Position numbers and translations under genes: made by a program. A stretch of DNA of 64,000 nucleotides from Flaviaesturariibacter aridisoli. Its GTDB lineage: Bacteria > Bacteroidota > Bacteroidia > Chitinophagales > Chitinophagaceae. Every line of letters begins with the position of its first letter. The stretch's first letter is position 1. Below are positions 1 through 64,000 of the stretch, in pieces. The stretch spans positions 1-64,000 of the forward strand of contig NZ_SKFH01000023.1 of NCBI RefSeq assembly GCF_004343705.1, given 5' to 3'. Below the pieces are notes generated by a model. That model saw only the letters and a program-made list of their open reading frames with translations, was not told the origin of the DNA and searched no databases.

Positions 1-26
1 CCCCGAGATTGCTCTCAGGGCTTTTG
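1..26 (-). terminator. second copy of the tRNA-Pro terminator
   Basis: Positions 1-50 are identical to 431-480, so the hairpin that ends the intact tRNA-Pro is present here too (stem 1-8 with 13-20). It follows the broken tRNA copy on the minus strand. The window edge hides whether a U-tract follows. Confidence 0.6.
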
Positions 27-108
27 TCGGGATGACTGGATTCGAACCAGTCCCGCCGCTGGCGGGATCCCGAACGAAGCGCCCCGCCGGCGGCGGGGCT
101 ACATCCCT
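27..108 (-). pseudogene. tRNA-Pro pseudogene with two palindromic replacements
   Basis: This copy keeps the acceptor stem, anticodon loop and T arm of the intact tRNA-Pro at 457-530. The 3' anticodon strand plus variable loop is replaced by a perfect 17-base hairpin (51-67), and the D arm is replaced by another (82-98). Both have the core CCCGCC-N3-GGCGGG. The outermost acceptor pair is also lost (T at 108 instead of G). A cloverleaf cannot form, so it should not work as a tRNA. Confidence 0.85.
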
Positions 109-347
109 TTTAACAAGCTTTGAAAAGCAGCTCCACCTTTGAATGCCTTGATCTGACGCTCCCGGAGCAAAGCAGCCTGCTTGTTGCTGAAACGCTCCAC
201 ATATACCAACTGAAACGGTATCCGGTTTTTTGTAGATCGTTGGAAACCGGCATTATGAAATGCAAGTCTTGCCGCAACATCGGAGGTAGCGCCGATGTAA
301 AAACGATTGTCTTTCAAACTTTGCAGGATGTAAACAAAATAGTCCAC
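99..347 (-). CDS. small GIY-YIG domain protein
   Basis: An 82-residue protein with the GIY-YIG nuclease fold: Y-V-Y-I-L at the N-terminus, F-Y-I-G-A-T near residue 18, and a later Arg/Glu-rich segment (LLRERQIKAFKGG). Single-domain members of this kind (UPF0213/YhbQ-like) are common in Bacteroidota and their role is poorly known. The start is GTG at 345-347. The last codons (K-G-M-stop) run into the acceptor stem of the broken tRNA-Pro copy, so its natural C-terminus may have been replaced. It lies between two copies of the tRNA-Pro 3' region and terminator, like a small cassette. Nuclease activity is not assured from sequence. Confidence 0.8.
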   Translation of the reverse strand: MDYFVYILQSLKDNRFYIGATSDVAARLAFHNAGFQRSTKNRIPFQLVYVERFSNKQAALLRERQIKAFKGGAAFQSLLKGM

Positions 348-417
348 AACGCAAGTTCGATACCACCCGTTAAAATACCCTGTTGAAAAACACAGACCGA
401 ATTGGGAAAATTCCCAT

Positions 418-450
418 CAAAAAAACAAAGCCCCGAGATTGCTCTCAGGG
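418..450 (-). terminator. terminator of tRNA-Pro
   Basis: On the minus strand, 8-base arms (450-443 and 438-431, one G-T pair) close a 4-base loop and are followed by a T-rich tract (A-run 418-427 on the plus strand). Confidence 0.8.
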
Positions 451-456
451 CTTTTG

Positions 457-530
457 TCGGGATGACTGGATTCGAACCAGCGGCCTCTTCGTCCCGAACG
501 AAGCGCGCTACCGGGCTGCGCTACATCCCG
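457..530 (-). tRNA. tRNA-Pro (anticodon CGG)
   Basis: A 74-base cloverleaf. The acceptor stem is CGGGATG/CATCCCG, the D stem GCGC/GCGC, the anticodon stem CTTCG/CGAAG with loop TTCGGGA (anticodon CGG), and the T arm CTGG-TTCGAAT-CCAG. CCA is not encoded. A -7-like TACTTTG lies about 80 bases upstream (610-616), which would give a long 5' leader. Confidence 0.95.
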
Positions 531-747
531 ATCGATGACCTTCGCCGAAGCGAATTTCACCCCGGCCCTGCTGGCAACGCACGTGTTGCAGGAACCGGTT
601 TCGGAGCTGCAAAGTAAAGGAATTCAGGTAATTATTCCATAAAAAAAATTGCGTCGGCGCACCGAAATGAATTACCCGGCGCTGGCGGAACCCAAACCGG
701 AAATCGCTTCGTCGAAACCCTCCCCTCCTTCTTATCTTAGCCGCGTC

Positions 748-2016
748 ATGGAACTCCTTCTCCGGCAAGTGACCGTTGTCGACCCTGCGTCGCCGCTCCA
801 CCATCAGCTTACCGATATCGCTATCGAAAGCGGTCGCATCCGCAGTGGCAGCGACCTGCAACCACAGCCTTCCACGCACGTTGTAGACGAAGCCGGCCTT
901 TTCCTGGCGCCCGGGTTCGTAGACCTTTTCGCGGACTTCTGCGACCCTGGCCAGGAGCACCGCGAAACGCTGGAGTCCGGCGCCGCTGCAGCCGCGGCTG
1001 GTGGCTACACCGATGTGCTGCTGGTGCCCAACACCACTCCCTGCGTGCACAACAAATCTTCGGTGGAATACATTACGCAGAAGAGCCGCAACCTGCCGGT
1101 GCGCCTGCATCCCATGGGTGCACTCACGCGCAACACCGAGGGAAAGGAACTTGCCGAGCTTTACGATATGCACGCCAGCGGCGCACCCGCCTTCACGGAC
1201 GGCTGGAAGTCGGTGCAGTCCGGTGGCCTCCTGCTGAAGGCATTGCAATACGTGCTGGCCATCGATGTACCCGTGGTGCAGCTCCCCGACGACCGCTCCT
1301 TTCATCCCGGCGGCCTGATGCACGAAGGGATTGTTTCCACGCAACTGGGGCTGCCCGGCCGGCCCGCGCTAGCCGAGGAGTTGATGGTGGCCCGCGACAT
1401 CGAGCTCGTACGCTATACCGGCGGGCGCCTGCACCTGACAGGGCTGTCTGCCGCCGGATCGGTGGACCACGTACGCCGGGCTAAGAAAGAAGGGCTGCCC
1501 GTCACCTGCTCCGTAGCACCGCTGCACCTGTTGTATACCGAAGAAGACCTGCGCGGGTACGATACCAACCTGAAACTGAACCCGCCCCTTCGCACCGCCG
1601 CCGACCGGGCGGCCTTACGCGCGGGCGTAACCGATGGCACCATCGATTGCATCGCCGGTCACCACCTGCCGCAGGACATAGATCACAAGATCGTGGAGTT
1701 TGAAGCGGCGGCGCCCGGCGCCCTGTCTTTGCAAACGGCATTCGCCGCGGTATGTACGGCACTGCCGGAATTGTCGGCGGAGCAACTCGTGGCCCTGTTC
1801 TCCGGTAACGCACGCCGCATCTTCGGACTGCCGGCTGCGGGCATCAGTGATGGAGGCACGGCCAGTTGCACAATCTTCCGCCGCGACGGTCAAACGACCC
1901 TCACCCGCGCCGGCAACCGGAGCCGCTCCGGCAACAGTCCATTTTTTGAACAATCCTTAACAGGACAGATCTTCGGCATTATTGCGCCGGGCGGCGTATT
2001 TTTGAACACTTTTTAA
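748..2016 (+). CDS. dihydroorotase-like amidohydrolase lacking the N-terminal metal ligands
   Basis: A 422-residue member of the dihydroorotase (PyrC, type I) family, which in active forms closes carbamoyl-aspartate to dihydroorotate in pyrimidine synthesis. Family landmarks: APGFVDL near residue 55, the PNTTP segment, LNPPLRT, and GHHLPQD near residue 310. The usual D-x-H-x-H zinc motif after GF(V/I)D reads DLFADF, so both His ligands are missing. Such divergent paralogs (PyrC'-like) are known beside active enzymes in other phyla. I chose ATG 748 over the upstream in-frame 649 and 667 because a TATCTTAG -7 box lies at 733-740 and the family N-terminus starts there. DUF4199 and a glycosyltransferase follow directly. 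It may be a non-catalytic partner or act on another substrate. Confidence 0.8.
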   Translation: MELLLRQVTVVDPASPLHHQLTDIAIESGRIRSGSDLQPQPSTHVVDEAGLFLAPGFVDLFADFCDPGQEHRETLESGAAAAAAGGYTDVLLVPNTTPCVHNKSSVEYITQKSRNLPVRLHPMGALTRNTEGKELAELYDMHASGAPAFTDGWKSVQSGGLLLKALQYVLAIDVPVVQLPDDRSFHPGGLMHEGIVSTQLGLPGRPALAEELMVARDIELVRYTGGRLHLTGLSAAGSVDHVRRAKKEGLPVTCSVAPLHLLYTEEDLRGYDTNLKLNPPLRTAADRAALRAGVTDGTIDCIAGHHLPQDIDHKIVEFEAAAPGALSLQTAFAAVCTALPELSAEQLVALFSGNARRIFGLPAAGISDGGTASCTIFRRDGQTTLTRAGNRSRSGNSPFFEQSLTGQIFGIIAPGGVFLNTF

Positions 2017-2022
2017 TTGCTT

Positions 2023-2526
2023 ATGGAGGCTACCCGAAAGAATGCGCACCTGCGCCCGGCACTTTTTATCGCGCTGGTCATGATTGCTGTTCACAGCTGG
2101 ATCCACGTGAAGGGCCAGGCCCTCAACGGGGCGCTGCTGCTGGCCGCCACGCTCCCGCTCATTGTGGGAATCATCTACAATGTATACCAACACGCATCGG
2201 CGCACGCGGGCAACACCTTCGGCAATAATTTCGCCTACGGGTTCCGCATCACGGCCGTGATCACGGTGATCATGGTCATTTTTGTTGCCGTGTTTTTCAA
2301 GGCCTTTCCGCAATACAAAGACCTGCTGGTGGACGCCCTGCGGAATTCCGTGGACCGCAAAACCAGCGGCATGGACGACGAGACGGTCGACAAGGCTGTT
2401 CAAGAATGGGATGCGCACTTTACGCAGCGCATCGTTACGATCTACATTTTCCTGCACCTTATCTCCGGCACCGTGGCTTCGCTCCTCGCAGCGGCCATCG
2501 CCAGCCGGAAGACAAAAACGAACTAA
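2023..2526 (+). CDS. DUF4199 family membrane protein
   Basis: A 167-residue integral membrane protein with four hydrophobic segments: near residues 14-25, 38-55, 75-92 (VITVIMVIFVAVFF) and a C-terminal IFLHLISGTVASLLAAAI. It matches the Bacteroidota-specific DUF4199 family, whose function is unknown. The ATG at 2023 lies 6 bases after the upstream stop; a TTG at 2017 would add two residues. The stop is followed within a few bases by a GT2 gene, a pairing often seen in this phylum, which suggests a link with lipid-linked sugar transfer. That link is inference. Confidence 0.75.
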   Translation: MEATRKNAHLRPALFIALVMIAVHSWIHVKGQALNGALLLAATLPLIVGIIYNVYQHASAHAGNTFGNNFAYGFRITAVITVIMVIFVAVFFKAFPQYKDLLVDALRNSVDRKTSGMDDETVDKAVQEWDAHFTQRIVTIYIFLHLISGTVASLLAAAIASRKTKTN

Positions 2527-2529
2527 TAC

Positions 2530-3474
2530 ATGGACCTTTCCATCGTCGTCCCGCTGTTCAACGAAGACGAATCGCTGCCCGAGCTGACCGAATGGATCCA
2601 CCGCGTTTGTGAAACCAACGGTTACGCGTACGAGATCATCCTCGTGGACGACGGCAGCACCGACCGCTCCTGGGAGGTCATTCAGGAATTGCGCGCTGCC
2701 AACCCGCATATCAAGGGCATCCGCTTCCAGCGCAACTACGGCAAGTCGGCGGCGCTCAATGAAGGCTTCAAGGCCGCCGGTGGCGACGTGATCATTACGA
2801 TGGACGCCGACCTCCAGGATTCGCCCGACGAGATACCGGAACTGCGGCGCATGATCCTGCAGGATGGCTTCGACCTCGTCAGCGGCTGGAAGAAAAAACG
2901 CTACGACAACAAGCTCACCAAAAACCTTCCCTCCAAGCTGTTCAACGCCGCCACCCGCAAGATGTCGGACATCCAGCTCCACGACTTCAACTGTGGCCTC
3001 AAAGCCTACCGCCGCAAGGTGGTCAAGAGCGTGGAAGTTTACGGCGAAATGCATCGCTACATACCGGTACTGGCCAAATGGGCCGGCTTCCGAAAGATCG
3101 GCGAGAAAGTAGTGGAACACCGCGCCCGCAAATACGGTGTTACCAAGTTTGGTTGGGAGCGGTTTGTAAACGGGTTCCTCGACCTGCTGTCGATCTCGTT
3201 CGTAGGCAAGTTCTCCAAACGACCGATGCACTTCTTCGGGCTTTGGGGTACGATCTTCTTTGTGCTGGGCTTCCTGAACACGCTGTGGCTTATCATCGCC
3301 AAGATCGCCAACCCGGCGGAAGCTTCGCTTACCAACAAGCCGGGCTTTTTCCTTGCGCTGGCCTTCCTCGTGATCGGCATGCAGCTGTTCCTGGCGGGCT
3401 TCGTATCGGAGCTCGTTGCGCGCAACGCACCGGGACGCAATTCATACCTGATCGAAGAAAAAGCGGGGCTCTGA
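2530..3474 (+). CDS. GT2 glycosyltransferase, DPM1/GtrB-like
   Basis: A 314-residue polyprenyl-phosphate sugar transferase type. The N-terminal GT-A domain has VVPLFNE, the nucleotide-binding DDGSTDRS and the metal-binding DADLQD motifs. The C-terminus has two membrane helices (about 235-260 and 275-300), as in GtrB/ArnC-like enzymes that load a sugar onto undecaprenyl phosphate at the inner face of the membrane. It starts 4 bases after the DUF4199 stop and overlaps the next gene by one base of TGATG, so the three are probably co-translated. The sugar is not predictable. Confidence 0.88.
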   Translation: MDLSIVVPLFNEDESLPELTEWIHRVCETNGYAYEIILVDDGSTDRSWEVIQELRAANPHIKGIRFQRNYGKSAALNEGFKAAGGDVIITMDADLQDSPDEIPELRRMILQDGFDLVSGWKKKRYDNKLTKNLPSKLFNAATRKMSDIQLHDFNCGLKAYRRKVVKSVEVYGEMHRYIPVLAKWAGFRKIGEKVVEHRARKYGVTKFGWERFVNGFLDLLSISFVGKFSKRPMHFFGLWGTIFFVLGFLNTLWLIIAKIANPAEASLTNKPGFFLALAFLVIGMQLFLAGFVSELVARNAPGRNSYLIEEKAGL

Positions 3475-4610
3475 TGGCGAACGTGCTCATCATCGGCCCG
3501 GCGCACCCCCTCCGCGGCGGCGGTATCACCACCTTCAACCAGCGGCTCGCTACCGAATTTCTGCGGGAGGGTCACCAGTGCTCCATTGCCTCGTTCTCGC
3601 TGCAGTACCCCAATTTCCTGTTTCCCGGCAAATCGCAATTCACCGACGAGCCCGCGCCGGAAGGGCTGCGCATCCGCCCGCTGATCAATTCCATCAACCC
3701 GCTCAACTGGCTGCGCGTGGGCCGGATGCTGCGCCGCGAGCGACCAGACCTTGTGGTCGTGCGCTACTGGATGCCGTTCTTCGGCCCGGCGCTGGGAACC
3801 ATCCTGCGACTCATCCGCGGAAACGGGCAAAGCCGCATCGTGTGTATCGCCGACAACGTGATCCCACACGAGCAGCGCTTCTTCGATACGCCCTTCACCA
3901 AATATTTCCTCCCCTCCTGCGACGCTTTCATCACCATGAGCCAGCAGGTATACAACGACCTGCAGCAGTTCGCGCCGAAAAAGCCGGCACTGATCGTACC
4001 GCACCCCCTGTACGATTCCTTTGGCGACCGGCTTGGTAAGGACGAAGCCCGTGCGCACCTGGGGCTTCCGCAACAGGACCGCATCATCCTCTTTTTCGGC
4101 TTTATCCGGCATTACAAAGGCCTCGACCTCCTGTTACAGGCGATGGCGGAAGGCCCGCTTTGCGAAAGCGGCGTAACGCTGCTGGTGGCGGGCGAATTCT
4201 ACGAAGACGAAAAAGAATACACGGCGCTCATCGACAAGCTCGGACTGCACGAACGCGTGATCCTGCACAACCGCTTTATGGCCGATGCCGAGATCCGCTA
4301 CTACCTCTGCGCCGCCGACTTCGTGGTACAGCCCTATCGCAGCGCCACCCAGAGCGGCGTCACGCCGCTCGCCTATTATTTCGAGCGGCCGATGGTTGTG
4401 ACCAACGTGGGTGGGCTGCCCGATCTTGTGCCCGACCACCGCTGCGGCATCGTGTGTGCGCCGGAGCCCCTATCGATCGCAGAAGCGGTTGCCGAATGCT
4501 ACCGGCTTGGAGAAGATTTCTTTGTGCCGCAGATCCGTGAAGAGAAAAAAAAGTACGCCTGGAGCAAGCTGACTTCAGCGCTGTTCCGGATCGTTGGAAT
4601 ATCGTCCTGA
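3474..4610 (+). CDS. GT4 family glycosyltransferase
   Basis: A 378-residue GT-B enzyme. The N-terminus has the Gly-rich acceptor loop HPLRGGGIT, and the C-terminal donor domain has FFGFIRHYKGLDLLLQAM and the conserved Glu/Gly stretch around VTPLAYYFERPMVVTNVGGLPD. These place it in GT4 (retaining, nucleotide-sugar donor, cytoplasmic). The start ATG overlaps the preceding TGA by one base (ctgATGg), indicating translational coupling. It sits immediately upstream of the heptose genes, so it could transfer a heptose, though nothing in the sequence proves the donor. Confidence 0.85.
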   Translation: MANVLIIGPAHPLRGGGITTFNQRLATEFLREGHQCSIASFSLQYPNFLFPGKSQFTDEPAPEGLRIRPLINSINPLNWLRVGRMLRRERPDLVVVRYWMPFFGPALGTILRLIRGNGQSRIVCIADNVIPHEQRFFDTPFTKYFLPSCDAFITMSQQVYNDLQQFAPKKPALIVPHPLYDSFGDRLGKDEARAHLGLPQQDRIILFFGFIRHYKGLDLLLQAMAEGPLCESGVTLLVAGEFYEDEKEYTALIDKLGLHERVILHNRFMADAEIRYYLCAADFVVQPYRSATQSGVTPLAYYFERPMVVTNVGGLPDLVPDHRCGIVCAPEPLSIAEAVAECYRLGEDFFVPQIREEKKKYAWSKLTSALFRIVGISS

Positions 4611-4662
4611 CGGAAGGGACGGTAAAGTGCTTCTGACTTTTTACATTTGATTTTTGCCTTCT

Positions 4663-5685
4663 ATGATCTACCGCAGTAAAGCCCCTCTCCGCATCGGCCT
4701 GGCCGGCGGCGGCACCGATGTGAGTCCGTACAGCGACCTTTATGGCGGCACGATCCTCAATGCCACCATCTCGCTCTATGCCCATGCGAGCATCGAGCCC
4801 CTGGCCGAGCCGAAGATCATCCTGGAGACCAACGACCGCAGCGAGCGGCAGGAATTCGACTTTGCCGAAGGCCTCCCTATCAACGGCAGCCAGGACCTGC
4901 TCAAGGGCGTGTATAATGCCGTGCAGCGCGACTATGGCCGTATTTCTACGGGTTTCCGCCTCTCTACGTTTGTGGATGCGCCCGCCGGCTCCGGCCTGGG
5001 CACCTCGTCCACGCTTGTGGTGGCCATCCTGGGCGCCTTTGCCGAAATGATGCGCCTGCCACTGGGCGAATACGACATCGCCCACTATGCCTATGCCATC
5101 GAGCGCAACGACCTGCGCTGGGCCGGCGGCAAGCAGGACCAATACGCCGCCACCTTCGGCGGAGTAAACTTCATGGAGTTTTACAGCGGCGACAAAGTGA
5201 TCGTCAACCCGCTTCGGATCAAGCAGCACTACCTGTTTGAGTTGGAAAACAACCTGCTGCTGTACTACACTTCCACCAGCCGCGAGTCGGCACGGATCAT
5301 CGAGCAGCAGTCGCGCAACGTGGAAGACAACAACGCAGGATCCATCGAGGCGATGCATCAACTAAAGCAGCAGGCGCAGATGATGAAGGAAGCCCTCCTG
5401 ATGGGCCGCATCCACGAGCTCGGCGAGATCCTCGACTTCGGCTACCAGCAAAAGCGACGCATGGCCGACGGCATCAGCAACCCGCTGATGGAAGAGATCT
5501 ACGAAACCGCCCGCAGGGCCGGCGCCACCGGCGGTAAGATCTCGGGTGCAGGTGGCGGTGGTTTTATGGTCTTTTATTGCCCGGGCAACAGCAAGTTTAA
5601 CGTACTTAAAAGCCTTGAGCGCTTTGGCGGAGTGCCCCGCTCCTACCAGTTTACCGAGCACGGCCTCAAGAGCTGGTGTATTTGA
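4663..5685 (+). CDS. hddA: D-glycero-D-manno-heptose 7-phosphate kinase (HddA-like GHMP kinase)
   Basis: A 340-residue GHMP kinase. The N-terminus is KAPLRIGLAGGGTD, the ATP loop is PAGSGLGTSST near residue 108, and the C-terminal motif is GKISGAGGGGFMVFY. The pattern KAPLRIGLAGGGTDV is typical of HddA, which phosphorylates C1 of heptose 7-phosphate on the way to GDP-D-alpha-D-heptose. It is followed by gmhA and hddC/gmhB, which supports the assignment over L-fucose kinase. ATG 4663 is chosen; a TTG at 4654 would add three residues. Confidence 0.88.
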   Translation: MIYRSKAPLRIGLAGGGTDVSPYSDLYGGTILNATISLYAHASIEPLAEPKIILETNDRSERQEFDFAEGLPINGSQDLLKGVYNAVQRDYGRISTGFRLSTFVDAPAGSGLGTSSTLVVAILGAFAEMMRLPLGEYDIAHYAYAIERNDLRWAGGKQDQYAATFGGVNFMEFYSGDKVIVNPLRIKQHYLFELENNLLLYYTSTSRESARIIEQQSRNVEDNNAGSIEAMHQLKQQAQMMKEALLMGRIHELGEILDFGYQQKRRMADGISNPLMEEIYETARRAGATGGKISGAGGGGFMVFYCPGNSKFNVLKSLERFGGVPRSYQFTEHGLKSWCI

Positions 5686-5732
5686 CGAACCGGTAACGAT
5701 TAACGCGGTAGCTTTGCCGCGAATTAACGCCC

Positions 5733-6350
5733 ATGGAAAAGATCCGGAACATCATACAGGCCTCGATCGACGTAAAGCAGCAAGTGCTGCAGAACGAGGA
5801 GCTGCTGCAAACCGTTGCAGCCGTTGTGGAGGCGATCGTGCAGGCCCTCCGCAACGGGAACCGCATCTGGTTTTGCGGCAACGGCGGCAGCGCTGCCGAT
5901 GCCCAGCACCTTGCCGCCGAATTCTCCGGCCGCTTTTACACCGACCGCAAGGCACTGCCCGCCGAGGCCCTGCACTGCAATACGTCGTATATCACGGCCG
6001 TGGCCAACGACTACAGCTACGAAGTTGTTTACGCACGACTCGTGGAAGGCATCACCAACAAGGGCGATGTGCTGCTTGGACTGTCCACCTCGGGCAACTC
6101 GGCCAACATCGTCCGCGCGTTCGAAAGCGCCCGCCAGGTGGGCCTGGTGACCGTAGCTTTCACCGGCACCGGCGGCGGCCTGCTCAAGGGACTCAGCGAT
6201 CACCTCCTGAACGTTCCTTCCGTAGATACGCCGCGGATCCAGGAAAGCCATATCCTGCTGGGCCATATCATCTGCCAGCTGGTGGAAGAACACTATTTCG
6301 GCTCCGCCCCCGGCCCCCTGTCCCCCGAAGGGGGCACTAAGGCCGGCTAG
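5733..6350 (+). CDS. gmhA: sedoheptulose-7-phosphate isomerase (phosphoheptose isomerase)
   Basis: A 205-residue single SIS-domain protein converting sedoheptulose 7-phosphate to D-glycero-D-manno-heptose 7-phosphate. Visible motifs are FCGNGGSAADAQHLAAEF, the phosphate loop GLSTSGNSANIV, and the C-terminal HILLGHIICQLVE helix. The last dozen residues (G-P-L-S-P-E-G-G-T) are encoded by a mobile palindrome (6311-6338), so the C-terminus appears extended relative to the usual family end. A TAGCTTTG -7-like box lies at 5709-5716. Confidence 0.93.
   Translation: MEKIRNIIQASIDVKQQVLQNEELLQTVAAVVEAIVQALRNGNRIWFCGNGGSAADAQHLAAEFSGRFYTDRKALPAEALHCNTSYITAVANDYSYEVVYARLVEGITNKGDVLLGLSTSGNSANIVRAFESARQVGLVTVAFTGTGGGLLKGLSDHLLNVPSVDTPRIQESHILLGHIICQLVEEHYFGSAPGPLSPEGGTKAG
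6311..6338. repeat. REP-like palindromic element inside the gmhA 3' end
   Basis: This 28-base element is an exact reverse complement of 6465-6492. Its core (5 C, GAA, 5 G) is itself a hairpin. It encodes the last residues of GmhA before the stop. Confidence 0.9.
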
Positions 6351-6386
6351 ACTTTATTACGACATACCTACCCGAAAGTTGACGGC

Positions 6387-6412
6387 GGCTCACGTAGTGA
6401 GCCTTCGTTTTT
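6387..6412 (+). terminator. hairpin with T-tract between gmhA and hddC-gmhB
   Basis: 7-base arms (6387-6393, 6397-6403) close a 3-base loop, followed by TTCGTTTTT. It could act as a partial terminator within the heptose operon. Confidence 0.55.
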
Positions 6413-6428
6413 CAGAACCCGCAGCATT

Positions 6429-7733
6429 ATGAATGTGCCCGAAATAGAAAACAACTCCAATCTAAGTGCCCCCTTCGGGGGACAGGGGGCCGCCATCATA
6501 CTCGCCGGTGGGCTGGGCACAAGGCTGCAATCGGCCGTTCCCGATCTTCCCAAGTGTCTCGCACCCGTGGCCGGACGGCCGTTCCTGGGCTACCTGGTCG
6601 ATCACCTGCGCCGCGAAGGCATCGAGCGCTTTGTGTTTGCCCTGGGCTACCGCTCGGAGCAAGTGCTGCACTACCTCGCTGAAGCATACCCTACCCTGCA
6701 TTATACCTGGACGATCGAAGAAGAACCGCTGGGTACGGGCGGAGGGCTTAAGCAGGCGCTTTCGGAAGTCGATGCGGAGACCGTACTGGTAGCCAATGGC
6801 GACACGCTCTTTCGCGTGGACGCGACGGCGATGCTGCAGGTGCACCGGCAAAGTGATGCCGCATGTACGCTTGCACTCAAGCCGATGCGCGACTTCGACC
6901 GCTACGGAACGGTAACGCTCGAAGGCCAGCGGGTGACCGGTTTTTCCGAAAAGCAACCTTGTGCAGAAGGCCTTGTCAATGGGGGGGTATACCTGTTGGA
7001 GCGCGCCCGTTTCCAGGCGCAAGACCTTCCCGACCGTTTTTCTTTCGAACAGGAGTACCTGGCGCCGGCCGCTGCACGCGGGGAGCTTGCCGGAAGCGTA
7101 CAAGATGCCTACTTCATCGACATCGGCGTTCCCGAAGACTTCGAACGGGCGCAACAGGAACTGGCCGCAAAACCGTTTTCACTCGGTGATATCGATTCGG
7201 ATTGGACGCTCTTTCTTGACCGCGACGGCGTGCTCAACGACGAACGCGTGGGCTACTACGTGCTGCATCCCGGTGAGTTCCGGTTCAGTCCCGGCGTGCT
7301 GGAAGCGATGCCCCTGCTTGCCCAACGCTTCGGCCGCATCGTGATCATCAGCAACCAGCGCGGAGTAGGCAAAGGCCTCATGACCGAGCAGGACCTGGCC
7401 GATGTGCACGCACACCTGCTTGATGGCATCCGGGCCGCCGGTGGGCGAATCGACGCGATCTATTACTGCACCGAAAAAGACGACCGCTGCTTCTTCCGGA
7501 AGCCCAACCCCGGGATGGCCCTGCAGGCGCGCCGGGCGTTTCCTGAGATCGACCTGTCGCGCACCGTCATGGTGGGCAACAAGCCCAGCGATATGCGCTT
7601 CGGCCGCGCTGCCGGCGTGCATACCGTGTTTGTAACCACCACCAACCCCGATCAAGCCTTTCCCCATCCGGATATCGACGCCTCCTACCCGAACCTCCTC
7701 GCCTTCGCCGAGGCCCTGGCTGGGGAATCTTAA
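6429..7733 (+). CDS. bifunctional heptose-1-phosphate guanylyltransferase / heptose-1,7-bisphosphate 7-phosphatase (HddC-GmhB fusion)
   Basis: A 434-residue fusion. Residues 21-245 are a nucleotidyltransferase with LAGGLGTRL, PKCLAPVAGRPFL and the metal motif VANGDTLF, matching HddC-type sugar-1-phosphate guanylyltransferases. Residues 255-434 are a HAD phosphatase with nucleophile FLDRDGVLNDE (D264/D266), ISNQRGVGKG, a Cys/zinc-type stretch near CTEKDDRC, and KPNPGM, matching GmhB. Together with HddA and GmhA this completes GDP-D-glycero-D-manno-heptose synthesis. Residues 11-20 are encoded by a mobile palindrome (6465-6492), which moves the ATG upstream of the normal family start. The two activities are separate proteins in most bacteria. 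Confidence 0.88.
   Translation: MNVPEIENNSNLSAPFGGQGAAIILAGGLGTRLQSAVPDLPKCLAPVAGRPFLGYLVDHLRREGIERFVFALGYRSEQVLHYLAEAYPTLHYTWTIEEEPLGTGGGLKQALSEVDAETVLVANGDTLFRVDATAMLQVHRQSDAACTLALKPMRDFDRYGTVTLEGQRVTGFSEKQPCAEGLVNGGVYLLERARFQAQDLPDRFSFEQEYLAPAAARGELAGSVQDAYFIDIGVPEDFERAQQELAAKPFSLGDIDSDWTLFLDRDGVLNDERVGYYVLHPGEFRFSPGVLEAMPLLAQRFGRIVIISNQRGVGKGLMTEQDLADVHAHLLDGIRAAGGRIDAIYYCTEKDDRCFFRKPNPGMALQARRAFPEIDLSRTVMVGNKPSDMRFGRAAGVHTVFVTTTNPDQAFPHPDIDASYPNLLAFAEALAGES
6465..6492. repeat. REP-like palindromic element inside the hddC-gmhB 5' end
   Basis: Perfect inverted partner of 6311-6338, in frame within the first 22 codons of the fusion gene. The two copies could form a long hairpin across the gmhA-hddC junction in the transcript. 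Confidence 0.9.
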
Positions 7734-7783
7734 GAAATAATTTAAACCGTTTTACCGTTCTTAGTGCAGTTAAACCGGTTTCC

Positions 7784-8779
7784 GTGAAAAGATCTTTCCT
7801 CTTTGTTTTCCTCTTTATTCTACTCGGCTCCGCCACCGTGCACGCGCAAAAGATCACCCCGGGCGACCTGAAGCGCCTGCGCGCCCAGGAGGATACACTG
7901 AAGGACCTGGCCCGGCATATTTACACCGACACCCTCGCCTCGGGCCGCCTGCGCAGCGACAGCCAGTTCGTACGCACGCTCGTCCGCTCCCTGCAGGCCC
8001 GCAACTCGTTCTATTACCCCTTCGACGAAGTGCTCGGCGTATCGAAGCTCTATGCGCCCGACAGTACCTTCCGGATCTTTACCTGGCAGGTGACCATCCC
8101 CACCGTTCAGGCCCGCAAACGGGGCGCCATCCAGCTTCGCACCCCGGACGGATCGTTGAAGCTCATCCCCCTCCATGATGTAACCGAGTTCACCGAATTT
8201 GCCGAAGACTCCGTCCGCACCCGCGCCAACTGGATCGGTGCGGTTTACTACAACCTCATCAAAACCACCTGGAACGGCAAGCCCTACTATACACTTTTCG
8301 GCATCGACGACCGCGGTTTTTCCACGAAGCGCAAATGGATCGAGGTACTGACCTTCGATGAAGGCGGCCAGCCCCGTTTCGGTGGCGACTATTTCGATTT
8401 TTCGCAGGATACGGTACCGCGCAAACAACACGACCGCTTTCAGCTTGCCTATAAGCGCGAGGCCAACGTGACCGCCAATTGGGACGAAGACCAGAAGCTG
8501 ATCCTGTTCGATCACCTCGTATCCGAATCCAGCCAGCCCGACCTGCCCTACACCATGGTGCCCGACGGCGATTCCGAAGGTTTCAAATGGGAAAAAGGCC
8601 GCTGGGTGCACATTGATAAAGTGTTTCACTACAAGGTGGACATGTCCGACGCCGATCCCCTGCTGGGCAAGCCGCCCGTGGGCGATCCCATTCTTGACAG
8701 CAAGGGCAACATCAACGAGGAAAAGCTGAAACAACGCAGCGAGCGCAACGGCGCCGGCAAGAAAAAAGACAACGAATAA
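7784..8779 (+). CDS. secreted conserved hypothetical protein
   Basis: 331 residues with a clear signal peptide (K-R, hydrophobic FLFVFLFILLGSATV, cleavage near VHAQ). The mature part is mixed alpha/beta with no catalytic motif I can name: FTWQVTIP, GAVYYNLI, WNGKPYYTLFGIDDRGFSTKRKWIEVL and KREANVTANWDEDQKLILFDHL resemble a conserved Bacteroidota family of unknown function. The C-terminus is charged and low-complexity (K-K-K-D-N-E). The start is GTG at 7784. It follows the heptose genes by about 50 bases and ends in a strong terminator, so it may be the last gene of that operon. Confidence 0.75.
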   Translation: MKRSFLFVFLFILLGSATVHAQKITPGDLKRLRAQEDTLKDLARHIYTDTLASGRLRSDSQFVRTLVRSLQARNSFYYPFDEVLGVSKLYAPDSTFRIFTWQVTIPTVQARKRGAIQLRTPDGSLKLIPLHDVTEFTEFAEDSVRTRANWIGAVYYNLIKTTWNGKPYYTLFGIDDRGFSTKRKWIEVLTFDEGGQPRFGGDYFDFSQDTVPRKQHDRFQLAYKREANVTANWDEDQKLILFDHLVSESSQPDLPYTMVPDGDSEGFKWEKGRWVHIDKVFHYKVDMSDADPLLGKPPVGDPILDSKGNINEEKLKQRSERNGAGKKKDNE

Positions 8780-8806
8780 TTCCCTGATATTGAATCAATG
8801 ACTGAC

Positions 8807-8835
8807 GTCCCGGAGCTCTCTCCGGGACTTTTTTT
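8807..8835 (+). terminator. terminator after the secreted hypothetical gene
   Basis: A 9-base perfect stem (8807-8815 with 8820-8828) and a 4-base loop, followed by seven T. Confidence 0.9.
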
Positions 8836-8929
8836 GTCCGGGACCGTGCATTTTACAAAAGCGAATAGGAACGGTTGGCAGGCTGACTAACCGGTTTACA
8901 TACGGAGCAGGCCGGTCTGTCTTGGGAAG

Positions 8930-9195
8930 ACATCGGTTTGTCCCCGACGACGCAGATTTACACTGGTGAGACGCCTTTTTGTCGTGGTGAGACACATTTT
9001 TGCCCGCGACGACACCTTTTTGAGCAGGTGAGACGCCTTTTTGTCGTGGTGAGACACATTTTTGCCCGCGACGGAACCTTTTTGAGCAGGTGAGACGCCT
9101 TTCTGTCATGGTTAGACGCATTTCTGCCCGCGACGGAACCTTTTTGAGCAGGTGAGACGCCTTTTCGCCGTCGAAAATCCATTTTTACCCGTAGC
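8930..9195. repeat. 62-bp higher-order tandem repeat
   Basis: Near-identical 62-base units start at 8965, 9027, 9089 and 9151 (the last partial). Each unit is itself three diverged subunits of about 19-22 bases sharing a GAGAC...CTTTTTG pattern. Degenerate subunits extend on both sides (from about 8930 and to about 9195). The length is not a multiple of three, so the minus-strand open frames across it shift phase between units and are not credible genes. It lies between a terminator and the CYTH gene. Confidence 0.9.
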
Positions 9196-9253
9196 GGGCC
9201 GTCACCAGAACGGCGAAGGATTTGCAATAGCACCGGCGACTAACTTTACCGCT

Positions 9254-9721
9254 ATGGCAATGGAGATTGAACGGAAGTTTTTGGTGAACAAGGAGTTATG
9301 GGACCAGTGGCCGAAAGAGGCCCCGCACTACCTGCGGCAGGGCTACCTGTTCAAGGACCTCATCAAAACCGCACGGGTACGCGTGAGTGATGAAACGGGC
9401 TATCTTACGATTAAAGGCAGAACGGTGGGCATCAGCCGCGCCGAATACGAATTTGAGATCCCGAAAGACGAAGCCGAAGAACTATTGACGCGCTTTTGCG
9501 AAACGGTCGTTTCGAAATACCGCCACATCATTCCTTTCGAAGGAAAGCTTTGGGAAGTGGACGTGTTCCTCGCCGACAACGAAGGGCTCGTTGTGGCCGA
9601 GATCGAGCTGATCGAAGAGGACGAATCATTCGTCAGGCCGCCCTTTATCGGCAAAGAGGTGACCGGCGAGCGGAAATATTATAACTCGCAGCTCGCCGCC
9701 AACCCGTTCAAGAACTGGTAG
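9254..9721 (+). CDS. CYTH domain protein (class IV adenylate cyclase/triphosphatase-like)
   Basis: 155 residues. The N-terminal EIERKFLV is the CYTH ExExK signature, and later strands carry alternating charged residues (ARVRVSDETGYLTIKG, EYEFEIP, WEVDVFLADNEGLVVAEIEL) typical of the tunnel fold that binds triphosphates and divalent metal. Bacterial single-domain members are often inorganic triphosphatases; a cyclase role is less likely. ATG 9254 is preferred because TAACTTTA lies at 9241-9248, just upstream. An in-frame earlier start would fall inside the tandem repeat. Confidence 0.88.
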   Translation: MAMEIERKFLVNKELWDQWPKEAPHYLRQGYLFKDLIKTARVRVSDETGYLTIKGRTVGISRAEYEFEIPKDEAEELLTRFCETVVSKYRHIIPFEGKLWEVDVFLADNEGLVVAEIELIEEDESFVRPPFIGKEVTGERKYYNSQLAANPFKNW

Positions 9722-9730
9722 TTCAGTGAG

Positions 9731-9784
9731 GTGCGCCAGCGACGTCTTCGGCGTCATTGCGAGCGTACGCCCGTCGCTTCGCAC
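9731..9784. repeat. imperfect palindromic REP-like element
   Basis: Arms GTGCGCCAGCGACG and CGTCGCTTCGCAC (9731-9744, 9772-9784) flank a central GTCATTGCGAGCG, a sequence seen in many intergenic repeats of Bacteroidota. It lies between the CYTH gene and the lepA terminator. Confidence 0.6.
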
Positions 9785-9802
9785 GAGAATATCATTCCCC
9801 CA

Positions 9803-9840
9803 TTAAAAAAAGAGCGCACCTCTTTGAAGCGCGCTCTTTA
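9803..9840. terminator. bidirectional terminator between CYTH gene and lepA
   Basis: A 9-base stem (9809-9817 with 9831-9839) with an A-run on the left and T on the right, placed between convergent genes. Confidence 0.8.
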
Positions 9841-9841
9841 C

Positions 9842-9872
9842 CAATAGACCAATAAACTAATAAACCAATTCA
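9842..9872. repeat. AATAGACCAATAAAC-type low-complexity repeat
   Basis: A run of CCAATAGACC/CCAATAAACT variants next to the lepA stop. Similar runs occur at 18445-18470, 27176-27206, 56281-56306 and 56390-56415. Confidence 0.7.
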
Positions 9873-11663
<1,791 letters not shown>

Positions 11664-11691
11664 GCGTAAACAGCCCCTCGAACGGGGTTCG

Positions 11692-11699
11692 CAAAGGTA
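11692..11699 (-). promoter_or_regulatory. -7 box of lepA
   Basis: TACCTTTG on the minus strand, 29 bases upstream of the lepA ATG; it matches the Bacteroidota -7 consensus TAnnTTTG. Confidence 0.6.
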
Positions 11700-11783
11700 A
11701 CGAAATGTGGTGGCTACCAATGTTTTTGCTGTTAATTCCTATCTTGACGCCGCCGTTATTCGACCAATACCGCGCTTACAGCC

Positions 11784-12584
11784 ATGAAACAGGCCCTCAA
11801 ACAGTTCCTTCAACGCCTGGGCGTATACGAACGCCTTAAGTGGAGCTTCCCCTTCGGGCTCTACCGGATCCTGTTTCAACCGCGGCAGTTGCAAGCGGCA
11901 GCGCGCGAAAAAGCCTTCTACCATTCCTTCCTGCGTCCCTGCCCGCTCATTTTCGACATCGGCGCCAACGACGGCCATAAGACCGAAGCCTTCCTGACGC
12001 TCGCCCAAAAAGTGCTGGCCTGCGAGCCCGACGCCCTCAACTTCCGCACCCTGCAACTGCGCTTCGCCGGCCGCCGGAAGCGCGTGTTGCTCGAACAAAA
12101 AGCGCTGGGCGCTTCTCCGGGAAAATTGCCGATGCAGGTGCATCACCCCGGCTCGGCCTTCAACACGCTCAACCCGCGTTTCAAGGCCATCACCGAAGCC
12201 GACGACGAAGCCCGCTGGAACGAAAAGATCGCCTTCAGCGGCAGCATCGACGTGGAGGTGACGACGCTCGATGCGCTGATCGCCCGGTACGGAAGACCGC
12301 ATTTTATCAAGATCGACGTGGAAGGCTACGAGCTGGAAGTGCTGCGTGGACTGACCACGGCCGTGCCCTGCCTGAGCCTGGAGTGCCTCTTCCCGGAATT
12401 TAAAGAAGAACTCGCCGAAAGCCGGAAACTGTTGCGCGCCCTGGATCCCGCGCTTCGGTACAATATCGCCATGCACGAACGCCTGCTGTACGACCACTGG
12501 CTGAGCGACGAGGAACTGGACCGGTACCTGGAGTTCTGGACCGAGCCGCATTTTGAGCTCATGGTGCGGCTCCCCTCAGCCTAG
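11784..12584 (+). CDS. FkbM family methyltransferase
   Basis: 266 residues. The SAM-binding motif is LIFDIGANDGHKTEAFL (motif I near residue 55), followed by the acidic VLACEPDALNF and later FIKIDVEGYELEVLRGL, the FkbM signature. Members O-methylate sugars or small molecules, and in this setting a surface glycan is the likely target. The gene is convergent with, and overlaps by 9 bases, a glycosyltransferase gene on the other strand. Confidence 0.88.
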   Translation: MKQALKQFLQRLGVYERLKWSFPFGLYRILFQPRQLQAAAREKAFYHSFLRPCPLIFDIGANDGHKTEAFLTLAQKVLACEPDALNFRTLQLRFAGRRKRVLLEQKALGASPGKLPMQVHHPGSAFNTLNPRFKAITEADDEARWNEKIAFSGSIDVEVTTLDALIARYGRPHFIKIDVEGYELEVLRGLTTAVPCLSLECLFPEFKEELAESRKLLRALDPALRYNIAMHERLLYDHWLSDEELDRYLEFWTEPHFELMVRLPSA

Positions 12585-13601
12585 GGCTTCGATCGCGTGT
12601 AGCAGGCAGCGTCCCGTAGAAATACGGACGGCCAGCGGCACCATGTTCCGGCGCATGGCTTCGTAATCGCCGGCATCCAGATTTTGGATCGCCGCCCCAA
12701 TCTCCCCGATCGACGACACGGCAATGCCGATGCGAAAGCGTTGCACCAGCGCAGCAGCGGCACTATCGCGGTGACAGATCACCGGCAGGCCCGAAAGGAG
12801 GTATAGCGACAATTTATGCGGGGAAATGTACCGGGCGTAGTCACCGAGCGGGCCACCCAGCCCGCGGTCGTCGCTGCCGTCCCACAACAGTCCGAACGAT
12901 CCTTCGATGCGACCGGGCAATTCCGGCGCGGGGAAAACACCGTAATAGCGGGCGTTGGGCATCCCGGCGAGCGCGTCGCCGCCGGGACCGTACAGGTGGA
13001 AGTGTAATTCCGGGTACGCCGCCAGGCGGGCCAGGAAGGGACTTTTGTCGAGGGCGCCGGCGAAACAAAGCTCCGGCCCGCAACGGCGTTCTCCCGGCGC
13101 GGGCTGCGCCAGGAAGTCGAAGAACCCGATGTCGCTGCAGCGGGCTGCAGGAATCTTTTGCTCCAACCAACCGCGCATCGCTTCGTTGTGTACAATAAAT
13201 TCGGAAAAGCGCCGCAGGTATTTCAGCTCCTGTTCCAGGAGTCGCTGGTCGCCGTCTTTGATGCCGTTGATGTCGGTGAGAAAGCAAAGGAGGCGCAGGT
13301 CGCGGCGGTGCCGCGCCAGGTGGGCGAGCAGGCGGCGGTGCAAGCTGGCGTATAAAGGCCACTGAAACAGGATCGTAGCGCCCTGCGGCAGGTCGCGTTG
13401 CAGCCGCCAGGCGGCACGCAGGCGCCGCACTTTCGCCGCCGGGCCGAATGCGTATTCATCACCGAGGCGAAGGCCAACGTAGCCGGCTTGTAGTAATACG
13501 GTCTCGGCATCTTTGTTTCCCACCCCTCCATGAAAGAGCGGGCCGCGCACCAGGTGCTCCTGGAGGAAGAAATGATTATTATGAAATTCCCGGTCAGCCA
13601 A
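12576..13601 (-). CDS. glycosyltransferase, galactofuranosyltransferase-like
   Basis: About 341 residues. The C-terminal half has ELCFAGALDKSPFLARL, FHLYGPG, GSFGLLWDG, the segment YARYISPHKLSLYLLSGLPVIC and a final HAIEALG, which resemble bacterial beta-1,6-galactofuranosyltransferases (WbbI/GlfT-type GT-B enzymes). The start is uncertain. TTG 13601 overlaps the flippase stop by 8 bases (CTTGGCTGAC), a typical coupled arrangement; an upstream TTG at 13637 would give 353 residues. It overlaps the FkbM gene by 9 bases at its 3' end. Donor and acceptor are unknown. Confidence 0.72.
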   Translation of the reverse strand: MADREFHNNHFFLQEHLVRGPLFHGGVGNKDAETVLLQAGYVGLRLGDEYAFGPAAKVRRLRAAWRLQRDLPQGATILFQWPLYASLHRRLLAHLARHRRDLRLLCFLTDINGIKDGDQRLLEQELKYLRRFSEFIVHNEAMRGWLEQKIPAARCSDIGFFDFLAQPAPGERRCGPELCFAGALDKSPFLARLAAYPELHFHLYGPGGDALAGMPNARYYGVFPAPELPGRIEGSFGLLWDGSDDRGLGGPLGDYARYISPHKLSLYLLSGLPVICHRDSAAAALVQRFRIGIAVSSIGEIGAAIQNLDAGDYEAMRRNMVPLAVRISTGRCLLHAIEALG

Positions 13602-15045
13602 GTACGGATGGTTTTTGTTTGGGCCGCAGGGCGGCAAAGAGCAGCTCGCTTACTTCGAGGCGAAAAGCTTTCAATACCAGGATGAACCATAACAGGCAAG
13701 CCGGCAGCAGCGCCAGCAGGTAAGGCCAGGGGCCCAGGTCCAGCCGGCGCAGGCACCAGCCCGTTGCCAGGAACAGCGCGACGCTGGCCACCGCGGCTGC
13801 CAGTGTGCGTGCAGGAACCGGCACCAGCCCCCTGTGCAGGCGGCGTACGAATAACGCATTGCACAGCACCACCACCACTTCGCTCCCCACAAGCGCCCAG
13901 GCCATCCCGTAGCTGCCCCACCGGCGGCACAGCAGGAAGGCCAGCAGCAGGAAGGAGGCAGCGCCAGCCAGCAGTCCATACAAAACAAAGCGCTCCTGGT
14001 TGCGGGGCATCAGCACCTGCTTATTCAGGAACAACCCCAATGTGATCAGTAACGGGTATACCGAAAGTATGCGCAAATGCCCGGCAACGGAAGCGAAGCG
14101 CGGTCCGAAATAAACAGCGGTAAAGGAATCGGCCACGAGCCAGATCCCTGCACCGGCGGGCAGGGCCAGCAGTAGCAACCCTTCTGCCGACAGGCGCAAA
14201 TTCCGCTGCAGCAGCCGCTCGTCGGCTTCCTGCAAAAGCGCCACCGTACGCGGGTAGAGCACCAGGAAGCTGTCGGTGATGAATGCCGAAAGTAGCCGCA
14301 CGATCTTGAGCGCATAGGCATAGAAAGCCACCACGGCCGTGCCCGAAAGCACGCCGAGCAATACATTATCCAGGAGGAGCGGGATGCTGTATACAAGGCT
14401 TACGGCATACGTAACGCGCGTAATGCGCAGGTGCTTCCGCCACTGCAGCTTGCGGAAGCTGATACCCGTTTGCGCGAGCATACGCAGCACGTTCCAGGCG
14501 AGCACCACGATGGCCGTACCCGCGATCAGGGCGTAGTAGCGCACGTAGTGCTCCGGCTGCCGCACCAGCAGGAAGAGCGACAGGAGCGCCAGTGCCCGCA
14601 CCAGCAGCGAGCGCAGGGTGATGTAGCGAAACTCCTCGAGCCCCCAGAAATACCACTCGCAGGCGAAGCCGTTGATCAGCAAAAACGAAAGGGAATAGAG
14701 CAGGAGGCGAACGTCGCCGATCCGGTCATACAGTAGATATACGGTAAGACCATAGAGGCAGGCGGAGGCAAGGGTGGTCAGCAGGTGGAGCGTGAGCAGC
14801 TCGGACACCAGTTGCTTCAGCGCGCTGCGGTCGTGGCGGCAACGGGCCACCTCCCGGATGGCGTGCGTGACAATGCCCGCTTCGGCCAGTACGATGAAAT
14901 AATAGGTCAACCCGTCGATGAACTGCACACGGCCGAGGCCCGCGGGGTCGAGCACCCGCGACAACCAGGGTATGGACAGCAGGGGAAACAGCACCTGGCT
15001 GAGGCTAAGCAGGAAGTTAAAGGCCAGGTTTTTCTTCAGGCTCAC
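13594..15045 (-). CDS. polysaccharide flippase (Wzx/MATE-like)
   Basis: 483 residues with about 12-14 hydrophobic helices. The N-terminus has the family pattern NLAFNFLLSLSQVLFPLLSIPWLSRVLDPAGLGRVQF, and the rest is a series of Leu/Val-rich segments up to LLALLPACLLWFILVL. Wzx proteins flip undecaprenyl-linked glycan units across the inner membrane. GTG 15045 is preferred. The ATG at 15090 would leave only 18 bases to the divergent gene, too little for two promoters. The following glycosyltransferase overlaps its stop. Confidence 0.88.
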   Translation of the reverse strand: MSLKKNLAFNFLLSLSQVLFPLLSIPWLSRVLDPAGLGRVQFIDGLTYYFIVLAEAGIVTHAIREVARCRHDRSALKQLVSELLTLHLLTTLASACLYGLTVYLLYDRIGDVRLLLYSLSFLLINGFACEWYFWGLEEFRYITLRSLLVRALALLSLFLLVRQPEHYVRYYALIAGTAIVVLAWNVLRMLAQTGISFRKLQWRKHLRITRVTYAVSLVYSIPLLLDNVLLGVLSGTAVVAFYAYALKIVRLLSAFITDSFLVLYPRTVALLQEADERLLQRNLRLSAEGLLLLALPAGAGIWLVADSFTAVYFGPRFASVAGHLRILSVYPLLITLGLFLNKQVLMPRNQERFVLYGLLAGAASFLLLAFLLCRRWGSYGMAWALVGSEVVVVLCNALFVRRLHRGLVPVPARTLAAAVASVALFLATGWCLRRLDLGPWPYLLALLPACLLWFILVLKAFRLEVSELLFAALRPKQKPSVLG

Positions 15046-15108
15046 GAAATAGGTTTTGACGCGGGGCCGCAGCCACCTCCCTGCAAACATATATATTTAG
15101 CCGCCGTT

Positions 15109-16215
15109 ATGGTGGTCCTGTTGTACGATACCGAGCATTTTGAAACGCTGGAAACCCTGGTGCGGATCCTCGACGATGGCCACAACGAGCTGCACCTGGC
15201 CGTGCCGCAGGAGCTGCGCGCCCGGCTCGAAGCCGCGGGGATCCGGGAAGGCCGGTATCTGCAATGGCACCCATTGCCAGCTGACAACGCCGCCCATGCC
15301 GAAGCCCTGCAGCGACTGGTGCGCCGCGTGGGCGCGTCCCTCCTGCTGCTGGCGACGGTTTCCTTCCGCCACTACGCGTTTGCGCGACTGGCGCGCCGCC
15401 TGCCCTCCGTTCGCGTGCTGCTGGGCGTGCACGACGCCACCGACAGCTTCCGCCCCCAACGCGGCAGCGGCCTGCGCGGACTCATCCGGCGCTGGGGCCT
15501 TCGCCGGCTAACGCAACACGTATCCGGCTTTATCGTGCTGCTGCCCGAAATGAAGGCATACATCCGCGCCGAAAACTTCACCAGCAAACCGGTGTACGTT
15601 CTGCCCGGACGCTTATACGACGAAAAAAGCTATAGAGCTCCTTCCCTGCCGCTGCAGATCGTTCTACCGGGCTCCATCGATCCGGCCCGGCGCGACTATG
15701 GTGTGGCGGAGCGACTGGCTCAGCGCCTCGCCCATACCGGCGCCGGCGTTGGCCTGACGATTGTTGGTTCCCTCCCGGCCGGTGCCCCACCCGCGTGGTT
15801 CAGAGCCTATCCCGGGGTTGTTGAAGCGCGCTGCGACCGGTTCGTTCCGGCAGCCGATTATGCAGCCGCACTCGTGGCCTCCGGGATCGTTTGGGCGCCC
15901 CTGCCCATCGTCTTCCGACAGCCGGGCAGGGCAGACGAACAATACGGGCGCAGCAAAAGCTCCGGAACTTTTTTCGATGCCATCAGCGCGGGCCGTCCCC
16001 TTTTGTTGCCGGCTCATGTCCCGGTAACCGAAGCCTGGGCCGACTGCACACTCACTTACTTCGACGAGGCGCACCTGTATTACCTCCTGGTGGCGCTGGC
16101 TGCCAATGAGGCGGCCTTCCGGCGCCTGCAGGCCAACGGACGGCTGGCCGCGCAACAGTTTACGGTGGAGGCTGTCCGCGCGTCGTTCGCCGCACAATTG
16201 GCGGGTGGCCGCTAA
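15109..16215 (+). CDS. glycosyltransferase (GT-B, family 1/4-like)
   Basis: 368 residues with a two-domain GT-B layout: N-terminal VVLLYDTEHFETLETLV, mid-region LRRLTQHVSGFIVLLPEMKAYI, donor domain with VYVLPGRLYDEKSY, LPGSIDPARRDYGVAERL, LTIVGSLPAG, and GTFFDAISAGRPLLLPAHVPVTEAW near the end. The last stretch resembles the EFG/nucleotide-binding end of GT1/GT4 enzymes. The start is ATG 15109, ten bases after TATATTTAG (15091-15099). It is divergent from the flippase. Confidence 0.75.
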   Translation: MVVLLYDTEHFETLETLVRILDDGHNELHLAVPQELRARLEAAGIREGRYLQWHPLPADNAAHAEALQRLVRRVGASLLLLATVSFRHYAFARLARRLPSVRVLLGVHDATDSFRPQRGSGLRGLIRRWGLRRLTQHVSGFIVLLPEMKAYIRAENFTSKPVYVLPGRLYDEKSYRAPSLPLQIVLPGSIDPARRDYGVAERLAQRLAHTGAGVGLTIVGSLPAGAPPAWFRAYPGVVEARCDRFVPAADYAAALVASGIVWAPLPIVFRQPGRADEQYGRSKSSGTFFDAISAGRPLLLPAHVPVTEAWADCTLTYFDEAHLYYLLVALAANEAAFRRLQANGRLAAQQFTVEAVRASFAAQLAGGR

Positions 16216-16224
16216 TTTTACGCT

Positions 16225-17169
16225 ATGGCCAGATCGCGACCCAATTTCCAGAACGAGCTCAACACAGGTTTCGGCACCAGCAGCAGTGAGTCCGGCGGCC
16301 GCTTTTACCGGAAAGACGGGAGCGTCAACGTCGTGCGGCGCGGGGTACCCCTCTTCGACCGGTTAAGTTGGTTTCACACGCTTCTATCGATGGGCCGTTG
16401 GAAATTCTGGGGCTACCTGCTGCTCTTTTACGTGGTGATCAACCTGTTCTTCGCCCTGGTGTATTACCTGATCGGCGTGCAGCACCTCAACGGCGCGAAG
16501 ATCGGTTCTCCGCTGGCCCAATTCGTGGAAGCCTTTTTCTTCAGCGCCCAGACCTACACCACCGTTGGCTACGGTCACGTAAGTCCCGATGGATTGCTGG
16601 TGAGCTCAATCGCCGCTTTTGAATCTTTTCTCGGCGTGATGACGCTGGCGCTCATGAGCGGCCTTTTCTTCGGTCGCTTTTCGATGCCACGCGCCTACCT
16701 GCGCTTCAGCAACGTGGCGCTCATTGCGCCATATAAAGACGGCCAGGCACTGATGTTCCGGATGGTGCCCGAGAAGAACAACCAGCTCACCGACGCCGAA
16801 GTGAAGCTGACGCTGGCCATTCGGATCCATGAAGGCGATAAGGAGCAGAATAAATTTTATGGACTGAACGTGGAGATACCGAGGATCAATGTGCTGGTAT
16901 TCAACTGGACGGTGGTGCATCCCATCAACGAGGAAAGCCCTTTGTACGGCTATTCGCTGCAGGAGCTGAAAGCCATGCAGGCCGAGCTGCTTGTATTTCT
17001 CAAAGCCTACGATGAGGTTTTTGCCAACAACGTGATCACACGCACGTCCTACACGGCCAGCGAATTCATCCCCGACGCCAAGTTCAAGCACATGTACCAC
17101 TCCGAAGGCGGCACCACCGTGCTTGATATCGACAAGCTCAATGATTTTGAATTACTGCCGAAAGCGTGA
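16225..17169 (+). CDS. inward-rectifier potassium channel (KirBac-like)
   Basis: 314 residues. A first helix (FWGYLLLFYVVINLFFALVYYLIG, about 55-78), a pore loop with the K+ filter T-V-G-Y-G-H (near 112-117), and a second helix (SFLGVMTLALMSGLFFGRFS) are followed by a cytoplasmic beta-rich Kir domain of about 165 residues (FSNVALIAPYKDGQALMFRMV, NVEIPRINVLVFNWTVVHPI). This is the KirBac architecture. The N-terminus before helix 1 is amphipathic (RLSWFHTLLSMGRW), like the slide helix. The gene begins 9 bases after the upstream glycosyltransferase. Confidence 0.95.
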   Translation: MARSRPNFQNELNTGFGTSSSESGGRFYRKDGSVNVVRRGVPLFDRLSWFHTLLSMGRWKFWGYLLLFYVVINLFFALVYYLIGVQHLNGAKIGSPLAQFVEAFFFSAQTYTTVGYGHVSPDGLLVSSIAAFESFLGVMTLALMSGLFFGRFSMPRAYLRFSNVALIAPYKDGQALMFRMVPEKNNQLTDAEVKLTLAIRIHEGDKEQNKFYGLNVEIPRINVLVFNWTVVHPINEESPLYGYSLQELKAMQAELLVFLKAYDEVFANNVITRTSYTASEFIPDAKFKHMYHSEGGTTVLDIDKLNDFELLPKA

Positions 17170-17189
17170 CGCTTCGGTTGTCCAAATAA

Positions 17190-17212
17190 AAACGGATGCG
17201 CTGAGCATCCGT
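17190..17212. terminator. terminator between Kir gene and minus-strand gene
   Basis: 8-base stem (17192-17199 with 17205-17212). The minus-strand reading is followed by TTTTTATTT, so it best fits the minus-strand gene; on the plus strand the T-tract is weak. Confidence 0.7.
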
Positions 17213-17255
17213 ATTTCATAGCACGCGCCCGTATCCAGATTCATGCAACCCGTTT

Positions 17256-17675
17256 TCAGGCCGGCTGGAAGCGAAGAAACTTCTTTCGCTTGATGTAATA
17301 CAGGAACAGGAAAAACAAGACGGGCACGAAGCTCAGGGCCTGCAACACGATGTTGTCGGCGCTCAGTCCCATGAAATACAGGATCACCTGCACCACCGCG
17401 CCTACCACGAGTTGGTCGTCCTCGATCACACAGCCCACCTTGAAGTAATAGGTCTGTTGCTGGAGCGATTTCAGCATATAGGGCGATGTATGATGGTAGC
17501 CGTCGGTCGCTACCAGCAGCGGCCGGTGCGGACCGACGGGAATCACCACGGGACGTTTTTTTTCCAGCGGGTAAATGGACATACCGTCCACCACCACCCG
17601 GACCTTCAGGAACCGGAGCAGGAACTGGTCTTTCCTGATCAGAACAATCCGGTATGGCTGCTGTACGTTGTTTAT
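17256..17675 (-). CDS. small conserved membrane protein, possible ATA start
   Basis: The visible protein (113 residues from GTG 17597) reads VVVDGMSIYPLEKKRPVVIPV, then TDGYHHTSPYMLKSLQQQTYYFKVGC, then one or two membrane helices (AVVQVILYFMGL, ALSFVPVLFFLFLYYI) and a basic tail KRKKFLRF. I do not know the family. Sensible protein sequence (NNVQQPYRIVLIRKDQFLLRFLKVR) continues upstream to ATA 17675-17673. That codon overlaps the tpiA stop as ATAA, exactly where an ATGA overlap would normally sit. If ATA is used the product has 139 residues; otherwise GTG 17597. Confidence 0.6.
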   Translation of the reverse strand: MNNVQQPYRIVLIRKDQFLLRFLKVRVVVDGMSIYPLEKKRPVVIPVGPHRPLLVATDGYHHTSPYMLKSLQQQTYYFKVGCVIEDDQLVVGAVVQVILYFMGLSADNIVLQALSFVPVLFFLFLYYIKRKKFLRFQPA

Positions 17676-18436
17676 GACTGAAGGGATTTAATGATTTGTA
17701 CGAAATCCTGTGCCACAAGCGAGGCGCCGCCGACCAGGCCGCCGTCCACATCGGGCGCTCCGAAAAGCTCGGCCGCATTGCCTGCCTTCACGCTGCCACC
17801 GTAGAGGATGGAGATCTCGTTTGCCGTGTCTTTTCCCCACTTTCCGGCCAGTACGGAACGGATATGAGCGTGCATATCCTGCGCCTGCTGCGCCGATGCC
17901 GTTTTACCGGTCCCGATGGCCCAGATGGGCTCGTAGGCGATGATCACCTGGCGCACCTGCTCGTCGCTGAGGTGGAACAGCGACTCTTCGAGCTGCTGCT
18001 GCACATAGGCATTTTCGCTGCCGCTCTCGCGGATCGCCAGGGCCTCGCCGCAGCAAAACAGGGGCTGGATATTGAATTCGAGGCAACGATCCACCTTTCG
18101 GGCCAGCAGCTCGTTGCTTTCCGCGAAATACTCCCGGCGCTCGCTGTGGCCGATGATGCAATAGCGGATGCCCATCGACTGGAGCATCTCCACCGACACT
18201 TCGCCGGTGTAGGCGCCGTTCACCTGATCGGAGCAGTTCTGGGCGGCGATGGCGTAGCCCGGCGTTTCGTCCACGTCGCTCTTGGCGAGCACGAGGTAGG
18301 GAAAGGGTACCGCGAAAAGCACCAACTGGTCGGGCGCCGGGGCTACTTTTTCCTGCAGCACGGCGTCGAGCAGGCCTTCCGCCTGTTGATAGGTCAGGTT
18401 CATCTTCCAGTTGGCGGCAGCGATCTGTTTGCGCAT
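17672..18436 (-). CDS. tpiA: triosephosphate isomerase
   Basis: 254 residues, the usual length. It has AAANWKMNLT (catalytic Lys), IGHSERREYF (catalytic His), AYEPIWAIGTGKTA (catalytic Glu and loop 6) and the phosphate-binding ILYGGSVKAGNA/DGGLVGGASL. It interconverts DHAP and glyceraldehyde 3-phosphate in glycolysis. A small membrane-protein gene follows and appears coupled to its stop codon. Confidence 0.97.
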   Translation of the reverse strand: MRKQIAAANWKMNLTYQQAEGLLDAVLQEKVAPAPDQLVLFAVPFPYLVLAKSDVDETPGYAIAAQNCSDQVNGAYTGEVSVEMLQSMGIRYCIIGHSERREYFAESNELLARKVDRCLEFNIQPLFCCGEALAIRESGSENAYVQQQLEESLFHLSDEQVRQVIIAYEPIWAIGTGKTASAQQAQDMHAHIRSVLAGKWGKDTANEISILYGGSVKAGNAAELFGAPDVDGGLVGGASLVAQDFVQIIKSLQS

Positions 18437-18444
18437 AAAGATTT

Positions 18445-18470
18445 AATGGGTCTATTGGTTAATTGGTAAT
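18445..18470. repeat. GGTCTATTGGTTAATTGG low-complexity repeat
   Basis: Inverse-orientation relative of the AATAGACCAATA repeats elsewhere in the window, just upstream of the tpiA start. Confidence 0.65.
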
Positions 18471-18548
18471 GGGCCGTTCCGCTGCAAAATACTTTTCCTG
18501 CGCGGCCTTTCCTAAAATTGAATCCGGACAGATTTCTACGTCCAACAA

Positions 18549-19727
18549 TTAGTAGCGGTTATGGACGGTTCGGAGGATCGCGGCTTCCCGGGCGGTCAGC
18601 TCCTGCCCTTTCATCTTTTTCCAATTGGCGATGTGGGCGAGGGCGCGGTCGATATCGTAGCGTTCTACACCGTCGTGGCCCCAGGAAAAAGAGGGCACGT
18701 ATTTCGGCGGCATACCGGCGCCGAACAGGTTGCAGCTGGCGCCGATCATCGTACCTGTATTAATACTGGTGTTGATAGCCGTGCGGCTGTAGTCGCCCAT
18801 GAACATGCCGCACTTGGTGCCGGCCTCGCGGATGCCGTTGGGTGTATACACCCGGATGACCGAGGCGTTGTTCTTTACATTGGAATTGGAAGTGCCCGCT
18901 CCGAGGTTGCACCATTCGCCCAGCACCGAGTCGCCGAGGTAGCCGTCGTGCGCCTTGTTGGAATGACCGAACAACACGCTGTTCTTGATTTCCCCGCCCA
19001 CGGTGCAATACGGACCGATGCTGGTAGCGCCGTAGATGCGGGTGCCCATCTTCACAATGGCACCTTCGCCGATGGCGAGTGGTCCCCGCAGGGTGCTGCC
19101 TTCGAGCACCTGGGCGCCGTTGCCGATGTAGATCGGCCCCTCGGTGGCGTTGAGGATGCAATGATCCACCCGGGCGCCTTTTTCGATAAAGATCCGGGCG
19201 GCATTGATCATGCTCGTGGTGCGCGGCGCGCCCTGGCTTTTGCGCTTCGCCGTCAGCAGGGCATAATCCTGCTCGATGGCCCAGGCGTTGAGGCGGTTGA
19301 TATCCCAGGGATAAATGATCTCCTTGAATTCGGATTGTACCTCCACGGACAGGTCCATCTTGATGCGGTTGGCGTCGAGCACCTGTTTGCGGGATATGCA
19401 GTAGATGAAATTCTCACGTTCCGGGAGGCTGAGAAATTCGCCGGGCCGCAGGGCCTGCACCTGGCGGGCGAGGGCCGCGGTGGGGAGGATGTTGCCGTGT
19501 ATCAGGTAGATGATGTCCTTGCCGATGTGCTCGTCGATCATCAGGGAGCCATCGAGGTCCTTATAGTCGCCTTCCTGCCGGTCAAACGAAGGCCAGCCGA
19601 GGAGGCGCTCCCATTTTTCTCGGATGGTAAGGATGCCCACGCGAAAGTCCTGGATCTGCCGGGTAAGGGTGAACGGGAACAGCTGCTCCGGGCTACAAAA
19701 CTCTTCCGTGAATACGATCTTTTCCAT
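18549..19727 (-). CDS. GlmU-like sugar nucleotidyltransferase-family protein
   Basis: 392 residues. The C-terminal half is a left-handed beta-helix of hexapeptide repeats (VDHCILNATEGPIYIGNGAQVLEGSTLRGPLAIGEGAIVKMGTRIYGATSIGPYC and on to MIGASCNLFGAG). The N-terminal part (FTEEFCSPEQLFPFTLTRQIQDFRVGILTIREKW) is a diverged nucleotidyltransferase-like domain lacking the GGxGTRL loop. It matches the Bacteroidota 'GlmU family' proteins of unknown substrate. The absence of the loop argues against normal pyrophosphorylase activity. Confidence 0.8.
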   Translation of the reverse strand: MEKIVFTEEFCSPEQLFPFTLTRQIQDFRVGILTIREKWERLLGWPSFDRQEGDYKDLDGSLMIDEHIGKDIIYLIHGNILPTAALARQVQALRPGEFLSLPERENFIYCISRKQVLDANRIKMDLSVEVQSEFKEIIYPWDINRLNAWAIEQDYALLTAKRKSQGAPRTTSMINAARIFIEKGARVDHCILNATEGPIYIGNGAQVLEGSTLRGPLAIGEGAIVKMGTRIYGATSIGPYCTVGGEIKNSVLFGHSNKAHDGYLGDSVLGEWCNLGAGTSNSNVKNNASVIRVYTPNGIREAGTKCGMFMGDYSRTAINTSINTGTMIGASCNLFGAGMPPKYVPSFSWGHDGVERYDIDRALAHIANWKKMKGQELTAREAAILRTVHNRY

Positions 19728-19740
19728 GCAGCAGTAAAAA

Positions 19741-19767
19741 TAAAAAATCCCCTCTTGCGGAGGGGAT
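19741..19767 (-). terminator. rpmE2 terminator
   Basis: 8-base stem (19747-19754 with 19760-19767) and, on the minus strand, a T-rich tract. It lies directly after rpmE2. Confidence 0.85.
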
Positions 19768-19789
19768 GTATTCTTGAGAACCCGTTGGG

Positions 19790-20038
19790 TTACTTCTTGG
19801 CGTATTTCTTCTTGAATTTGTCGATACGGCCGGCGGTGTCCACCAGAACGTTCTTACCGGTGAAGAAGGGGTGCGAGGTATTGGAGATTTCCAGCTTGAT
19901 CAGCGGATACTCGTTGCCATCTTCCCATTGAATTTTTTCTTTGGAACCGGCAGTAGAGCGGCTCAAAAAGCTGTGGCCGTTACTCATATCTTTAAAAACA
20001 ACGTAACGGTAATTTTCCGGATGCAGACCCTTTTTCAT
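19790..20038 (-). CDS. rpmE2: 50S ribosomal protein L31 type B
   Basis: 82 residues, [21 protein letters not shown] at the N-terminus and [28 protein letters not shown] at the end. It lacks the CxxC zinc motifs of type A L31, so it is the zinc-independent type B form. The promoter at 20084-20116 has a good -33/-7 pair, and a terminator follows, so it is monocistronic. Confidence 0.96.
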
Positions 20039-20083
20039 GATATCTTTTTTTAGCGGCGGCTGTATTATTTAAAAAGCGACGCG

Positions 20084-20116
20084 CAAAGATAAGTATTTTT
20101 CTGCTTTCGCCCCAAA
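20084..20116 (-). promoter_or_regulatory. promoter of rpmE2
   Basis: On the minus strand, -33 TTTG (20116-20113) and -7 TATCTTTG (20091-20084) are separated by 21 bases, close to the Bacteroidota consensus spacing. Confidence 0.75.
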
Positions 20117-20133
20117 GAAATAGCCTGTTAATT

Positions 20134-20625
20134 TTAGCTGCGCATATTCTCGAACTGGAGCGGAATGTCGAGATTCCACCCTTTCGACGCCTGTATAACC
20201 GATTGAAGGTCATCGATTTTCTTGCCGGTAACCCGCACCAGGTCGTCGTTGATGGAGGCCTGTACCTTGAGTCCGGAATCCTTGATTTGCTTCACGATCT
20301 TTTTGGCGTCTTCCTGCTTCAGTCCGTTCGATACCCCCACTTCCTTCTTCCACACCTTTCCGCTCTGAAACCCTTCTTTCGACGTATCGAAGGCTTCCGG
20401 CGCAATGCCCTGCTTATGGGCGCGGCTGATGAGCACATCGATGAGCTGGGTCATTTGCATCTCCCCTTCCGTTTCGAGGTTGATCTTGTAATCCTTCTTG
20501 TTGAGGTCGATCACCACGTGGGCGTTCTTGAAATCGAAGCGGTTGGTGATCTCCTTGCGGGTCACATTCACGGCGTTGTCGAGCGCCTGGGCATCTACTT
20601 TGGAAACGATATCGAATGAAGGCAT
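20134..20625 (-). CDS. yajQ: YajQ family cyclic-di-GMP/nucleotide-binding protein (UPF0234)
   Basis: 163 residues, the family length. It starts MPSFDIVSKVDAQALDNAVN and contains the paired ferredoxin-like repeats (ITNRFDFKNAHVVIDL, and VRVTGKKIDDLQSVIQ at the end). Family members bind nucleotides and in some species c-di-GMP. A TATCTTTG -7 box is at 20643-20650 on the minus strand. Confidence 0.92.
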   Translation of the reverse strand: MPSFDIVSKVDAQALDNAVNVTRKEITNRFDFKNAHVVIDLNKKDYKINLETEGEMQMTQLIDVLISRAHKQGIAPEAFDTSKEGFQSGKVWKKEVGVSNGLKQEDAKKIVKQIKDSGLKVQASINDDLVRVTGKKIDDLQSVIQASKGWNLDIPLQFENMRS

Positions 20626-20659
20626 CGGGTTATGGTTTCAGACAAAGATAGGCGGTCCC

Positions 20660-20758
20660 AAAAAGTAAGCAAGTCGGAAGTGGGAAGTCGGAAGTCGGAA
20701 GTCGTGAAAGGCAGGGAATGACCCTTCCACTTACTTCCTACTTCCGACTTCCGATTTT
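20660..20758. repeat. inverted GGAAGTCGGAAGT low-complexity repeat
   Basis: Left arm 20662-20705 and right arm 20724-20758 are imperfect reverse complements, each built from the 7-8 base word GGAAGTC. They can form a long hairpin between yajQ and the receptor terminator. Confidence 0.8.
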
Positions 20759-20770
20759 AAAACTTGTACG

Positions 20771-20796
20771 AAAAAGCCCCTCGGGAACGAGGGGCT
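20771..20796 (-). terminator. terminator of the downstream receptor gene
   Basis: A 9-base stem (20775-20783 with 20788-20796) and loop GGAA on the plus strand, followed on the minus strand by TTTTT. Confidence 0.85.
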
Positions 20797-20836
20797 GTCG
20801 TATGCACATGAGAAACTATAGAATGTATTCGATTGG

Positions 20837-23281
20837 TTATTGCTGACCGCCACCGCCTACACGGTTCTGCTCGTCCTGGGCCGAGGAGCTGCGGCGGCGT
20901 TGCTGCGGGGCGCTCTGGCCCTTCGAGAAGCGCCAGCTGAAGCTGAGGCCCACGCGGCGGTTGTCCCACTGGCTTTCGATGCGGGTGTTGATGTTGCCGA
21001 ACCTGGTGCCGCCCTTGAAGCGCTGGATGTAGAAGGGGTCGGAGATGTTCAGCTTGATGGAGCCCATGTTCTTCAGGACCTGCTTGCTCACGCCGAAGGA
21101 AACAACGCCCATCGGGTCGGCTACGATCAGTGCGTCGTCCACGGTACGCGAGCGGTAAAAGCCGCTGACCTCCAGGCCCCAGCCCTTGTTGAGGCGGAAC
21201 TGTTGGCTCGTATTGGCCATGAAGGCGGTGGCTTCGACGCTCAGCGGCTGGTTGTCGATGATGCCGCTGAACTGGTTGTTGTATACGTTGGCGTACACCG
21301 AGGTAAACCAGACCTTGCTCAGTTGCATGTTCCAACTCACGGCCAGGCCGATGTTGCGGCGGGAGGCGATGTTCTCTTTCGTCTGGTAGGTCTTCTTGGC
21401 GGCATCGTCCTGTTTCAGCAGCGTGTTGATGATGTCGGTGGTCTTGCTGTAGTTCAGCACCGTATTCAGCGCGCCCTTGAAGTTGTGACTCAGCTCGATG
21501 TTGTCGGAAAACTGCGGCGTCAGGAAGGGGTTGCCCTGCTGGTACGTATACTGGTCGAGAATACGCTGGAAGGGGTTCAGGTCGCCGTAGCCGGGGCGCT
21601 CGAGGCGGCGGCTGTACGACAGGCCGAAGGTATTTTTCTCGTTGACCTTATAGCTAACGAAAGCGGTCGGGAACAGCTGCACATAGTCGCGGGCGACGCG
21701 CTTGGCCAGTTGAATCGAAGTACCCACAGAATGCGTGTGCTCAAGGCGCAGGCCAGCCTGGTAGCTCCACTTTTTGAGCTGCTGGCTCCAGTTGGCGTAG
21801 GCTGCGTTGATGTTCTCTTCATAAACAAAATGATCGCTGCGGGCGTCTACCGTATCCTTGAACGCGGTGTAATCGTACGAGCGGTAAGGCGCATCGTTGT
21901 CGGTTTTCACGTAGCTGCTCTTGGCACCGGCCTCGATCTTGCCGCTCTTGCCAATGGGTGTGGTGAAGTCGGCCTTGGCGCTGACGATGTCGATGTCCTG
22001 CGGCAGGAGGCCTTTCAGCAGGTAAGGATGACCAATCAGCACTTTGGCGGCCGTGTAGTTCTTATTGTCGGAAACCTGGTCGCTCGACGTGCGGTATTGC
22101 ACATAGTCGGCGTCCATGGTAAACTCAGAGCCCTGCTTCTTCAGCTGGCGGCGGAAGTTGACGTTGGCACCAAAGTTTTTCCAGGTGTCATCGCTCGTCG
22201 ACAGCGCTTCGTTGATGCGGACCACGCCGCCGTTCTCGTCGGTCAGCACCGAGGTTGAGGTCGTGTTGTTTTTGCGGGGGCTGTAGGAGCCGTTCACCAT
22301 AAAGCCGACGGAGGTTTTTTTACTGATGCTGTAATCCAGCCCCACACGCGCATTGAGGTTATTGCTCGTAAAGTGCGGGTTGCTATTGGTTTCCATCGTC
22401 GTATCGATGTTCTTCACCGCGTCGTGAAACTTGCGGTTGATCTTCAGCTCATTGAAGCCTTCCCAATAAGAGGCGCTCAGGCTCGTGAAAAGGTTCACTT
22501 TTCCCTTACGGTAGTTGAGGTTGAAGCTGTTCGGCGACTTCGGGTAGCGGGCCTGGATATACGACAGGTTGATGGACCCGTTGAGGCCTTTCTGCAGGCC
22601 TTTCTTTGTGCGGAGGTTCAGCACGCCCGAATTGCCCGAGGCGTCGTATTTGGCCGAAGGCTGCGTCATGATCTCGATCTGGTCGAGTTGATTCGCCGGC
22701 ATGTTGCGCAGCAGGTTCGTCAGGTCCTGCCCGCTGAGGTAAGTCTGCTTGCCGTCAACGAGCACGATCACGCCGGTCTTGCCCTTCAACGAGATATTGC
22801 CGTCTTGGTCAAGCGTCACACCGGGCGATTTTTCCAGCACATCGAGGGCGCTGTTGCCGGCGTTGGTGGGCGATGCGTCCACGTTCACCACCATCTTGTC
22901 GAGTTTCGCCTCTACGAGGGGTTTGCGCACGGCCACGGTCACGTTGGCCATTTCCTTGCTGCCGCGCTGCAGGGCGATCGCCGGCACATCCAGCACGCCG
23001 CTGGCATCGAAGGGCGCCGAAAAAGAGCGGCCATAGCCCACAGAGGTGACGGAGATGAGGTAGCGTCCTTCTTTGATATCAGTGAATTCGTACTGGCCGC
23101 CGTTGTCGGAAACCGCCAGCTTTGCCAGCGAAGAGTCTTTTGCACGCAGCAGCGAAATCGTAGCAGCGCCGAGCGGCTTGCCCTCCTGGTCTTTGACGGT
23201 TCCGGCGATGCGGGCGCCGCCCTGGGCCTGTGCGCTGGCTACGATCGCGGTAGTGGCCAATAATGTAAACAGTGTTCTCAT
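20837..23281 (-). CDS. outer membrane beta-barrel family protein (TonB-dependent receptor type), paralog 1
   Basis: 814 residues. Signal peptide (TLFTLLATTAIVASAQAQ), then a carboxypeptidase-regulatory-like domain (GTVKDQEGKPLGAATISL, about 25-105), a plug-like domain (LDVLEKSPGVTLDQDGNISLKGKTGVIVLVDGK), and a long C-terminal barrel of the PF14905 type (SYSRRLERPGYGDLNPFQRILDQYTYQQGNPFLTPQFSDNIELSH). The end is low-complexity Q/R (QQRRRSSSAQ). It is about 45% identical by eye to the next gene. There is no SusD partner nearby, which fits the SusD-less branch. The substrate is unknown. Confidence 0.9.
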   Translation of the reverse strand: MRTLFTLLATTAIVASAQAQGGARIAGTVKDQEGKPLGAATISLLRAKDSSLAKLAVSDNGGQYEFTDIKEGRYLISVTSVGYGRSFSAPFDASGVLDVPAIALQRGSKEMANVTVAVRKPLVEAKLDKMVVNVDASPTNAGNSALDVLEKSPGVTLDQDGNISLKGKTGVIVLVDGKQTYLSGQDLTNLLRNMPANQLDQIEIMTQPSAKYDASGNSGVLNLRTKKGLQKGLNGSINLSYIQARYPKSPNSFNLNYRKGKVNLFTSLSASYWEGFNELKINRKFHDAVKNIDTTMETNSNPHFTSNNLNARVGLDYSISKKTSVGFMVNGSYSPRKNNTTSTSVLTDENGGVVRINEALSTSDDTWKNFGANVNFRRQLKKQGSEFTMDADYVQYRTSSDQVSDNKNYTAAKVLIGHPYLLKGLLPQDIDIVSAKADFTTPIGKSGKIEAGAKSSYVKTDNDAPYRSYDYTAFKDTVDARSDHFVYEENINAAYANWSQQLKKWSYQAGLRLEHTHSVGTSIQLAKRVARDYVQLFPTAFVSYKVNEKNTFGLSYSRRLERPGYGDLNPFQRILDQYTYQQGNPFLTPQFSDNIELSHNFKGALNTVLNYSKTTDIINTLLKQDDAAKKTYQTKENIASRRNIGLAVSWNMQLSKVWFTSVYANVYNNQFSGIIDNQPLSVEATAFMANTSQQFRLNKGWGLEVSGFYRSRTVDDALIVADPMGVVSFGVSKQVLKNMGSIKLNISDPFYIQRFKGGTRFGNINTRIESQWDNRRVGLSFSWRFSKGQSAPQQRRRSSSAQDEQNRVGGGGQQ

Positions 23282-23393
23282 GATCGATTGTTTTGGCTGT
23301 GTAAAGATGAACCCAAAGGTCCCCGATCACACAGTGGTTATTGGTTGAATTGTGATAAAGAGGTCTTTAATTGTTTTGAAAGGATACCGTTCA

Positions 23394-25871
23394 TCAATTC
23401 GCACCTTTCACACGATTCGTTTCGTCGGAAGCGGCACCGGCACGGCGGCGCGGCGCGCCCTCTTTGAGCGGCTTTCCGAAGCGCCAGCTGAAGGCTACGG
23501 TAACACTGCGGGTGTCGCGGCGCTGCTGGAAGTGCGCTTCCGTAATCTGGAAGTTGATAGCGCCATCCACCTTGTTGGTGAAGAAGATGTCGCGCAGGTT
23601 GCACTTCAGGCTGCCTTGACCTTTCAGGATCGTCTTGCCGAAGCCGCCCGTCACCTGGCCCAACGGCTTGATCGTGATCTGTCCGTCTACACCACCGCTG
23701 CGGTACCAGCCACCCAGCTCCGCGCTCCAGCCCTTGCCGAGCACGAACTGGTTGTTCACATTCAGCATCACGATCGATGTGGCAGCGTTGAATTCTTCGC
23801 CGTCGCCGTTCATGCGGCCGCTGAACTTCGTGTAGTTGTAGTTGGTGAAAGCGCTCAGGTTCCACCAACTGCGCAACGGCAGTTGCGCGTTAACCGATAC
23901 ACCGGCGTTCTGGCGGCGGCCGAAGTTGCCGTTGCGGATAATCGTGGCAAGACCCAGTGTTCCATTGCTGTTGCGGCCCTGCTCGAAGGTTTCATTCATC
24001 AGGTCGCGGGTATCGCTGTAGCTGAGGGTCGTATTCAGCTTGTTCTTATAAGAGTGGCCCAGCTCGAAGTTGTGCGCAAACTCCGGACGCATAAAAGGAT
24101 TGCCTTGTTGGTACGTATACTTGTCGATAAAGAACAGGAACGGGTTGAGGTCCTGGTAAGAAGGGCGCTCGATGCGGCGGCCGTACGAAAAAGTAAAGGT
24201 GTTCTTAGTATTGGCCGTGTAGCTCACAAACAACGTCGGGAAAAGGCTACCATAATCATTGCGGAAGGACGAGTCGGGGTGGCGTACCGGGTCGGGCGAA
24301 CTGTGCTGGAGGCCGCTATAGCTCGTATGCTCGTAACGCAGGCCCGTTTGCAGGTTCCACTTTTTCCACTGGCGGCTCCAGTTGACATACGCGGCGGCAA
24401 TCCGTTCTTCGTAGCGAAACGCGTTGGTTTTTGCCGTATCCGCCGCCTCCCCTACAGGCGTAACCTGGAAGTAACCCGCGCTGTTTTCAGTGCGCACATA
24501 GCTGCCCTTCAGCCCTGCTTCCAGCTTCGCACCGCTTTTAAGGGGTTGGGCGTAATCGGTCTTGGCCGAGTAGATATCAATGGTCACCGGGAGCTCGGCA
24601 CGCAGCTGCTCACCGGATTGCTTTTGCCAGGAAGGATTATACGCATCGTTGAAAAATTGCTGGCGGGCACCGGTGCGATAGGTAATCAGGTCTATGTCTG
24701 CCGTCAACTCGCGGCCCGTAGAGTCAAATTGGTGGCGGAAGTTCAGGTTCACCGCACCGTTGCGCCAGGTGTTTTTCATCAGGCTTTCGGCAGACACAAT
24801 CGAGTCGGTCACGTTTGCGGCGTTCTTGATGTAGCTGACGCTCGTGCTGCTGCCGTCTTCGGGGTTGCTGCCACCGGAAAAAACGATTCCAAAGGTGCTG
24901 CGCTTGTTGAGGAAGAAGTCCGCGCCCAGCTTTCCGCCCACGTAGTCATTCTGGCTACGCTGGCGGGTTTCCTGCTCAAATAAGGTCTTCAAAATGCCCG
25001 ATTCGCGGAAGTAACGCTGGATGTCGAGGTTCTGGTAGCGCTCGTAGTGGCTGTGATTCAGGTTGGCAAACAGGTTGAGCTTGCCTCGGCGGTAGTTGAG
25101 GCCAGCGCTGTTGTTGGCGCGGTTGCGCATGCCGTGGGTGGCCGACAGCGAGATGTTGCCATTGAAGCCCTTGACGCGGTTCTTTTTCGTGCGTAAGTTG
25201 ATGATCCCCGCGTTGCCGGCGGCGTCGTAGCGGGCCGAAGGCTGGGTCATGAGCTCGATCTGGTCGAGGGCGGTGGCCGGCAGGCTGCGTAGGTAAGCCG
25301 TCAGCTCGGCCCCCGACAGGTACGAAGGGCGGCCGTCAATATATACCTGTATGCCGGCTTTTCCTTTGAGGGAAATATTGCCGTCCTTGTCGAGGCTCAC
25401 GCCCGGCGACTTTTCCAACACTTCCAGCGCGGTGGCGCCGGCATTGGACGGCGAGGCGTCTACGTTCACTACGGTGCGGTCGGCCTTTTGCTCTACTGCC
25501 GGGCGGCGGGAAATCACTGTTATCGCGGCCATGGTTTTGTTCGCGGGGGCCAGTTGCAGCGTGCCCACCGGGAGGCTTTGACCCGGTTGCAACTGCAGGG
25601 GCGCCGACCAGGCGGCGCTGTGACCCACCGCCGACACTTGCACCAGGTACTGGCCCGCCGGCACGGATTCAAAACGGTAGCTGCCATCGGCGCCGGCCAC
25701 GGACAGCTTGACAAGAGCGGAGTCGCTGGCGCGGTGGAGCGTGATGCTCGCAGAACCGAGCGACTTGCGGGCGGCGTCGGTAACAGTTCCGTGAATAGAG
25801 CCCGGGCCGCTTTGGGCAAAGGCGGAAGCGGTAGCAAAGGAGAGGAGTATGGTGGTGTAAAGGGCTTTCAT
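23394..25871 (-). CDS. outer membrane beta-barrel family protein (TonB-dependent receptor type), paralog 2
   Basis: 825 residues with the same order of parts as its neighbour: signal peptide (LLSFATASAFAQ), carboxypeptidase-regulatory-like repeat (GTVTDAARKSLGSASITLHRAS), plug (LEVLEKSPGVSLDKDGNISLKGKAGIQVYIDG) and PF14905 barrel (SYGRRIERPSYQDLNPFLFFIDKYTYQQGNPF). It lies 112 bases upstream of paralog 1 in the same direction, so the pair arose by tandem duplication and may be co-transcribed. TACTATAGTA, a perfect 10-base palindrome, lies at 25930-25939 in the upstream region and could be an operator. Confidence 0.9.
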   Translation of the reverse strand: MKALYTTILLSFATASAFAQSGPGSIHGTVTDAARKSLGSASITLHRASDSALVKLSVAGADGSYRFESVPAGQYLVQVSAVGHSAAWSAPLQLQPGQSLPVGTLQLAPANKTMAAITVISRRPAVEQKADRTVVNVDASPSNAGATALEVLEKSPGVSLDKDGNISLKGKAGIQVYIDGRPSYLSGAELTAYLRSLPATALDQIELMTQPSARYDAAGNAGIINLRTKKNRVKGFNGNISLSATHGMRNRANNSAGLNYRRGKLNLFANLNHSHYERYQNLDIQRYFRESGILKTLFEQETRQRSQNDYVGGKLGADFFLNKRSTFGIVFSGGSNPEDGSSTSVSYIKNAANVTDSIVSAESLMKNTWRNGAVNLNFRHQFDSTGRELTADIDLITYRTGARQQFFNDAYNPSWQKQSGEQLRAELPVTIDIYSAKTDYAQPLKSGAKLEAGLKGSYVRTENSAGYFQVTPVGEAADTAKTNAFRYEERIAAAYVNWSRQWKKWNLQTGLRYEHTSYSGLQHSSPDPVRHPDSSFRNDYGSLFPTLFVSYTANTKNTFTFSYGRRIERPSYQDLNPFLFFIDKYTYQQGNPFMRPEFAHNFELGHSYKNKLNTTLSYSDTRDLMNETFEQGRNSNGTLGLATIIRNGNFGRRQNAGVSVNAQLPLRSWWNLSAFTNYNYTKFSGRMNGDGEEFNAATSIVMLNVNNQFVLGKGWSAELGGWYRSGGVDGQITIKPLGQVTGGFGKTILKGQGSLKCNLRDIFFTNKVDGAINFQITEAHFQQRRDTRSVTVAFSWRFGKPLKEGAPRRRAGAASDETNRVKGAN

Positions 25872-25929
25872 TGTCGAGTTATTTAATACTTGTTGTGAAC
25901 AATTACATGACGAAAGTAGGTACTGTGTA

Positions 25930-25939
25930 TACTATAGTA
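25930..25939. promoter_or_regulatory. palindrome upstream of paralog 2 receptor and ltaE
   Basis: TACTATAGTA is a perfect 10-base palindrome between divergent genes, embedded in GTATACTATAGTAC. A role as an operator is possible but unproven. Confidence 0.3.
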
Positions 25940-26118
25940 CATTGCCTTGTCAGTGAACGGTAATTTTGAGGGGATGAACGGCGTTGGCTGGTGTGTGAAA
26001 TGAGACGCAGGCACAGGCTGCCGGTTACAGTACGGCGACCCTTTCCGGATGGACGGCGCCAGCGCACTATGGCCGGAAGACCCGGTAGCAGCCTTTTTTA
26101 GAATGGCGGCCACGGGTT

Positions 26119-26126
26119 ACATTTGG
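26119..26126 (+). promoter_or_regulatory. -7 box of threonine aldolase gene
   Basis: TACATTTG ends 3 bases before the ATG at 26130, which implies a leaderless or nearly leaderless mRNA if used. Confidence 0.55.
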
Positions 26127-26129
26127 CGA

Positions 26130-27170
26130 ATGACAGTTGATTTCCGGTCCGACACGGTGACCAAACCCTTGCCCGCCATGCTGGCAGCGATGATGCAAGC
26201 ACCGGTCGGCGATGATGTGTACGGCGAAGACCCCTCCGTAAACCGCCTGGAAGCCTTGGGTGCCGAGATTTTCGGGATGGAGGCGGCCCTCTTCTGCCCT
26301 TCCGGCACCATGACCAACCAGATAGCTATTAAGGTGCATACGGTGCCCGGAGACGAGGTGATCTGCGATGGCAGCGCCCACGTATATCAATATGAAGGGG
26401 GCGGGATCGCCTTTAACGCCGGCGCTTCGGTGCGGCTGCTGGCCGGCGACCGGGGCCGCGTCAGTGCCGACCAGGTGGCTGCGGCCATCAACCCCGACGA
26501 CGTACACAAGGCGCGCACAAGCCTCGTTTGCCTCGAGAATACCTCCAACCGCGGCGGAGGCTCCTGCTACCCCATAGAGGAAATGGCCGCGATTCGGGAG
26601 GTCTGCGACCGCCATGGCCTGATGCTGCACCTCGACGGAGCCCGTCTGTACAACGCCATTGTTGCGCGAAACGAAGACCCGAAAGACTACGGCCGCATCT
26701 TTCACAGCGTCTCGCTCTGCCTCAGCAAAAGCCTCGGCGCCCCGGTGGGCTCGCTGCTGTTAGGCCCTGCCGATTTTATCCGTAAGTCGCGCCGCGTGCG
26801 CAAGGTCTTCGGCGGTGGTATGCGGCAGGCTGGCTTCCTCGCTGCCGCGGGCATCTACGCCCTGGAAAACAACGTGTCGCGCCTCGCCGACGATCATGCC
26901 AACGCGTGCCGCATTGCCGAAGCCCTGTCGGGAAGTCCCGTGGTTGAAAGCGTGCTGCCGGTGGAAACGAACATCATCATCTTTAACGTGGCGGCGCCCG
27001 CTTCGGCTGCTGCAATCGTGGCGCAATGGAAAGAGGCAGGCATCCTGGCCTATGCGATCGCACCCATGCAGGTGCGCCTCGTGCTGCACCTCGACATCAC
27101 GCCCGACATGGTGGCGTACACTATTTCCAATATTCAACAGCTGGCCGGGAAAGAACCATCCGCCGCGTAA
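26130..27170 (+). CDS. ltaE: low-specificity L-threonine aldolase
   Basis: 346 residues, fold-type I PLP enzyme cleaving L-threonine (and allo-Thr) to glycine and acetaldehyde. It has [13 protein letters not shown] at the N-terminus, [23 protein letters not shown] and the PLP Lys in [21 protein letters not shown] 26130 is chosen over the longer in-frame opening because the family begins with (I/V)D(F/L)RSDTVT and a -7 box directly precedes it. Confidence 0.93.
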
Positions 27171-27175
27171 CTTCC

Positions 27176-27206
27176 TACTAATAGACGATTAGACCAATAG
27201 ACCATT
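27176..27206. repeat. AATAGACCAATAGACC low-complexity repeat
   Basis: CTACTAATAGACGATTAGACC-type run between the ltaE stop and the pgi start, matching the family at 9842, 18445 and 56281-56415. Confidence 0.7.
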
Positions 27207-27212
27207 CACACT

Positions 27213-28862
27213 ATGTTTCCCAAGATCAACCCGACCACAACGCCCTCCTGGCAGCGCCTGAAAGCACACGCCGCCGCACTCGAAGGCACCCATATGCGTA
27301 CGCTGTTCGCCGGGGACCCGGAGCGCTTCCGTACGTTTTCGTTTTGCCTCGATGACCTGATGATCGATTTTTCGAAGAACCGGATCACTGAAGAAACACT
27401 TGCCCTGCTGCTCCAGCTGGCGCAGGATTGCAAGCTACCCGATGCCATCACGGCCCTCTTCGACGGCGACTTTATCAACGAAACCGAGGGTCGTTCCGTG
27501 CTGCACGTGGCTTTGCGCAACTTCAGCGGGAAGCCTGTTTATTCGGCGGGTAAAGACGTGATGCCCGCCGTGCAGCGGGTGCAGGAGCAAATGCGCGCTT
27601 TCACCGCACGTGTACACAGCGGTGCCCACAGCGGCTATACGGGAAAAAAGATCCGGCACATCGTCAACATCGGGATCGGCGGGTCCGACCTCGGACCGCT
27701 TATGGTCACCGAAGCCCTGAAGCCCTATTGGCAGGAAGGCATCGAAGCCCACTTTGTGTCGAATGTCGATGCCAGCCATATCGCCGAAGTGCTGAAGAAG
27801 GTCAACCCCGAAGAAACACTGTTCCTGATCGCTTCCAAAACGTTCACAACGCAGGAAACGATGACCAATGCGCAGACGGCGCGGCGCTGGTTCCTGGAGG
27901 CGGCCCGCGATGAAGCGCACATCGCCCAACACTTCGTGGCTCTTTCCACCAACGAGCGGGAGGTGACGAAGTTTGGCATCGATAAGGCCAACATGTTCGA
28001 GTTCTGGGATTGGGTGGGCGGCCGCTATTCGTTGTGGAGCGCCATCGGCCTCAGCATCGCCCTGACGATCGGCTACGAGAATTTCGAGGAGCTGCTCCGC
28101 GGCGCCTACTCGGTAGACGAGCATTTCCGCAGCACCGATTTTAAAGAAAACATCCCGGTGCTGATGGCCCTCGTCGGCCTTTGGTATACCAACTTCCACG
28201 GTGCGCAGACCGAGGCTATTCTGCCTTACGACCAGTACCTCCACCGCTTTGCGGCGTACTTCCAGCAGGGCAACATGGAGAGCAATGGCAAGCGCGTGGA
28301 TCGTAACGGCGAAGAAGTGAGCTACGCCACGGGACCTATCGTGTGGGGCGAGCCGGGCACCAACGGCCAGCATGCCTTTTACCAATTGATCCACCAGGGC
28401 ACGCTGCTCATCCCCTGCGACTTCATCGCCCCGGCGCGTTCGCACAACCCCATCGGCGACCATCATGCGAAGCTCCTGTCGAACTTCTTCGCGCAAACCG
28501 AGGCCCTGATGAACGGCAAGAACGAAGAAGAGGTCACCGGTGAGCTACGCGCAGCCGGCAAGAGCGACGAAGAGATCGCCCGCCTGGCGCCGTTCAAGAT
28601 CTTCGACGGCAACCGCCCCACGAACTCCATCCTGTTCCGCGAGCTGACCCCGCGCACGCTGGGCAGCCTGGTGGCGCTCTACGAGCACAAGATCTTTACC
28701 CAGGGCGTCATCTGGAACATCTTCTCTTTTGACCAGTGGGGTGTGGAGCTGGGCAAGCAGCTCGCCAACCGCATCCTGCCCGAGCTCGATGGCGATGCGC
28801 CGGTAACGGGCCACGACTCCTCTACCAACGGCCTGATCAATGCTTATAAAAAAATGAGGTAA
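27213..28862 (+). CDS. pgi: glucose-6-phosphate isomerase
   Basis: 549 residues, the normal bacterial length. It has the signature [55 protein letters not shown] and the C-terminal [16 protein letters not shown]. It interconverts glucose 6-phosphate and fructose 6-phosphate. A strong bidirectional terminator follows. Confidence 0.98.
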
Positions 28863-28892
28863 GCGATCGCAAACGCGGTTAGCACCGAACGA

Positions 28893-28923
28893 AAAAGGCC
28901 CCCGCTTCAGCAGGGGCCTTTTC
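28893..28923. terminator. bidirectional terminator after pgi
   Basis: AAAAGGCCCC (28894-28903) pairs with GGGGCCTTTT (28914-28923), between convergent pgi and the PUR-alpha gene. Confidence 0.9.
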
Positions 28924-28939
28924 TATAAATCAGGTTGTC

Positions 28940-29386
28940 TTACCATTTGTCCACTTCTTCGGAGGAAGCCGGCTCGGTCGAGGCCGCGGGTACTTCTACG
29001 GTGGGCTCGGTTTCGATCACGATCGGACTGCTGATGGCGATCGGCGCCGTTTCGTGGGCACCGTCGAACTCGTGCTCATCGTGGTCGTCGTAGGCTTCGT
29101 CGTGGTTGTAGGCGTCGAAGTCGAAGTCGGGCATGAGCTGGGTCTTCACGTGGTCCACCGCTTCATTGAGCGCTTTGATGAACTTGTTGAAGTCTTCTTT
29201 GTACAGGAAGATCTTGTGGCGGTCGTAGCCGTTGTCGTTGAAGCGCTTACGGCTTTCGGTGATCGTTAGGTAGTAGTCGTTGCCACGCGTTGCCCGCACA
29301 TCAAAGAAATAGGTACGGCGCTTTCCGGCGCGAATCCTCTTGCTGTAGATGCTCTCCATCTTCTTGTCGTTGTTGTCGTACGCCAC
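28940..29386 (-). CDS. DUF3276 / PUR-alpha-like nucleic-acid-binding protein
   Basis: 148 residues. The core MESIYSKRIRAGKRRTYFFDVR and ATRGNDYYLTITESRKRF is the PUR-alpha-like repeat found as a short ssDNA/RNA-binding protein in Bacteroidota and spirochaetes. The C-terminal third is a long acidic tail (DFDFDAYNHDEAYDDHDE). I place the start at GTG 29386 (VAYDNNDKK before MESIY), which fits the usual N-terminus; ATG 29359 is the alternative. It has the clearest promoter in the window. Confidence 0.88.
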   Translation of the reverse strand: MAYDNNDKKMESIYSKRIRAGKRRTYFFDVRATRGNDYYLTITESRKRFNDNGYDRHKIFLYKEDFNKFIKALNEAVDHVKTQLMPDFDFDAYNHDEAYDDHDEHEFDGAHETAPIAISSPIVIETEPTVEVPAASTEPASSEEVDKW

Positions 29387-29433
29387 AATGAACTTTTTTA
29401 CAGTTAGGAAAAGTTTGGTTTGGTTTTGTACTC

Positions 29434-29464
29434 CAAATATAATCCTTCTTTTCAATCATCCAAA
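29434..29464 (-). promoter_or_regulatory. promoter of the PUR-alpha gene
   Basis: On the minus strand, -33 TTTG (29464-29461) and -7 TATATTTG (29441-29434) are 19 bases apart, the exact Bacteroidota sigma-ABfr consensus. Confidence 0.85.
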
Positions 29465-29468
29465 TTTG

Positions 29469-31298
29469 CTAAAAGGCGTCCCGATCGTCCTGCGTCAGCT
29501 GGCTTTTATACATTTCCGCATAAATACCGCCCCGCTGCAGCAGCTCGTTGTGTGTCCCGATCTCGGCTATCCGGCCCGAATCGAGCACCACGATCCGGTC
29601 GAAGCTAGCGAGGCTGAGCACCTTATGGGTGATGACGATGGAGGTCCGACTTTTCAGGTAGGCGTCGATATGTCCCAGTATCTCCCGCTCGGTGCGGGTA
29701 TCCACGGCACTCAGGCTGTCGTCGAGGATGAGGATGGGCGTGTTGCGCACCAGGGCCCGGGCGATGGAAACGCGCTGTTTCTGACCGCCGCTGAGCGTCA
29801 CGCCGCGCTCACCAACAAGCGTTTCGTAGCCCTTCGGAAAGCCCGATATTTCGCGGTGCACCGCCGCCGCAGCCGCCGCGGCCTCAATGTCCATCTGCGT
29901 GGCATCGACCGTACCGAAGGAGATGTTGCGTGCGATGCTATCGCTGAACAGGAAGCCATCCTGGGGCACATAGCTTACCTGGCGACGGAGATCGCTTAGC
30001 TGCAGGCGGGTGATCTCTGTCCCGTCGAGCAGGATGTGGCCGGCCGAAGCGTCGTAGAGCCGGAGCAGTAGTTGTACCACCGTAGTTTTACCGGAACCCG
30101 TGCGGCCCACGATAGCCACCTTTTGCCCCGCTTCGATGCGCAATGTAAAATCGTGCAGGGCCTGCAGTCCCGTATTAGGGTAAATGAAATCCACGTGGCG
30201 AAACTCGATGGCGCCGCTCAGCTCGTGCTTTTTTGTGCCTTCGCCGTCGGCGATCAGCGGCTCCGTTTGCAGGAATTCGTTGAGGCGTTTTTGCGAGGCC
30301 GCGGCCCGCTGGATCATCGAGGCGGTCCACCCGATGGCGCTCACCGGGAAGGTGAGCATGTTGATGTAGATCACGAACTCCACGATCACCTCCGACCTGA
30401 TTTCACCTTGAATCACCGACAGCCCCCCGATCATGATCGTCAGGAGGGTGCTGATGCCGATGAACAGGGCCATCGACGGGAAATACAGCGATTCGATCTT
30501 GGCCAGGGTAGTGGCATCGCGGCGGTAATTTTCGCTGTTCTCTTCAAAGAAGCCGCGCATGGCACGTTCCTGCACAAAGGATTTGATCACACGAATGCCG
30601 CTGTACGACTGCTGTGCGTTGACCGTGATGGCCGACAAGGTCGCCTGCAGCGCTTCGCTCCGGCGGTGGATGATGGTATTGACGCGGTAGATGGTAAAGG
30701 CCAGGAGCGGCAGCGGCGACAGCACGTAAAAGGTGAGCTCTGGACTACGGCGATACATGAAATAGACCGTGAGGCCGATTAGCGCCGTGAGGTTGGTGAG
30801 GTACATGATCGCCGGACCGGTGAACATGCGCACGCGGCTCACGTCTTCGGCCATCCGGCTCATGAGGTCGCCGGTACTGTGGCTCTTGAAAAAGCCCGCA
30901 TCGAGGCGCTGGTAGTGACTGTACACCTCGTTCTTCTGGTCGTACTCGATGTGACGGCTCATCACGATGATGGTTTGCCGCATAAAAAACATGAACAGGC
31001 CACGGAGCAGGGCCAGCAGCAGGATCGTGATCCCCGCCAGGGTGACCACCCCCGAGAGGCGGAAGTGGTGCCCGCGCACGTAGGCGATAAAGCGCTGCAC
31101 CAGCAGGTCGTAGCGCCCCTCTCCCGCCGCGTCGGCCGCCTGGTGGCCGAGCCGCTCCTGCACATACTTGATGATAAAGCCGGTGACCTGGGGCGCCAGG
31201 ATGCCGAAGTAGTTCGAAACGAGGATAAAGAATATGCCGGCCATCAGGCGCCAGCGGTACTTGAAGAAATATTTCCGAAGGTGTTTCAGGTGCTTCAC
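29469..31298 (-). CDS. ABC exporter, fused permease-ATPase (MsbA-like)
   Basis: 609 residues. An N-terminal six-helix transmembrane domain (about 20-320) is followed by an ATPase with Walker A VGRTGSGKTTVVQLL, Q-loop SYVPQDGFLF, signature LSGGQKQRVSIARAL, Walker B ILILDDSLSAVD and switch His ITHKVL. This half-transporter works as a dimer. Related proteins export lipids or peptides. GTG start at 31298. A TACCTTTG -7 box is at 31313-31320, so it has its own promoter although it follows the lipoprotein gene. Confidence 0.92.
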   Translation of the reverse strand: MKHLKHLRKYFFKYRWRLMAGIFFILVSNYFGILAPQVTGFIIKYVQERLGHQAADAAGEGRYDLLVQRFIAYVRGHHFRLSGVVTLAGITILLLALLRGLFMFFMRQTIIVMSRHIEYDQKNEVYSHYQRLDAGFFKSHSTGDLMSRMAEDVSRVRMFTGPAIMYLTNLTALIGLTVYFMYRRSPELTFYVLSPLPLLAFTIYRVNTIIHRRSEALQATLSAITVNAQQSYSGIRVIKSFVQERAMRGFFEENSENYRRDATTLAKIESLYFPSMALFIGISTLLTIMIGGLSVIQGEIRSEVIVEFVIYINMLTFPVSAIGWTASMIQRAAASQKRLNEFLQTEPLIADGEGTKKHELSGAIEFRHVDFIYPNTGLQALHDFTLRIEAGQKVAIVGRTGSGKTTVVQLLLRLYDASAGHILLDGTEITRLQLSDLRRQVSYVPQDGFLFSDSIARNISFGTVDATQMDIEAAAAAAAVHREISGFPKGYETLVGERGVTLSGGQKQRVSIARALVRNTPILILDDSLSAVDTRTEREILGHIDAYLKSRTSIVITHKVLSLASFDRIVVLDSGRIAEIGTHNELLQRGGIYAEMYKSQLTQDDRDAF

Positions 31299-31312
31299 AC
31301 GAGGCGTTTGCG

Positions 31313-31320
31313 CAAAGGTA
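31313..31320 (-). promoter_or_regulatory. -7 box of the ABC exporter
   Basis: TACCTTTG on the minus strand, 14 bases upstream of GTG 31298 and between the lipoprotein stop and the exporter. Confidence 0.55.
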
Positions 31321-31323
31321 GGG

Positions 31324-31938
31324 TCAGGGCTTGCGGAAAATGCCGGCGGCGGCGAGGTGCCCGGCGATAATACGCCCGTTCTCAGCGGTCAGCTCCCGCA
31401 TCGGTCCCTGTCCGTACGATTCGGTCTGCAAGGTGCTCAGCAGCTCACGCGTAAGTAGGTTGTAGGTATTGCATTCCCAAAGATGCCTGGTATTGGTCAC
31501 CGTTACGGGCACGGCTACTTCCTGTTGCGCCTGCTGCACATAGCCCTCCAGCCGCTGGTGCTGGTAGGTTTCCACCCGCTGCGGCAGCGGGTACACCGAT
31601 CGTTCTTCGCCCCGGAGCGCTACCACTACCACTGCATCCACCGAATCGGCGCGCAGGACCTGGTAGGCGGAATCCCAGCTGCTGCCGGCAAACCGGTTGC
31701 GAGCGTACAGGCTACCCGAAGTCCAGGCCGGGATGCCGGACTGGCGCAGCTTGCCGGCCAGCTCTTCTTCCATTTCAAAACGCATGGTACTGTCTTTGCC
31801 GGGCGTCACGCAAAAAACGACCAGCTTTTCGGGTTGAAATGGTGCGGCACCCGGCTTTTGCCAGGCACTACTGATATGGGTAGCGGCAGCACAGCCAACA
31901 AGGAAGAACAGGAACAGCAACGGTTTTACAAGACGCAT
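31324..31938 (-). CDS. predicted lipoprotein of unknown function
   Basis: 204 residues with a lipobox (LFLFFLVGC, Cys 16). The rest has an alternating alpha/beta pattern, with PEKLVVFCVTPGKDSTMRFEMEEELAGKLRQSG and DSVDAVVVVALRGEERSVYPLP, similar to small conserved Bacteroidota lipoproteins that look like the periplasmic protein family with a Rossmann-like core. I cannot assign a function. It precedes the ABC exporter on the same strand. Confidence 0.75.
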   Translation of the reverse strand: MRLVKPLLFLFFLVGCAAATHISSAWQKPGAAPFQPEKLVVFCVTPGKDSTMRFEMEEELAGKLRQSGIPAWTSGSLYARNRFAGSSWDSAYQVLRADSVDAVVVVALRGEERSVYPLPQRVETYQHQRLEGYVQQAQQEVAVPVTVTNTRHLWECNTYNLLTRELLSTLQTESYGQGPMRELTAENGRIIAGHLAAAGIFRKP

Positions 31939-32016
31939 AATCTGATTTGTCCGGTAAAACTAGCCGTAAGAAAAGCCCTGCGGAATGAGCGCCGTCAGCA
32001 GGAATACCGACAATGG

Positions 32017-33402
32017 TCAGTAGGCGTTCTCCTCCCCTTTGATCACGTTGTAAACGGTCAGGAAAATAATGCGGATGTCGAGCCAGAAGTTCCAGTGCTC
32101 CATATACCAGATGTCGTGCTCGATTCGGCCCTGGATGTCGCGCAGGTCTTTCGTTTCACCGCGGTAGCCGTTCACCTGCGCCCAGCCGGTGATGCCGGGC
32201 TTGAGAAAATGCCGGATCATGTATTTGTTGATCACCGTCCGGTAGTCATCGTTCATTTTGAGCGGGTGGGGCCGCGGGCCGCAAATGCTCATTGTGCCGA
32301 GCAGCACATTGAAGAACTGCGGCAGCTCATCGAGGGATGTTTTACGGATAAAGCGGCCGACGCGGGTGATACGGTCGTCGTCTTTGGTGGCCTGCTTGAA
32401 TTCGGCATCTTTCTCGGCTACTTTCATGGAGCGGAACTTGAACACCTTGATGATCTTCTTGTCGCGACCCAGCCGGTTTTGTGTAAAGAATACGGGCCCT
32501 TTCGAGTCGATGCGGATGATGAGCGCAATAAGCGGCACCAGCCAGCTGAGCAGGAATACAATGACCAGCAGGCTGAACGTCAGGTCGAAGGCGCGCTTCT
32601 TCACCTTGTTGACCAGCTCGGTCAGCGGCTCGCGGCGCAGGCTCAGCACGGGCACGTCTTCGAGGAAGTCCACATGCATGGCTCGGTTGATGAACAAGTT
32701 GTAATCGAGCACAAAGCGCACCCGGATAAAGTTGTCCTCTGCGGTCTCAGCGAGCTCGTACAGGTACTGGTTGTCTTTGGGCAGCAACGTTGAGTAGATC
32801 TCCGAAATGTCATTATTGATGGCATAATCCAGGCAGTCCTTCAGGTTGCCGAGGATGGGATAGAGCGACAGCTCCTGCACCTTATTGTAATCTTCAAAGT
32901 AGCCGTGGATCTGGAGCTCGCGGTTGTTTTCGGTAAGCATATCGGCTACGCGCTTGCCGATATCGTTGTAACCGAGGATCACCACGCGCCGCACCGATTG
33001 CTCCTCGAAGTGCACATAGCGGCTGATCCAGATATAGACCAGGCGGGTGAACAGGAGGATGGCACCGAAGCCCAGCAGGAAGTGCGTGAGAAAGGACCGC
33101 GAGAAGCTGTGATTACTGAAAAAAACGTACAGGATGCCGGCCTGCAGGAAAAGGAACCAGGCTTTGGCGGAGTTCTTAATGAAAATGTCGGCTTTGAAAA
33201 ACGTCCGCGGACTATAGAGCGAAAAGGTGAAGCAACAAAAGATCCATACGACGTTCACCAGTATGAAAAACAGCAGGTAACCCCGACTCAGCGGACCGGA
33301 GCGGTCTTCCGAGAAGAGGTAAAGCACGTAAGCAATGTTCAGCGCTGCCAGGTCCAGGAATGAAAAAAGAAACTGGAAGGCACTTATTTGTCGTCGGTTC
33401 AT
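32017..33402 (-). CDS. undecaprenyl-phosphate sugar phosphotransferase (WcaJ-like)
   Basis: 461 residues. Four or five N-terminal membrane helices, a Rossmann-like central region (VVILGYNDIGKRVADML), then the catalytic bacterial-sugar-transferase domain: KKRAFDLTFSLLVIVFLL, GPVFFTQNRLGRDKKIIKVFKFRSM, TRVGRFIRKTSLDELPQFFNVL, MSICGPRP, LKPGITGWAQVNGYRG. It adds the first sugar-1-phosphate to undecaprenyl phosphate, initiating repeat-unit synthesis for the polysaccharide built by the adjacent cluster. Confidence 0.93.
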   Translation of the reverse strand: MNRRQISAFQFLFSFLDLAALNIAYVLYLFSEDRSGPLSRGYLLFFILVNVVWIFCCFTFSLYSPRTFFKADIFIKNSAKAWFLFLQAGILYVFFSNHSFSRSFLTHFLLGFGAILLFTRLVYIWISRYVHFEEQSVRRVVILGYNDIGKRVADMLTENNRELQIHGYFEDYNKVQELSLYPILGNLKDCLDYAINNDISEIYSTLLPKDNQYLYELAETAEDNFIRVRFVLDYNLFINRAMHVDFLEDVPVLSLRREPLTELVNKVKKRAFDLTFSLLVIVFLLSWLVPLIALIIRIDSKGPVFFTQNRLGRDKKIIKVFKFRSMKVAEKDAEFKQATKDDDRITRVGRFIRKTSLDELPQFFNVLLGTMSICGPRPHPLKMNDDYRTVINKYMIRHFLKPGITGWAQVNGYRGETKDLRDIQGRIEHDIWYMEHWNFWLDIRIIFLTVYNVIKGEENAY

Positions 33403-33527
33403 GGTTGGGGTTCGGTTTCCTTATACTCTGGCACTCAGATTGCAACATACCAGCTGAAGGCAATTATTCTGTTAAAATTTTCGTGCCGCGAGGCAAAGTA
33501 TTCATTCACCGTCCAACATTTAAAGCC

Positions 33528-34205
33528 ATGAAACTCACACCGATCCTCTGTGCCGGCGTTTTAGTATCCGCCGTACTCGCATCTTCCTGCAGCAAAAAAA
33601 ACAACGATGATGTGCCGGCAGGGCCCAGCAGCTCCGATTCGGCGCACGTCACGTACAAGGTAATGGCCAGCAACGCCGACTCCGGGCTGATCCGCTTCAC
33701 AACGGTTCAGGGAGCCGGCAAACAGGTGGCGTTCAAGGGCAACTCCACGAGCCGGGTGGAAGTGTATAAGTACAACTTCCAGCCGTCCAACTTCCTGGCA
33801 ACCGGCGGGTATGAACTGACTACCGTCGCCATACAGCCCGGAACCTACCAGAATGCTGAATTCAACTACCAGCTCATCCCCTCCCGCGACCCGGCCCTTC
33901 GTCTTACCGGCACCTGGAGCGGCAGTGGCACGTCGGTACCGGTTGAGGTCAACATCGACCAGTTTGTGGAAATCGCCACAAAAACCCCATCGGTAACACT
34001 GGAGGCCGGCAAGACCTATACGGCATTGCTGAACCTCGACCTGAAGCAACTCCAGGCCGGCATTTTCCCCGGCGACCTGACGAGCGCCACACGCACCAAT
34101 GGTAAAATCGTCATCGCCTACTACTCCAACCCTTCCCTGCTGCAGGAGTTCATCAACAATATCAACAACGTGATGCAGCACCAGGTGACATTCACCGCGC
34201 AGTAA
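33528..34205 (+). CDS. predicted lipoprotein, DUF4397/DUF4382-like
   Basis: 225 residues with a lipobox signal (LVSAVLASSC). The mature part is beta-rich (VEVYKYNFQPSNFLATGGYELTTVAIQPGTYQNAEF, LEAGKTYTALLNLDLKQL), similar to small Bacteroidota lipoproteins of the DUF4382 class. I am not certain of the family. Its plus orientation interrupts the otherwise minus-strand glycan genes and separates the WcaJ-like gene from the cluster. A terminator follows. Confidence 0.7.
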   Translation: MKLTPILCAGVLVSAVLASSCSKKNNDDVPAGPSSSDSAHVTYKVMASNADSGLIRFTTVQGAGKQVAFKGNSTSRVEVYKYNFQPSNFLATGGYELTTVAIQPGTYQNAEFNYQLIPSRDPALRLTGTWSGSGTSVPVEVNIDQFVEIATKTPSVTLEAGKTYTALLNLDLKQLQAGIFPGDLTSATRTNGKIVIAYYSNPSLLQEFINNINNVMQHQVTFTAQ

Positions 34206-34221
34206 GCAAGCATCGATAGAG

Positions 34222-34251
34222 AAAAGGCGGACCGAAAGGCCCGCCTTTTTT
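34222..34251 (+). terminator. terminator after the lipoprotein gene
   Basis: AAGGCGG (34224-34230) and CCGCCTT (34241-34247) with a T-run after it; the reverse direction also ends the convergent Alg13-like gene. Confidence 0.85.
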
Positions 34252-34267
34252 ATGGTTTCCGGCTCTA

Positions 34268-34753
34268 TCAACCAATAAAGGTCTCCAGCGATTCCAGAAG
34301 ACCGTCCGACGCAAAGGGCCGGATGCGGGCGCTGCCCCGCAGCTTGCCCTGCAGAAAATCTTCAATCCGCGCGCGCAACTCCTCGCTGCTTTCCGCCATA
34401 TGCAGGTAGCCCTGCTGCACAAAAGCCCGGGCCGTGGCCACCTGGTGGTCATCGCGGGTTTCGTGGTGACGGGCGAGGCGCGGAAATACGATGAGCGGCT
34501 TCTCAAGCTCCAGTACATTCAGGATAGTGCCGATGCCGGCATGGCAAACCACGAGATCAGCATCGAGAAGGTGCTGGCGGAAGGCCGCGGGCGGTATGAA
34601 CAAAAGCGTTTCGATGTGGCGCGCTTCGAAGGGATGACCGGGCGTTGTTTGTGCCGTGAAGCGCAACGCGGGAAAATGGAGCGCCAACTCATCAACGATA
34701 GTAAGCAGGCGTGCAAACGGCTCCTGCGAGCCGATGGTAACAAATACATTCAT
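34268..34753 (-). CDS. Alg13/EpsF-like glycosyltransferase catalytic subunit (GT28 C-terminal type), first pair
   Basis: 161 residues, similar to the donor-binding half of GT28 enzymes. It starts MNVFVTIGSQEPFARLL and carries LDADLVVCHAGIGTILNVLELEKPLIVFPR, the UDP-sugar pocket. As in eukaryotic Alg13 and bacterial PssE/CpsG, it needs an Alg14-like partner to bind the membrane. ATG 34753 overlaps the preceding gene as ATGA, so the pair is translated together. Confidence 0.9.
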   Translation of the reverse strand: MNVFVTIGSQEPFARLLTIVDELALHFPALRFTAQTTPGHPFEARHIETLLFIPPAAFRQHLLDADLVVCHAGIGTILNVLELEKPLIVFPRLARHHETRDDHQVATARAFVQQGYLHMAESSEELRARIEDFLQGKLRGSARIRPFASDGLLESLETFIG

Positions 34754-35211
34754 AGTACGGATCCTTGGTAGATGACGCGGCCGCCGGCCAGGTGCGGCCA
34801 TTGGGTATAGACGCGGTCGCAGAATTTGAGGGCAATGCGTCCGCTGAGCGAGATCTTTTCGGCGTGGCAGATGCTCTCGATCCAGATGGTACGCGCACCG
34901 AGCAGCTTGCCGGCCAGCAGGCCCAGCACACCGGGAGCGGCGCCGGTAGAGATCACCACCTGCGGGCGGCTGCGCCGCAGCACTTTGGCTATCCGTAAAA
35001 ATACGGGCAGCACTTTCAGCTTATTCCAGCGGCTCACCTCCGGCACCAGTTGAAAAGGATAGCCTTTCACGGTGGCCGCAAAGCCTTCGTTGGTGGAGCA
35101 ATACACTACGTCGTGGCGTTCGAGCAGGGGCCGCAGGCGCACCAGCTCGATCCAATGACCACCGCCGGAGGCGATGGCTACAATGCGTTGTTTTTTTGCC
35201 GTCGGGTTCAT
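34750..35211 (-). CDS. Alg14/PssD-like membrane subunit of a two-part glycosyltransferase, first pair
   Basis: 153 residues. It has IVAIASGGGHWIEL (Gly-rich phosphate loop), VVISTGAAPGVLGLLAGKLLGARTIWIESICHAEKISLSG and VYTQWPHL, the conserved Alg14 pattern, with the hydrophobic segment anchoring it at the cytoplasmic face. Its start overlaps the upstream glycosyltransferase stop (ATGA) and its stop overlaps the Alg13-like start. Confidence 0.9.
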   Translation of the reverse strand: MNPTAKKQRIVAIASGGGHWIELVRLRPLLERHDVVYCSTNEGFAATVKGYPFQLVPEVSRWNKLKVLPVFLRIAKVLRRSRPQVVISTGAAPGVLGLLAGKLLGARTIWIESICHAEKISLSGRIALKFCDRVYTQWPHLAGGRVIYQGSVL

Positions 35212-36323
35212 ATCGTGGGGGTCAGGACGCCGGTGGCCGGCGCCGCATGGGTCGAATAATACAGGTATTTGATGGTGCGGATGCGGGCCTCCCAGCTGTT
35301 GGAACGGGCGAGCGCCACGCGCTCCTGCACTTTTTCGGGCCGGTCTTCAGCGCAGGCCCGGCGGCAGGTGGCCACAAAGTCTTCGTTCACGCACTTGTAT
35401 ACCAGCCCTTCGTCAAACTGCCAGCTCCGGATGTTTGGAATGTTGGTCACCACCGCAGGCTTGCCCATGGCGAGGTAAAGCCAAAGCTTGTTGGGGGTAG
35501 CTCCCTTGTTCAGCTTGCTTTCATCGTAGGGAGCAATGCAGCAATCGACATCCTGCAACGCGTGGTACAGGTCCGGGCCGGTCTTGGCGCCGAGCAGTCG
35601 CGCATTGGGATGGCGGCTGAGCCGCTCTTGGTTGGCGGGACTTGCCGGGCCGATGAAGTGGATGATGAACTCCTGCAGCAGTGCGTCGATCAGGTCGTAA
35701 TCGAGGTTGTAGTCCAGGTATCCGACAAGGCCCAACACGGGCAGGCCCTCACGGCGCCTGAAGGCGGACAACTGGAAATCGACCAGCGGTGCGCCCAGCG
35801 GCACCACGTGGGTGGCCGGGTTGTAGCGCCCGATCTTTTCTTTCATGTAGTCGGACGTAACCACGCAAAGCCGCGCCCGGCTTGCTACGGCGCGTTCCGT
35901 ACTCGTATGGTAACGGTTGATAAAAAACGGGTTGAAGTTGCCGAAGCCCACATTGTCGTCGGCACAATAGAAAATCACGTTGTCGAAAAAACGATGAATG
36001 CCCGGCGCGGTATAATCGAATGACACCACCAGCTCGAAGGGAACACCCAGGGAGCGGATCTGGCCCAGCAGCCAGCGGTGGTAGCGCTCATTGATCAATG
36101 GGGTGCGGTAGCGCACGCGGTAGTCGAGCCAGTAGTACGGGGTGATCACGAACACGTTGGGCTCTGCCTCGCGCACTTCGATACGCGGACGACCCGTGCG
36201 GTTTTTTTCCACGAAATAAACGGGACCGTCTTTCCTGAGCTCCTGGGCCACCTGGTGGCGCGCACGCGGCGGCTCATCCCAGCAGGTGACCGTTGTGTAG
36301 ATGAGGTAGTTAGGCTGTGCCAT
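35208..36323 (-). CDS. GT4-like glycosyltransferase
   Basis: 371 residues with GT-B character: N-terminal YLIYTTVTCWDEPPRARHQVAQEL, mid-region FYCADDNVGFGNFN and VTSDYMKEKIGRYNPATHVVPLGAPL, then LGLVGYLDYNLDYDLIDALL, FIGPASP, and the donor-site region DVDCCIAPYDESKLNKGATPNKLWLYLAMGKPAVVTNI. This resembles WsaF/TagE-like family 1/4 enzymes. It acts in the cytoplasm on a lipid-linked intermediate. The sugar is unknown. Confidence 0.85.
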   Translation of the reverse strand: MAQPNYLIYTTVTCWDEPPRARHQVAQELRKDGPVYFVEKNRTGRPRIEVREAEPNVFVITPYYWLDYRVRYRTPLINERYHRWLLGQIRSLGVPFELVVSFDYTAPGIHRFFDNVIFYCADDNVGFGNFNPFFINRYHTSTERAVASRARLCVVTSDYMKEKIGRYNPATHVVPLGAPLVDFQLSAFRRREGLPVLGLVGYLDYNLDYDLIDALLQEFIIHFIGPASPANQERLSRHPNARLLGAKTGPDLYHALQDVDCCIAPYDESKLNKGATPNKLWLYLAMGKPAVVTNIPNIRSWQFDEGLVYKCVNEDFVATCRRACAEDRPEKVQERVALARSNSWEARIRTIKYLYYSTHAAPATGVLTPTI

Positions 36324-36340
36324 GGACGGATCTTATTTTA

Positions 36341-37201
36341 TTACTGTGTTACCGGTACCTGTCTGCGTCCGCGGCGCTGGCGCAGCGTATGAACAAACCC
36401 TTCCAGGCGACCGCGGAATATGTTGTAGAATTCGCCGGACTTCTTCCGGTCCAGCGTGATCATCATCTTGAGCAGGGGCGCCATCATGCCGCGCAGGATC
36501 ACGAAATAGGGTACGTCGTAAACGGCATAAACCATACCCATGCCGCGCTGGCGTGCGCGGATCACTTCGTGACTGCGCGTCTGCACCGGGATGTAGTTGT
36601 GATTGACGCGGATGCCGGCTTCGTAGTATACCCGCATGCCGCGCTGCATGGCCCGAAAGGTCAGCTCGCTGTCTTCTCCACCGCCAATGAATTGGCCGAT
36701 GCCCACATTGTCGAGGAAGCCGCCGAGTTCTTCGAAAGCGGAGCGCTTGTAAACCTGTACGTACGTGACGTAACCGACAGACCGGAAGGAAAAAACCTCT
36801 CTACGGTTAAGCACGCCAGACAGGTCGTGCGGATAGGGATTTTGCACCCAGTTGATGATGAGCAACTCCGTCTCGGGCTGCCGCTCAAAGTGAAGCTGCG
36901 CACCCTTGAGCGCGCCGGGCTCGAACCAGCAATCGTCGTCGGGAAAGCAAAGCACGTTAAAACGTGCAGCGCGCGCACCCAGGTTGCGGGCCTTCGACTG
37001 GTTGGCCTCCTCCATGCGCAAGTGAACAATCGGAAGACGGGCGTTGTATTCTTCAATAAGGTCGTCAAGCAAGCCATCGCGGTTCTGGTCCACAATGATC
37101 AGCTCGTACAGAGTCGGCGGCTGCAGAAGGATAGAATCGAAAAGGCGGCGCAGTTCGTCCTTTCGCCGGTACGTTGCTACGACCGCGGAAATACCATTCA
37201 T
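36341..37201 (-). CDS. GT2 family glycosyltransferase
   Basis: 286 residues. GT-A motifs: SAVVATYRRKDELRRL, IIVDQNRDG, metal-binding FPDDDCWF, and GGGEDSELTFRAM. The C-terminus is basic (RQRRGRRQ). ATG 37201 is preferred because it is where the GT2 fold starts; an earlier in-frame start would add 59 residues of low-quality sequence that overlaps the deacetylase gene region. It lies between the deacetylase and a GT4 gene in the polysaccharide operon. Confidence 0.88.
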   Translation of the reverse strand: MNGISAVVATYRRKDELRRLFDSILLQPPTLYELIIVDQNRDGLLDDLIEEYNARLPIVHLRMEEANQSKARNLGARAARFNVLCFPDDDCWFEPGALKGAQLHFERQPETELLIINWVQNPYPHDLSGVLNRREVFSFRSVGYVTYVQVYKRSAFEELGGFLDNVGIGQFIGGGEDSELTFRAMQRGMRVYYEAGIRVNHNYIPVQTRSHEVIRARQRGMGMVYAVYDVPYFVILRGMMAPLLKMMITLDRKKSGEFYNIFRGRLEGFVHTLRQRRGRRQVPVTQ

Positions 37202-37256
37202 ATCGGACTGTTTTGTTAGGGAAAACCGGCACAAGCCTGAGTTTCCGTTATTCAAC

Positions 37257-37889
37257 TCACAAATAGTGCTCCGGAATCGCGGCAAAGCGGTAGCCTTCGC
37301 CGGAAAAATGCGCAAGCAGGCGCGGTAATGCATAACGCAGGTTGGAACCGGCCGATTCGTTGTCATGAAACACCACAATGGCGCCTGGTTTCAGTCGATC
37401 CGCCACGTTATGGTAGCATTGCTCCGGGGATGTTTGCGCATCAAAATCCCCACTCAGGATATTCCACATCACCACCTGCAGCCCATACGCTTTGCGCAGG
37501 CGTCGTACCTGGAAGGGGGTAACGTGCCCATGGGGCGGGCGAAACAGTTTCGACTGAAGCAGCTTGTCGGCCGACTCCACGTCGCGGTAGTACTGCTTGT
37601 TGGGTGTGCGCCAGCCGTCGGGATGATCCCAGGTGTGATTGCCCACGCTGTGCCCTTCCGCACGCAGCCGTGCAAAAAGCCCGGGGTAACGCTCCGCCTG
37701 CCGGCCAAGGCAGAAAAAGGTGCCTTTCGCATCGTGCTTCCGAAGCTCGTCGAGCACGAAGGGTGTCAGTTCAGGGTGCGGACCATCGTCGAAGGTGAGA
37801 TAAACGTTCTTGCCCTGGGCCGATAGTTCCCAGGTGCAACGCCCGTAGAACCGGCGCATCCAGCTTGGCTTTTGTACGATGTAATTCAT
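37257..37889 (-). CDS. polysaccharide deacetylase (NodB family, CE4)
   Basis: 210 residues. CE4 motifs in order: TFDDGPHP (motif 1, catalytic Asp and metal Asp), GNHTWDH (motif 2, metal His), RPPHG (motif 3), ILSGDFDAQ (motif 4) and VVFHDN (motif 5). There is no signal peptide, so it may act in the cytoplasm or be non-classically located. In this operon it probably removes acetyl groups from an N-acetylated sugar of the polymer. Confidence 0.92.
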   Translation of the reverse strand: MNYIVQKPSWMRRFYGRCTWELSAQGKNVYLTFDDGPHPELTPFVLDELRKHDAKGTFFCLGRQAERYPGLFARLRAEGHSVGNHTWDHPDGWRTPNKQYYRDVESADKLLQSKLFRPPHGHVTPFQVRRLRKAYGLQVVMWNILSGDFDAQTSPEQCYHNVADRLKPGAIVVFHDNESAGSNLRYALPRLLAHFSGEGYRFAAIPEHYL

Positions 37890-37903
37890 GGTCGGTTTCG
37901 GTT

Positions 37904-39154
37904 TCAGGCGTGCAGCAGCCGGAGCCCTTCTTCGGATTGTCGCTCTTCAAGCGCCGGCGCCTCTTCGCGTTCGAGGAACAGGCACCAATACACCAGCGAG
38001 AGCAAAACGAAGTACAGGTGCTTTTCCCGGAAGAAGGAAGCCTCGGTGATATTGTTGATCAATACGATCAGGAACAAAAAATAACAAACCGGCTCTTCGA
38101 AGGGAACCCTTCGGAAGAGGCTCGTAATCGTACGCAGCAGGAAGAACACGAAGAGACACAGCCCCAGCACGCCCGTCATCACCAGGATGTCCATATAGCC
38201 GTTGTGCCCCTGTCCAGGCCACCACTCGAGCTCGTGGATATGGTTGTACGGGCTGAAGCCTTCTTCGGGCATCCAGTAGCCTCCCGATCCAAAGCCGGTC
38301 GCGAGGCGGTCCTGTGTTTTGAGGTCACTCATCATGATTTCCCAAACACCGGTGCGGCCCGTGAACGTGAGGTCGCGGTTGTTGACACCCAGCGACGCCG
38401 TAGATTCGCCGAAGATCGTGTTCAGGTGCGGCACGATCAGGCCTGCGGCGATCACGACGAAGAACAGCGGCTTCAGCAGGAACCGGAGCCGGTAGCAGAT
38501 AAAGATCAGGATGACACCCGACAGCGAGGTCATACTGTCGCACTTGAATAGCTGGAATACGATCATCGCGTCGAGCGCCAGCAGCGCCACCAGGGGCAGC
38601 TTTTCGCGCTCCACGAAGTTGATCACGATAAAGGCAAAGGCAAGGAACTGGCCCATGTTGTTGGGCGAGGTGAACATCCCCTGGATCCGGCTCGAATCTT
38701 CCCCATACCAGGAAGACTGCACGGGGAAAACAATCATAAAGGCCAGGTTACACAGCACAACGAGGATGGCCACTTGTTTCAGCGAACGGAAAAGTCCTTC
38801 CCTGCCCAGCACGTTGACCATTACAAAGGCCTGGACAAGCGTGAGCAGGGTGCGCACGGTAAAGTGAGTGCTGATGGTTTTCATCCCCGCCGGCGCCCAG
38901 GTGGTAGAGAGCACGAGGTAGGCCACAAAAAGGAACAGGGGTCCGAAGCCCCTGAAGGAGATGCGGATCTGGTCGGAAATAAACAGGTACAGCAGCGACA
39001 CGCAGCCCAGGGCAAAGGAAACCGCGTTCAGAACGGCATCCACCGACGGTGCCGCTACCACGGTCTGGATGAGCACAAGGAATGGGAATACAAACAGGAA
39101 AAGCTGCACTTTTCCCAGCAGGAAATTAACTGGTTTGCTGGTGATCAGGTTCAT
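37904..39154 (-). CDS. O-antigen ligase/polymerase-like protein (Wzy)
   Basis: 416 residues with about ten membrane helices and one large periplasmic loop near the end (HIHELEWWPGQGHNGYMDILVMTGVLGL) that carries the H-N-G motif of the Wzy_C (O-antigen ligase/polymerase) family. In a Wzx/Wzy cluster this is the likely polymerase. Eleven bases separate it from the deacetylase downstream. Confidence 0.87.
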   Translation of the reverse strand: MNLITSKPVNFLLGKVQLFLFVFPFLVLIQTVVAAPSVDAVLNAVSFALGCVSLLYLFISDQIRISFRGFGPLFLFVAYLVLSTTWAPAGMKTISTHFTVRTLLTLVQAFVMVNVLGREGLFRSLKQVAILVVLCNLAFMIVFPVQSSWYGEDSSRIQGMFTSPNNMGQFLAFAFIVINFVEREKLPLVALLALDAMIVFQLFKCDSMTSLSGVILIFICYRLRFLLKPLFFVVIAAGLIVPHLNTIFGESTASLGVNNRDLTFTGRTGVWEIMMSDLKTQDRLATGFGSGGYWMPEEGFSPYNHIHELEWWPGQGHNGYMDILVMTGVLGLCLFVFFLLRTITSLFRRVPFEEPVCYFLFLIVLINNITEASFFREKHLYFVLLSLVYWCLFLEREEAPALEERQSEEGLRLLHA

Positions 39155-39195
39155 GGACGGTAGTATCCGTTTTCAAACAAGGATCGGGCCATTGC

Positions 39196-40323
39196 TTAGG
39201 CGGCTGCCGGCAGCGGGCCCGTGCGTGCTTTCGCGTTGCGGGCGGTCAGCAGCCGGATGCTCGTTTTTTCCGCATTGAGGTATACCTGCTGGTACCGGCC
39301 GCTGGCCAGTGCCGCCACGATCGCCTTCGGCGAGCAGTAGTCCTCATAGTAGCGCTTCACGTTTGCAACCATGCCGGCAATGCGCTCTTCATCCAGCGAC
39401 AGGGCTTCCTGCAATTTTTCGGTGAAGTTGCCGTTGTGAAACACGATGGCGTTGAGGCCGTCCTGAAGCGCGGGTGCAAACAGGCGGGCGTACTCCTCGT
39501 GAATGATAGGAATGGTGCCTACCGACATGGCCTCGTAAATGTTGTGCGACAGCGGCATGAACACTCCCGGGCAGGCAATGAAAAACGCATACTGGGCAAT
39601 GATCCCGCGGAGGTCGCGCTGGTCGATGACGAAGTTTTTCTTGTCTACGATGTCTACGACACCATCGGTTGCGCCGGCGCGAAGGGCGTCTTCGCTCTGC
39701 GGGAAGCGGCACTGTTCCAGCGCGCACACCTGCTCGCTGATGGCCAGGCGGTCGAGCATCCGGAAGTTGCCGGTGCTGGAGAAGATCTTGTAATCGTTGG
39801 CGTCGAAGTTGCCGGCGAAGAACACCGAGCGCTTGCGTGCAGAGTCGTCGTAGGGCGCATTCCAATAGCCGTACTTGTACATATACGGGTGCATCCCGAT
39901 GGGAATATGGTAGTGTGCCTCCTGTTCAGCCGGCCACTCGCGAAAGTAATCATTGGAGATGGTGGCGCCGCCGGCCCGGCCGGGGCGGTCGCTGAACACC
40001 AGCGCGCCCTGCGGCACCCTGGACGAAAAGCGCACCTGGCGCTCTTCGACAATGAACCGGGAATAATCATCACCCAGGCTCAGCAGGAATGGGATGTTCT
40101 CGTTGAGGTATACCTGGTAGCCTTCCGCCTCGAAATATTTGACGAGGATGTAGAGGTAGCGAACGTAGGAATTTCGATGAAGATCGATCCAGACGGCCTT
40201 CTCCCCCGCTATGCCGGCGCGGTCGCCGCGGCGCAAGAGGTACTGACGAAACAGGTCGACGTCTTTCAGCTTTTTACGCATCTTTCGCTTTACGCGAAAC
40301 AGGAGTCGGTTGATCTTTTCCAT
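39196..40323 (-). CDS. putative glycosyltransferase, exostosin-like
   Basis: 375 residues. The C-terminal part has FFIACPGVFMPLSHNIYEAMSVGTIPIIHEEYARLFAP and ends with an E-x(7)-YY-x-x-YCSP helix, features of exostosin/GT47-like and other GT-B enzymes. The N-terminus is basic (RKMRKKLK) and could touch the membrane. The family is not certain. It lies between the flippase and the polymerase in the operon, which fits repeat-unit assembly. Confidence 0.7.
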   Translation of the reverse strand: MEKINRLLFRVKRKMRKKLKDVDLFRQYLLRRGDRAGIAGEKAVWIDLHRNSYVRYLYILVKYFEAEGYQVYLNENIPFLLSLGDDYSRFIVEERQVRFSSRVPQGALVFSDRPGRAGGATISNDYFREWPAEQEAHYHIPIGMHPYMYKYGYWNAPYDDSARKRSVFFAGNFDANDYKIFSSTGNFRMLDRLAISEQVCALEQCRFPQSEDALRAGATDGVVDIVDKKNFVIDQRDLRGIIAQYAFFIACPGVFMPLSHNIYEAMSVGTIPIIHEEYARLFAPALQDGLNAIVFHNGNFTEKLQEALSLDEERIAGMVANVKRYYEDYCSPKAIVAALASGRYQQVYLNAEKTSIRLLTARNAKARTGPLPAAA

Positions 40324-40347
40324 GGCGAACGGTTGGTTGAGAAGGCC

Positions 40348-41691
40348 TTAGCGGCGTGAGGGGATCAGTTTCAGGGCATTGCGGTAAAAAGTAGCCGGGC
40401 GGCAGTAGTCGCTGTCGAACACCCCGATGCTGTGCTTACGGAAGTAGTTGACCAGCATTCCGAATACGAGGAGCTCGGCGAGCGGCCAGCACAAAGCGGC
40501 GCCTACCACGCCCCAGGAATGGGCAACAGCGAGTAGTAATGCGACATTGAATACAAAACCGATCAGCATAAATCGAACATAGGGTGCTTCGAGCTTCAGG
40601 TTGAGCATCACCTGCTGACCAAGCGCCAGGTTGAGATTCGAGAACAGCAAACCGAACGAGAAGATCCGGAGCAGGTTCACGGCACTGCTGAATTCCTTGC
40701 CGAAGATGAAGGCGATCGCCGGCTCAGCTAAAACGAACGTTCCGAGCGACATCAGGCCGGTGATGGCGAATACATAAGGCATGATGCGGCGCACCCGCTC
40801 GAGCCCTCCTTCTTTCGAGCCCAGAAATGCCTGCCCGATAAAGGGAAACAGCACCGTATTGAGCGGCATCGATACGATCGATTGTACAATAACCACCGTG
40901 CGGAGCCCGGCTGAATAAAGGCCCGTATCGTGAATGCTGAGCAGCGTTCCGGTAAGAATGATGTTGGAGAGATGCGCCTGGTTGCGGATCAGTTCCATCA
41001 GGGAAATATGCCGGATGTCGATCAGTGTTTCTTTGATCGTTCGCAGGCCCGACCAGGACAGTCTGATGTTGTAGCGTTTCAGCGCATAGCGCATCGAGAA
41101 GAAGGAAACGCCGATGTGGGCCAGGCTCGTCACCAAGGGGTGATAGATGTAATCGCTGCGTTCCCGAACCATCAATACGATGGCTACAGAAAAAGTGAGT
41201 TTGGAGAAAAAGCTGAAGATGGCGAATTTCTTCGTTTCCTGCATGGCGTGGTATACCCAGCTGGGATTGATGACCCATCCCAGGCAGTAAAGAAAAGCGA
41301 AGAGACAAACGAGCTTTTCCGAGTTCAGTTGCTGCATTACCGCAACCAAAACGCCGAAAACCACGGCGCAGGCGGCCATGATATAAAACTTGGCCACCAT
41401 GATGCGGCTGACGATTGCATTGATCGCCGCCTGATCATTGCGGTGCTGAACGATGGCCCGGATGCCGTACACATCGAAGCCCGCGTTGATGAACAGCACG
41501 AAGTAATATACGTACGCGAAGATGTAGTTGATCAGTCCGTAATTACCGGGCCCGATGATGCGTGAGATGATGGGAAGGGTGATGATCGGAAGCACGTAGT
41601 TACCGATCTGCAGCAGGGAAAGCGACAGAAAATTGACGAGGGTCCTGCGCTTTCCCTGCGCAGCGGTACTGGTGGATTGTTCGGTATTCAT
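40348..41691 (-). CDS. polysaccharide flippase (Wzx-like)
   Basis: 447 residues, about 12 helices. The N-terminus LSLLQIGNYVLPIITLPIISRIIGPGNYGLINYIFAYVYYFVLF is the Polysacc_synt (MOP) family start, and the C-terminus has the conserved hydrophobic hairpins. It moves undecaprenyl-linked repeat units across the inner membrane. It begins 6 bases after the UpxY-like gene. Confidence 0.92.
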   Translation of the reverse strand: MNTEQSTSTAAQGKRRTLVNFLSLSLLQIGNYVLPIITLPIISRIIGPGNYGLINYIFAYVYYFVLFINAGFDVYGIRAIVQHRNDQAAINAIVSRIMVAKFYIMAACAVVFGVLVAVMQQLNSEKLVCLFAFLYCLGWVINPSWVYHAMQETKKFAIFSFFSKLTFSVAIVLMVRERSDYIYHPLVTSLAHIGVSFFSMRYALKRYNIRLSWSGLRTIKETLIDIRHISLMELIRNQAHLSNIILTGTLLSIHDTGLYSAGLRTVVIVQSIVSMPLNTVLFPFIGQAFLGSKEGGLERVRRIMPYVFAITGLMSLGTFVLAEPAIAFIFGKEFSSAVNLLRIFSFGLLFSNLNLALGQQVMLNLKLEAPYVRFMLIGFVFNVALLLAVAHSWGVVGAALCWPLAELLVFGMLVNYFRKHSIGVFDSDYCRPATFYRNALKLIPSRR

Positions 41692-41697
41692 TGGGGT

Positions 41698-42243
41698 TTA
41701 GCTGGCATCGGTATAACGGTAATACGGATAAATGCGCGGCATGGCTTCCTCCTGGAGTTGCGGTTTCTGCTGGGGCATATCGGCGATGAGCACATAGCCG
41801 AGTGAGGACAGCGAGCTGCTCACTGTATGTTGCATCCGGGCTACTTTGTAGTCGCTTGCGGGCTCATCCACGAGCACCGGCTCACGGCGAACCGCGGTGC
41901 GGGACGTGCGTACATTTTGGTGGCTGGCGAGGAAGGTCTTGATCAGGGAAATTTCATCGTCGCGGATGACGGCCGGCTGGTTGAGCCAGTGGAGCAGGCC
42001 GATGACGCCGCTCATGTGGCGCACCAGTTCTTTCTGCTCGTCCTGGAGGCGCACGAATACCAGCCCGGGAAACAGGGGCTCGAGTTCGGTCTTTTTCAGG
42101 AAGCTCCAGGGCGATTGCGTCATGCGTAACGGGAGGTAGGTTTCAAAGCGTTTTTTTGTCAGGGCGGCGGCAACTTTTTTCTCGCACTTCGGACGGGTGC
42201 ACAGGGCGTACCATTGCCCTCCTTGGGGTAAAAAGGTGTTCAT
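41698..42243 (-). CDS. UpxY-type NusG-like transcription antiterminator
   Basis: 181 residues. The NusG N-terminal domain is clear: QWYALCTRPKCEKKVAAALTKKRFETYLPL and ELEPLFPGLVFVRL. No KOW domain pattern is obvious in the tail (SLGYVLIADMPQQ). In Bacteroides, UpxY proteins prevent premature termination within their own capsule operon. It is third in the operon, after wza and wzc, rather than first. ATG 42243 matches the family start; ATG 42267 would add eight residues. Confidence 0.9.
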   Translation of the reverse strand: MNTFLPQGGQWYALCTRPKCEKKVAAALTKKRFETYLPLRMTQSPWSFLKKTELEPLFPGLVFVRLQDEQKELVRHMSGVIGLLHWLNQPAVIRDDEISLIKTFLASHQNVRTSRTAVRREPVLVDEPASDYKVARMQHTVSSSLSSLGYVLIADMPQQKPQLQEEAMPRIYPYYRYTDAS

Positions 42244-42331
42244 TTCAAAGGTTTTATAGGTTAGCATCAACCCGGAAAGGCCGGGAAATCAAAACGAGCT
42301 TGGTGCTCTCAGGTGGTGTGGTTGGTGTTGG

Positions 42332-44692
42332 TCAGGCCTTCCCGATCTGCGGACGGCGCTTCTTCAGGAGGGGTTTGCGAAAGGTAGACTGCAGCTGTTG
42401 AAACAGCACGGAAAACGCATTTTGAGAACTGGTAGAACTACGGTGCTGGCTGGAACCGTATCCGAGACCCGGGCTCGCACCCAGGAAACCGCGGGGCCGT
42501 ACACCGTTGAATACAACAAACAGGTTACCCAGGGCTTTCACGGGATGGGTTTCATCCAGTTTTCGGATAAGGGATTTCGGTGTCCAGGCATGCCGCACCA
42601 CGTACAGGGTCAGATCGCTCCATTCTGCCAGAATGTAGGCATCGGTGGCGGACCCCACGGGGGCTGCATCGAGGACGATAAAGTCAAAGGTCTCTTCAAG
42701 ATAGTCGAACAAGTTTGCCAGCTTGCCGTTCAGGAGTAGCTCCGTTGCCTGGGTTTCTGTCGTTCCGGCCTGCACCACAAACAGGTTAGGGTACTCGGTT
42801 CCTTTGATGATCTCGTAAGGTTCCTTTTCGTTCTCCAGGAAGTCGGCAAGTCCGGCGCTGCCTTCCTGTGTAAACAGACCGGTGCGGAAACCGCGCAGAT
42901 CCGACTTTAACAAAACAACTTTCTTGCCAGAGAGTGAAAGATTCCAGGCTAAATGTTCGGCCAGGAAGGTTTTCCCTTCACCCTTCATGCTGGAGGTAAC
43001 CAGGATCTTTTTCTTGCCGGCGTTTTTGCCGAAAAGGCCCGCTGCCACACGCAATTGACGCAGTTGTTCCCCGATTGCGGGCTGGGGCGCTGTGGCGTGA
43101 CTGTCACCCTGGGTCAGCTCACCAAGCACGGGAAGGCCGCTCAGCGTTTCGAGCTCCTGGCGGAACAGGATCTTCTGGCTGGCAGACTCGCGCAGGGTTA
43201 CATAACCGATGCCGGTCATCAGGGCCAGCAAGAGAGCAGCCCCCAGGATGAAGGGCTTGTTGGGGCTTACCGGTAACAGGGTGGCCCGTGCGGTTTCCAC
43301 CACCTTACTGTCAGGGATATTCGACGCGGAGGCGATGGCCGTCTCTTCGCGTTTTTGCAACAGGAAGGAGTAAATGCTGTTCTTGATCGACTGCTGGCGG
43401 CTCACGTCGAGGAGCTCACGCTCTTTTTGCGGGATGCTCTGCAGCATATTGTTGTAGGTCGAATTCGTAGAGCTCAGGTCGCGTTGGCTGGCCTGCAGGC
43501 CACGGCGCTGGCTGTTGATATTCTCCAGGATGCTGGGACGCATCGAGGCGAGCTGCTCATCGAGGGCAAGCATCGAAGGGTGATTGTCGCCGGTGGTTTT
43601 GCGGAGGCGGTCACGCTCCAGCTCCGTCTCGTAAAGTTTTTGCAGCAGGCCCGACAGCAGCGGATCTTCAACGCCCAGCGTCGATGGCGCTACGATGCTG
43701 TTACCTTCCTTGGAACTAACATAGCGCTCCACCTGCTCCAGCACCGCCAGCTTCATGTTGATCTCGGCGAGGCGTTGATCGTTTTCGCCAACATTCTTCA
43801 GATAAAGCTTGCCCTGCTCGCTGAGGTCCACCACGTTGTTGCGCGATTTGTAGGTCTGAATCTGTTGTTCCACAGAGCTCAGCTCCCGTTGAACGATACG
43901 CATACGGTCGTCCACAAAAGCGATCGTGTTGCGGGCGATGGTGTTCTTGTAGTCGATGCTCGATTCGTTGTAGTCGCGGATGAGTGTGTTGAGGATGTCT
44001 TCCCCGCGCTCCGGTACTTCGTCCTTCAGCTTGAGACGTACAATGCTCGACAGTTTGCCGGCAGCGGTCACCTCAAGGCGCTTGGCCAGGCCGGCCGTAA
44101 TGTTGCGGGGATCGTCAAGTCGGAAAAAAAGCGGGTGTCCGGCCATCTTACGGAAATGCGGGTTCAGGCTGAATTGCAAAACCCCGTAGGGTGTGACCAC
44201 CGGCTGGTGCAGAGGATAGGTTTTACCCTCCAGCAGTACGGTTTGCGCACGACTGTCGTATTCGAAAGCGATCGCCGGTGTCTCGGTGAGGCGCGCAGGG
44301 TCGGGTGCGGAAACAAGGATTGGCGAAGTGGTATAGGCCGAGCGGTCGGAAATGGCGCCCTTCTCGTAGATCGGCGCGTAGAGGTGGAGGCTGCGCACCA
44401 CCTCGTCGAGCAGGTTACGGGACTGGAGCACGACCACCTCGTTTTCCACGATCTTTTTCGAGCTGAGGAGGTTCAGCGACTCCGACACCGTCAGCTCCTC
44501 GGATCCCTTCTTCTCGTCCTTGATAAGGAGGGTCGCATTGGCTTCGTAAAGTGGCGTGGCATAGCGGAGGTAGGCAAGAGCGCCGAGCCCGAAAAGGATG
44601 GCCAGGAATACGAACAGCGGCCAGTAGGGCAAATAGCGGAAAGAAAGCCCTTCCGCGAAGGAGGTGTTTTTCGTTTTTGGTCGGTTTAGCAT
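42332..44692 (-). CDS. polysaccharide biosynthesis tyrosine autokinase (Wzc-like)
   Basis: 786 residues. An N-terminal Wzz domain with a first helix (LFVFLAILFGLGALAYL), a long periplasmic coiled-coil region (about 100-460), a second helix (ILGAALLLALMTGIGYV), then a cytoplasmic BY-kinase domain with Walker A SSMKGEGKTFLA, the A' LKSDLRG and Walker B FDFIVLDAAP. The C-terminal tail has few tyrosines (only around GLGYGSS), unlike the usual Tyr cluster. It controls chain length and export together with Wza. Confidence 0.93.
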   Translation of the reverse strand: MLNRPKTKNTSFAEGLSFRYLPYWPLFVFLAILFGLGALAYLRYATPLYEANATLLIKDEKKGSEELTVSESLNLLSSKKIVENEVVVLQSRNLLDEVVRSLHLYAPIYEKGAISDRSAYTTSPILVSAPDPARLTETPAIAFEYDSRAQTVLLEGKTYPLHQPVVTPYGVLQFSLNPHFRKMAGHPLFFRLDDPRNITAGLAKRLEVTAAGKLSSIVRLKLKDEVPERGEDILNTLIRDYNESSIDYKNTIARNTIAFVDDRMRIVQRELSSVEQQIQTYKSRNNVVDLSEQGKLYLKNVGENDQRLAEINMKLAVLEQVERYVSSKEGNSIVAPSTLGVEDPLLSGLLQKLYETELERDRLRKTTGDNHPSMLALDEQLASMRPSILENINSQRRGLQASQRDLSSTNSTYNNMLQSIPQKERELLDVSRQQSIKNSIYSFLLQKREETAIASASNIPDSKVVETARATLLPVSPNKPFILGAALLLALMTGIGYVTLRESASQKILFRQELETLSGLPVLGELTQGDSHATAPQPAIGEQLRQLRVAAGLFGKNAGKKKILVTSSMKGEGKTFLAEHLAWNLSLSGKKVVLLKSDLRGFRTGLFTQEGSAGLADFLENEKEPYEIIKGTEYPNLFVVQAGTTETQATELLLNGKLANLFDYLEETFDFIVLDAAPVGSATDAYILAEWSDLTLYVVRHAWTPKSLIRKLDETHPVKALGNLFVVFNGVRPRGFLGASPGLGYGSSQHRSSTSSQNAFSVLFQQLQSTFRKPLLKKRRPQIGKA

Positions 44693-44703
44693 TGTCGACG
44701 GTT

Positions 44704-45480
44704 TTACCGGGTCAACCGGTCCAGTATGATTGTTACAAAGGACAGGCCACTTAAAATAATTGGTAAAAGTTGTCGCGTATTCGTCGCGGCGCCCACACGG
44801 GCTTTATTGGGCTCTGCATAAAGAACATCCCCGTTATGTAAGTAGAAATACGGAGAGCTCAGCAGTTCTTTTGAGTTTAGATCAATACGGGTGAGCATTT
44901 TCTGCCCCCCCTCATCACGGATCAGCAGCAGGTTATCGCGGCGTCCGTAAATAGTTAGGTCACCGGCAGCACCGAGTGCTTCGAGGATAGAAATTTTTTC
45001 GCTAGGCACCGGAACCACCTGTGGATGTTCGACTTCACCGAGTACCGTCACTCGAAAATTGAGGAAGCGGATGGACACAACGGGCTCGAGTAGCAGTTTT
45101 CGTTCCAAGAGCTGGTTGCGGATTTGGTCGGTAAGGTCCCTTTTGGTAAGCATTCCCGCTTTGATCTTCCCCAGCATCGGGAACTGAATATTGCCCTCCG
45201 GGTCTACGAGGTACCCGGTTACCTCTATGGCGTTCGTACCATTAAGGGCAGTTGAGGAGTTATTGTTGAAAATCGTTGTGGCTTCCGGGTTGGGACTGCT
45301 AACCTGTATGGCCAGAATATCGCCCGGATGAATGAGTTGCTGATCGGGCGCCGGGCTGGCAACAATTAGGTCTTTGGGTACATCTACGAAATAGGCCGTC
45401 TTACGGGTATTGACACAGGATGTTGCTGTAAGGAACAGCAGCCCCATCAGGAGCAGGAATAGTTGGTTGCTGATGCGCAT
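44704..45480 (-). CDS. polysaccharide export lipoprotein (Wza-like)
   Basis: 258 residues. Lipobox LFLTATSC, then the poly_export domain (IHPGDILAIQVSSPN through VDPEGNIQFPMLGKI), a SLBB domain (RVTVLGEVEHPQVVPVPSEKISILEALGAAGDL) and a C-terminal hydrophobic segment (LLPIILSGLSFVTIIL). It forms the outer-membrane exit channel. It is the first gene of the operon and overlaps no upstream gene. Eleven bases separate it from wzc. Confidence 0.93.
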   Translation of the reverse strand: MRISNQLFLLLMGLLFLTATSCVNTRKTAYFVDVPKDLIVASPAPDQQLIHPGDILAIQVSSPNPEATTIFNNNSSTALNGTNAIEVTGYLVDPEGNIQFPMLGKIKAGMLTKRDLTDQIRNQLLERKLLLEPVVSIRFLNFRVTVLGEVEHPQVVPVPSEKISILEALGAAGDLTIYGRRDNLLLIRDEGGQKMLTRIDLNSKELLSSPYFYLHNGDVLYAEPNKARVGAATNTRQLLPIILSGLSFVTIILDRLTR

Positions 45481-45544
45481 GGTAGTCGGACGCGGCGGTT
45501 ACAGCCGGTCACGGCACTACGCACAATTCATATGCCAGCAGAGT

Positions 45545-45576
45545 TTTGGCTGTTTGTAACGTCCCCCTTACCTTAG
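45545..45576 (+). promoter_or_regulatory. promoter of tRNA-Ser(TGA)
   Basis: -33 TTTG (45545-45548) and -7 TACCTTAG (45569-45576) with a 20-base spacer, ending 4 bases before the tRNA. Confidence 0.7.
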
Positions 45577-45580
45577 CACC

Positions 45581-45665
45581 GGAGAGATGGCAGAGCGGTC
45601 GATTGCGGCGGTCTTGAAAACCGTTGTCTGTAACAGGACCGGGGGTTCGAATCCCTCTCTCTCCG
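45581..45665 (+). tRNA. tRNA-Ser (anticodon TGA)
   Basis: 85 bases with a long variable arm. The acceptor stem is GGAGAGA/TCTCTCC, the anticodon loop CTTGAAA (anticodon TGA) on stem CGGT/ACCG, and the T arm has GGTTCGAATC. No CCA is encoded. Confidence 0.95.
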
Positions 45666-45670
45666 CCCTT

Positions 45671-45707
45671 GCCCGCCTTTGCACTTCGTGCTTCGGCGGG
45701 CTTTTTC
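45671..45707 (+). terminator. terminator of tRNA-Ser(TGA)
   Basis: GCCCGCC (45671-45677) pairs with GGCGGGC (45695-45701), closing a 17-base loop with its own small GCACTTCGTGC hairpin, then TTTTTCTTTT. Confidence 0.9.
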
Positions 45708-45781
45708 TTTTGTGCCCAGCTCCTATTGGCGGGCTTCGGCGGACGTAGTCCGCTGGGGCAATTCCTACCGAAACAGGCGGC

Positions 45782-46381
45782 TTACTTGCTTTCCTTCAGC
45801 ACCATATCGATCGTGATGGCGGTCGCTACGATGTTCATCTTGTTGCGGTCTTCGGCATATTCGGGCGCGATACTCACATTGTATTTATCTGCCGACGTAA
45901 AGAATTCCTTTGCCAGCCCCGCCCACTTCTTGCTGATGGTGCCGATGGCGGCGCCCGACGTATCGGTAATGCGGAAGTTCCAGGCCTTCCAGTCGCCGCT
46001 GATCTCGGAGATCATTTGGCCCGACGTATCGAAAATGTGGAAGCGCGGTTTGAGGATGCTGAATTTCTGTTTAATAAAACCGATATCCGACCCATTGCCA
46101 TCGCGGATGGCGATCTTTGACAGCCAGAAGGTCCAGCCGCGGTGAATGCTGGCTACAACCTGATCGTTAGTATCAGTAATGGCCAGTTGAAAGGGCATCA
46201 TTTTCTTGTTCAGGATCAGCCGCAGGAACTTGTGGAAGCCCGGCACGTGCTGGCGAACAGTACCAATGGGAAAGCCATTCTCGTCATACACCTTGTACTC
46301 GTTGTGAAACTTCAGAAACTGTACCTTCTCATCTATAAAATATTCGTTGGTGGAGAAGAACGGGGGAAAAAACAGACTCAT
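45782..46381 (-). CDS. LURP-one/phospholipid-scramblase-like protein
   Basis: 199 residues. The sequence repeats short strands of the form K/F-x-I-x-D-x-x-G with intervening turns (YKVYDENGFPIGTVRQ, PFQLAITDTNDQVVASIHR, KIAIRDGNGSDIGFIKQK, PRFHIFDTSGQMISEISG, NFRITDTSGAAIGTISKK), the LURP-one-related/Scramblase barrel pattern with a hydrophobic last strand. The bacterial role is unknown. It sits between two tRNA-Ser genes with duplicated flanks. Confidence 0.75.
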   Translation of the reverse strand: MSLFFPPFFSTNEYFIDEKVQFLKFHNEYKVYDENGFPIGTVRQHVPGFHKFLRLILNKKMMPFQLAITDTNDQVVASIHRGWTFWLSKIAIRDGNGSDIGFIKQKFSILKPRFHIFDTSGQMISEISGDWKAWNFRITDTSGAAIGTISKKWAGLAKEFFTSADKYNVSIAPEYAEDRNKMNIVATAITIDMVLKESK

Positions 46382-46487
46382 AGCGGTGGTTTGTGCCAAA
46401 GATAAAAGCAATGGCGCACATCAGCGGACCTGAGAAAAGCCGGACTCCGTCCGTCGGAACCCGCGCCATCTGCAGCCGGGTACAAAA

Positions 46488-46524
46488 GAAAAAGCCCGCC
46501 TTCGCACTTCGTGCTTCGGCGGGC
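46488..46524 (-). terminator. terminator of tRNA-Ser(CGA)
   Basis: Arms 46494-46500 and 46518-46524 close a 17-base loop. On the minus strand the hairpin is followed by TTTTTCTTTT. It is homologous to 45671-45707, but the loop is inverted relative to the flanks. Confidence 0.9.
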
Positions 46525-46529
46525 GGTGG

Positions 46530-46616
46530 CGGAGAGGGGCGGATTCGAACCCCCGATACAGTTGCCCGTATTCCAGTTTTCGAGACTGGCCCATTCAACC
46601 ACTCTGGCACCTCTCC
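46530..46616 (-). tRNA. tRNA-Ser (anticodon CGA)
   Basis: 87 bases with a long variable arm. The acceptor stem is GGAGAGG/CCTCTCC, anticodon loop CTCGAAA (anticodon CGA) on stem CCAGT/ACTGG, and the T arm contains GGTTCGAATC. Confidence 0.95.
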
Positions 46617-46631
46617 GGTTGGGGGTGGCAA

Positions 46632-46663
46632 AAGTACGAATTCCCGGCAATTAAACAAGCATT
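46632..46663 (-). promoter_or_regulatory. promoter of tRNA-Ser(CGA)
   Basis: On the minus strand, a -7 box TACTTTTG lies near 46632-46639, with CTTG about 19 bases upstream. Confidence 0.6.
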
Positions 46664-47163
46664 TTTTTGCAGCAATTATTTTCCTTCCCGAGTTGCCGGC
46701 GGGGCTTGAACGATCGACGGGTGCCAGCGTCGAAAATAATCCGGCCAATCGGCTTCCCGCGGAAATTGTTGATTTTCGGCAACGAACCTGCTTTATCCGC
46801 TTCGATGTTCCACCGCAGGCCCTTTGTCCTGGAAGAGGCAGCCTTCCCTCCCGGTTCACTACGTATTATTTTCGAGTGGCCAACTGTGTCAGGATCAACC
46901 GTTAAGTTGGCCTCCAGCACAGCTCGGTGAGCAAAGCTTTTTCTTTTTGGCACAGAGAATGTTGTCATTCAAGGGTGGCCGTTATGGTTGGAAAACGAGC
47001 GGTCACAAGGCTTTCCTCATTCCACCTATCGTTCCTTCCCCCTTTCAATAAGTACGTTCTCCTGGTCAGCGTTCAGGCCAGCCGGGAAAGGCAGTGGCAT
47101 GCCTCCCGCTTCGGTTTTGTTCCTGACACATATACCGTTTGCTAACCTAACAAAACTTCCGAC
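46664..47163. other. 500-base region without a gene, with a stem-loop
   Basis: No open frame here looks like a protein. It includes an 8-base stem GGCCAACT/AGTTGGCC (46878-46885, 46905-46912) with a 19-base loop, then a T-rich stretch at 46938-46948 that may terminate a short transcript. The region has lower GC than its surroundings. It may be a long 5' leader of the SQD1-fusion gene. I see no known riboswitch. Confidence 0.4.
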
Positions 47164-49629
47164 ATGAATAACACTATTCTCGTGCTTGGCGGAGACGGCT
47201 ATTACGGATGGCCCATCTCGCTGAAGCTTGCCGTTGCCCATCCCGGTACAAAGATCCTGATCGCCGATAATGAATGGCGGCGCAATACCGTACGCAGGGT
47301 CGGCTCCGACAGCCTGATACCGATTGCAACAGCAGCCAGACGCATTGCCGCCTTTCGCGAATTATATGGCCAGGACAACCTGCACTACCTGAAGATCGAT
47401 ATCAACTCCGAGGCGCTCGAGGACCTGATCCGTGAAGAGCAGCCACATACCATTTACCACATGGCCCAGCAATGCTCCGCTCCCTATTCTATGCTGGGCC
47501 TGGCCGAATCCATTTACACGATCAACAACAACGAAGGCAATAATATGCGACTGCTCTGGGCAGTGCGCAAACACGTTCCCGACGCCCACATCATCAAGAT
47601 GGGCTCTATGGGTGAATACGCCACCAATGGCGGAATCGATATTGCCGAGGGGTATTTCAATCCGGAATTCAACGGCCGCAAAGCGGTCAATCCACTGCCG
47701 TTTCCCCGCCAGTCGGATGACGTCTACCACATTTCGAAGATCAACGACAGCAATTACATTTCCATGGCCTGCCGGAAATGGGGCCTGCGCATCACCGAAG
47801 TGATGCAGTCGACGCTTTTCGGCGTTTATACCGAGGAAATGCAGGATTGTGCCGACCTCTACACGAGGTTCGATTACGACGATATCTTCGGCACGGTGGT
47901 GAACCGCTTCCTGACCCAGGCGCTCACCGGTCACCCGCTAACTGTATACGGCAAAGGCAATCAAACCACGGGGATCATGCCTATGAAAGATGCCGTTCAC
48001 TCGCTGGAGCTCATCGCCGGCACGGTGCCCGCCAAGGGGGTGCACAAAGTGGTGAACCACGTAACGAAAGCCAACTGCACCATCAATGAACTGGCCGAAG
48101 GCGTCAAGCAACTGGCCGAGTCGCTCGGATTTGCAGTAACCATCAACCACGTGTTTGACCCGCGCAGCGAGGCCAATTGTGTGAAGCACGACATCCGCGT
48201 GATCACAGAACATATCGACAATCATCTCACGGCCTCCACGGTTGAAGATGTGCTGCGGGAAACCTTTGGCATTATTGCCCGCCACCAGGAGCGCGTCGAT
48301 ACCGCCGCTTTCACCCACCACATCCACGCCTTCCAGGGCCTGTATGCAGCACAACCAGCCACTGAAGAAGAAACTGCTGACCTGGTTACGAACGAAGAGA
48401 ACTGGCGCGCCTTCCGTCAAAACAATTTTCCCGGCGACCCGATCAACCTCAACCCCGGCACGCTCGGCAGCGTTTCCGCCGCGGTAGGAAAAGTACGCCA
48501 CAGCGCCGCCTTCGAGCAGGTTGTCCGCAGCCCGCTTGGACTTTACGAGTACGGCCGCACCAACCTGATGGCTGTGCGCGCACTGGCCCGGCAGATCTGG
48601 CCCTCAAAGGGATACCAGCTGGCTGTAACGAACGGCACTTCGCAAACGATAAACCTGCTGGCGCTGGCGCTCCTGCGTGCTTTCGGCAAAACCAAGTCAG
48701 GCAGGATCCGGGTGGTCACCACGCGGCACGAGCACCCCGGCGGCATCGGTGTATTCGAGCAGCTGCCGGAGTTCGAGGTTTATTACCTGGATGATGAAGT
48801 GATGCAGGATGAAGACCACTTCCGTTCGGCCATCAGTTGCCTGAAGCCCCAGGTCTCGCTCCTCTCCCATGTATTTTACGCCAGCGGCAACACGGCTCCG
48901 TATTCCTACTGGAGCTCCGTTATCCGCGAGGAAGCGCCTGACTGTAAGCAGATCCTTGACGTCTCGCAATCCATCGGCCTTTATGAATTGCCCTTCGGTT
49001 CCGCCGACATCCTCCTGGGCAGCCTGCACAAATGGGTCTTCGGACCGCATGGCAGCGGCCTGACCTGGCTCAAAGACGATCTGCGCGACTGGATCGGCGG
49101 ACTTTTCTGGAACGGCATCGACGGGAATGCTGACCCGGCTACGGCACGCCTCAACCAGCAAGGCGGCCAGGATTTTCTCCAGTATGCAGAGATACTCGAA
49201 TCGCTTCGTCTCTACCACAAAACCGGCTCCGAACTGGTTTGGAAGCGATCTGCTTACCTCTCCGCGCAACTACGGGAGCTCCTGGAAGACGTGCTCACCA
49301 GGTACGGGATACAGCATACGATCGTGACCAGGAATGCGGATGCACCAATGTTGTCCATCGGCTTCGAGGATTTCCGTCCGTACGATTTGTACTGCGAATT
49401 GAATGCAAAAGGTATCCATTGCAAATGCATCATGAACTACAAGAAAGACGGGAAGGAGTACCATATCCTTCGCTTCGGCCTGCCGTATTACGAAACAACC
49501 GACCGGCTTCGCTATGCAGCACAGGTTTTTGAATCACTGCTGAAAGAGCAGCAAAAGGTGGTGCGTATGGCGGTTACCGAGCCGGCAGATCAGGCAAAGA
49601 AGGAAGATTCCATTTCGGCAGTAGCCTGA
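47164..49629 (+). CDS. bifunctional SQD1-like NAD-dependent sugar-nucleotide enzyme fused to a class V PLP enzyme
   Basis: 821 residues. Residues 1-380 match the UDP-sulfoquinovose synthase (SQD1/Agl3) branch of the extended SDR family: LVLGGDGYYGWP (NAD loop), IIKMGSMGEYAT, the catalytic Y188-H-I-S-K192, FDYDDIFGTVVNRFL and HPLTVYGKGNQT. Residues 410-800 are a fold-type I class V PLP enzyme (cysteine desulfurase/isopenicillin epimerase type): NLNPGTLG, TNGTSQT (phosphate), RHEHPGG, D599 in LDVSQSIG, and PLP Lys K623 in LGSLHKWVFGPHGSG. An Alg14/Alg13-like pair follows. A sulfur- or amine-modified UDP-sugar is the likely product, but the chemistry is not known. Confidence 0.85.
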   Translation: MNNTILVLGGDGYYGWPISLKLAVAHPGTKILIADNEWRRNTVRRVGSDSLIPIATAARRIAAFRELYGQDNLHYLKIDINSEALEDLIREEQPHTIYHMAQQCSAPYSMLGLAESIYTINNNEGNNMRLLWAVRKHVPDAHIIKMGSMGEYATNGGIDIAEGYFNPEFNGRKAVNPLPFPRQSDDVYHISKINDSNYISMACRKWGLRITEVMQSTLFGVYTEEMQDCADLYTRFDYDDIFGTVVNRFLTQALTGHPLTVYGKGNQTTGIMPMKDAVHSLELIAGTVPAKGVHKVVNHVTKANCTINELAEGVKQLAESLGFAVTINHVFDPRSEANCVKHDIRVITEHIDNHLTASTVEDVLRETFGIIARHQERVDTAAFTHHIHAFQGLYAAQPATEEETADLVTNEENWRAFRQNNFPGDPINLNPGTLGSVSAAVGKVRHSAAFEQVVRSPLGLYEYGRTNLMAVRALARQIWPSKGYQLAVTNGTSQTINLLALALLRAFGKTKSGRIRVVTTRHEHPGGIGVFEQLPEFEVYYLDDEVMQDEDHFRSAISCLKPQVSLLSHVFYASGNTAPYSYWSSVIREEAPDCKQILDVSQSIGLYELPFGSADILLGSLHKWVFGPHGSGLTWLKDDLRDWIGGLFWNGIDGNADPATARLNQQGGQDFLQYAEILESLRLYHKTGSELVWKRSAYLSAQLRELLEDVLTRYGIQHTIVTRNADAPMLSIGFEDFRPYDLYCELNAKGIHCKCIMNYKKDGKEYHILRFGLPYYETTDRLRYAAQVFESLLKEQQKVVRMAVTEPADQAKKEDSISAVA

Positions 49630-49675
49630 CGCGGTGCGGCAAAGCATCCATTTAATAACAACGAAAAAAGAATCC

Positions 49676-50119
49676 ATGAAAGTACTGTGTGTTGCCTCCG
49701 GTGGCGGCCATGTGGTGGAACTGTTGCGGTTGCAGCCCGCTTTTGAAGAACACGAGCTCATCTATATGTCGACCCTGGACAGCTATGCCAACGCCTTTAA
49801 GGGGTATGCGTACCATACGATTCCCGATTTCAGTCAGTGGAACGTGTATAAGATACCGAAAGCGTCATTCGTGCTGTTCCGGCTGTTCACGCGCATCCGG
49901 CCCGATGTAGTGGTCACCACCGGCGCGGCGCCGGGCGTGCTGGCCTTGTTCATCGGGTGGCTGCTAGGCGCGAAGACGATCTGGGTTGAAGCCTCCTGCC
50001 ACACGGAAAAGATATCCGTCAGCGGCAAGATCTGCGCCTTCTTCGCCAGCCGTGTGTACACGCAGTGGCAACACCTCGCAACAAACAAATTCGTTTACTC
50101 CGGAAATGTGATCAAATGA
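49676..50119 (+). CDS. Alg14/PssD-like membrane subunit, second pair
   Basis: 147 residues, the same family as 34750-35211: VLCVASGGGHVVELL, VVVTTGAAPGVLALFIGWLLGAKTIWVEASCHTEKISVSG, VYTQWQHL. It overlaps the following Alg13-like gene as ATGA and lies 46 bases after the SQD1-fusion gene, so it is probably in the same operon. Confidence 0.9.
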   Translation: MKVLCVASGGGHVVELLRLQPAFEEHELIYMSTLDSYANAFKGYAYHTIPDFSQWNVYKIPKASFVLFRLFTRIRPDVVVTTGAAPGVLALFIGWLLGAKTIWVEASCHTEKISVSGKICAFFASRVYTQWQHLATNKFVYSGNVIK

Positions 50120-50625
50120 TATTCGTAACCGTAGGCAGCCAGCTGCCGTTCGACCGCTTTATCCAGGCCTTTGATGAACTGGCTCCCGAGCTGCCCGCAA
50201 GCCAGGAGGTTATCGCCCAGGTATTTGACATGAAATACGAGCCAAAACATATAAAAACGCTCGAATACATCAACCCGGGCAATTTCAAGGAGTATATATC
50301 AAATGCCGACCTCGTCGTAAGCCACGCAGGCACCGGGACGATCATCTCGGTATCGCAACTGAATAAACCGCTGATCGTGTTTCCCCGGCTCGGCGAGCTT
50401 CGCGAAACCCGCAACAATCACCAGGTAGACACCTGCCTGATGCTCGAAAAAACCTGTGGTCTGCAGGTAGCCTATAACGCGGCACAGTTGAAAGAGAAGA
50501 TCTTCGACTTCCTGTGCGGACGGCTACCGGTAATGGAACAAATACCAGCCCATGCCTCCCCCGAGTTGCTGCATTCGTTGCGAAGCTTTATCAATACGGG
50601 GAAAAACCTGGCGGTAGGTCACTAA
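50116..50625 (+). CDS. Alg13-like catalytic subunit, second pair
   Basis: 169 residues: MIFVTVGSQLPFDRFIQAFDELAPEL at the start and NADLVVSHAGTGTIISVSQLNKPLIVFPR as the donor site. The fusion protein upstream may provide its nucleotide sugar. ATG 50116 overlaps the previous stop. Confidence 0.9.
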   Translation: MIFVTVGSQLPFDRFIQAFDELAPELPASQEVIAQVFDMKYEPKHIKTLEYINPGNFKEYISNADLVVSHAGTGTIISVSQLNKPLIVFPRLGELRETRNNHQVDTCLMLEKTCGLQVAYNAAQLKEKIFDFLCGRLPVMEQIPAHASPELLHSLRSFINTGKNLAVGH

Positions 50626-50689
50626 GTGTTCCCGCACGGGATCGCGACCAGAACGGCAAGTGATGGGAATGCTGTCAATGCAACGGCGG

Positions 50690-52801
50690 CTACTCCCCTT
50701 CGCTTTCCTTCTCGCGTACCAGCACCAGGTTATTCAGGTCTACCTGCATCGGCAGCAACCCGATCCGCACTACGGCGCGCTTGCCGCGTAGTTCCAGCAC
50801 CTCACCGATCTGGAGGTTCTTTTTCATCTTCACTTTGTCACCCACGCGTATCTCACCGGCCAACTCCTCGTACCTGGCGTTGAGCTGCTTTTGCTTTTTA
50901 CTCACCACCTTCTGCTCGTTATTTTGCTTGAACAGCAGGGCCGCCATTTCCTTGAACACCTGGTTCTTGTCTTCGGCCTTCCGCCAGTCGAGGGTGATCT
51001 GGCGTAGCTTACGCTCCATATCCTTCAGGTAGGCAATCCGCTCCTCGGAAACACGGTTCTGCTCCTTAAGCACTTCCACCTGCTGGCGGTGCCGCTCGCG
51101 GTCCATCACCTGCTCCATCTCGCGCTTCAGGCGCTCGTTTTCTTTTAACAACTTTTGCAGGTCGCGCTGCTTTTGCTCGACCACCTGCAGGTCCTGCTCG
51201 GTGCGGTTCAGCAGCTTATCGAGCTTGAAATGCTCGTTGTCCACGAGGCTGCGCGCCCGGTCGATGAGGCGCCGGTCGAGGCCGATGCGCTCCGCGATCG
51301 AAAAAGTATACGAAGAGCCCGGCTTGCCGATGTTGAGGCGATACAGCGGCATCAGCTTCTTTTCATCGAAGGCCATTGCACCATTGAGGATGCCCTTCGT
51401 TTTGTTGGCCATCACCTTCAGGTTCAGGTAGTGCGTCGTTACGATGCCGACGGCGTGCTTGCGGGCGAGCTCCTCCAGGATCACCTCGGCGAAAGCGCCT
51501 CCCAGGTTGGGGTCGGAGCCGGAGCCCAGTTCGTCGATAAAGAAAAGCGTGCGCCCGTTGGCCACTTCCATGAACGACTTCATGTGCAGCAGGTGACTGC
51601 TATAGGTACTGAGCTCGAACTCGATGCTTTGCGTGTCGCCGATATGAATGAGCAGCTGCTTGAAGATGCCAAAGGTGCTCGACGGATGCACAGGCACCAG
51701 CAGGCCGCTTTGCACCATCAGCTGCAGCAGGCCCACCGTCTTCATGGTAACGGTCTTGCCGCCCGCGTTGGGCCCGGAGATCACCAGGATGCGGCGGTCT
51801 TCCCCAAGCTGCAGGTCCATGGGAATGGTCGACTTGCCGGAGCGCTCATTGTATAACAGCAACAACGGGTGCCGCGCGTTCACCAGGTTGATGTGCGCCT
51901 TTTCCTGGACTACCGGGTATTCGGCGTGCAGGGCGATGGCCAGCTGCGCCTTGGCGTAAATAAAATCGTACTCACCGGCCACGGCATGATAGGTGGTCAG
52001 CAGCGGGGCATAGATCGAAAGGTCTTTGGTCAGTTGCTTCAGGATGCGGTACACTTCCTTGCGTTCGTCGCTTTCAAGCTCGTACACCTGGTTGTTCAGC
52101 TCCACGGTCTCATCGGGCTCGATGAAGGCGGTGCGTCGGCTGTCGCTCTCCCCGTGCAGGATGCCACCGACGGTGCGCTTCTGCTCGGCCAGCACGGCGA
52201 TTACGCGGCGGCCGTTCATGAAGCTTTCCTCGATATCGGCCAGGTAGCCGTTCTTATTGAGCTTGCTCACGATTCGGTCGAACACACGGCGCAGCTCCTG
52301 GCGCTTGCGGTAGAGGCTCATGCGGATCTGCGCCAGCTCGGGCGAGGCATTGTCCTTTACGCTGCCCGTTTCATCGATGACGTCGTTGATGAGTGCCTGG
52401 ATCGCTTTCTCGTAATAAGTGCCGTCGATAACGGTGGCAAGCCCCGGGTAGGCGGTGCGGCGTTCCGTGTCGAACCAACGAAAGAGGCGCTCCATTGTTT
52501 CGGCAAGCTTTCGGATTCCCACCAGTTCCTCGCCCCCGAGCATAGAACCCGGGATGGCCAGCAGGCGCAGCTCGCGGCGCAGGTTAAGCACATAGTCGTT
52601 GGGAAAATGAATCGCGTTTTGCGTGATCTGCTTGAATTCGTGCGACTGCAGCAGCTCGCGCTCAATGAGCTCCCTATTGGTGTGTATCTGGAGGTCATGG
52701 GCTTTCTCGCGGGCATATTCCGTCCGGCAGCGCTCGTGCAGGAGGCTGCGGATCTTGTCGAATTCCAATTGAACCGGGGCGGATTCCGGGTATAATTTCA
52801 T
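50690..52801 (-). CDS. mutS2: MutS2-like DNA mismatch/recombination ATPase without an Smr domain
   Basis: 703 residues. It has the MutS2 N-terminus (LEFDKIRSLLHERCRTEYAREKA), the ATPase core with VISGPNAGGKTVTMKTVGLLQ (Walker A), FFIDELGSGSDPNLGGAFAEVIL (Walker B and signature) and THYLNLK, then a coiled-coil clamp (EQDLQVVEQKQRDLQKLLKENERLKREMEQ) and a C-terminal KOW-like beta segment. The family is usually about 780-800 residues with a C-terminal Smr nuclease domain, which is absent. A TACCTTTG -7 box is at 52831-52838. Confidence 0.92.
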   Translation of the reverse strand: MKLYPESAPVQLEFDKIRSLLHERCRTEYAREKAHDLQIHTNRELIERELLQSHEFKQITQNAIHFPNDYVLNLRRELRLLAIPGSMLGGEELVGIRKLAETMERLFRWFDTERRTAYPGLATVIDGTYYEKAIQALINDVIDETGSVKDNASPELAQIRMSLYRKRQELRRVFDRIVSKLNKNGYLADIEESFMNGRRVIAVLAEQKRTVGGILHGESDSRRTAFIEPDETVELNNQVYELESDERKEVYRILKQLTKDLSIYAPLLTTYHAVAGEYDFIYAKAQLAIALHAEYPVVQEKAHINLVNARHPLLLLYNERSGKSTIPMDLQLGEDRRILVISGPNAGGKTVTMKTVGLLQLMVQSGLLVPVHPSSTFGIFKQLLIHIGDTQSIEFELSTYSSHLLHMKSFMEVANGRTLFFIDELGSGSDPNLGGAFAEVILEELARKHAVGIVTTHYLNLKVMANKTKGILNGAMAFDEKKLMPLYRLNIGKPGSSYTFSIAERIGLDRRLIDRARSLVDNEHFKLDKLLNRTEQDLQVVEQKQRDLQKLLKENERLKREMEQVMDRERHRQQVEVLKEQNRVSEERIAYLKDMERKLRQITLDWRKAEDKNQVFKEMAALLFKQNNEQKVVSKKQKQLNARYEELAGEIRVGDKVKMKKNLQIGEVLELRGKRAVVRIGLLPMQVDLNNLVLVREKESEGE

Positions 52802-52830
52802 GTAGCTGGCTTCCTTACTTTTTGAACGGG

Positions 52831-52838
52831 CAAAGGTA
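52831..52838 (-). promoter_or_regulatory. -7 box of mutS2
   Basis: TACCTTTG on the minus strand, 30 bases upstream of the ATG. Confidence 0.55.
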
Positions 52839-52961
52839 AGACAGCCGGACGTCCGCTCTTAAAGGAAAGCCAAAGAGCGGCGAAAACCCTTGTTAAAAAA
52901 GCCGTTTTGTGCTTTATTTGTCGCTACGCCCTTGAATTTTGCGATATAAGTGCGAATCCTC

Positions 52962-53621
52962 ATGAATCATAAATTGTTTTCCGGTATCCTGCTCGTCCTC
53001 TTCGGGGCGCTGGCGGGCTGTGTGGCAGAAACCCAATCGAACAAAATGAGCGCATCCATCTACGATACAACGCCCACGACGGAACGGACCGATACGGCCA
53101 CCTTCGCTACCGGCTGCTTCTGGTGCACGGAGGCCGTTTTTGAGCAACTGAAGGGCGTGCTTAAAGTAACCTCCGGGTACTCCGGTGGCAAGCGCCCCAA
53201 CCCAACCTACGAAGAGGTGAGCTCCGGGTCCACGGGTTATGCCGAATGCGTTCAGGTGGTCTATGAGCCCGACGTTATTTCGTACGACGAGCTGCTGCAG
53301 GTGTTCTTTGAGGTGCACGATCCCACGTCACTTAACAAGCAGGGCGCCGACGAAGGTCCGCAATACCGCAGCGCCATCTTTTACCACGACGCTGCGCAAA
53401 AGGACAAGGCCCAGTACTACGTGACGGAGCTCAACAAAAGCGGCGCCTACAACAAACCGATCGTTACGGAGGTCTCTCCCTTCGGGCGCTTCTATCCCGC
53501 GGAAGACTACCACCAGGATTACTACCAGAACAACAAATACTCGAACCCCTACTGCGCCGCCGTGATCCGGCCGAAGCTGGAAAAGTTTCAGAAGGTGTTT
53601 GCGAAGAAGTTGAAGAACTAG
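52962..53621 (+). CDS. msrA: peptide-methionine (S)-S-oxide reductase, lipoprotein form
   Basis: 219 residues. A lipoprotein signal (LLVLFGALAGC) is followed by MsrA: FATGCFWCTEAVFEQLKGV with the catalytic Cys, SGYSGGKRPNPTYEEV, HDPTSLNKQGADEGPQYRSAIF, and ETYYYQDYYQ-like C-terminus. It reduces oxidised methionine, here probably at the cell surface or periplasm. The start is ATG 52962; GTG 52950 would extend it by four residues. Confidence 0.93.
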   Translation: MNHKLFSGILLVLFGALAGCVAETQSNKMSASIYDTTPTTERTDTATFATGCFWCTEAVFEQLKGVLKVTSGYSGGKRPNPTYEEVSSGSTGYAECVQVVYEPDVISYDELLQVFFEVHDPTSLNKQGADEGPQYRSAIFYHDAAQKDKAQYYVTELNKSGAYNKPIVTEVSPFGRFYPAEDYHQDYYQNNKYSNPYCAAVIRPKLEKFQKVFAKKLKN

Positions 53622-53626
53622 CGGGC

Positions 53627-53721
53627 AAGTTTGTTGTTTGAAGTTTGTAGTTAACTCACTCCCGCCCCGTGCGGGATTTTTCATTGAACGAGTATCCAAC
53701 TACAAACTACCAACTACAAAG
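53627..53721. repeat. inverted GTTTGTAGTT/AACTACAAAC low-complexity repeat
   Basis: Left arm 53627-53652 and right arm 53694-53721 are near reverse complements, and they frame a terminator. It is the same kind of structure as the GGAAGTCG pairs but with a different word. Confidence 0.75.
53661..53681 (+). terminator. terminator after msrA
   Basis: CCCGC and GCGGG arms (53661-53665, 53671-53675) with loop CCCGT, then ATTTTT. Confidence 0.75.
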
Positions 53722-53750
53722 CGCAAACCTACCTTCAGTAACTTCCGGGC

Positions 53751-55010
53751 ATGAAAGCCCTCCTCCTCTCCCTGGCGCTGCTTTTGTCCGCTTCCGCGTT
53801 CGCGCAGACCGATTCCTTTTACCTGCTGAAGCCCGCGCGTGTTTTCGATGGCGAGGAGCTGCACAGCGACTGGGTGGTGCTGGTACATGGTGCCACGATC
53901 GAGCAGGCGGGCCCGATGCGCTTCAAGCTTCCCGCCAATACAAGAGTGATCGAGCTACCCGGTGCAACCCTTCTGCCGGGACTGATCGAAGGCCATTCAC
54001 ACCTCTTTTTGCATCCTTACAACGAAACGAGCGGGAATGACCAGGTGCTGCGCGAAAGCCGCGCGGAACGCACTGCCCGTGCCGTGGGCCATGCCCGCGC
54101 CACCTTGATGGCCGGCTTTACCACCGTGCGCGACCTCGGTACCGAAGGCGCGGCTTACGACGACGCCGGCCTGAAAAAAGCCATTGAAAAAGGTGTCGTG
54201 CCCGGCCCCCGGATGATCATCGCCACCCGCGCCATCGTAGCGCGCGGCGCCTACGGCCCCAGCTATGGCAATCCCGACCTCGACCTCCCGCAAGGCGCGG
54301 CGGAGATATCAGGCACCGCCGAAATGGAGCGCGAAGTGCGCACGCAGGTCAGCAAGGGCGCGGATCTCATCAAAGTGTACGCCGACTACCGCGCAGGCCT
54401 CGGCGGAACAGCCGTGCCCACGTTGAGTGTCGAAGAAATGAAAACAGCAGTGGTCACCGCCCGCTCGCTGGGCCGGCCGGTCGTTGCCCATGCCTCCACG
54501 AATGAAGGGATGCTGCGGGCCATCGAGGCGGGTGTGCGCACCATCGAGCACGGCGACGAAGCGACCTTCGAAACGCTTCTGCTCATGCGCAACCGGGACA
54601 TAGCCCTATGCCCCACCCTCGCCGCGGGTGATGCCACCAGCCAGTATGCCGGTTGGAAAAAGGGCAGCGACCCCGAACCGGCACGCATCACCGCCAAGCG
54701 GGCATCGTTCGGCCTCGCCCTGCGCGCCGGAGTACCGATCTGCATGGGTGGCGACGTGGGCGTGTTTGCGCACGGCGACAATGCCCGCGAGCTGGAGTTG
54801 ATGGTGGATTATGGCATGAAGCCGCTGCAGGTCCTCCGCTCGGCTACCTCGGTCAATGCCGATGTGTTTGGCTGGGGCGACCGTATCGGGCGGATCCGCA
54901 AAGGGTTACTGGCTGATCTCATAGCCGTGGATGGCGATCCATCCGTTACGATCGGCGCCGTTCGCAACATCCGCCTCGTGTTGAAAAATGGAGTGGTATA
55001 CCGCCAATAA
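53751..55010 (+). CDS. secreted amidohydrolase (imidazolonepropionase/prolidase-like)
   Basis: 419 residues with a signal peptide (LLSLALLLSASAFAQ). The metal site is LPGLIEGHSHLF, with later H residues in GRPVVAHASTNEG and TIEHGDEATF, and the Asp in VPICMGGDVGVF. This is the amidohydrolase-1 fold, in the branch often annotated as Xaa-Pro dipeptidase or imidazolonepropionase. The secreted form is common in Bacteroidota. The substrate is unknown. Confidence 0.88.
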   Translation: MKALLLSLALLLSASAFAQTDSFYLLKPARVFDGEELHSDWVVLVHGATIEQAGPMRFKLPANTRVIELPGATLLPGLIEGHSHLFLHPYNETSGNDQVLRESRAERTARAVGHARATLMAGFTTVRDLGTEGAAYDDAGLKKAIEKGVVPGPRMIIATRAIVARGAYGPSYGNPDLDLPQGAAEISGTAEMEREVRTQVSKGADLIKVYADYRAGLGGTAVPTLSVEEMKTAVVTARSLGRPVVAHASTNEGMLRAIEAGVRTIEHGDEATFETLLLMRNRDIALCPTLAAGDATSQYAGWKKGSDPEPARITAKRASFGLALRAGVPICMGGDVGVFAHGDNARELELMVDYGMKPLQVLRSATSVNADVFGWGDRIGRIRKGLLADLIAVDGDPSVTIGAVRNIRLVLKNGVVYRQ

Positions 55011-55047
55011 ATTTCTTTTCCTAACTTGTTGTTCTAACCAGCTACAT

Positions 55048-56268
55048 ATGAAACGATTACTGCTACTGCTTTGCGGAATGCCCTTGCTTTCGATGGCCCA
55101 GCAAAAGGGCATACAGTTCATCCACGCCGCCAACTGGCAGGCAGTGCTGCGACAGGCGAAGGCCGAAAACAAGCTCATTTTTGTAGATGCGTACACCACC
55201 TGGTGCGGGCCCTGCCGCTACCTGAGTTCCGAGATCTTTCCGAAAGAGGAAGTAGGCGCTTTGTACAACCAACGTTTTATCAGCGTCAAAATGCAACTGG
55301 ACACGACGGCGCAGGACAACGAATACGTGCGGCAGTGGTATCCCGATGCCGGCCGGATGATGCGCGACATGAACATCAACGTCTTTCCGACGCTGCTATT
55401 TTTCGACGCCGACGGCAAGCCGATCCACCGCGTGGCCGGCGCTGGCGATGCAGAGCGCGTACTCGGGTATGCCCGCACAGCCCTCGATACAAGTAAGCGC
55501 TATTATGGACTGAAAGCGCGGTACGAATCCGGCCACCACGATGAGCAAACGCTGCGCGACTTTTTGCGCAGCGCCGTTATGGCTTACGATTACCCCGCCG
55601 GAAGCAAGGCTTTGCAAGACCTGTTGCGCGTGCCGAACTTCCGCCTGGAAAAGGAAACTGCGGAGCTGGTTGAAGTACTCACACGCTCTACCAATGATGA
55701 AGCCTTCCGGATCGTCGAAGCGGACCCGGCGCGCTTCGACAGCCTCGTTGGAAGGAAAGGCGCCGCGCAGCAATTTGTGCGCGACGTAATTACCTACGAG
55801 ATGATGGATGCCTCGGTCCGCACCCGCATGGGACCTGAATTTGCCCAGGAGACTGCGCGGCTGCGCACCCGGTTCGGTGCAGTAGCCGACGAGTTGGCCG
55901 CACGCGCCGCCATGCTTTATTACCGTTCCGCCGCTGACTGGGACCGCTTCGCCACGGCGGCAATTGCTTATTTCAAGCTGGCCGGCAATAACGTGAGTGC
56001 CGGCATGCAAAATGAAATTGCCTGGTCCTTCTTTGAACACATCACTGATAAGGCGATGCTGAATGAAGCATTGGCGATCAGCAAAGCTTCGCTTTCCGTA
56101 AACGAGCCGAACTATATCGATACCTACGCTAACCTGCTGCACAAATTGGGACGCACCCAGGAAGCGATCGAATGGGAAACAAAAGCCATGGCCATGGTTT
56201 CCGAAGACCAGAAAGGATCTTACCGCAACAACATTGATAAGTTCAAAAAAGGCGAAAAAACCTGGTAA
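55048..56268 (+). CDS. secreted thioredoxin-fold protein with TPR-like C-terminus
   Basis: 406 residues. Signal peptide (LLLLLCGMPLLSMAQ), then a thioredoxin domain with WCGPC near residue 50 and the cis-Pro in NVFPTLLFF, then a long helical region ending in a TPR-like repeat (INEPNYIDTYANLLHKLGRTQEAIEWETKAM). ATG 55048 is chosen because the signal peptide starts there; an upstream in-frame start exists at 54988. A role in oxidative protein folding or reduction in the periplasm is likely. Confidence 0.88.
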   Translation: MKRLLLLLCGMPLLSMAQQKGIQFIHAANWQAVLRQAKAENKLIFVDAYTTWCGPCRYLSSEIFPKEEVGALYNQRFISVKMQLDTTAQDNEYVRQWYPDAGRMMRDMNINVFPTLLFFDADGKPIHRVAGAGDAERVLGYARTALDTSKRYYGLKARYESGHHDEQTLRDFLRSAVMAYDYPAGSKALQDLLRVPNFRLEKETAELVEVLTRSTNDEAFRIVEADPARFDSLVGRKGAAQQFVRDVITYEMMDASVRTRMGPEFAQETARLRTRFGAVADELAARAAMLYYRSAADWDRFATAAIAYFKLAGNNVSAGMQNEIAWSFFEHITDKAMLNEALAISKASLSVNEPNYIDTYANLLHKLGRTQEAIEWETKAMAMVSEDQKGSYRNNIDKFKKGEKTW

Positions 56269-56280
56269 AAGGGTTCGTAG

Positions 56281-56306
56281 CCTACTGGTCTATTCGTTTA
56301 TTGGTC
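56281..56306. repeat. GGTCTATTCGTTTATTGG low-complexity repeat
   Basis: Inverse partner of the run at 56390-56415; the two frame the terminator between convergent genes. Confidence 0.7.
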
Positions 56307-56309
56307 ACA

Positions 56310-56341
56310 AAAACGCGGCGCCCGACAGCGCCGCGTTTTTT
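56310..56341 (+). terminator. terminator of the thioredoxin gene
   Basis: AACGCGGCGC and GCGCCGCGTT (56312-56321, 56328-56337) with a run of T, between convergent genes. Confidence 0.9.
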
Positions 56342-56389
56342 GTGCGGCAGGTAATGGCCTGCGTTGTATGGAACTATTTTACCACCAGG

Positions 56390-56415
56390 CCAAAAGACTA
56401 GTGGACCAATAAACT
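56390..56415. repeat. GACTAGTGGACCAATAAACTAC low-complexity repeat
   Basis: Lies immediately before the hisB stop, as a member of the AATAGACCAATA family. Confidence 0.65.
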
Positions 56416-56422
56416 ACTCCGC

Positions 56423-57580
56423 TCAGAGGGCACCTTTTGTACTGGGAAGCTGATTGCTGAGCGGATCTTTCTTCACCGCCATCTTCAACGCTTTTGCAAA
56501 TGCTTTGAAGATCGCTTCGATCTTATGGTGCTCATTGTCTCCGCGGCATTCGATATGGAGGTTGCACTTCGCTGCGTCGGAGAACGATTTGAAGAAGTGG
56601 TAGAACATTTCCGTGGGCAGGTCGCCGACGCGCTCCCGCCGGAATACGACATTCCACACAATCCAGTTGCGCCCTCCGAAATCGAGCAGCACCTTGGCCT
56701 CAGTTTCATCCATAGGCAGCGCAAAGCCGTAGCGCTCGATACCGCGCTTGTTGCCCAACGCTTTGGCAAAGGCTTCCCCCAACGCTATTGCCGTGTCTTC
56801 CACGGTATGATGCTCGTCGATATGCAAGTCGCCGCGCACCTCGATGCGTAGGTCCATGCTCCCATGCCTCGCCACCTGGTCGAGCATATGATCAAAAAAG
56901 CCGAGACCCGTGCGAATAGTGGATTGACCCGTTCCTTCGAGGTTGACGCTGATGTCGACCTGCGTTTCCGAAGTGCTCCGGTGGTGTGTGGCGCTCCGCT
57001 CCCGCTTGCGCAGGAATTCATAAATGTCTTTCCAGTGCTGCGTTTCCAGAACGATCGCTTTCCCCAATGCATCGGCCCCATCGGTTACTTCAGCGCCACC
57101 GAGCGCCGGGTTGTTCTTCAACCAGATCGCGCCGCAACCCAGGTTCTTTGCCAGTTGCACGTCGGTGATGCGGTCGCCAATGACGTAAGAGCCGGCGAGA
57201 TCGTAGGCCGGGTTGTTGAGGTAATGGCCAAACATACCCGTGCCCGGCTTGCGGGTGGGCAGCTTGTCGTCGGGCATGCTGCGGTCGATCAGTTCTTCCC
57301 GGAACAAAACCCCTTCGTTGGCGAAGGAACCCATAACCAGGTTGTGCACTGGCCAGAAATCTTCCTCGGGAAACTTGGCGGTGCCGAGTCCATCCTGGTT
57401 GGATACGAGCACGAGCTCAAAGTCGAGCTCACGCGCGATGCGCCCGAGATAATGAAACACATGGGGGTAAAACGACAGCTTGCTGAACGAGTCGATCTGG
57501 TAGGTAGGCGGAAACTCCTGGATCATCGTACCATCGCGGTCGATGAAGAGGCAGCGCCGGGAAGCGGGTGCGTCAGGCAT
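56423..57580 (-). CDS. hisB: bifunctional histidinol-phosphatase / imidazoleglycerol-phosphate dehydratase
   Basis: 385 residues. Residues 1-165 are a HAD phosphatase ([46 protein letters not shown]). Residues 195-385 are IGP dehydratase with the diagnostic His-rich motifs [27 protein letters not shown] and [14 protein letters not shown]. It catalyses two steps of histidine synthesis. Its start overlaps the hisC stop by 8 bases. Confidence 0.96.
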
Positions 57581-58628
57581 TCGGGTATTCTTTTAATGCG
57601 TTCAATAATTTCTGGTCCTGCTCGGGTGTGCCTACGGTAATGCGCAGGCAGTCATCGCAAAGCAGCACGTTGCTGCGGTTGCGCACAATGATGCCGCAAT
57701 CGCGGAGGTATTCGTAAACACGCGTGGCATCGGTGAACCGTACCAGCACGAAGTTGGCATCGGTAGGAAAAATTTGCTGCACACCCGGTACTATCGAAAG
57801 CTTTTCCAGCAACGTGTTTCGCTCCTGCACGGTTTCACGGATCATAGCGTTCACTTCATCGAGCTTGTCGAGTGCCTTCAGCGCCAGCTCCTGCGTGGCG
57901 GCGTTGATGTTGTAGGGCGGCTTGATCTTATTGAGTACGCTGATGATCGGTGCGGAGGCATACGTGATGCCGAGGCGAAGCGCCGCCAGTCCCCAGGCTT
58001 TGGAGAAGGTTTGCAGCACCACCAGGTTGGGATAATCTTTCAGCTCGGTCAGGAAGGAACGGTTGCGGCTATAGTTGATGTAAGCTTCGTCTACCACCAC
58101 AATTCCATCGAAATTATTCAGGATCACTTCAATGTCCTCGCGGTATAAGCTGTTACCCGTAGGGTTGTTGGGCGAGCAAAGGAAAACGATCTTTGTCGCG
58201 GCCGTCAGTGCACCTTCGATGCCTTCAAGGTCAAGCTGGAAGTCGGCGGCCCGCAACGGCACCTCATCGACACCCACGTTGTTAATGTGGGCATACACCT
58301 CGTACATTCCGTAGGTGGGCGGGCAGATCAGTACCCGGTCAATCCCAGGCTCACAAAAAGCGCGGATCAGCAGGTCGATGCATTCATCCGATCCGTTGCC
58401 GAGGAGCATGCCTTCGGCGGGCACGTTCTTTATACCGGCGATCTTCCGCTTCAGCTCCCACTGCAGCGGGTCGGGGTAACGGTTATACCATTTTGTAAGT
58501 GGTGAACCGAACGAATTTTCATTAGCGTCGAGGAACACGCTTGCCACCCCGCTGAATTCAGAGCGGGCGGAGGAGTAAGGCTTCAGGGAACGAATGTTGG
58601 GGCGAACGAGTTTTTCAAGATCAAACAT
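57573..58628 (-). CDS. hisC: histidinol-phosphate aminotransferase
   Basis: 351 residues, fold-type I PLP enzyme: [35 protein letters not shown] and the PLP Lys in [14 protein letters not shown]. It turns imidazole acetol phosphate into histidinol phosphate. Overlap with hisB indicates translational coupling. Confidence 0.96.
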
Positions 58629-58652
58629 GCCTGGGAAATTTGGGGTTTGAAG

Positions 58653-59927
58653 TTAGCGGAGGCGGACGCGGACCGCTTCGGCGTGGGCCTGCAGCCCTTC
58701 GGCTTCGGCCATTTCGGTAACCGTAGCTGCGATGCCCTGCAGGCCTTCCCGCGTAAGCTGCTGGAATGTGATCTTCCTGACAAACGAATCCGTACTGACG
58801 CCGCTGGAGGCGCGGGCAAAGCCATTGGTGGGCAGTGTATGGTTGGTGCCGGTGGCATAATCGCCCGCGCTTTCCGGCGACCAGGCACCGATGAATACCG
58901 AACCGGCATTGCGTACTTGTTCCGCACGCGCTTCTGCGTCGGCACATTGCAGAATCAGGTGTTCGGCGGCATAGGCGTTGGCCAGCTCCATGGCTTCGTC
59001 GAGGCTGCGGAGCAACACGATCCGGCTCCGCTCCAGCGCCTTCCGCGCGATGGTACCGCGCGGCAAAGCGGCAACCTGGCACTCGAGCTCCGCCTCCACG
59101 TTGACAATCAGGGCTTCCGAATCCGTCAGCAGCAACACCTGGCTATCGGGGCCGTGCTCGGCCTGCGAGAGCAGGTCGGCGGCGATGTAGGCAGCCTGCG
59201 CAGCGGCATCGGCCAGCACACAAACCTCACTCGGTCCGGCAGGCATATCGATGGCCACGCCTTCCTGTTGCACGAGCTGCTTGGCGGCGGTGACGTATTG
59301 ATTACCGGGACCGAAGATCTTGTCCACCCGCGGAATCGTATCTGTTCCGTACGCCAGCGCCGCGATGGCGCCCGCGCCGCCGGCTTTCACGACCCGGCTG
59401 ATCCCGCAAAGCGAAGCGGCATAGAGTATTGCGGGATGTACTTTGCCGTCTTTCCCCGGGGGCGTACACAGCACCACTTCGGCACAGCCTGCCAGCCTCG
59501 CCGGGATGCCCAGCATCAGTACGGTGGAAAAAAGGGGCGCACTGCCGCCAGGAATGTAAAGCCCTACGCGCTCGATACCGACACTACGGCGCCAGCACCG
59601 GATGCCCGGAGCGGTCTCTACCGCTGCCTCTTCGCGCAGCTGGCCGCGGTGAAACGCTTCGATGTTGGCTGCAGCAGCACGGATCGCTGTTTTTAAAGAA
59701 GGCGCCAGCGCCGCCTCTGCCGATTGTATTTCTACGGCATCCGCTTCCAGCTTTGCCAGCTCCGCACCGTCAAAACGGCGGGCCAGCTCCAGCAGGGCGG
59801 CATCGCCATTGCGGCGCACCTCCCGGAGCACGTGCCGAACGGTGTCCAGCACGGCTCCATTGTCTGTATAGGGCCGCTCCATGATGGCCTTCCATTGTTC
59901 CCGTTGCGGGTATTTGATGATTTCCAT
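58653..59927 (-). CDS. hisD: histidinol dehydrogenase
   Basis: 424 residues. It has ERVGLYIPGGSAPLFSTVLMLGIPA, GTDTIPRVDKIFGPGNQYVTAAK, GPSEVCVLAD, and the HTLPTNGFARASSGVSTDSF segment near the C-terminus with catalytic His/Glu. It oxidises histidinol to histidine in two NAD-dependent steps. Confidence 0.97.
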   Translation of the reverse strand: MEIIKYPQREQWKAIMERPYTDNGAVLDTVRHVLREVRRNGDAALLELARRFDGAELAKLEADAVEIQSAEAALAPSLKTAIRAAAANIEAFHRGQLREEAAVETAPGIRCWRRSVGIERVGLYIPGGSAPLFSTVLMLGIPARLAGCAEVVLCTPPGKDGKVHPAILYAASLCGISRVVKAGGAGAIAALAYGTDTIPRVDKIFGPGNQYVTAAKQLVQQEGVAIDMPAGPSEVCVLADAAAQAAYIAADLLSQAEHGPDSQVLLLTDSEALIVNVEAELECQVAALPRGTIARKALERSRIVLLRSLDEAMELANAYAAEHLILQCADAEARAEQVRNAGSVFIGAWSPESAGDYATGTNHTLPTNGFARASSGVSTDSFVRKITFQQLTREGLQGIAATVTEMAEAEGLQAHAEAVRVRLR

Positions 59928-59928
59928 G

Positions 59929-59966
59929 ACTTCCTACTTTCGACTTCCGACTTGTTTACTTGTTTC
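59929..59966. repeat. CTTCCTACTTTCGACTTCCGACTTG low-complexity repeat
   Basis: A run of the GGAAGTCG word family in the hisG-hisD gap. Confidence 0.7.
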
Positions 59967-60821
59967 TTACTGGATCATCTTCTCAATGGGCACTACGAGG
60001 ATGCCCTGGGCGCCTGCATACTTGAGGGCCTCGATCTTGTCCCAGAATTCGGCTTCCGGCACCACGCTGTGCACCGAGCTCCAGCCTTCCTCGGCCAGGG
60101 GCAGCACCGTGGGGCTCTTCATGCCCGGCAGGAGCGCGAAGATCTCGTCGAGCGCATCATTGGGTGCGTTGAGCAGGATGTATTTGTTTTTGCGGGCGGC
60201 CTGCACCGAGTTGATTCGGAACAGCAGCTTACGGAGAAGCTTTTCTTTTTCCTCGTCGAGCTCCGTTTTCTTCACCAGCACGGCCTCGCTTTCGAGGATT
60301 GTTTCCACTTCCTGCAGGCCGTTCATAAACAGCGTGGATCCACTGCTGACCAGGTCGCAAACCGCGTCGGCAAGCCCGATGCCGGGGGCGATCTCCACCG
60401 ACCCGCTGATCTCGTGGATCTCGGCGTCTACGCGGTTCTGGCGCAGCCAGGATTCAACCAGAAAGGGATAGCTGGTGGCGATCTTTCGGCCTTCGAGCGA
60501 AGCAACAGACTGATAGGCACTGTTGCGGGGGACGGCCAGGGAAAGCCGGCAGCGCCCAAAGCCGAGCTTTTGCACCACTTCCACATCCTTGCATTTTTCA
60601 TACAGTACGTTCTCTCCTACCACGCCCAGGTCGGCCACGCCGTCCTGCACGTACTGCGGGATATCGTCGTCGCGGAGGAAATACACCTCCACCGGGAAGT
60701 TCTCGGCCTGGCTACGCAGCTTCGCGCCGGCGCTTTTCACGGAAATGCCGCAATCGTTGAGCAGCTTGAGGCTGTCTTCGGACAGGCGTCCGGATTTCTG
60801 AATCGCAATTCTGAGGTTCAT
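59967..60821 (-). CDS. hisG: ATP phosphoribosyltransferase, long form
   Basis: 284 residues, the long form with the C-terminal regulatory domain. The catalytic part has LRIAIQKSGRLSEDSLKLL, DIPQYVQDGVADLGVVGENVL and GIGLADAVCDLVSSGSTLFMNGL. The C-terminal ACT-like part (TVLPLAEEGWSSVHSVVPEAEFWDKIE) gives histidine feedback. It is the first structural gene of the operon and is preceded by an attenuator. Confidence 0.96.
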   Translation of the reverse strand: MNLRIAIQKSGRLSEDSLKLLNDCGISVKSAGAKLRSQAENFPVEVYFLRDDDIPQYVQDGVADLGVVGENVLYEKCKDVEVVQKLGFGRCRLSLAVPRNSAYQSVASLEGRKIATSYPFLVESWLRQNRVDAEIHEISGSVEIAPGIGLADAVCDLVSSGSTLFMNGLQEVETILESEAVLVKKTELDEEKEKLLRKLLFRINSVQAARKNKYILLNAPNDALDEIFALLPGMKSPTVLPLAEEGWSSVHSVVPEAEFWDKIEALKYAGAQGILVVPIEKMIQ

Positions 60822-60832
60822 CGGTTACCATT

Positions 60833-60894
60833 AAAAAAGGCTTACCAACGTGGTAAGCCCTTGTTATCGTTGCAGCACAATACACCGGCCTACC
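60833..60894 (-). promoter_or_regulatory. his operon attenuator: terminator and competing antiterminator
   Basis: On the minus strand the terminator is GGCTTACCA-CGT-TGGTAAGCC followed by TTTTTT (60859-60833), ending 12 bases before the hisG start. The upstream arm GGTAGGCC (60894-60887), which overlaps the leader stop codon, pairs with GGCTTACC (60859-60852), the left arm of the terminator: 8 pairs with one G-T. These structures exclude each other. Translation through the leader His codons decides which forms. Confidence 0.9.
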
Positions 60895-60943
60895 TCGCGA
60901 AGGAAGCATGATGCCCGTGGATATGTACTGTGTTGTTTGTCAT
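60890..60943 (-). CDS. hisL: his leader peptide
   Basis: 17 residues, MTNNTVHIHGHHASFAR, with four His in residues 7-12. ATG at 60943-60941, stop TAG at 60892-60890. A TACTTTTG -7 box lies at 60952-60959, so the mRNA would begin almost at the ATG. Ribosome stalling at the His run when His-tRNA is scarce would free the antiterminator arm. The function is inferred from the structure and sequence. Confidence 0.9.
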   Translation of the reverse strand: MTNNTVHIHGHHASFAR

Positions 60944-60951
60944 TAAGGCCA

Positions 60952-60959
60952 CAAAAGTA
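60952..60959 (-). promoter_or_regulatory. -7 box of the his operon
   Basis: TACTTTTG on the minus strand, 8 bases upstream of the leader peptide ATG; the -33 element is poor. Confidence 0.55.
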
Positions 60960-61013
60960 GGAAGAAACCAATTATTAACTCCGTCACAGGGTTTGATTCC
61001 TGAAATTTGCCCC

Positions 61014-61412
61014 ATGAAGTTTCGCTTGCTGCTCCTACTATTGCTGGGCACCATGGCTGGCCATGGCCAGACCATCGTGAAGTTCGATTTCCACCTGTAT
61101 ACCGACAGCCTGAAGAAGGGATTTTACAACTACATCAACGTCGATGCGCAGCTCAGCGACAGCAGCTGGCGTCCGCTCGATTCCACGAAGGTCATTTTTA
61201 CTGCCAACACCGGTTTTTTCAAAGGCAACGACCTCTTCATCGACAGCTCGTACCAGCACGATTCCGTGCGGGTGCGCGCCACGCTGCGTGAGAACCCGAA
61301 GCGCTGGATCGACACCGTCATTTATATCCGCCGCCGCGGTTTCGGCGAGCTTCCGACGGAGCAGGAAGTGATCGATGGAAAGGCCACAAAGGCGCCCCGC
61401 AAGCGGCAATAG
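61014..61412 (+). CDS. small secreted protein of unknown function
   Basis: 132 residues with a Leu-rich signal peptide (LLLLLLLGTMAGHGQ). The mature part has a beta-sandwich feel (IVKFDFHLYTDSLKKGFYNYINVDAQLSDSSWRPL, FKGNDLFIDSSYQHDSVRVRATL) and a basic C-terminus. I do not recognise the family. ATG 61014 is chosen because the signal peptide starts there; a leaderless mRNA from AAATTTG just upstream is likely. It is divergent from the his operon. Confidence 0.7.
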   Translation: MKFRLLLLLLLGTMAGHGQTIVKFDFHLYTDSLKKGFYNYINVDAQLSDSSWRPLDSTKVIFTANTGFFKGNDLFIDSSYQHDSVRVRATLRENPKRWIDTVIYIRRRGFGELPTEQEVIDGKATKAPRKRQ

Positions 61413-61458
61413 CGTCCAAAAAGAATGCAACGAGAAGAATTTTGCGGCGACCCGTCGC

Positions 61459-61488
61459 AAAAAAAAGTCCCGCCAAAAGCGGGACTTT
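61459..61488. terminator. terminator between the small secreted gene and transaldolase
   Basis: AAAGTCCCGC (61464-61473) with GCGGGACTTT (61479-61488). The minus-strand U-tract is long, so it best serves the transaldolase gene. Confidence 0.85.
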
Positions 61489-61511
61489 CTATTTAGAGAA
61501 GAACGTATTTG

Positions 61512-62165
61512 TTACTGGAATTTCTTCGCGTCTTCCACAAATTTCGCCAGCCCGATGTCGGTGAGCGGGTGCTTCAGCAGGCCGAGGATCGACTCGAGCG
61601 GCGAGGTGATGACGTCGGCGCCCAGCTCGGCGGCTTTGACGATGTGATTTACGCTGCGGATGGAAGCCGCCAGGATCTCGGTCTCATAGCCCTGTACCGC
61701 GTAGATGTTGGCGATTTGCTCGATGAGGATCATACCGTCCCAACCCGAATCGTCGATGCGGCCGATGAACGGCGACACATACGAAGCTCCGGCCTTAGCC
61801 GCCAGGATGGCCTGTCCGGCCGAGAACACCAGCGTACAGTTGGTACGGATGCCGTTGTCGGTGAAATACTTGATCGCCTTGATGCCGTCCTTGATCATGG
61901 GCACTTTCACCACGATGTTGGGGTGAATGGCGGCCAGCTTCTTGCCTTCCTCGATGATGGTGGCAAAGTCAGTAGACAGTACTTCGGCGGAAATGTCGCC
62001 GTCCACCATCTCACAAATGGCCTTGTAGTGATTGTGCACGGCCTCTTCGCCGGAGATGCCCACTTTGGCCATCAGCGAGGGATTGGTAGTTACGCCGTCG
62101 AGGATGCCCAGTTCGTTGGCTTCCTTGATCTGGGCCAGGTCGGCCGTATCGATAAAGAATTTCAT
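61512..62165 (-). CDS. transaldolase (small TalC/fructose-6-phosphate aldolase type)
   Basis: 217 residues, the short TIM-barrel form. It starts [34 protein letters not shown], with Schiff-base Lys in [12 protein letters not shown] and the region [10 protein letters not shown]. Members are either transaldolase or fructose-6-phosphate aldolase; most Bacteroidota copies are annotated as transaldolase. ATG 62165 fits the family start. -7 box TATCTTTG at 62182-62189. Confidence 0.93.
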
Positions 62166-62194
62166 GAAGGGAAAGTTTGCGCAAAGATAGCAAA

Positions 62195-62232
62195 GCAAGT
62201 GGGGAAGTCGGAGGTGGGAAGCCGGAAGTAAT
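62195..62232. repeat. GGGAAGTCGGAGGTGGGAAG low-complexity repeat
   Basis: GGAAGTCG word family upstream of transaldolase. Confidence 0.7.
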
Positions 62233-62250
62233 CAAGGCAACGGACAAAAG

Positions 62251-62273
62251 AAAAGCTCCCCAGAGGGAGCTTT
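62251..62273. terminator. hairpin with T/A flanks
   Basis: AAAGCTCCC and GGGAGCTTT (62252-62260, 62265-62273) with loop CAGA. It is downstream of the SRP RNA on the minus strand and could end it. Confidence 0.6.
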
Positions 62274-62283
62274 CGATTATGTG

Positions 62284-62330
62284 GACCCTTTAACTCCCTT
62301 CTCCTTTGGAGAAAGGCCGGGGTTGAGGTC
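62284..62330. repeat. REP-like CTCCCTTCTCCTTTGGAGAAAGG element
   Basis: A palindromic core (CTTCTCC TTT GGAGAAAGG) followed by GGCCGGGGTTGAGGTC. The same motif is widespread in bacterial intergenic repeats. It lies just 3' of the SRP RNA. Confidence 0.6.
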
Positions 62331-62336
62331 AAAAAT

Positions 62337-62432
62337 GGCAGGCTACTTACATCGCACCGCTACAACCGCCTACCCTTGCTACCTTCCGGTCCTGGGGGAG
62401 TTCAGCAGGAGCTGGCCGTGTAAGACCTGCCG
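62337..62432 (-). ncRNA. ffs: signal recognition particle RNA (small bacterial 4.5S type)
   Basis: On the minus strand the ends GGCAGGTCTTACA and TGTAAGTAGCCTGCC pair. The apical part has CCAGGACCGGAAGGTAGCA, the universal SRP motif (GGAAG/AGCA) bound by Ffh. A TACTTTTG -7 box is at 62436-62443. Confidence 0.93.
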
Positions 62433-62435
62433 GTA

Positions 62436-62443
62436 CAAAAGTA
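62436..62443 (-). promoter_or_regulatory. -7 box of ffs
   Basis: TACTTTTG on the minus strand, 4 bases upstream of the SRP RNA 5' end. Confidence 0.65.
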
Positions 62444-62546
62444 AGGAAGTCGGAAGTGCGAAGTGCGAAGTTTTTTCAAAAAAAAGAAAAAAAGCATTCC
62501 AATATCCCTTCAGCGAAAGACTTCCGGCCTCCCACTTCCAACTTGC
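62441..62546. repeat. inverted GGAAGTCGGAAGTGCGAAGTGCGAAG repeat pair
   Basis: Left arm 62441-62472 and right arm 62518-62546 are imperfect reverse complements around an A-rich centre. It is the fourth occurrence of this word family in the window. Confidence 0.75.
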
Positions 62547-62562
62547 AAACTTATCTTTACGT

Positions 62563-63813
62563 ATGCGTCGCATACTCGAGATCGCCGGCAGCTCGTTCCG
62601 GATGGCCCTGCAGGAATTGTGGAAGAACAAGCTCCGCACGTTCCTGTCGCTGTTCGGCATCACCATCGGCATCTTCTGCATCATTAGTGTACTCTCCACC
62701 GTTCAGAGCCTCGAGCACAACCTGCAAAACGAGATCAAGTCGCTCGGCTCCAACACCATTTATATCGACAAATGGGACTACTCGGCCGGCGGCGGCCCCG
62801 ATTATCCTTGGTGGAAATACGTCAAGCGTCCTTCCCCGCAAATAGCGGAGCTGCCCATCATCAAACAACGCACTCCTTCCGCAGGCGCCACCTGCTTCGA
62901 GATCAATACCACCGATGCCGTACAGGCCGGCGACCAGACGCTCAGCAACGTTACGTACTACGGGGTGACTGACGAGTTCCCCGTTATCCAGGAAATGGAG
63001 ATCCGCTACGGCCGCGGCCTCAGCGATGCCGAATACGCCCGCGGCACCAGCACGGTGGTCATGGGCCACGAGGTGGCGGAGAAGCTGTTCCTCGAATCCG
63101 AACGCGCGGTCGGCCATATCGTAACCCTGCGCGGCCGCAAATGCCTGGTCATCGGCGTCATCAAAAAACAGGGCAAAAGCATGATCGGCGGCTGGAACTT
63201 CGACCAGAGCGTGGTGATGCCCTACCGCTTCGCGCGCACCATCATGGACGAGCGCCACACCGACCCGCTGATCCTCGTGCAGGCGCGGCCGGGCGTGGGC
63301 ACCACCGAACTGAAAGACGACCTGCGCGTGGTGATGCGCTCGCTGCGCCGGCTGAGCCCGCGCGAGGAAGACAACTTCGCCCTCAACGACATCAACGATT
63401 TCAGTTCCGCCATCAGCCAGGCTTTCGTCAGCGTCAACATCGGCGGCTGGCTGATCGCGGCCCTTTCCCTTATCGTAGGCATGTTTGGCGTAGCCAATAT
63501 CATGTTTGTCACGGTCAAGGAGCGCACCTCGCAGATCGGGCTCAAAAAAGCGCTCGGCGCCAAAAGCGGCGTCATCCTGAGTGAGTTCCTGCTGGAGTCG
63601 GCCTTCCTTTGCATCATCGGCGGGATCATCGGCATCCTGCTCGTTTTCGGGCTGACGCAGATCGTTACCCGTGTGCTCGACTTCCCCATCTTCATACCCA
63701 CCTCCCTGCTGATCATCGCCGTGCTCATCTGCATCGGCGTTGGCCTCCTGGCCGGGCTTATCCCCGCCATCCGCGCCGCCAAGCTGAACCCGGTGGTGGC
63801 CATCCGTTCTTGA
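62563..63813 (+). CDS. MacB-type ABC transporter permease
   Basis: 416 residues. The four-helix FtsX/MacB architecture is plain: a first helix after LRTFLSLFGITIGIFCIISVLS, a large periplasmic domain (about 50-270, IYIDKWDYSAGGGPDYPWW), then three helices in the last third (GWLIAALSLIVGMFGVANIMF, EFLLESAFLCIIGGIIGILLVF, and LLIIAVLICIGVGLLAGLIPA) with VKERTSQIGLKKALGAKSG, the coupling segment. The partner ATPase is not in the window. TATCTTTA at 62552-62559 is its -7 box. Confidence 0.93.
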   Translation: MRRILEIAGSSFRMALQELWKNKLRTFLSLFGITIGIFCIISVLSTVQSLEHNLQNEIKSLGSNTIYIDKWDYSAGGGPDYPWWKYVKRPSPQIAELPIIKQRTPSAGATCFEINTTDAVQAGDQTLSNVTYYGVTDEFPVIQEMEIRYGRGLSDAEYARGTSTVVMGHEVAEKLFLESERAVGHIVTLRGRKCLVIGVIKKQGKSMIGGWNFDQSVVMPYRFARTIMDERHTDPLILVQARPGVGTTELKDDLRVVMRSLRRLSPREEDNFALNDINDFSSAISQAFVSVNIGGWLIAALSLIVGMFGVANIMFVTVKERTSQIGLKKALGAKSGVILSEFLLESAFLCIIGGIIGILLVFGLTQIVTRVLDFPIFIPTSLLIIAVLICIGVGLLAGLIPAIRAAKLNPVVAIRS

Positions 63814-63840
63814 TTAATGAGATCCTAGGGTTACGTGCTG

Positions 63841-63891
63841 ATGGGGTGATATTCGCCATCGAATCATCCGACTGTCGCATCACCCCATTTT
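63841..63891 (+). terminator. terminator after the permease
   Basis: ATGGGGTGAT (63841-63850) and ATCACCCCAT (63879-63888) with a short T-run. Confidence 0.75.
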
Positions 63892-63913
63892 CCCATCACC
63901 CCCATTCCCGTAT

Positions 63914-63921
63914 TACTTTTG
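63914..63921 (+). promoter_or_regulatory. -7 box of tsaD
   Basis: TACTTTTG, 4 bases before the ATG. Confidence 0.6.
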
Positions 63922-63925
63922 TGTT

Positions 63926-64000
63926 ATGCCTACGATTTTAGCGATCGAATCTTCCTGCGATGAAACCTCGGCTTCGGTGTGCCGCGACGGAAAGATCCTG
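63926..64000 (+). CDS. tsaD: tRNA N6-adenosine threonylcarbamoyltransferase, partial (TsaD)
   Basis: The first 25 codons, ending at the window edge. The N-terminus ILAIESSCDETSASV is the TsaD (Gcp/Kae1/Qri7) signature. The full protein needs TsaB and TsaE and makes t6A37 in tRNAs. Confidence 0.93.
   Translation, partial: MPTILAIESSCDETSASVCRDGKIL

Follow-up and report, generated by a model that had tools for sequence, protein, structure and literature searches.

The described enzymes closest to the first half of the protein considered here are the UDP-sulfoquinovose synthases SQD1, Agl3 and SqdB. Sulfite was reported as the nucleophile for both SQD1 and Agl3, and in its absence these enzymes were reported to yield a 5,6-ene (PMC4388408; PMC8987622). 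Among the Agl3 mutants reported, alanine at His95, Arg101, Met145, Tyr182 or Lys186 abolished activity, T144A stayed active and S180A was impaired; by the primer table of that paper, Arg101 is the Arg of AEQRSAP (PMC4388408).

The second half is related to class V PLP enzymes, among which CsdA is annotated as a cysteine sulfinate desulfinase. The usual source of cysteine sulfinate is cysteine dioxygenase. EgtE, another relative, has no catalytic cysteine. It was reported to cleave a cysteine sulfoxide and, less readily, a cysteine thioether (PMC4493562), and the cyanobacterial C-S lyase C-DES was described as lacking the catalytic Cys and as giving sulfide, ammonia and pyruvate (PMC8300815). 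A fusion of an SQD1-type with a PLP enzyme was not found in the literature searched (titles and abstract openings), in line with a preliminary description of this DNA, which knew of no such system.

The window, a stretch of 64,000 nucleotides from Flaviaesturariibacter aridisoli (contig NZ_SKFH01000023.1), was scanned for open reading frames, and one frame of 821 amino acids (47164-49629, forward strand) was found to encode both enzyme halves, an SQD1-like SDR half and a class V PLP half. The SQD1-like half spans residues 4-381 (47173-48306, forward strand) and the PLP half about residues 414-790 (48403-49533, forward strand). Between them lies a linker of about residues 382-413 (48307-48402, forward strand), whose length differs among the fusions and which opens with FTHHIHAF in the four closest rows. 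The two halves also lie in one frame in other genomes, so the fusion is neither chance nor an assembly error. The preliminary description had read the gene as such a fusion, and the matches to 1i24 and Aminotran_5 reported below bear this out; GGDGYYGWP, YHISK, the PLP Lys K623 and the Asp D599 all lie where it had placed them. A foreign origin by base composition was rejected, the GC content of 47000-50999 (0.535-0.587) falling inside the range of the surroundings (0.517-0.642). Scans for promoters and terminators gave chance-level results only, and an AlphaFold2 model of the fusion, built from a two-row alignment, was not used (mean pLDDT 35, pTM 0.26).

The SQD1-like half matches Arabidopsis UDP-sulfoquinovose synthase (PDB 1i24) with an E value of 2.1e-72 across residues 4-381, at 36% identity. 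The extended-SDR features of that enzyme, the GGDGYxGW motif and [ST]-YxxxK, are present, here as GGDGYYGWP (residues 9-17) and YHISK (residues 188-192). Kept sites include S148 (Thr145 in SQD1), E151, Y152, Y188 and K192; changed ones are C104 for Arg101, D186 for Ser180 and T269 for Arg263. The half thus resembles SQD1, Agl3 and SqdB over its whole length, with the same NAD motif, the [ST]-Y-K triad, Tyr149, His96 and Arg327, and differs from them at Arg101, Ser180 and Arg263, where the fusions carry Cys or Pro, Asp and Thr, and in being joined to a PLP half. Since the NCBIfam model for UDP-sulfoquinovose synthase (NF041015) gives 328-330 bits, below its equivalog cut-off of 575, and Arg101 is replaced, the protein is filed as an SQD1-like relative in a new architecture and not as a UDP-sulfoquinovose synthase.

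A tree of the SQD1 half was built from 25 rows, including 12 fusion rows from 11 genomes and two outgroup rows, RfbB and GalE; the fusion of genome G654 was kept out because its start is interrupted. The 12 fusion rows all cluster on a single branch (100/100) within the SQD1-like rows, and by this tree they appear to share one origin. Their nearest unfused relatives are the gene of G513 and two haloarchaeal plasmid genes (98/96), and RfbB and GalE, the only two outgroup rows and both on long branches, fall outside the SQD1-like rows. The placement of the first half with SQD1, on which the preliminary description had staked its sulfur idea, is thereby upheld.

Columns of the SQD1 active site were counted over the 12 fusion rows and nine of the tree's 11 unfused SQD1-like rows, in Arabidopsis numbering. 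His96, Tyr149, Tyr182, His183, Lys186, Gln261 and Arg327 are identical in all 12 fusion rows, and Thr145 is Ser in all of them. Glu148 is Glu in ten and Gln in two (Glu in 4/9 unfused rows), and Met146 is Met in five and Phe in seven (Met in 6/9 unfused). Three positions set the fusions apart throughout: Ser180, Ser in 9/9 unfused rows, is Asp in 12/12 fusion rows; Arg263, Arg or Lys in 9/9 unfused rows, is Thr in 12/12; and Arg101 is Cys in ten fusion rows and Pro in two, against Arg in six and Pro in three of the nine unfused rows. So, by the alignment, the dehydratase core is retained, with several active-site positions altered and the positive charge reduced, the charge argument resting on the Agl3 mutants and the alignment. 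Sulfite use may not depend on Arg101, however: the unfused SQD1-like protein of G179 has Pro at 101, and two genes away on the same strand lies a gene for a PAPS reductase (198 bits with NF002537, cut-off 154).

The PLP half matches Pfam Aminotran_5 over residues 477-780 (49.2 bits, cut-off 21.5). A profile of ten PLP-half rows found PvdN best in the PDB (3e-12), and also C-DES (3.5e-11), cysteine desulfurases and Egt2. With NCBIfam, EgtE and PvdN models matched 10/10 PLP halves and SufS 9/10, the best E values ranging from 1e-13 to 1e-9; on the window row the EgtE model TIGR04343 reaches no more than 28 bits (cut-off 400). The likeness to C-DES and EgtE/Egt2 is thus one of class V family matches with weak scores, to which C-DES, as described, adds the missing desulfurase Cys loop (PMC8300815); unlike these enzymes, the half is joined to an SQD1-like half and has motifs of its own, GGQDF being fixed and NLNPGTLG and HEHxGGIG near-fixed. 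PvdN is a periplasmic PLP enzyme, whereas the PLP half forms the C-terminal portion of a fusion and has no separate signal. A motif HKW is common to the PLP half and to a paralogue in the same genome (L005), which looks Tat-exported by eye.

Alignment with E. coli SufS and CsdA, at 15% identity, places K623, D599, Q602 and H524 on their Lys, Asp, Gln and His, and these residues are fixed in 13/13 rows; R770, on their Arg, and K754 are fixed in all 12 rows that extend this far. The PLP residues K623, D599 and H524, whose loss in close relatives would have told against the preliminary description, are therefore kept. The catalytic Cys loop of the desulfurases (RxGHHCA or SSGSACTS; RTGHHCA in SufS and CsdA) is absent from the aligned PLP half, and K754 stands opposite the Arg of the SufS loop. 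Persulfide transfer through C755 was rejected as a general mechanism because this residue is Leu in G636; C755 lies elsewhere than the Cys loop. The Arg of SufS aligned with R770 binds the alpha-carboxylate, and by analogy with such structures the retained Arg770 points to an alpha-amino acid, not a sugar, as the probable substrate.

Fusions of the two halves were recovered from 12 genomes in six genera, ten of the 12 in the window's own family; the genome draws overlap, so these counts are not independent. In the order draw (396 genomes, E 1e-40) three genomes matched, namely the window genome, G162 with a full-length fusion 65% identical to the window protein, and G179 with the SQD1 part only. 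The family draw (394 genomes) gave 11 matches, of which ten have both halves and the eleventh, G513, has SQD1 alone. The class draw (395 genomes, E 1e-30) gave four, namely the window genome, two genomes of another family with both halves (G1118 and G1085), and G1092, where the match is confined to SQD1; a search of 11 genomes of that second family returned only G1118 and G1085 again. Among the fusions, identity to the window protein is 51-82% for the SQD1 half (11 other rows) and 40-53% for the PLP half (12 other rows). There are two copies in G1085, of which the second ends close to the end of its contig and no longer follows the profile beyond position 709 of 804; the copy of G654 is interrupted early on by an in-frame stop and may be broken or misread. 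No split version of the two halves was seen in the genomes with a match, and a PLP profile run over the phylum draw (395 genomes, E 1e-35) found the window genome alone and no stand-alone PLP half. Scanning genome contigs with the PLP halves gave one relative only, on the same contig as the G162 fusion. Plasmids searched with the whole protein yielded 22 records, each with less than 80% of the query covered, and the best 20 of these match the SQD1 half only; with the PLP half there were four weak matches (21-28% identity). None of 14 pattern matches in viral contigs encodes a relative.

The sulfur supply of the hosts was surveyed with PF01507, which covers both CysH and CysD, the two being separated by match length (about 500-530 bases against 660 or more); three CysH-type genes checked with NCBIfam agreed with this rule. 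A CysH-type gene is present in one of the 12 fusion genomes (G162) and a CysD-type gene alone in four, two of the 12 being less than 90% complete (76% and 82%). In the background, the family draw of 117 minus the window genome and G162, the figures are 75/115 and 2/115; this background covers the window's family only, while two of the 12 fusion genomes belong to another, and 19 of its genomes without a match may include further fusions, whose removal would make the background share higher. Fisher tests of these two contrasts give p values of 1.8e-4 and 6.5e-4 with kinship ignored, and counted by genus the CysH-type gene is present in 1/6 (binomial 0.02). The window genome has a CysH-type remnant only (positions 2-69 of 175) and a DndC gene, whereas its congeners G047 and G165, without the fusion, have a CysH-type gene. 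G513, with its unfused SQD1, has both CysH and CysD, and G1092 (72% complete) neither. Cysteine dioxygenase was found in 0/12 fusion genomes, an absence that weighs little because the enzyme is rare in the family anyway (1/117).

The simplest reading of the fusion is that it places a cysteine-derived sulfur, in whatever oxidation state, on C6 of a sugar, and this we hold to be somewhat the better bet, because the sugar half is expected to form an ene, some of its positions are less suited to an anion, the PLP half is an amino-acid enzyme nearest to those that handle cysteine derivatives, and the hosts are mostly without CysH. We infer the substrates, the order of the steps and the product alike. 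In a tentative version, the sulfur of cysteine would pass as a thiol to C6 of a UDP-hexose, probably UDP-glucose, and C-S cleavage would leave a thiosugar. The SQD1-like half would oxidize C4 with bound NAD+ and, by loss of water, form a 4-keto-5,6-ene; the cysteine thiol could then add to the 5,6-ene at C6, after which the 4-keto group would be reduced back. The PLP half, holding the amino-acid end of the S-conjugate, would cut the C-S bond to give UDP-6-thio-6-deoxyglucose, pyruvate and ammonia. A sulfite-free UDP-6-thioglucose (or S-cysteinyl-6-deoxyglucose) synthase combining dehydratase, thiol addition and C-S lyase is, in this exact form, a rather speculative assignment. The thiol version is consistent with the SQD1 homology, the one origin and the catalytic residues kept in 12/12 rows, with the less positive positions (S180D, R263T, R101C/P), with the C-S-lyase-like profile matches, missing Cys loop and retained R770, and with the CysH-type gene being present in 1/12 fusion genomes against 75/115 relatives. 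It is weakened by the weak similarity to any single C-S lyase, by G162, which has both the fusion and CysH, and by Pro at Arg101 in 3/9 unfused rows, including G179 near its PAPS reductase gene. No such thiosugar nucleotide is known to us. A further point against the thiol is that SQD1 and Agl3 were both reported to use sulfite as the nucleophile (PMC4388408; PMC8987622).

In another possible reading, placed slightly below the thiol version, the PLP half frees sulfite from cysteine sulfinate, cysteate or a similar compound and the SQD1 half uses it to make UDP-sulfoquinovose for an extracellular polysaccharide. The SQD1 homology fits it, a private source of sulfite is plausible where a CysH-type gene is missing (11/12 fusion genomes), the PAPS reductase gene near the unfused SQD1-like gene of G179 is a precedent for a local sulfite source, and the PssE-type protein next to the fusion matches WelK, a glucuronosyltransferase and thus an enzyme for an acidic sugar (71 bits, cut-off 400). 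Against it stand S180D, R263T and R101C/P, given that Agl3 was reported inactive as R101A and impaired as S180A (PMC4388408), as well as the closest PLP relatives, which include C-S lyases and not a desulfinase, CsdA/SufS-type desulfurases matching too; the lack of cysteine dioxygenase is a weak point on the same side. The preliminary description had put forward, as one idea, a protein that makes its own sulfite. Sulfur from an amino acid is what survives of this idea, backed indirectly by the weak likeness to cysteine enzymes and the missing CysH, and free sulfite as the nucleophile is not supported, two cationic positions being lost and an acidic one gained in 12/12 SQD1 rows.

It is unlikely that the nucleophile is not sulfur at all and that the PLP half supplies nitrogen or handles a keto-sugar, giving an amino sugar or an amino-acid conjugate at C6 or C4. 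In its favour, the Asp that replaces Ser180 could bind an ammonium group, and support for a sulfur role is indirect; amination of a keto-sugar, raised in the preliminary description, is nevertheless disfavoured because the Pfam matches at E 0.001 were limited to Aminotran_5, Epimerase and GDP_Man_Dehyd, with none to a family of sugar aminotransferases (DegT/DnrJ/EryC1), and because several of the nearest PLP relatives act on cysteine derivatives and the CysH pattern would be left unexplained. Less probable still is a joining for co-expression only, in which an SQD1-like dehydratase that yields a 5,6-ene or some other sugar is tied to a PLP enzyme with a role elsewhere. The varying linker, the neighbours that differ between genera and the several fusions with no glycan gene seen beside them would suit such a joining, and the single origin, the catalytic residues kept in both halves and the lack of split or stand-alone versions in the draws described above argue against it. 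Transfer of cysteine sulfur to C6, if true in the thiol version, would amount to a new thiosugar route for polysaccharides, in bacteria mostly without the sulfite-making reductase, and cysteine in place of sulfite as the nucleophile would mean a new way of making sulfur sugars. The fusion suggests a candidate self-contained route for putting sulfur onto sugar in some Bacteroidota, and with an SQD1-like and a C-S-lyase-related PLP enzyme naturally in one chain, the question of the nucleophile reduces to a one-protein assay.

Directly after the fusion follow two adjoining genes for Alg14-like and Alg13-like subunits, the pair that the preliminary description had recognized. The first (49676-50119, forward strand) matches PF08660 (40.7 bits, cut-off 27) and has PssD as its nearest NCBIfam model; its frame opens with GTG at 49634, the likelier start being ATG 49676, 46 bases after the fusion stop. 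The second (50116-50625, forward strand), whose ATG overlaps the PssD stop (ATGA), matches Glyco_tran_28_C PF04101 (60 bits, cut-off 22) and is nearest to PssE. The two genes thus match both subunits of PssD/PssE (Cps14F/G), below the NCBIfam cut-offs (NF041549, 77 of 110 bits; NF041548, 104 of 120). Where present, such a pair may transfer the sugar in extracellular polysaccharide synthesis. Upstream lies an extracellular polysaccharide cluster in opposite orientation, with NusG-like (41698-42270) and Poly_export (44704-45480) genes by Pfam, a Wzc-like gene between them by eye and, further along, a flippase-like gene and sugar transferases, also by eye; a second PssD/PssE-like pair (34268-35211) is 42-48% identical to that behind the fusion.

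The preliminary description's call for conserved neighbours is answered in part. The same fusion was recovered in other genomes, as given above, and the pair lies beside it in the window and in G162, the two pairs being 64-65% identical, and in G481 a PssE-like frame, read by eye, follows it; the other genera differ. In G162 the pair ends a same-strand polysaccharide cluster (names by eye). Behind the fusion of G653 lie genes for a family 2 glycosyltransferase and a polysaccharide deacetylase, together with one for a membrane protein that has no Pfam match, and in G636, g212 and g412 no glycan gene was seen beside the fusion in the stretches read by eye. The link to glycans holds for some genera and was not seen for others. 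A link to ergothioneine was set aside: EgtB and EgtD genes lie near the fusion of G653, and among frames read by eye neither was seen beside the other fusions. In the genus g218 an orphan membrane protein of about 490 amino acids, without a match in Pfam, NCBIfam or the PDB at the limits used, lies beside the fusion in two genomes, and an MFS transporter gene adjoins it in three of four (by Pfam in G449, by eye in G617 and G654).

An unfused SQD1-like gene, the only form found in genome G179, lies two genes from a PAPS reductase gene on the same strand (contig C26, stretch L065, local positions 10106-13865), and this SQD1-like gene apparently has a private source of sulfite. A second PAPS reductase gene of G179 is located at a separate genome site (L067, 4787-5467). 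PF01507 genes were divided by match length into CysH and CysD types. Four genomes carrying the fusion of SQD1-like and class V PLP halves (G653, G654, G1118, and G1085) have a CysD-type but no CysH-type gene, a combination seldom seen among relatives drawn from the family (2 of 115); perhaps activated sulfate is made there for non-assimilatory use. In the window genome, a cysH remnant matches only family positions 2-69 of 175 (contig C6, L059, about 1300-1700). This genome also contains a dndC gene (contig C3, L058, 823-2091) that meets the NCBIfam cut-off and adjoins a DndD-like frame, recognized by eye; together they would, judged from sequence, provide DNA phosphorothioation.

Other SQD1 relatives occur on plasmids. 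That of Pseudonocardia autotrophica (L047, 4995-8470) likewise lies near a PLP enzyme gene, 1.2 kb away; this enzyme is SbnA/cysteine synthase-like, of a different family from that of the fusion, and an MFS gene is also nearby. On a Rhodococcus qingshengii plasmid (L063), SulP sulfate transporter and alkyl sulfatase-type genes accompany the SQD1-like gene.

The G653 fusion is found about 4 kb from egtB and egtD genes (L027, 15462-17634), both meeting NCBIfam cut-offs. In two genomes of genus g218, fusions adjoin a gene for an orphan membrane protein about 490 aa long (L029, 11799-13268; L030, 4669-6156). Pfam, NCBIfam and PDB gave no match for this protein, which by eye is possibly a polyprenyl-sugar transferase. 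Two fusion copies are deviant: in that of G654 (L028, 9047-11131) a TAG stands in frame within the first part of the gene, and the second copy of G1085, on a 4-kb contig (C98, L045), has a C-terminal end unlike all others and adjoins a frame that resembles a transposase by eye.

Within the polysaccharide cluster of the window, a second PssD/PssE-like pair (34268-35211) shares 42-48% identity with the pair behind the fusion. A Scramblase/LURP-one-related family protein (45782-46411, minus strand) is flanked by two tRNA-Ser genes (45580-45668, plus; 46527-46616, minus).
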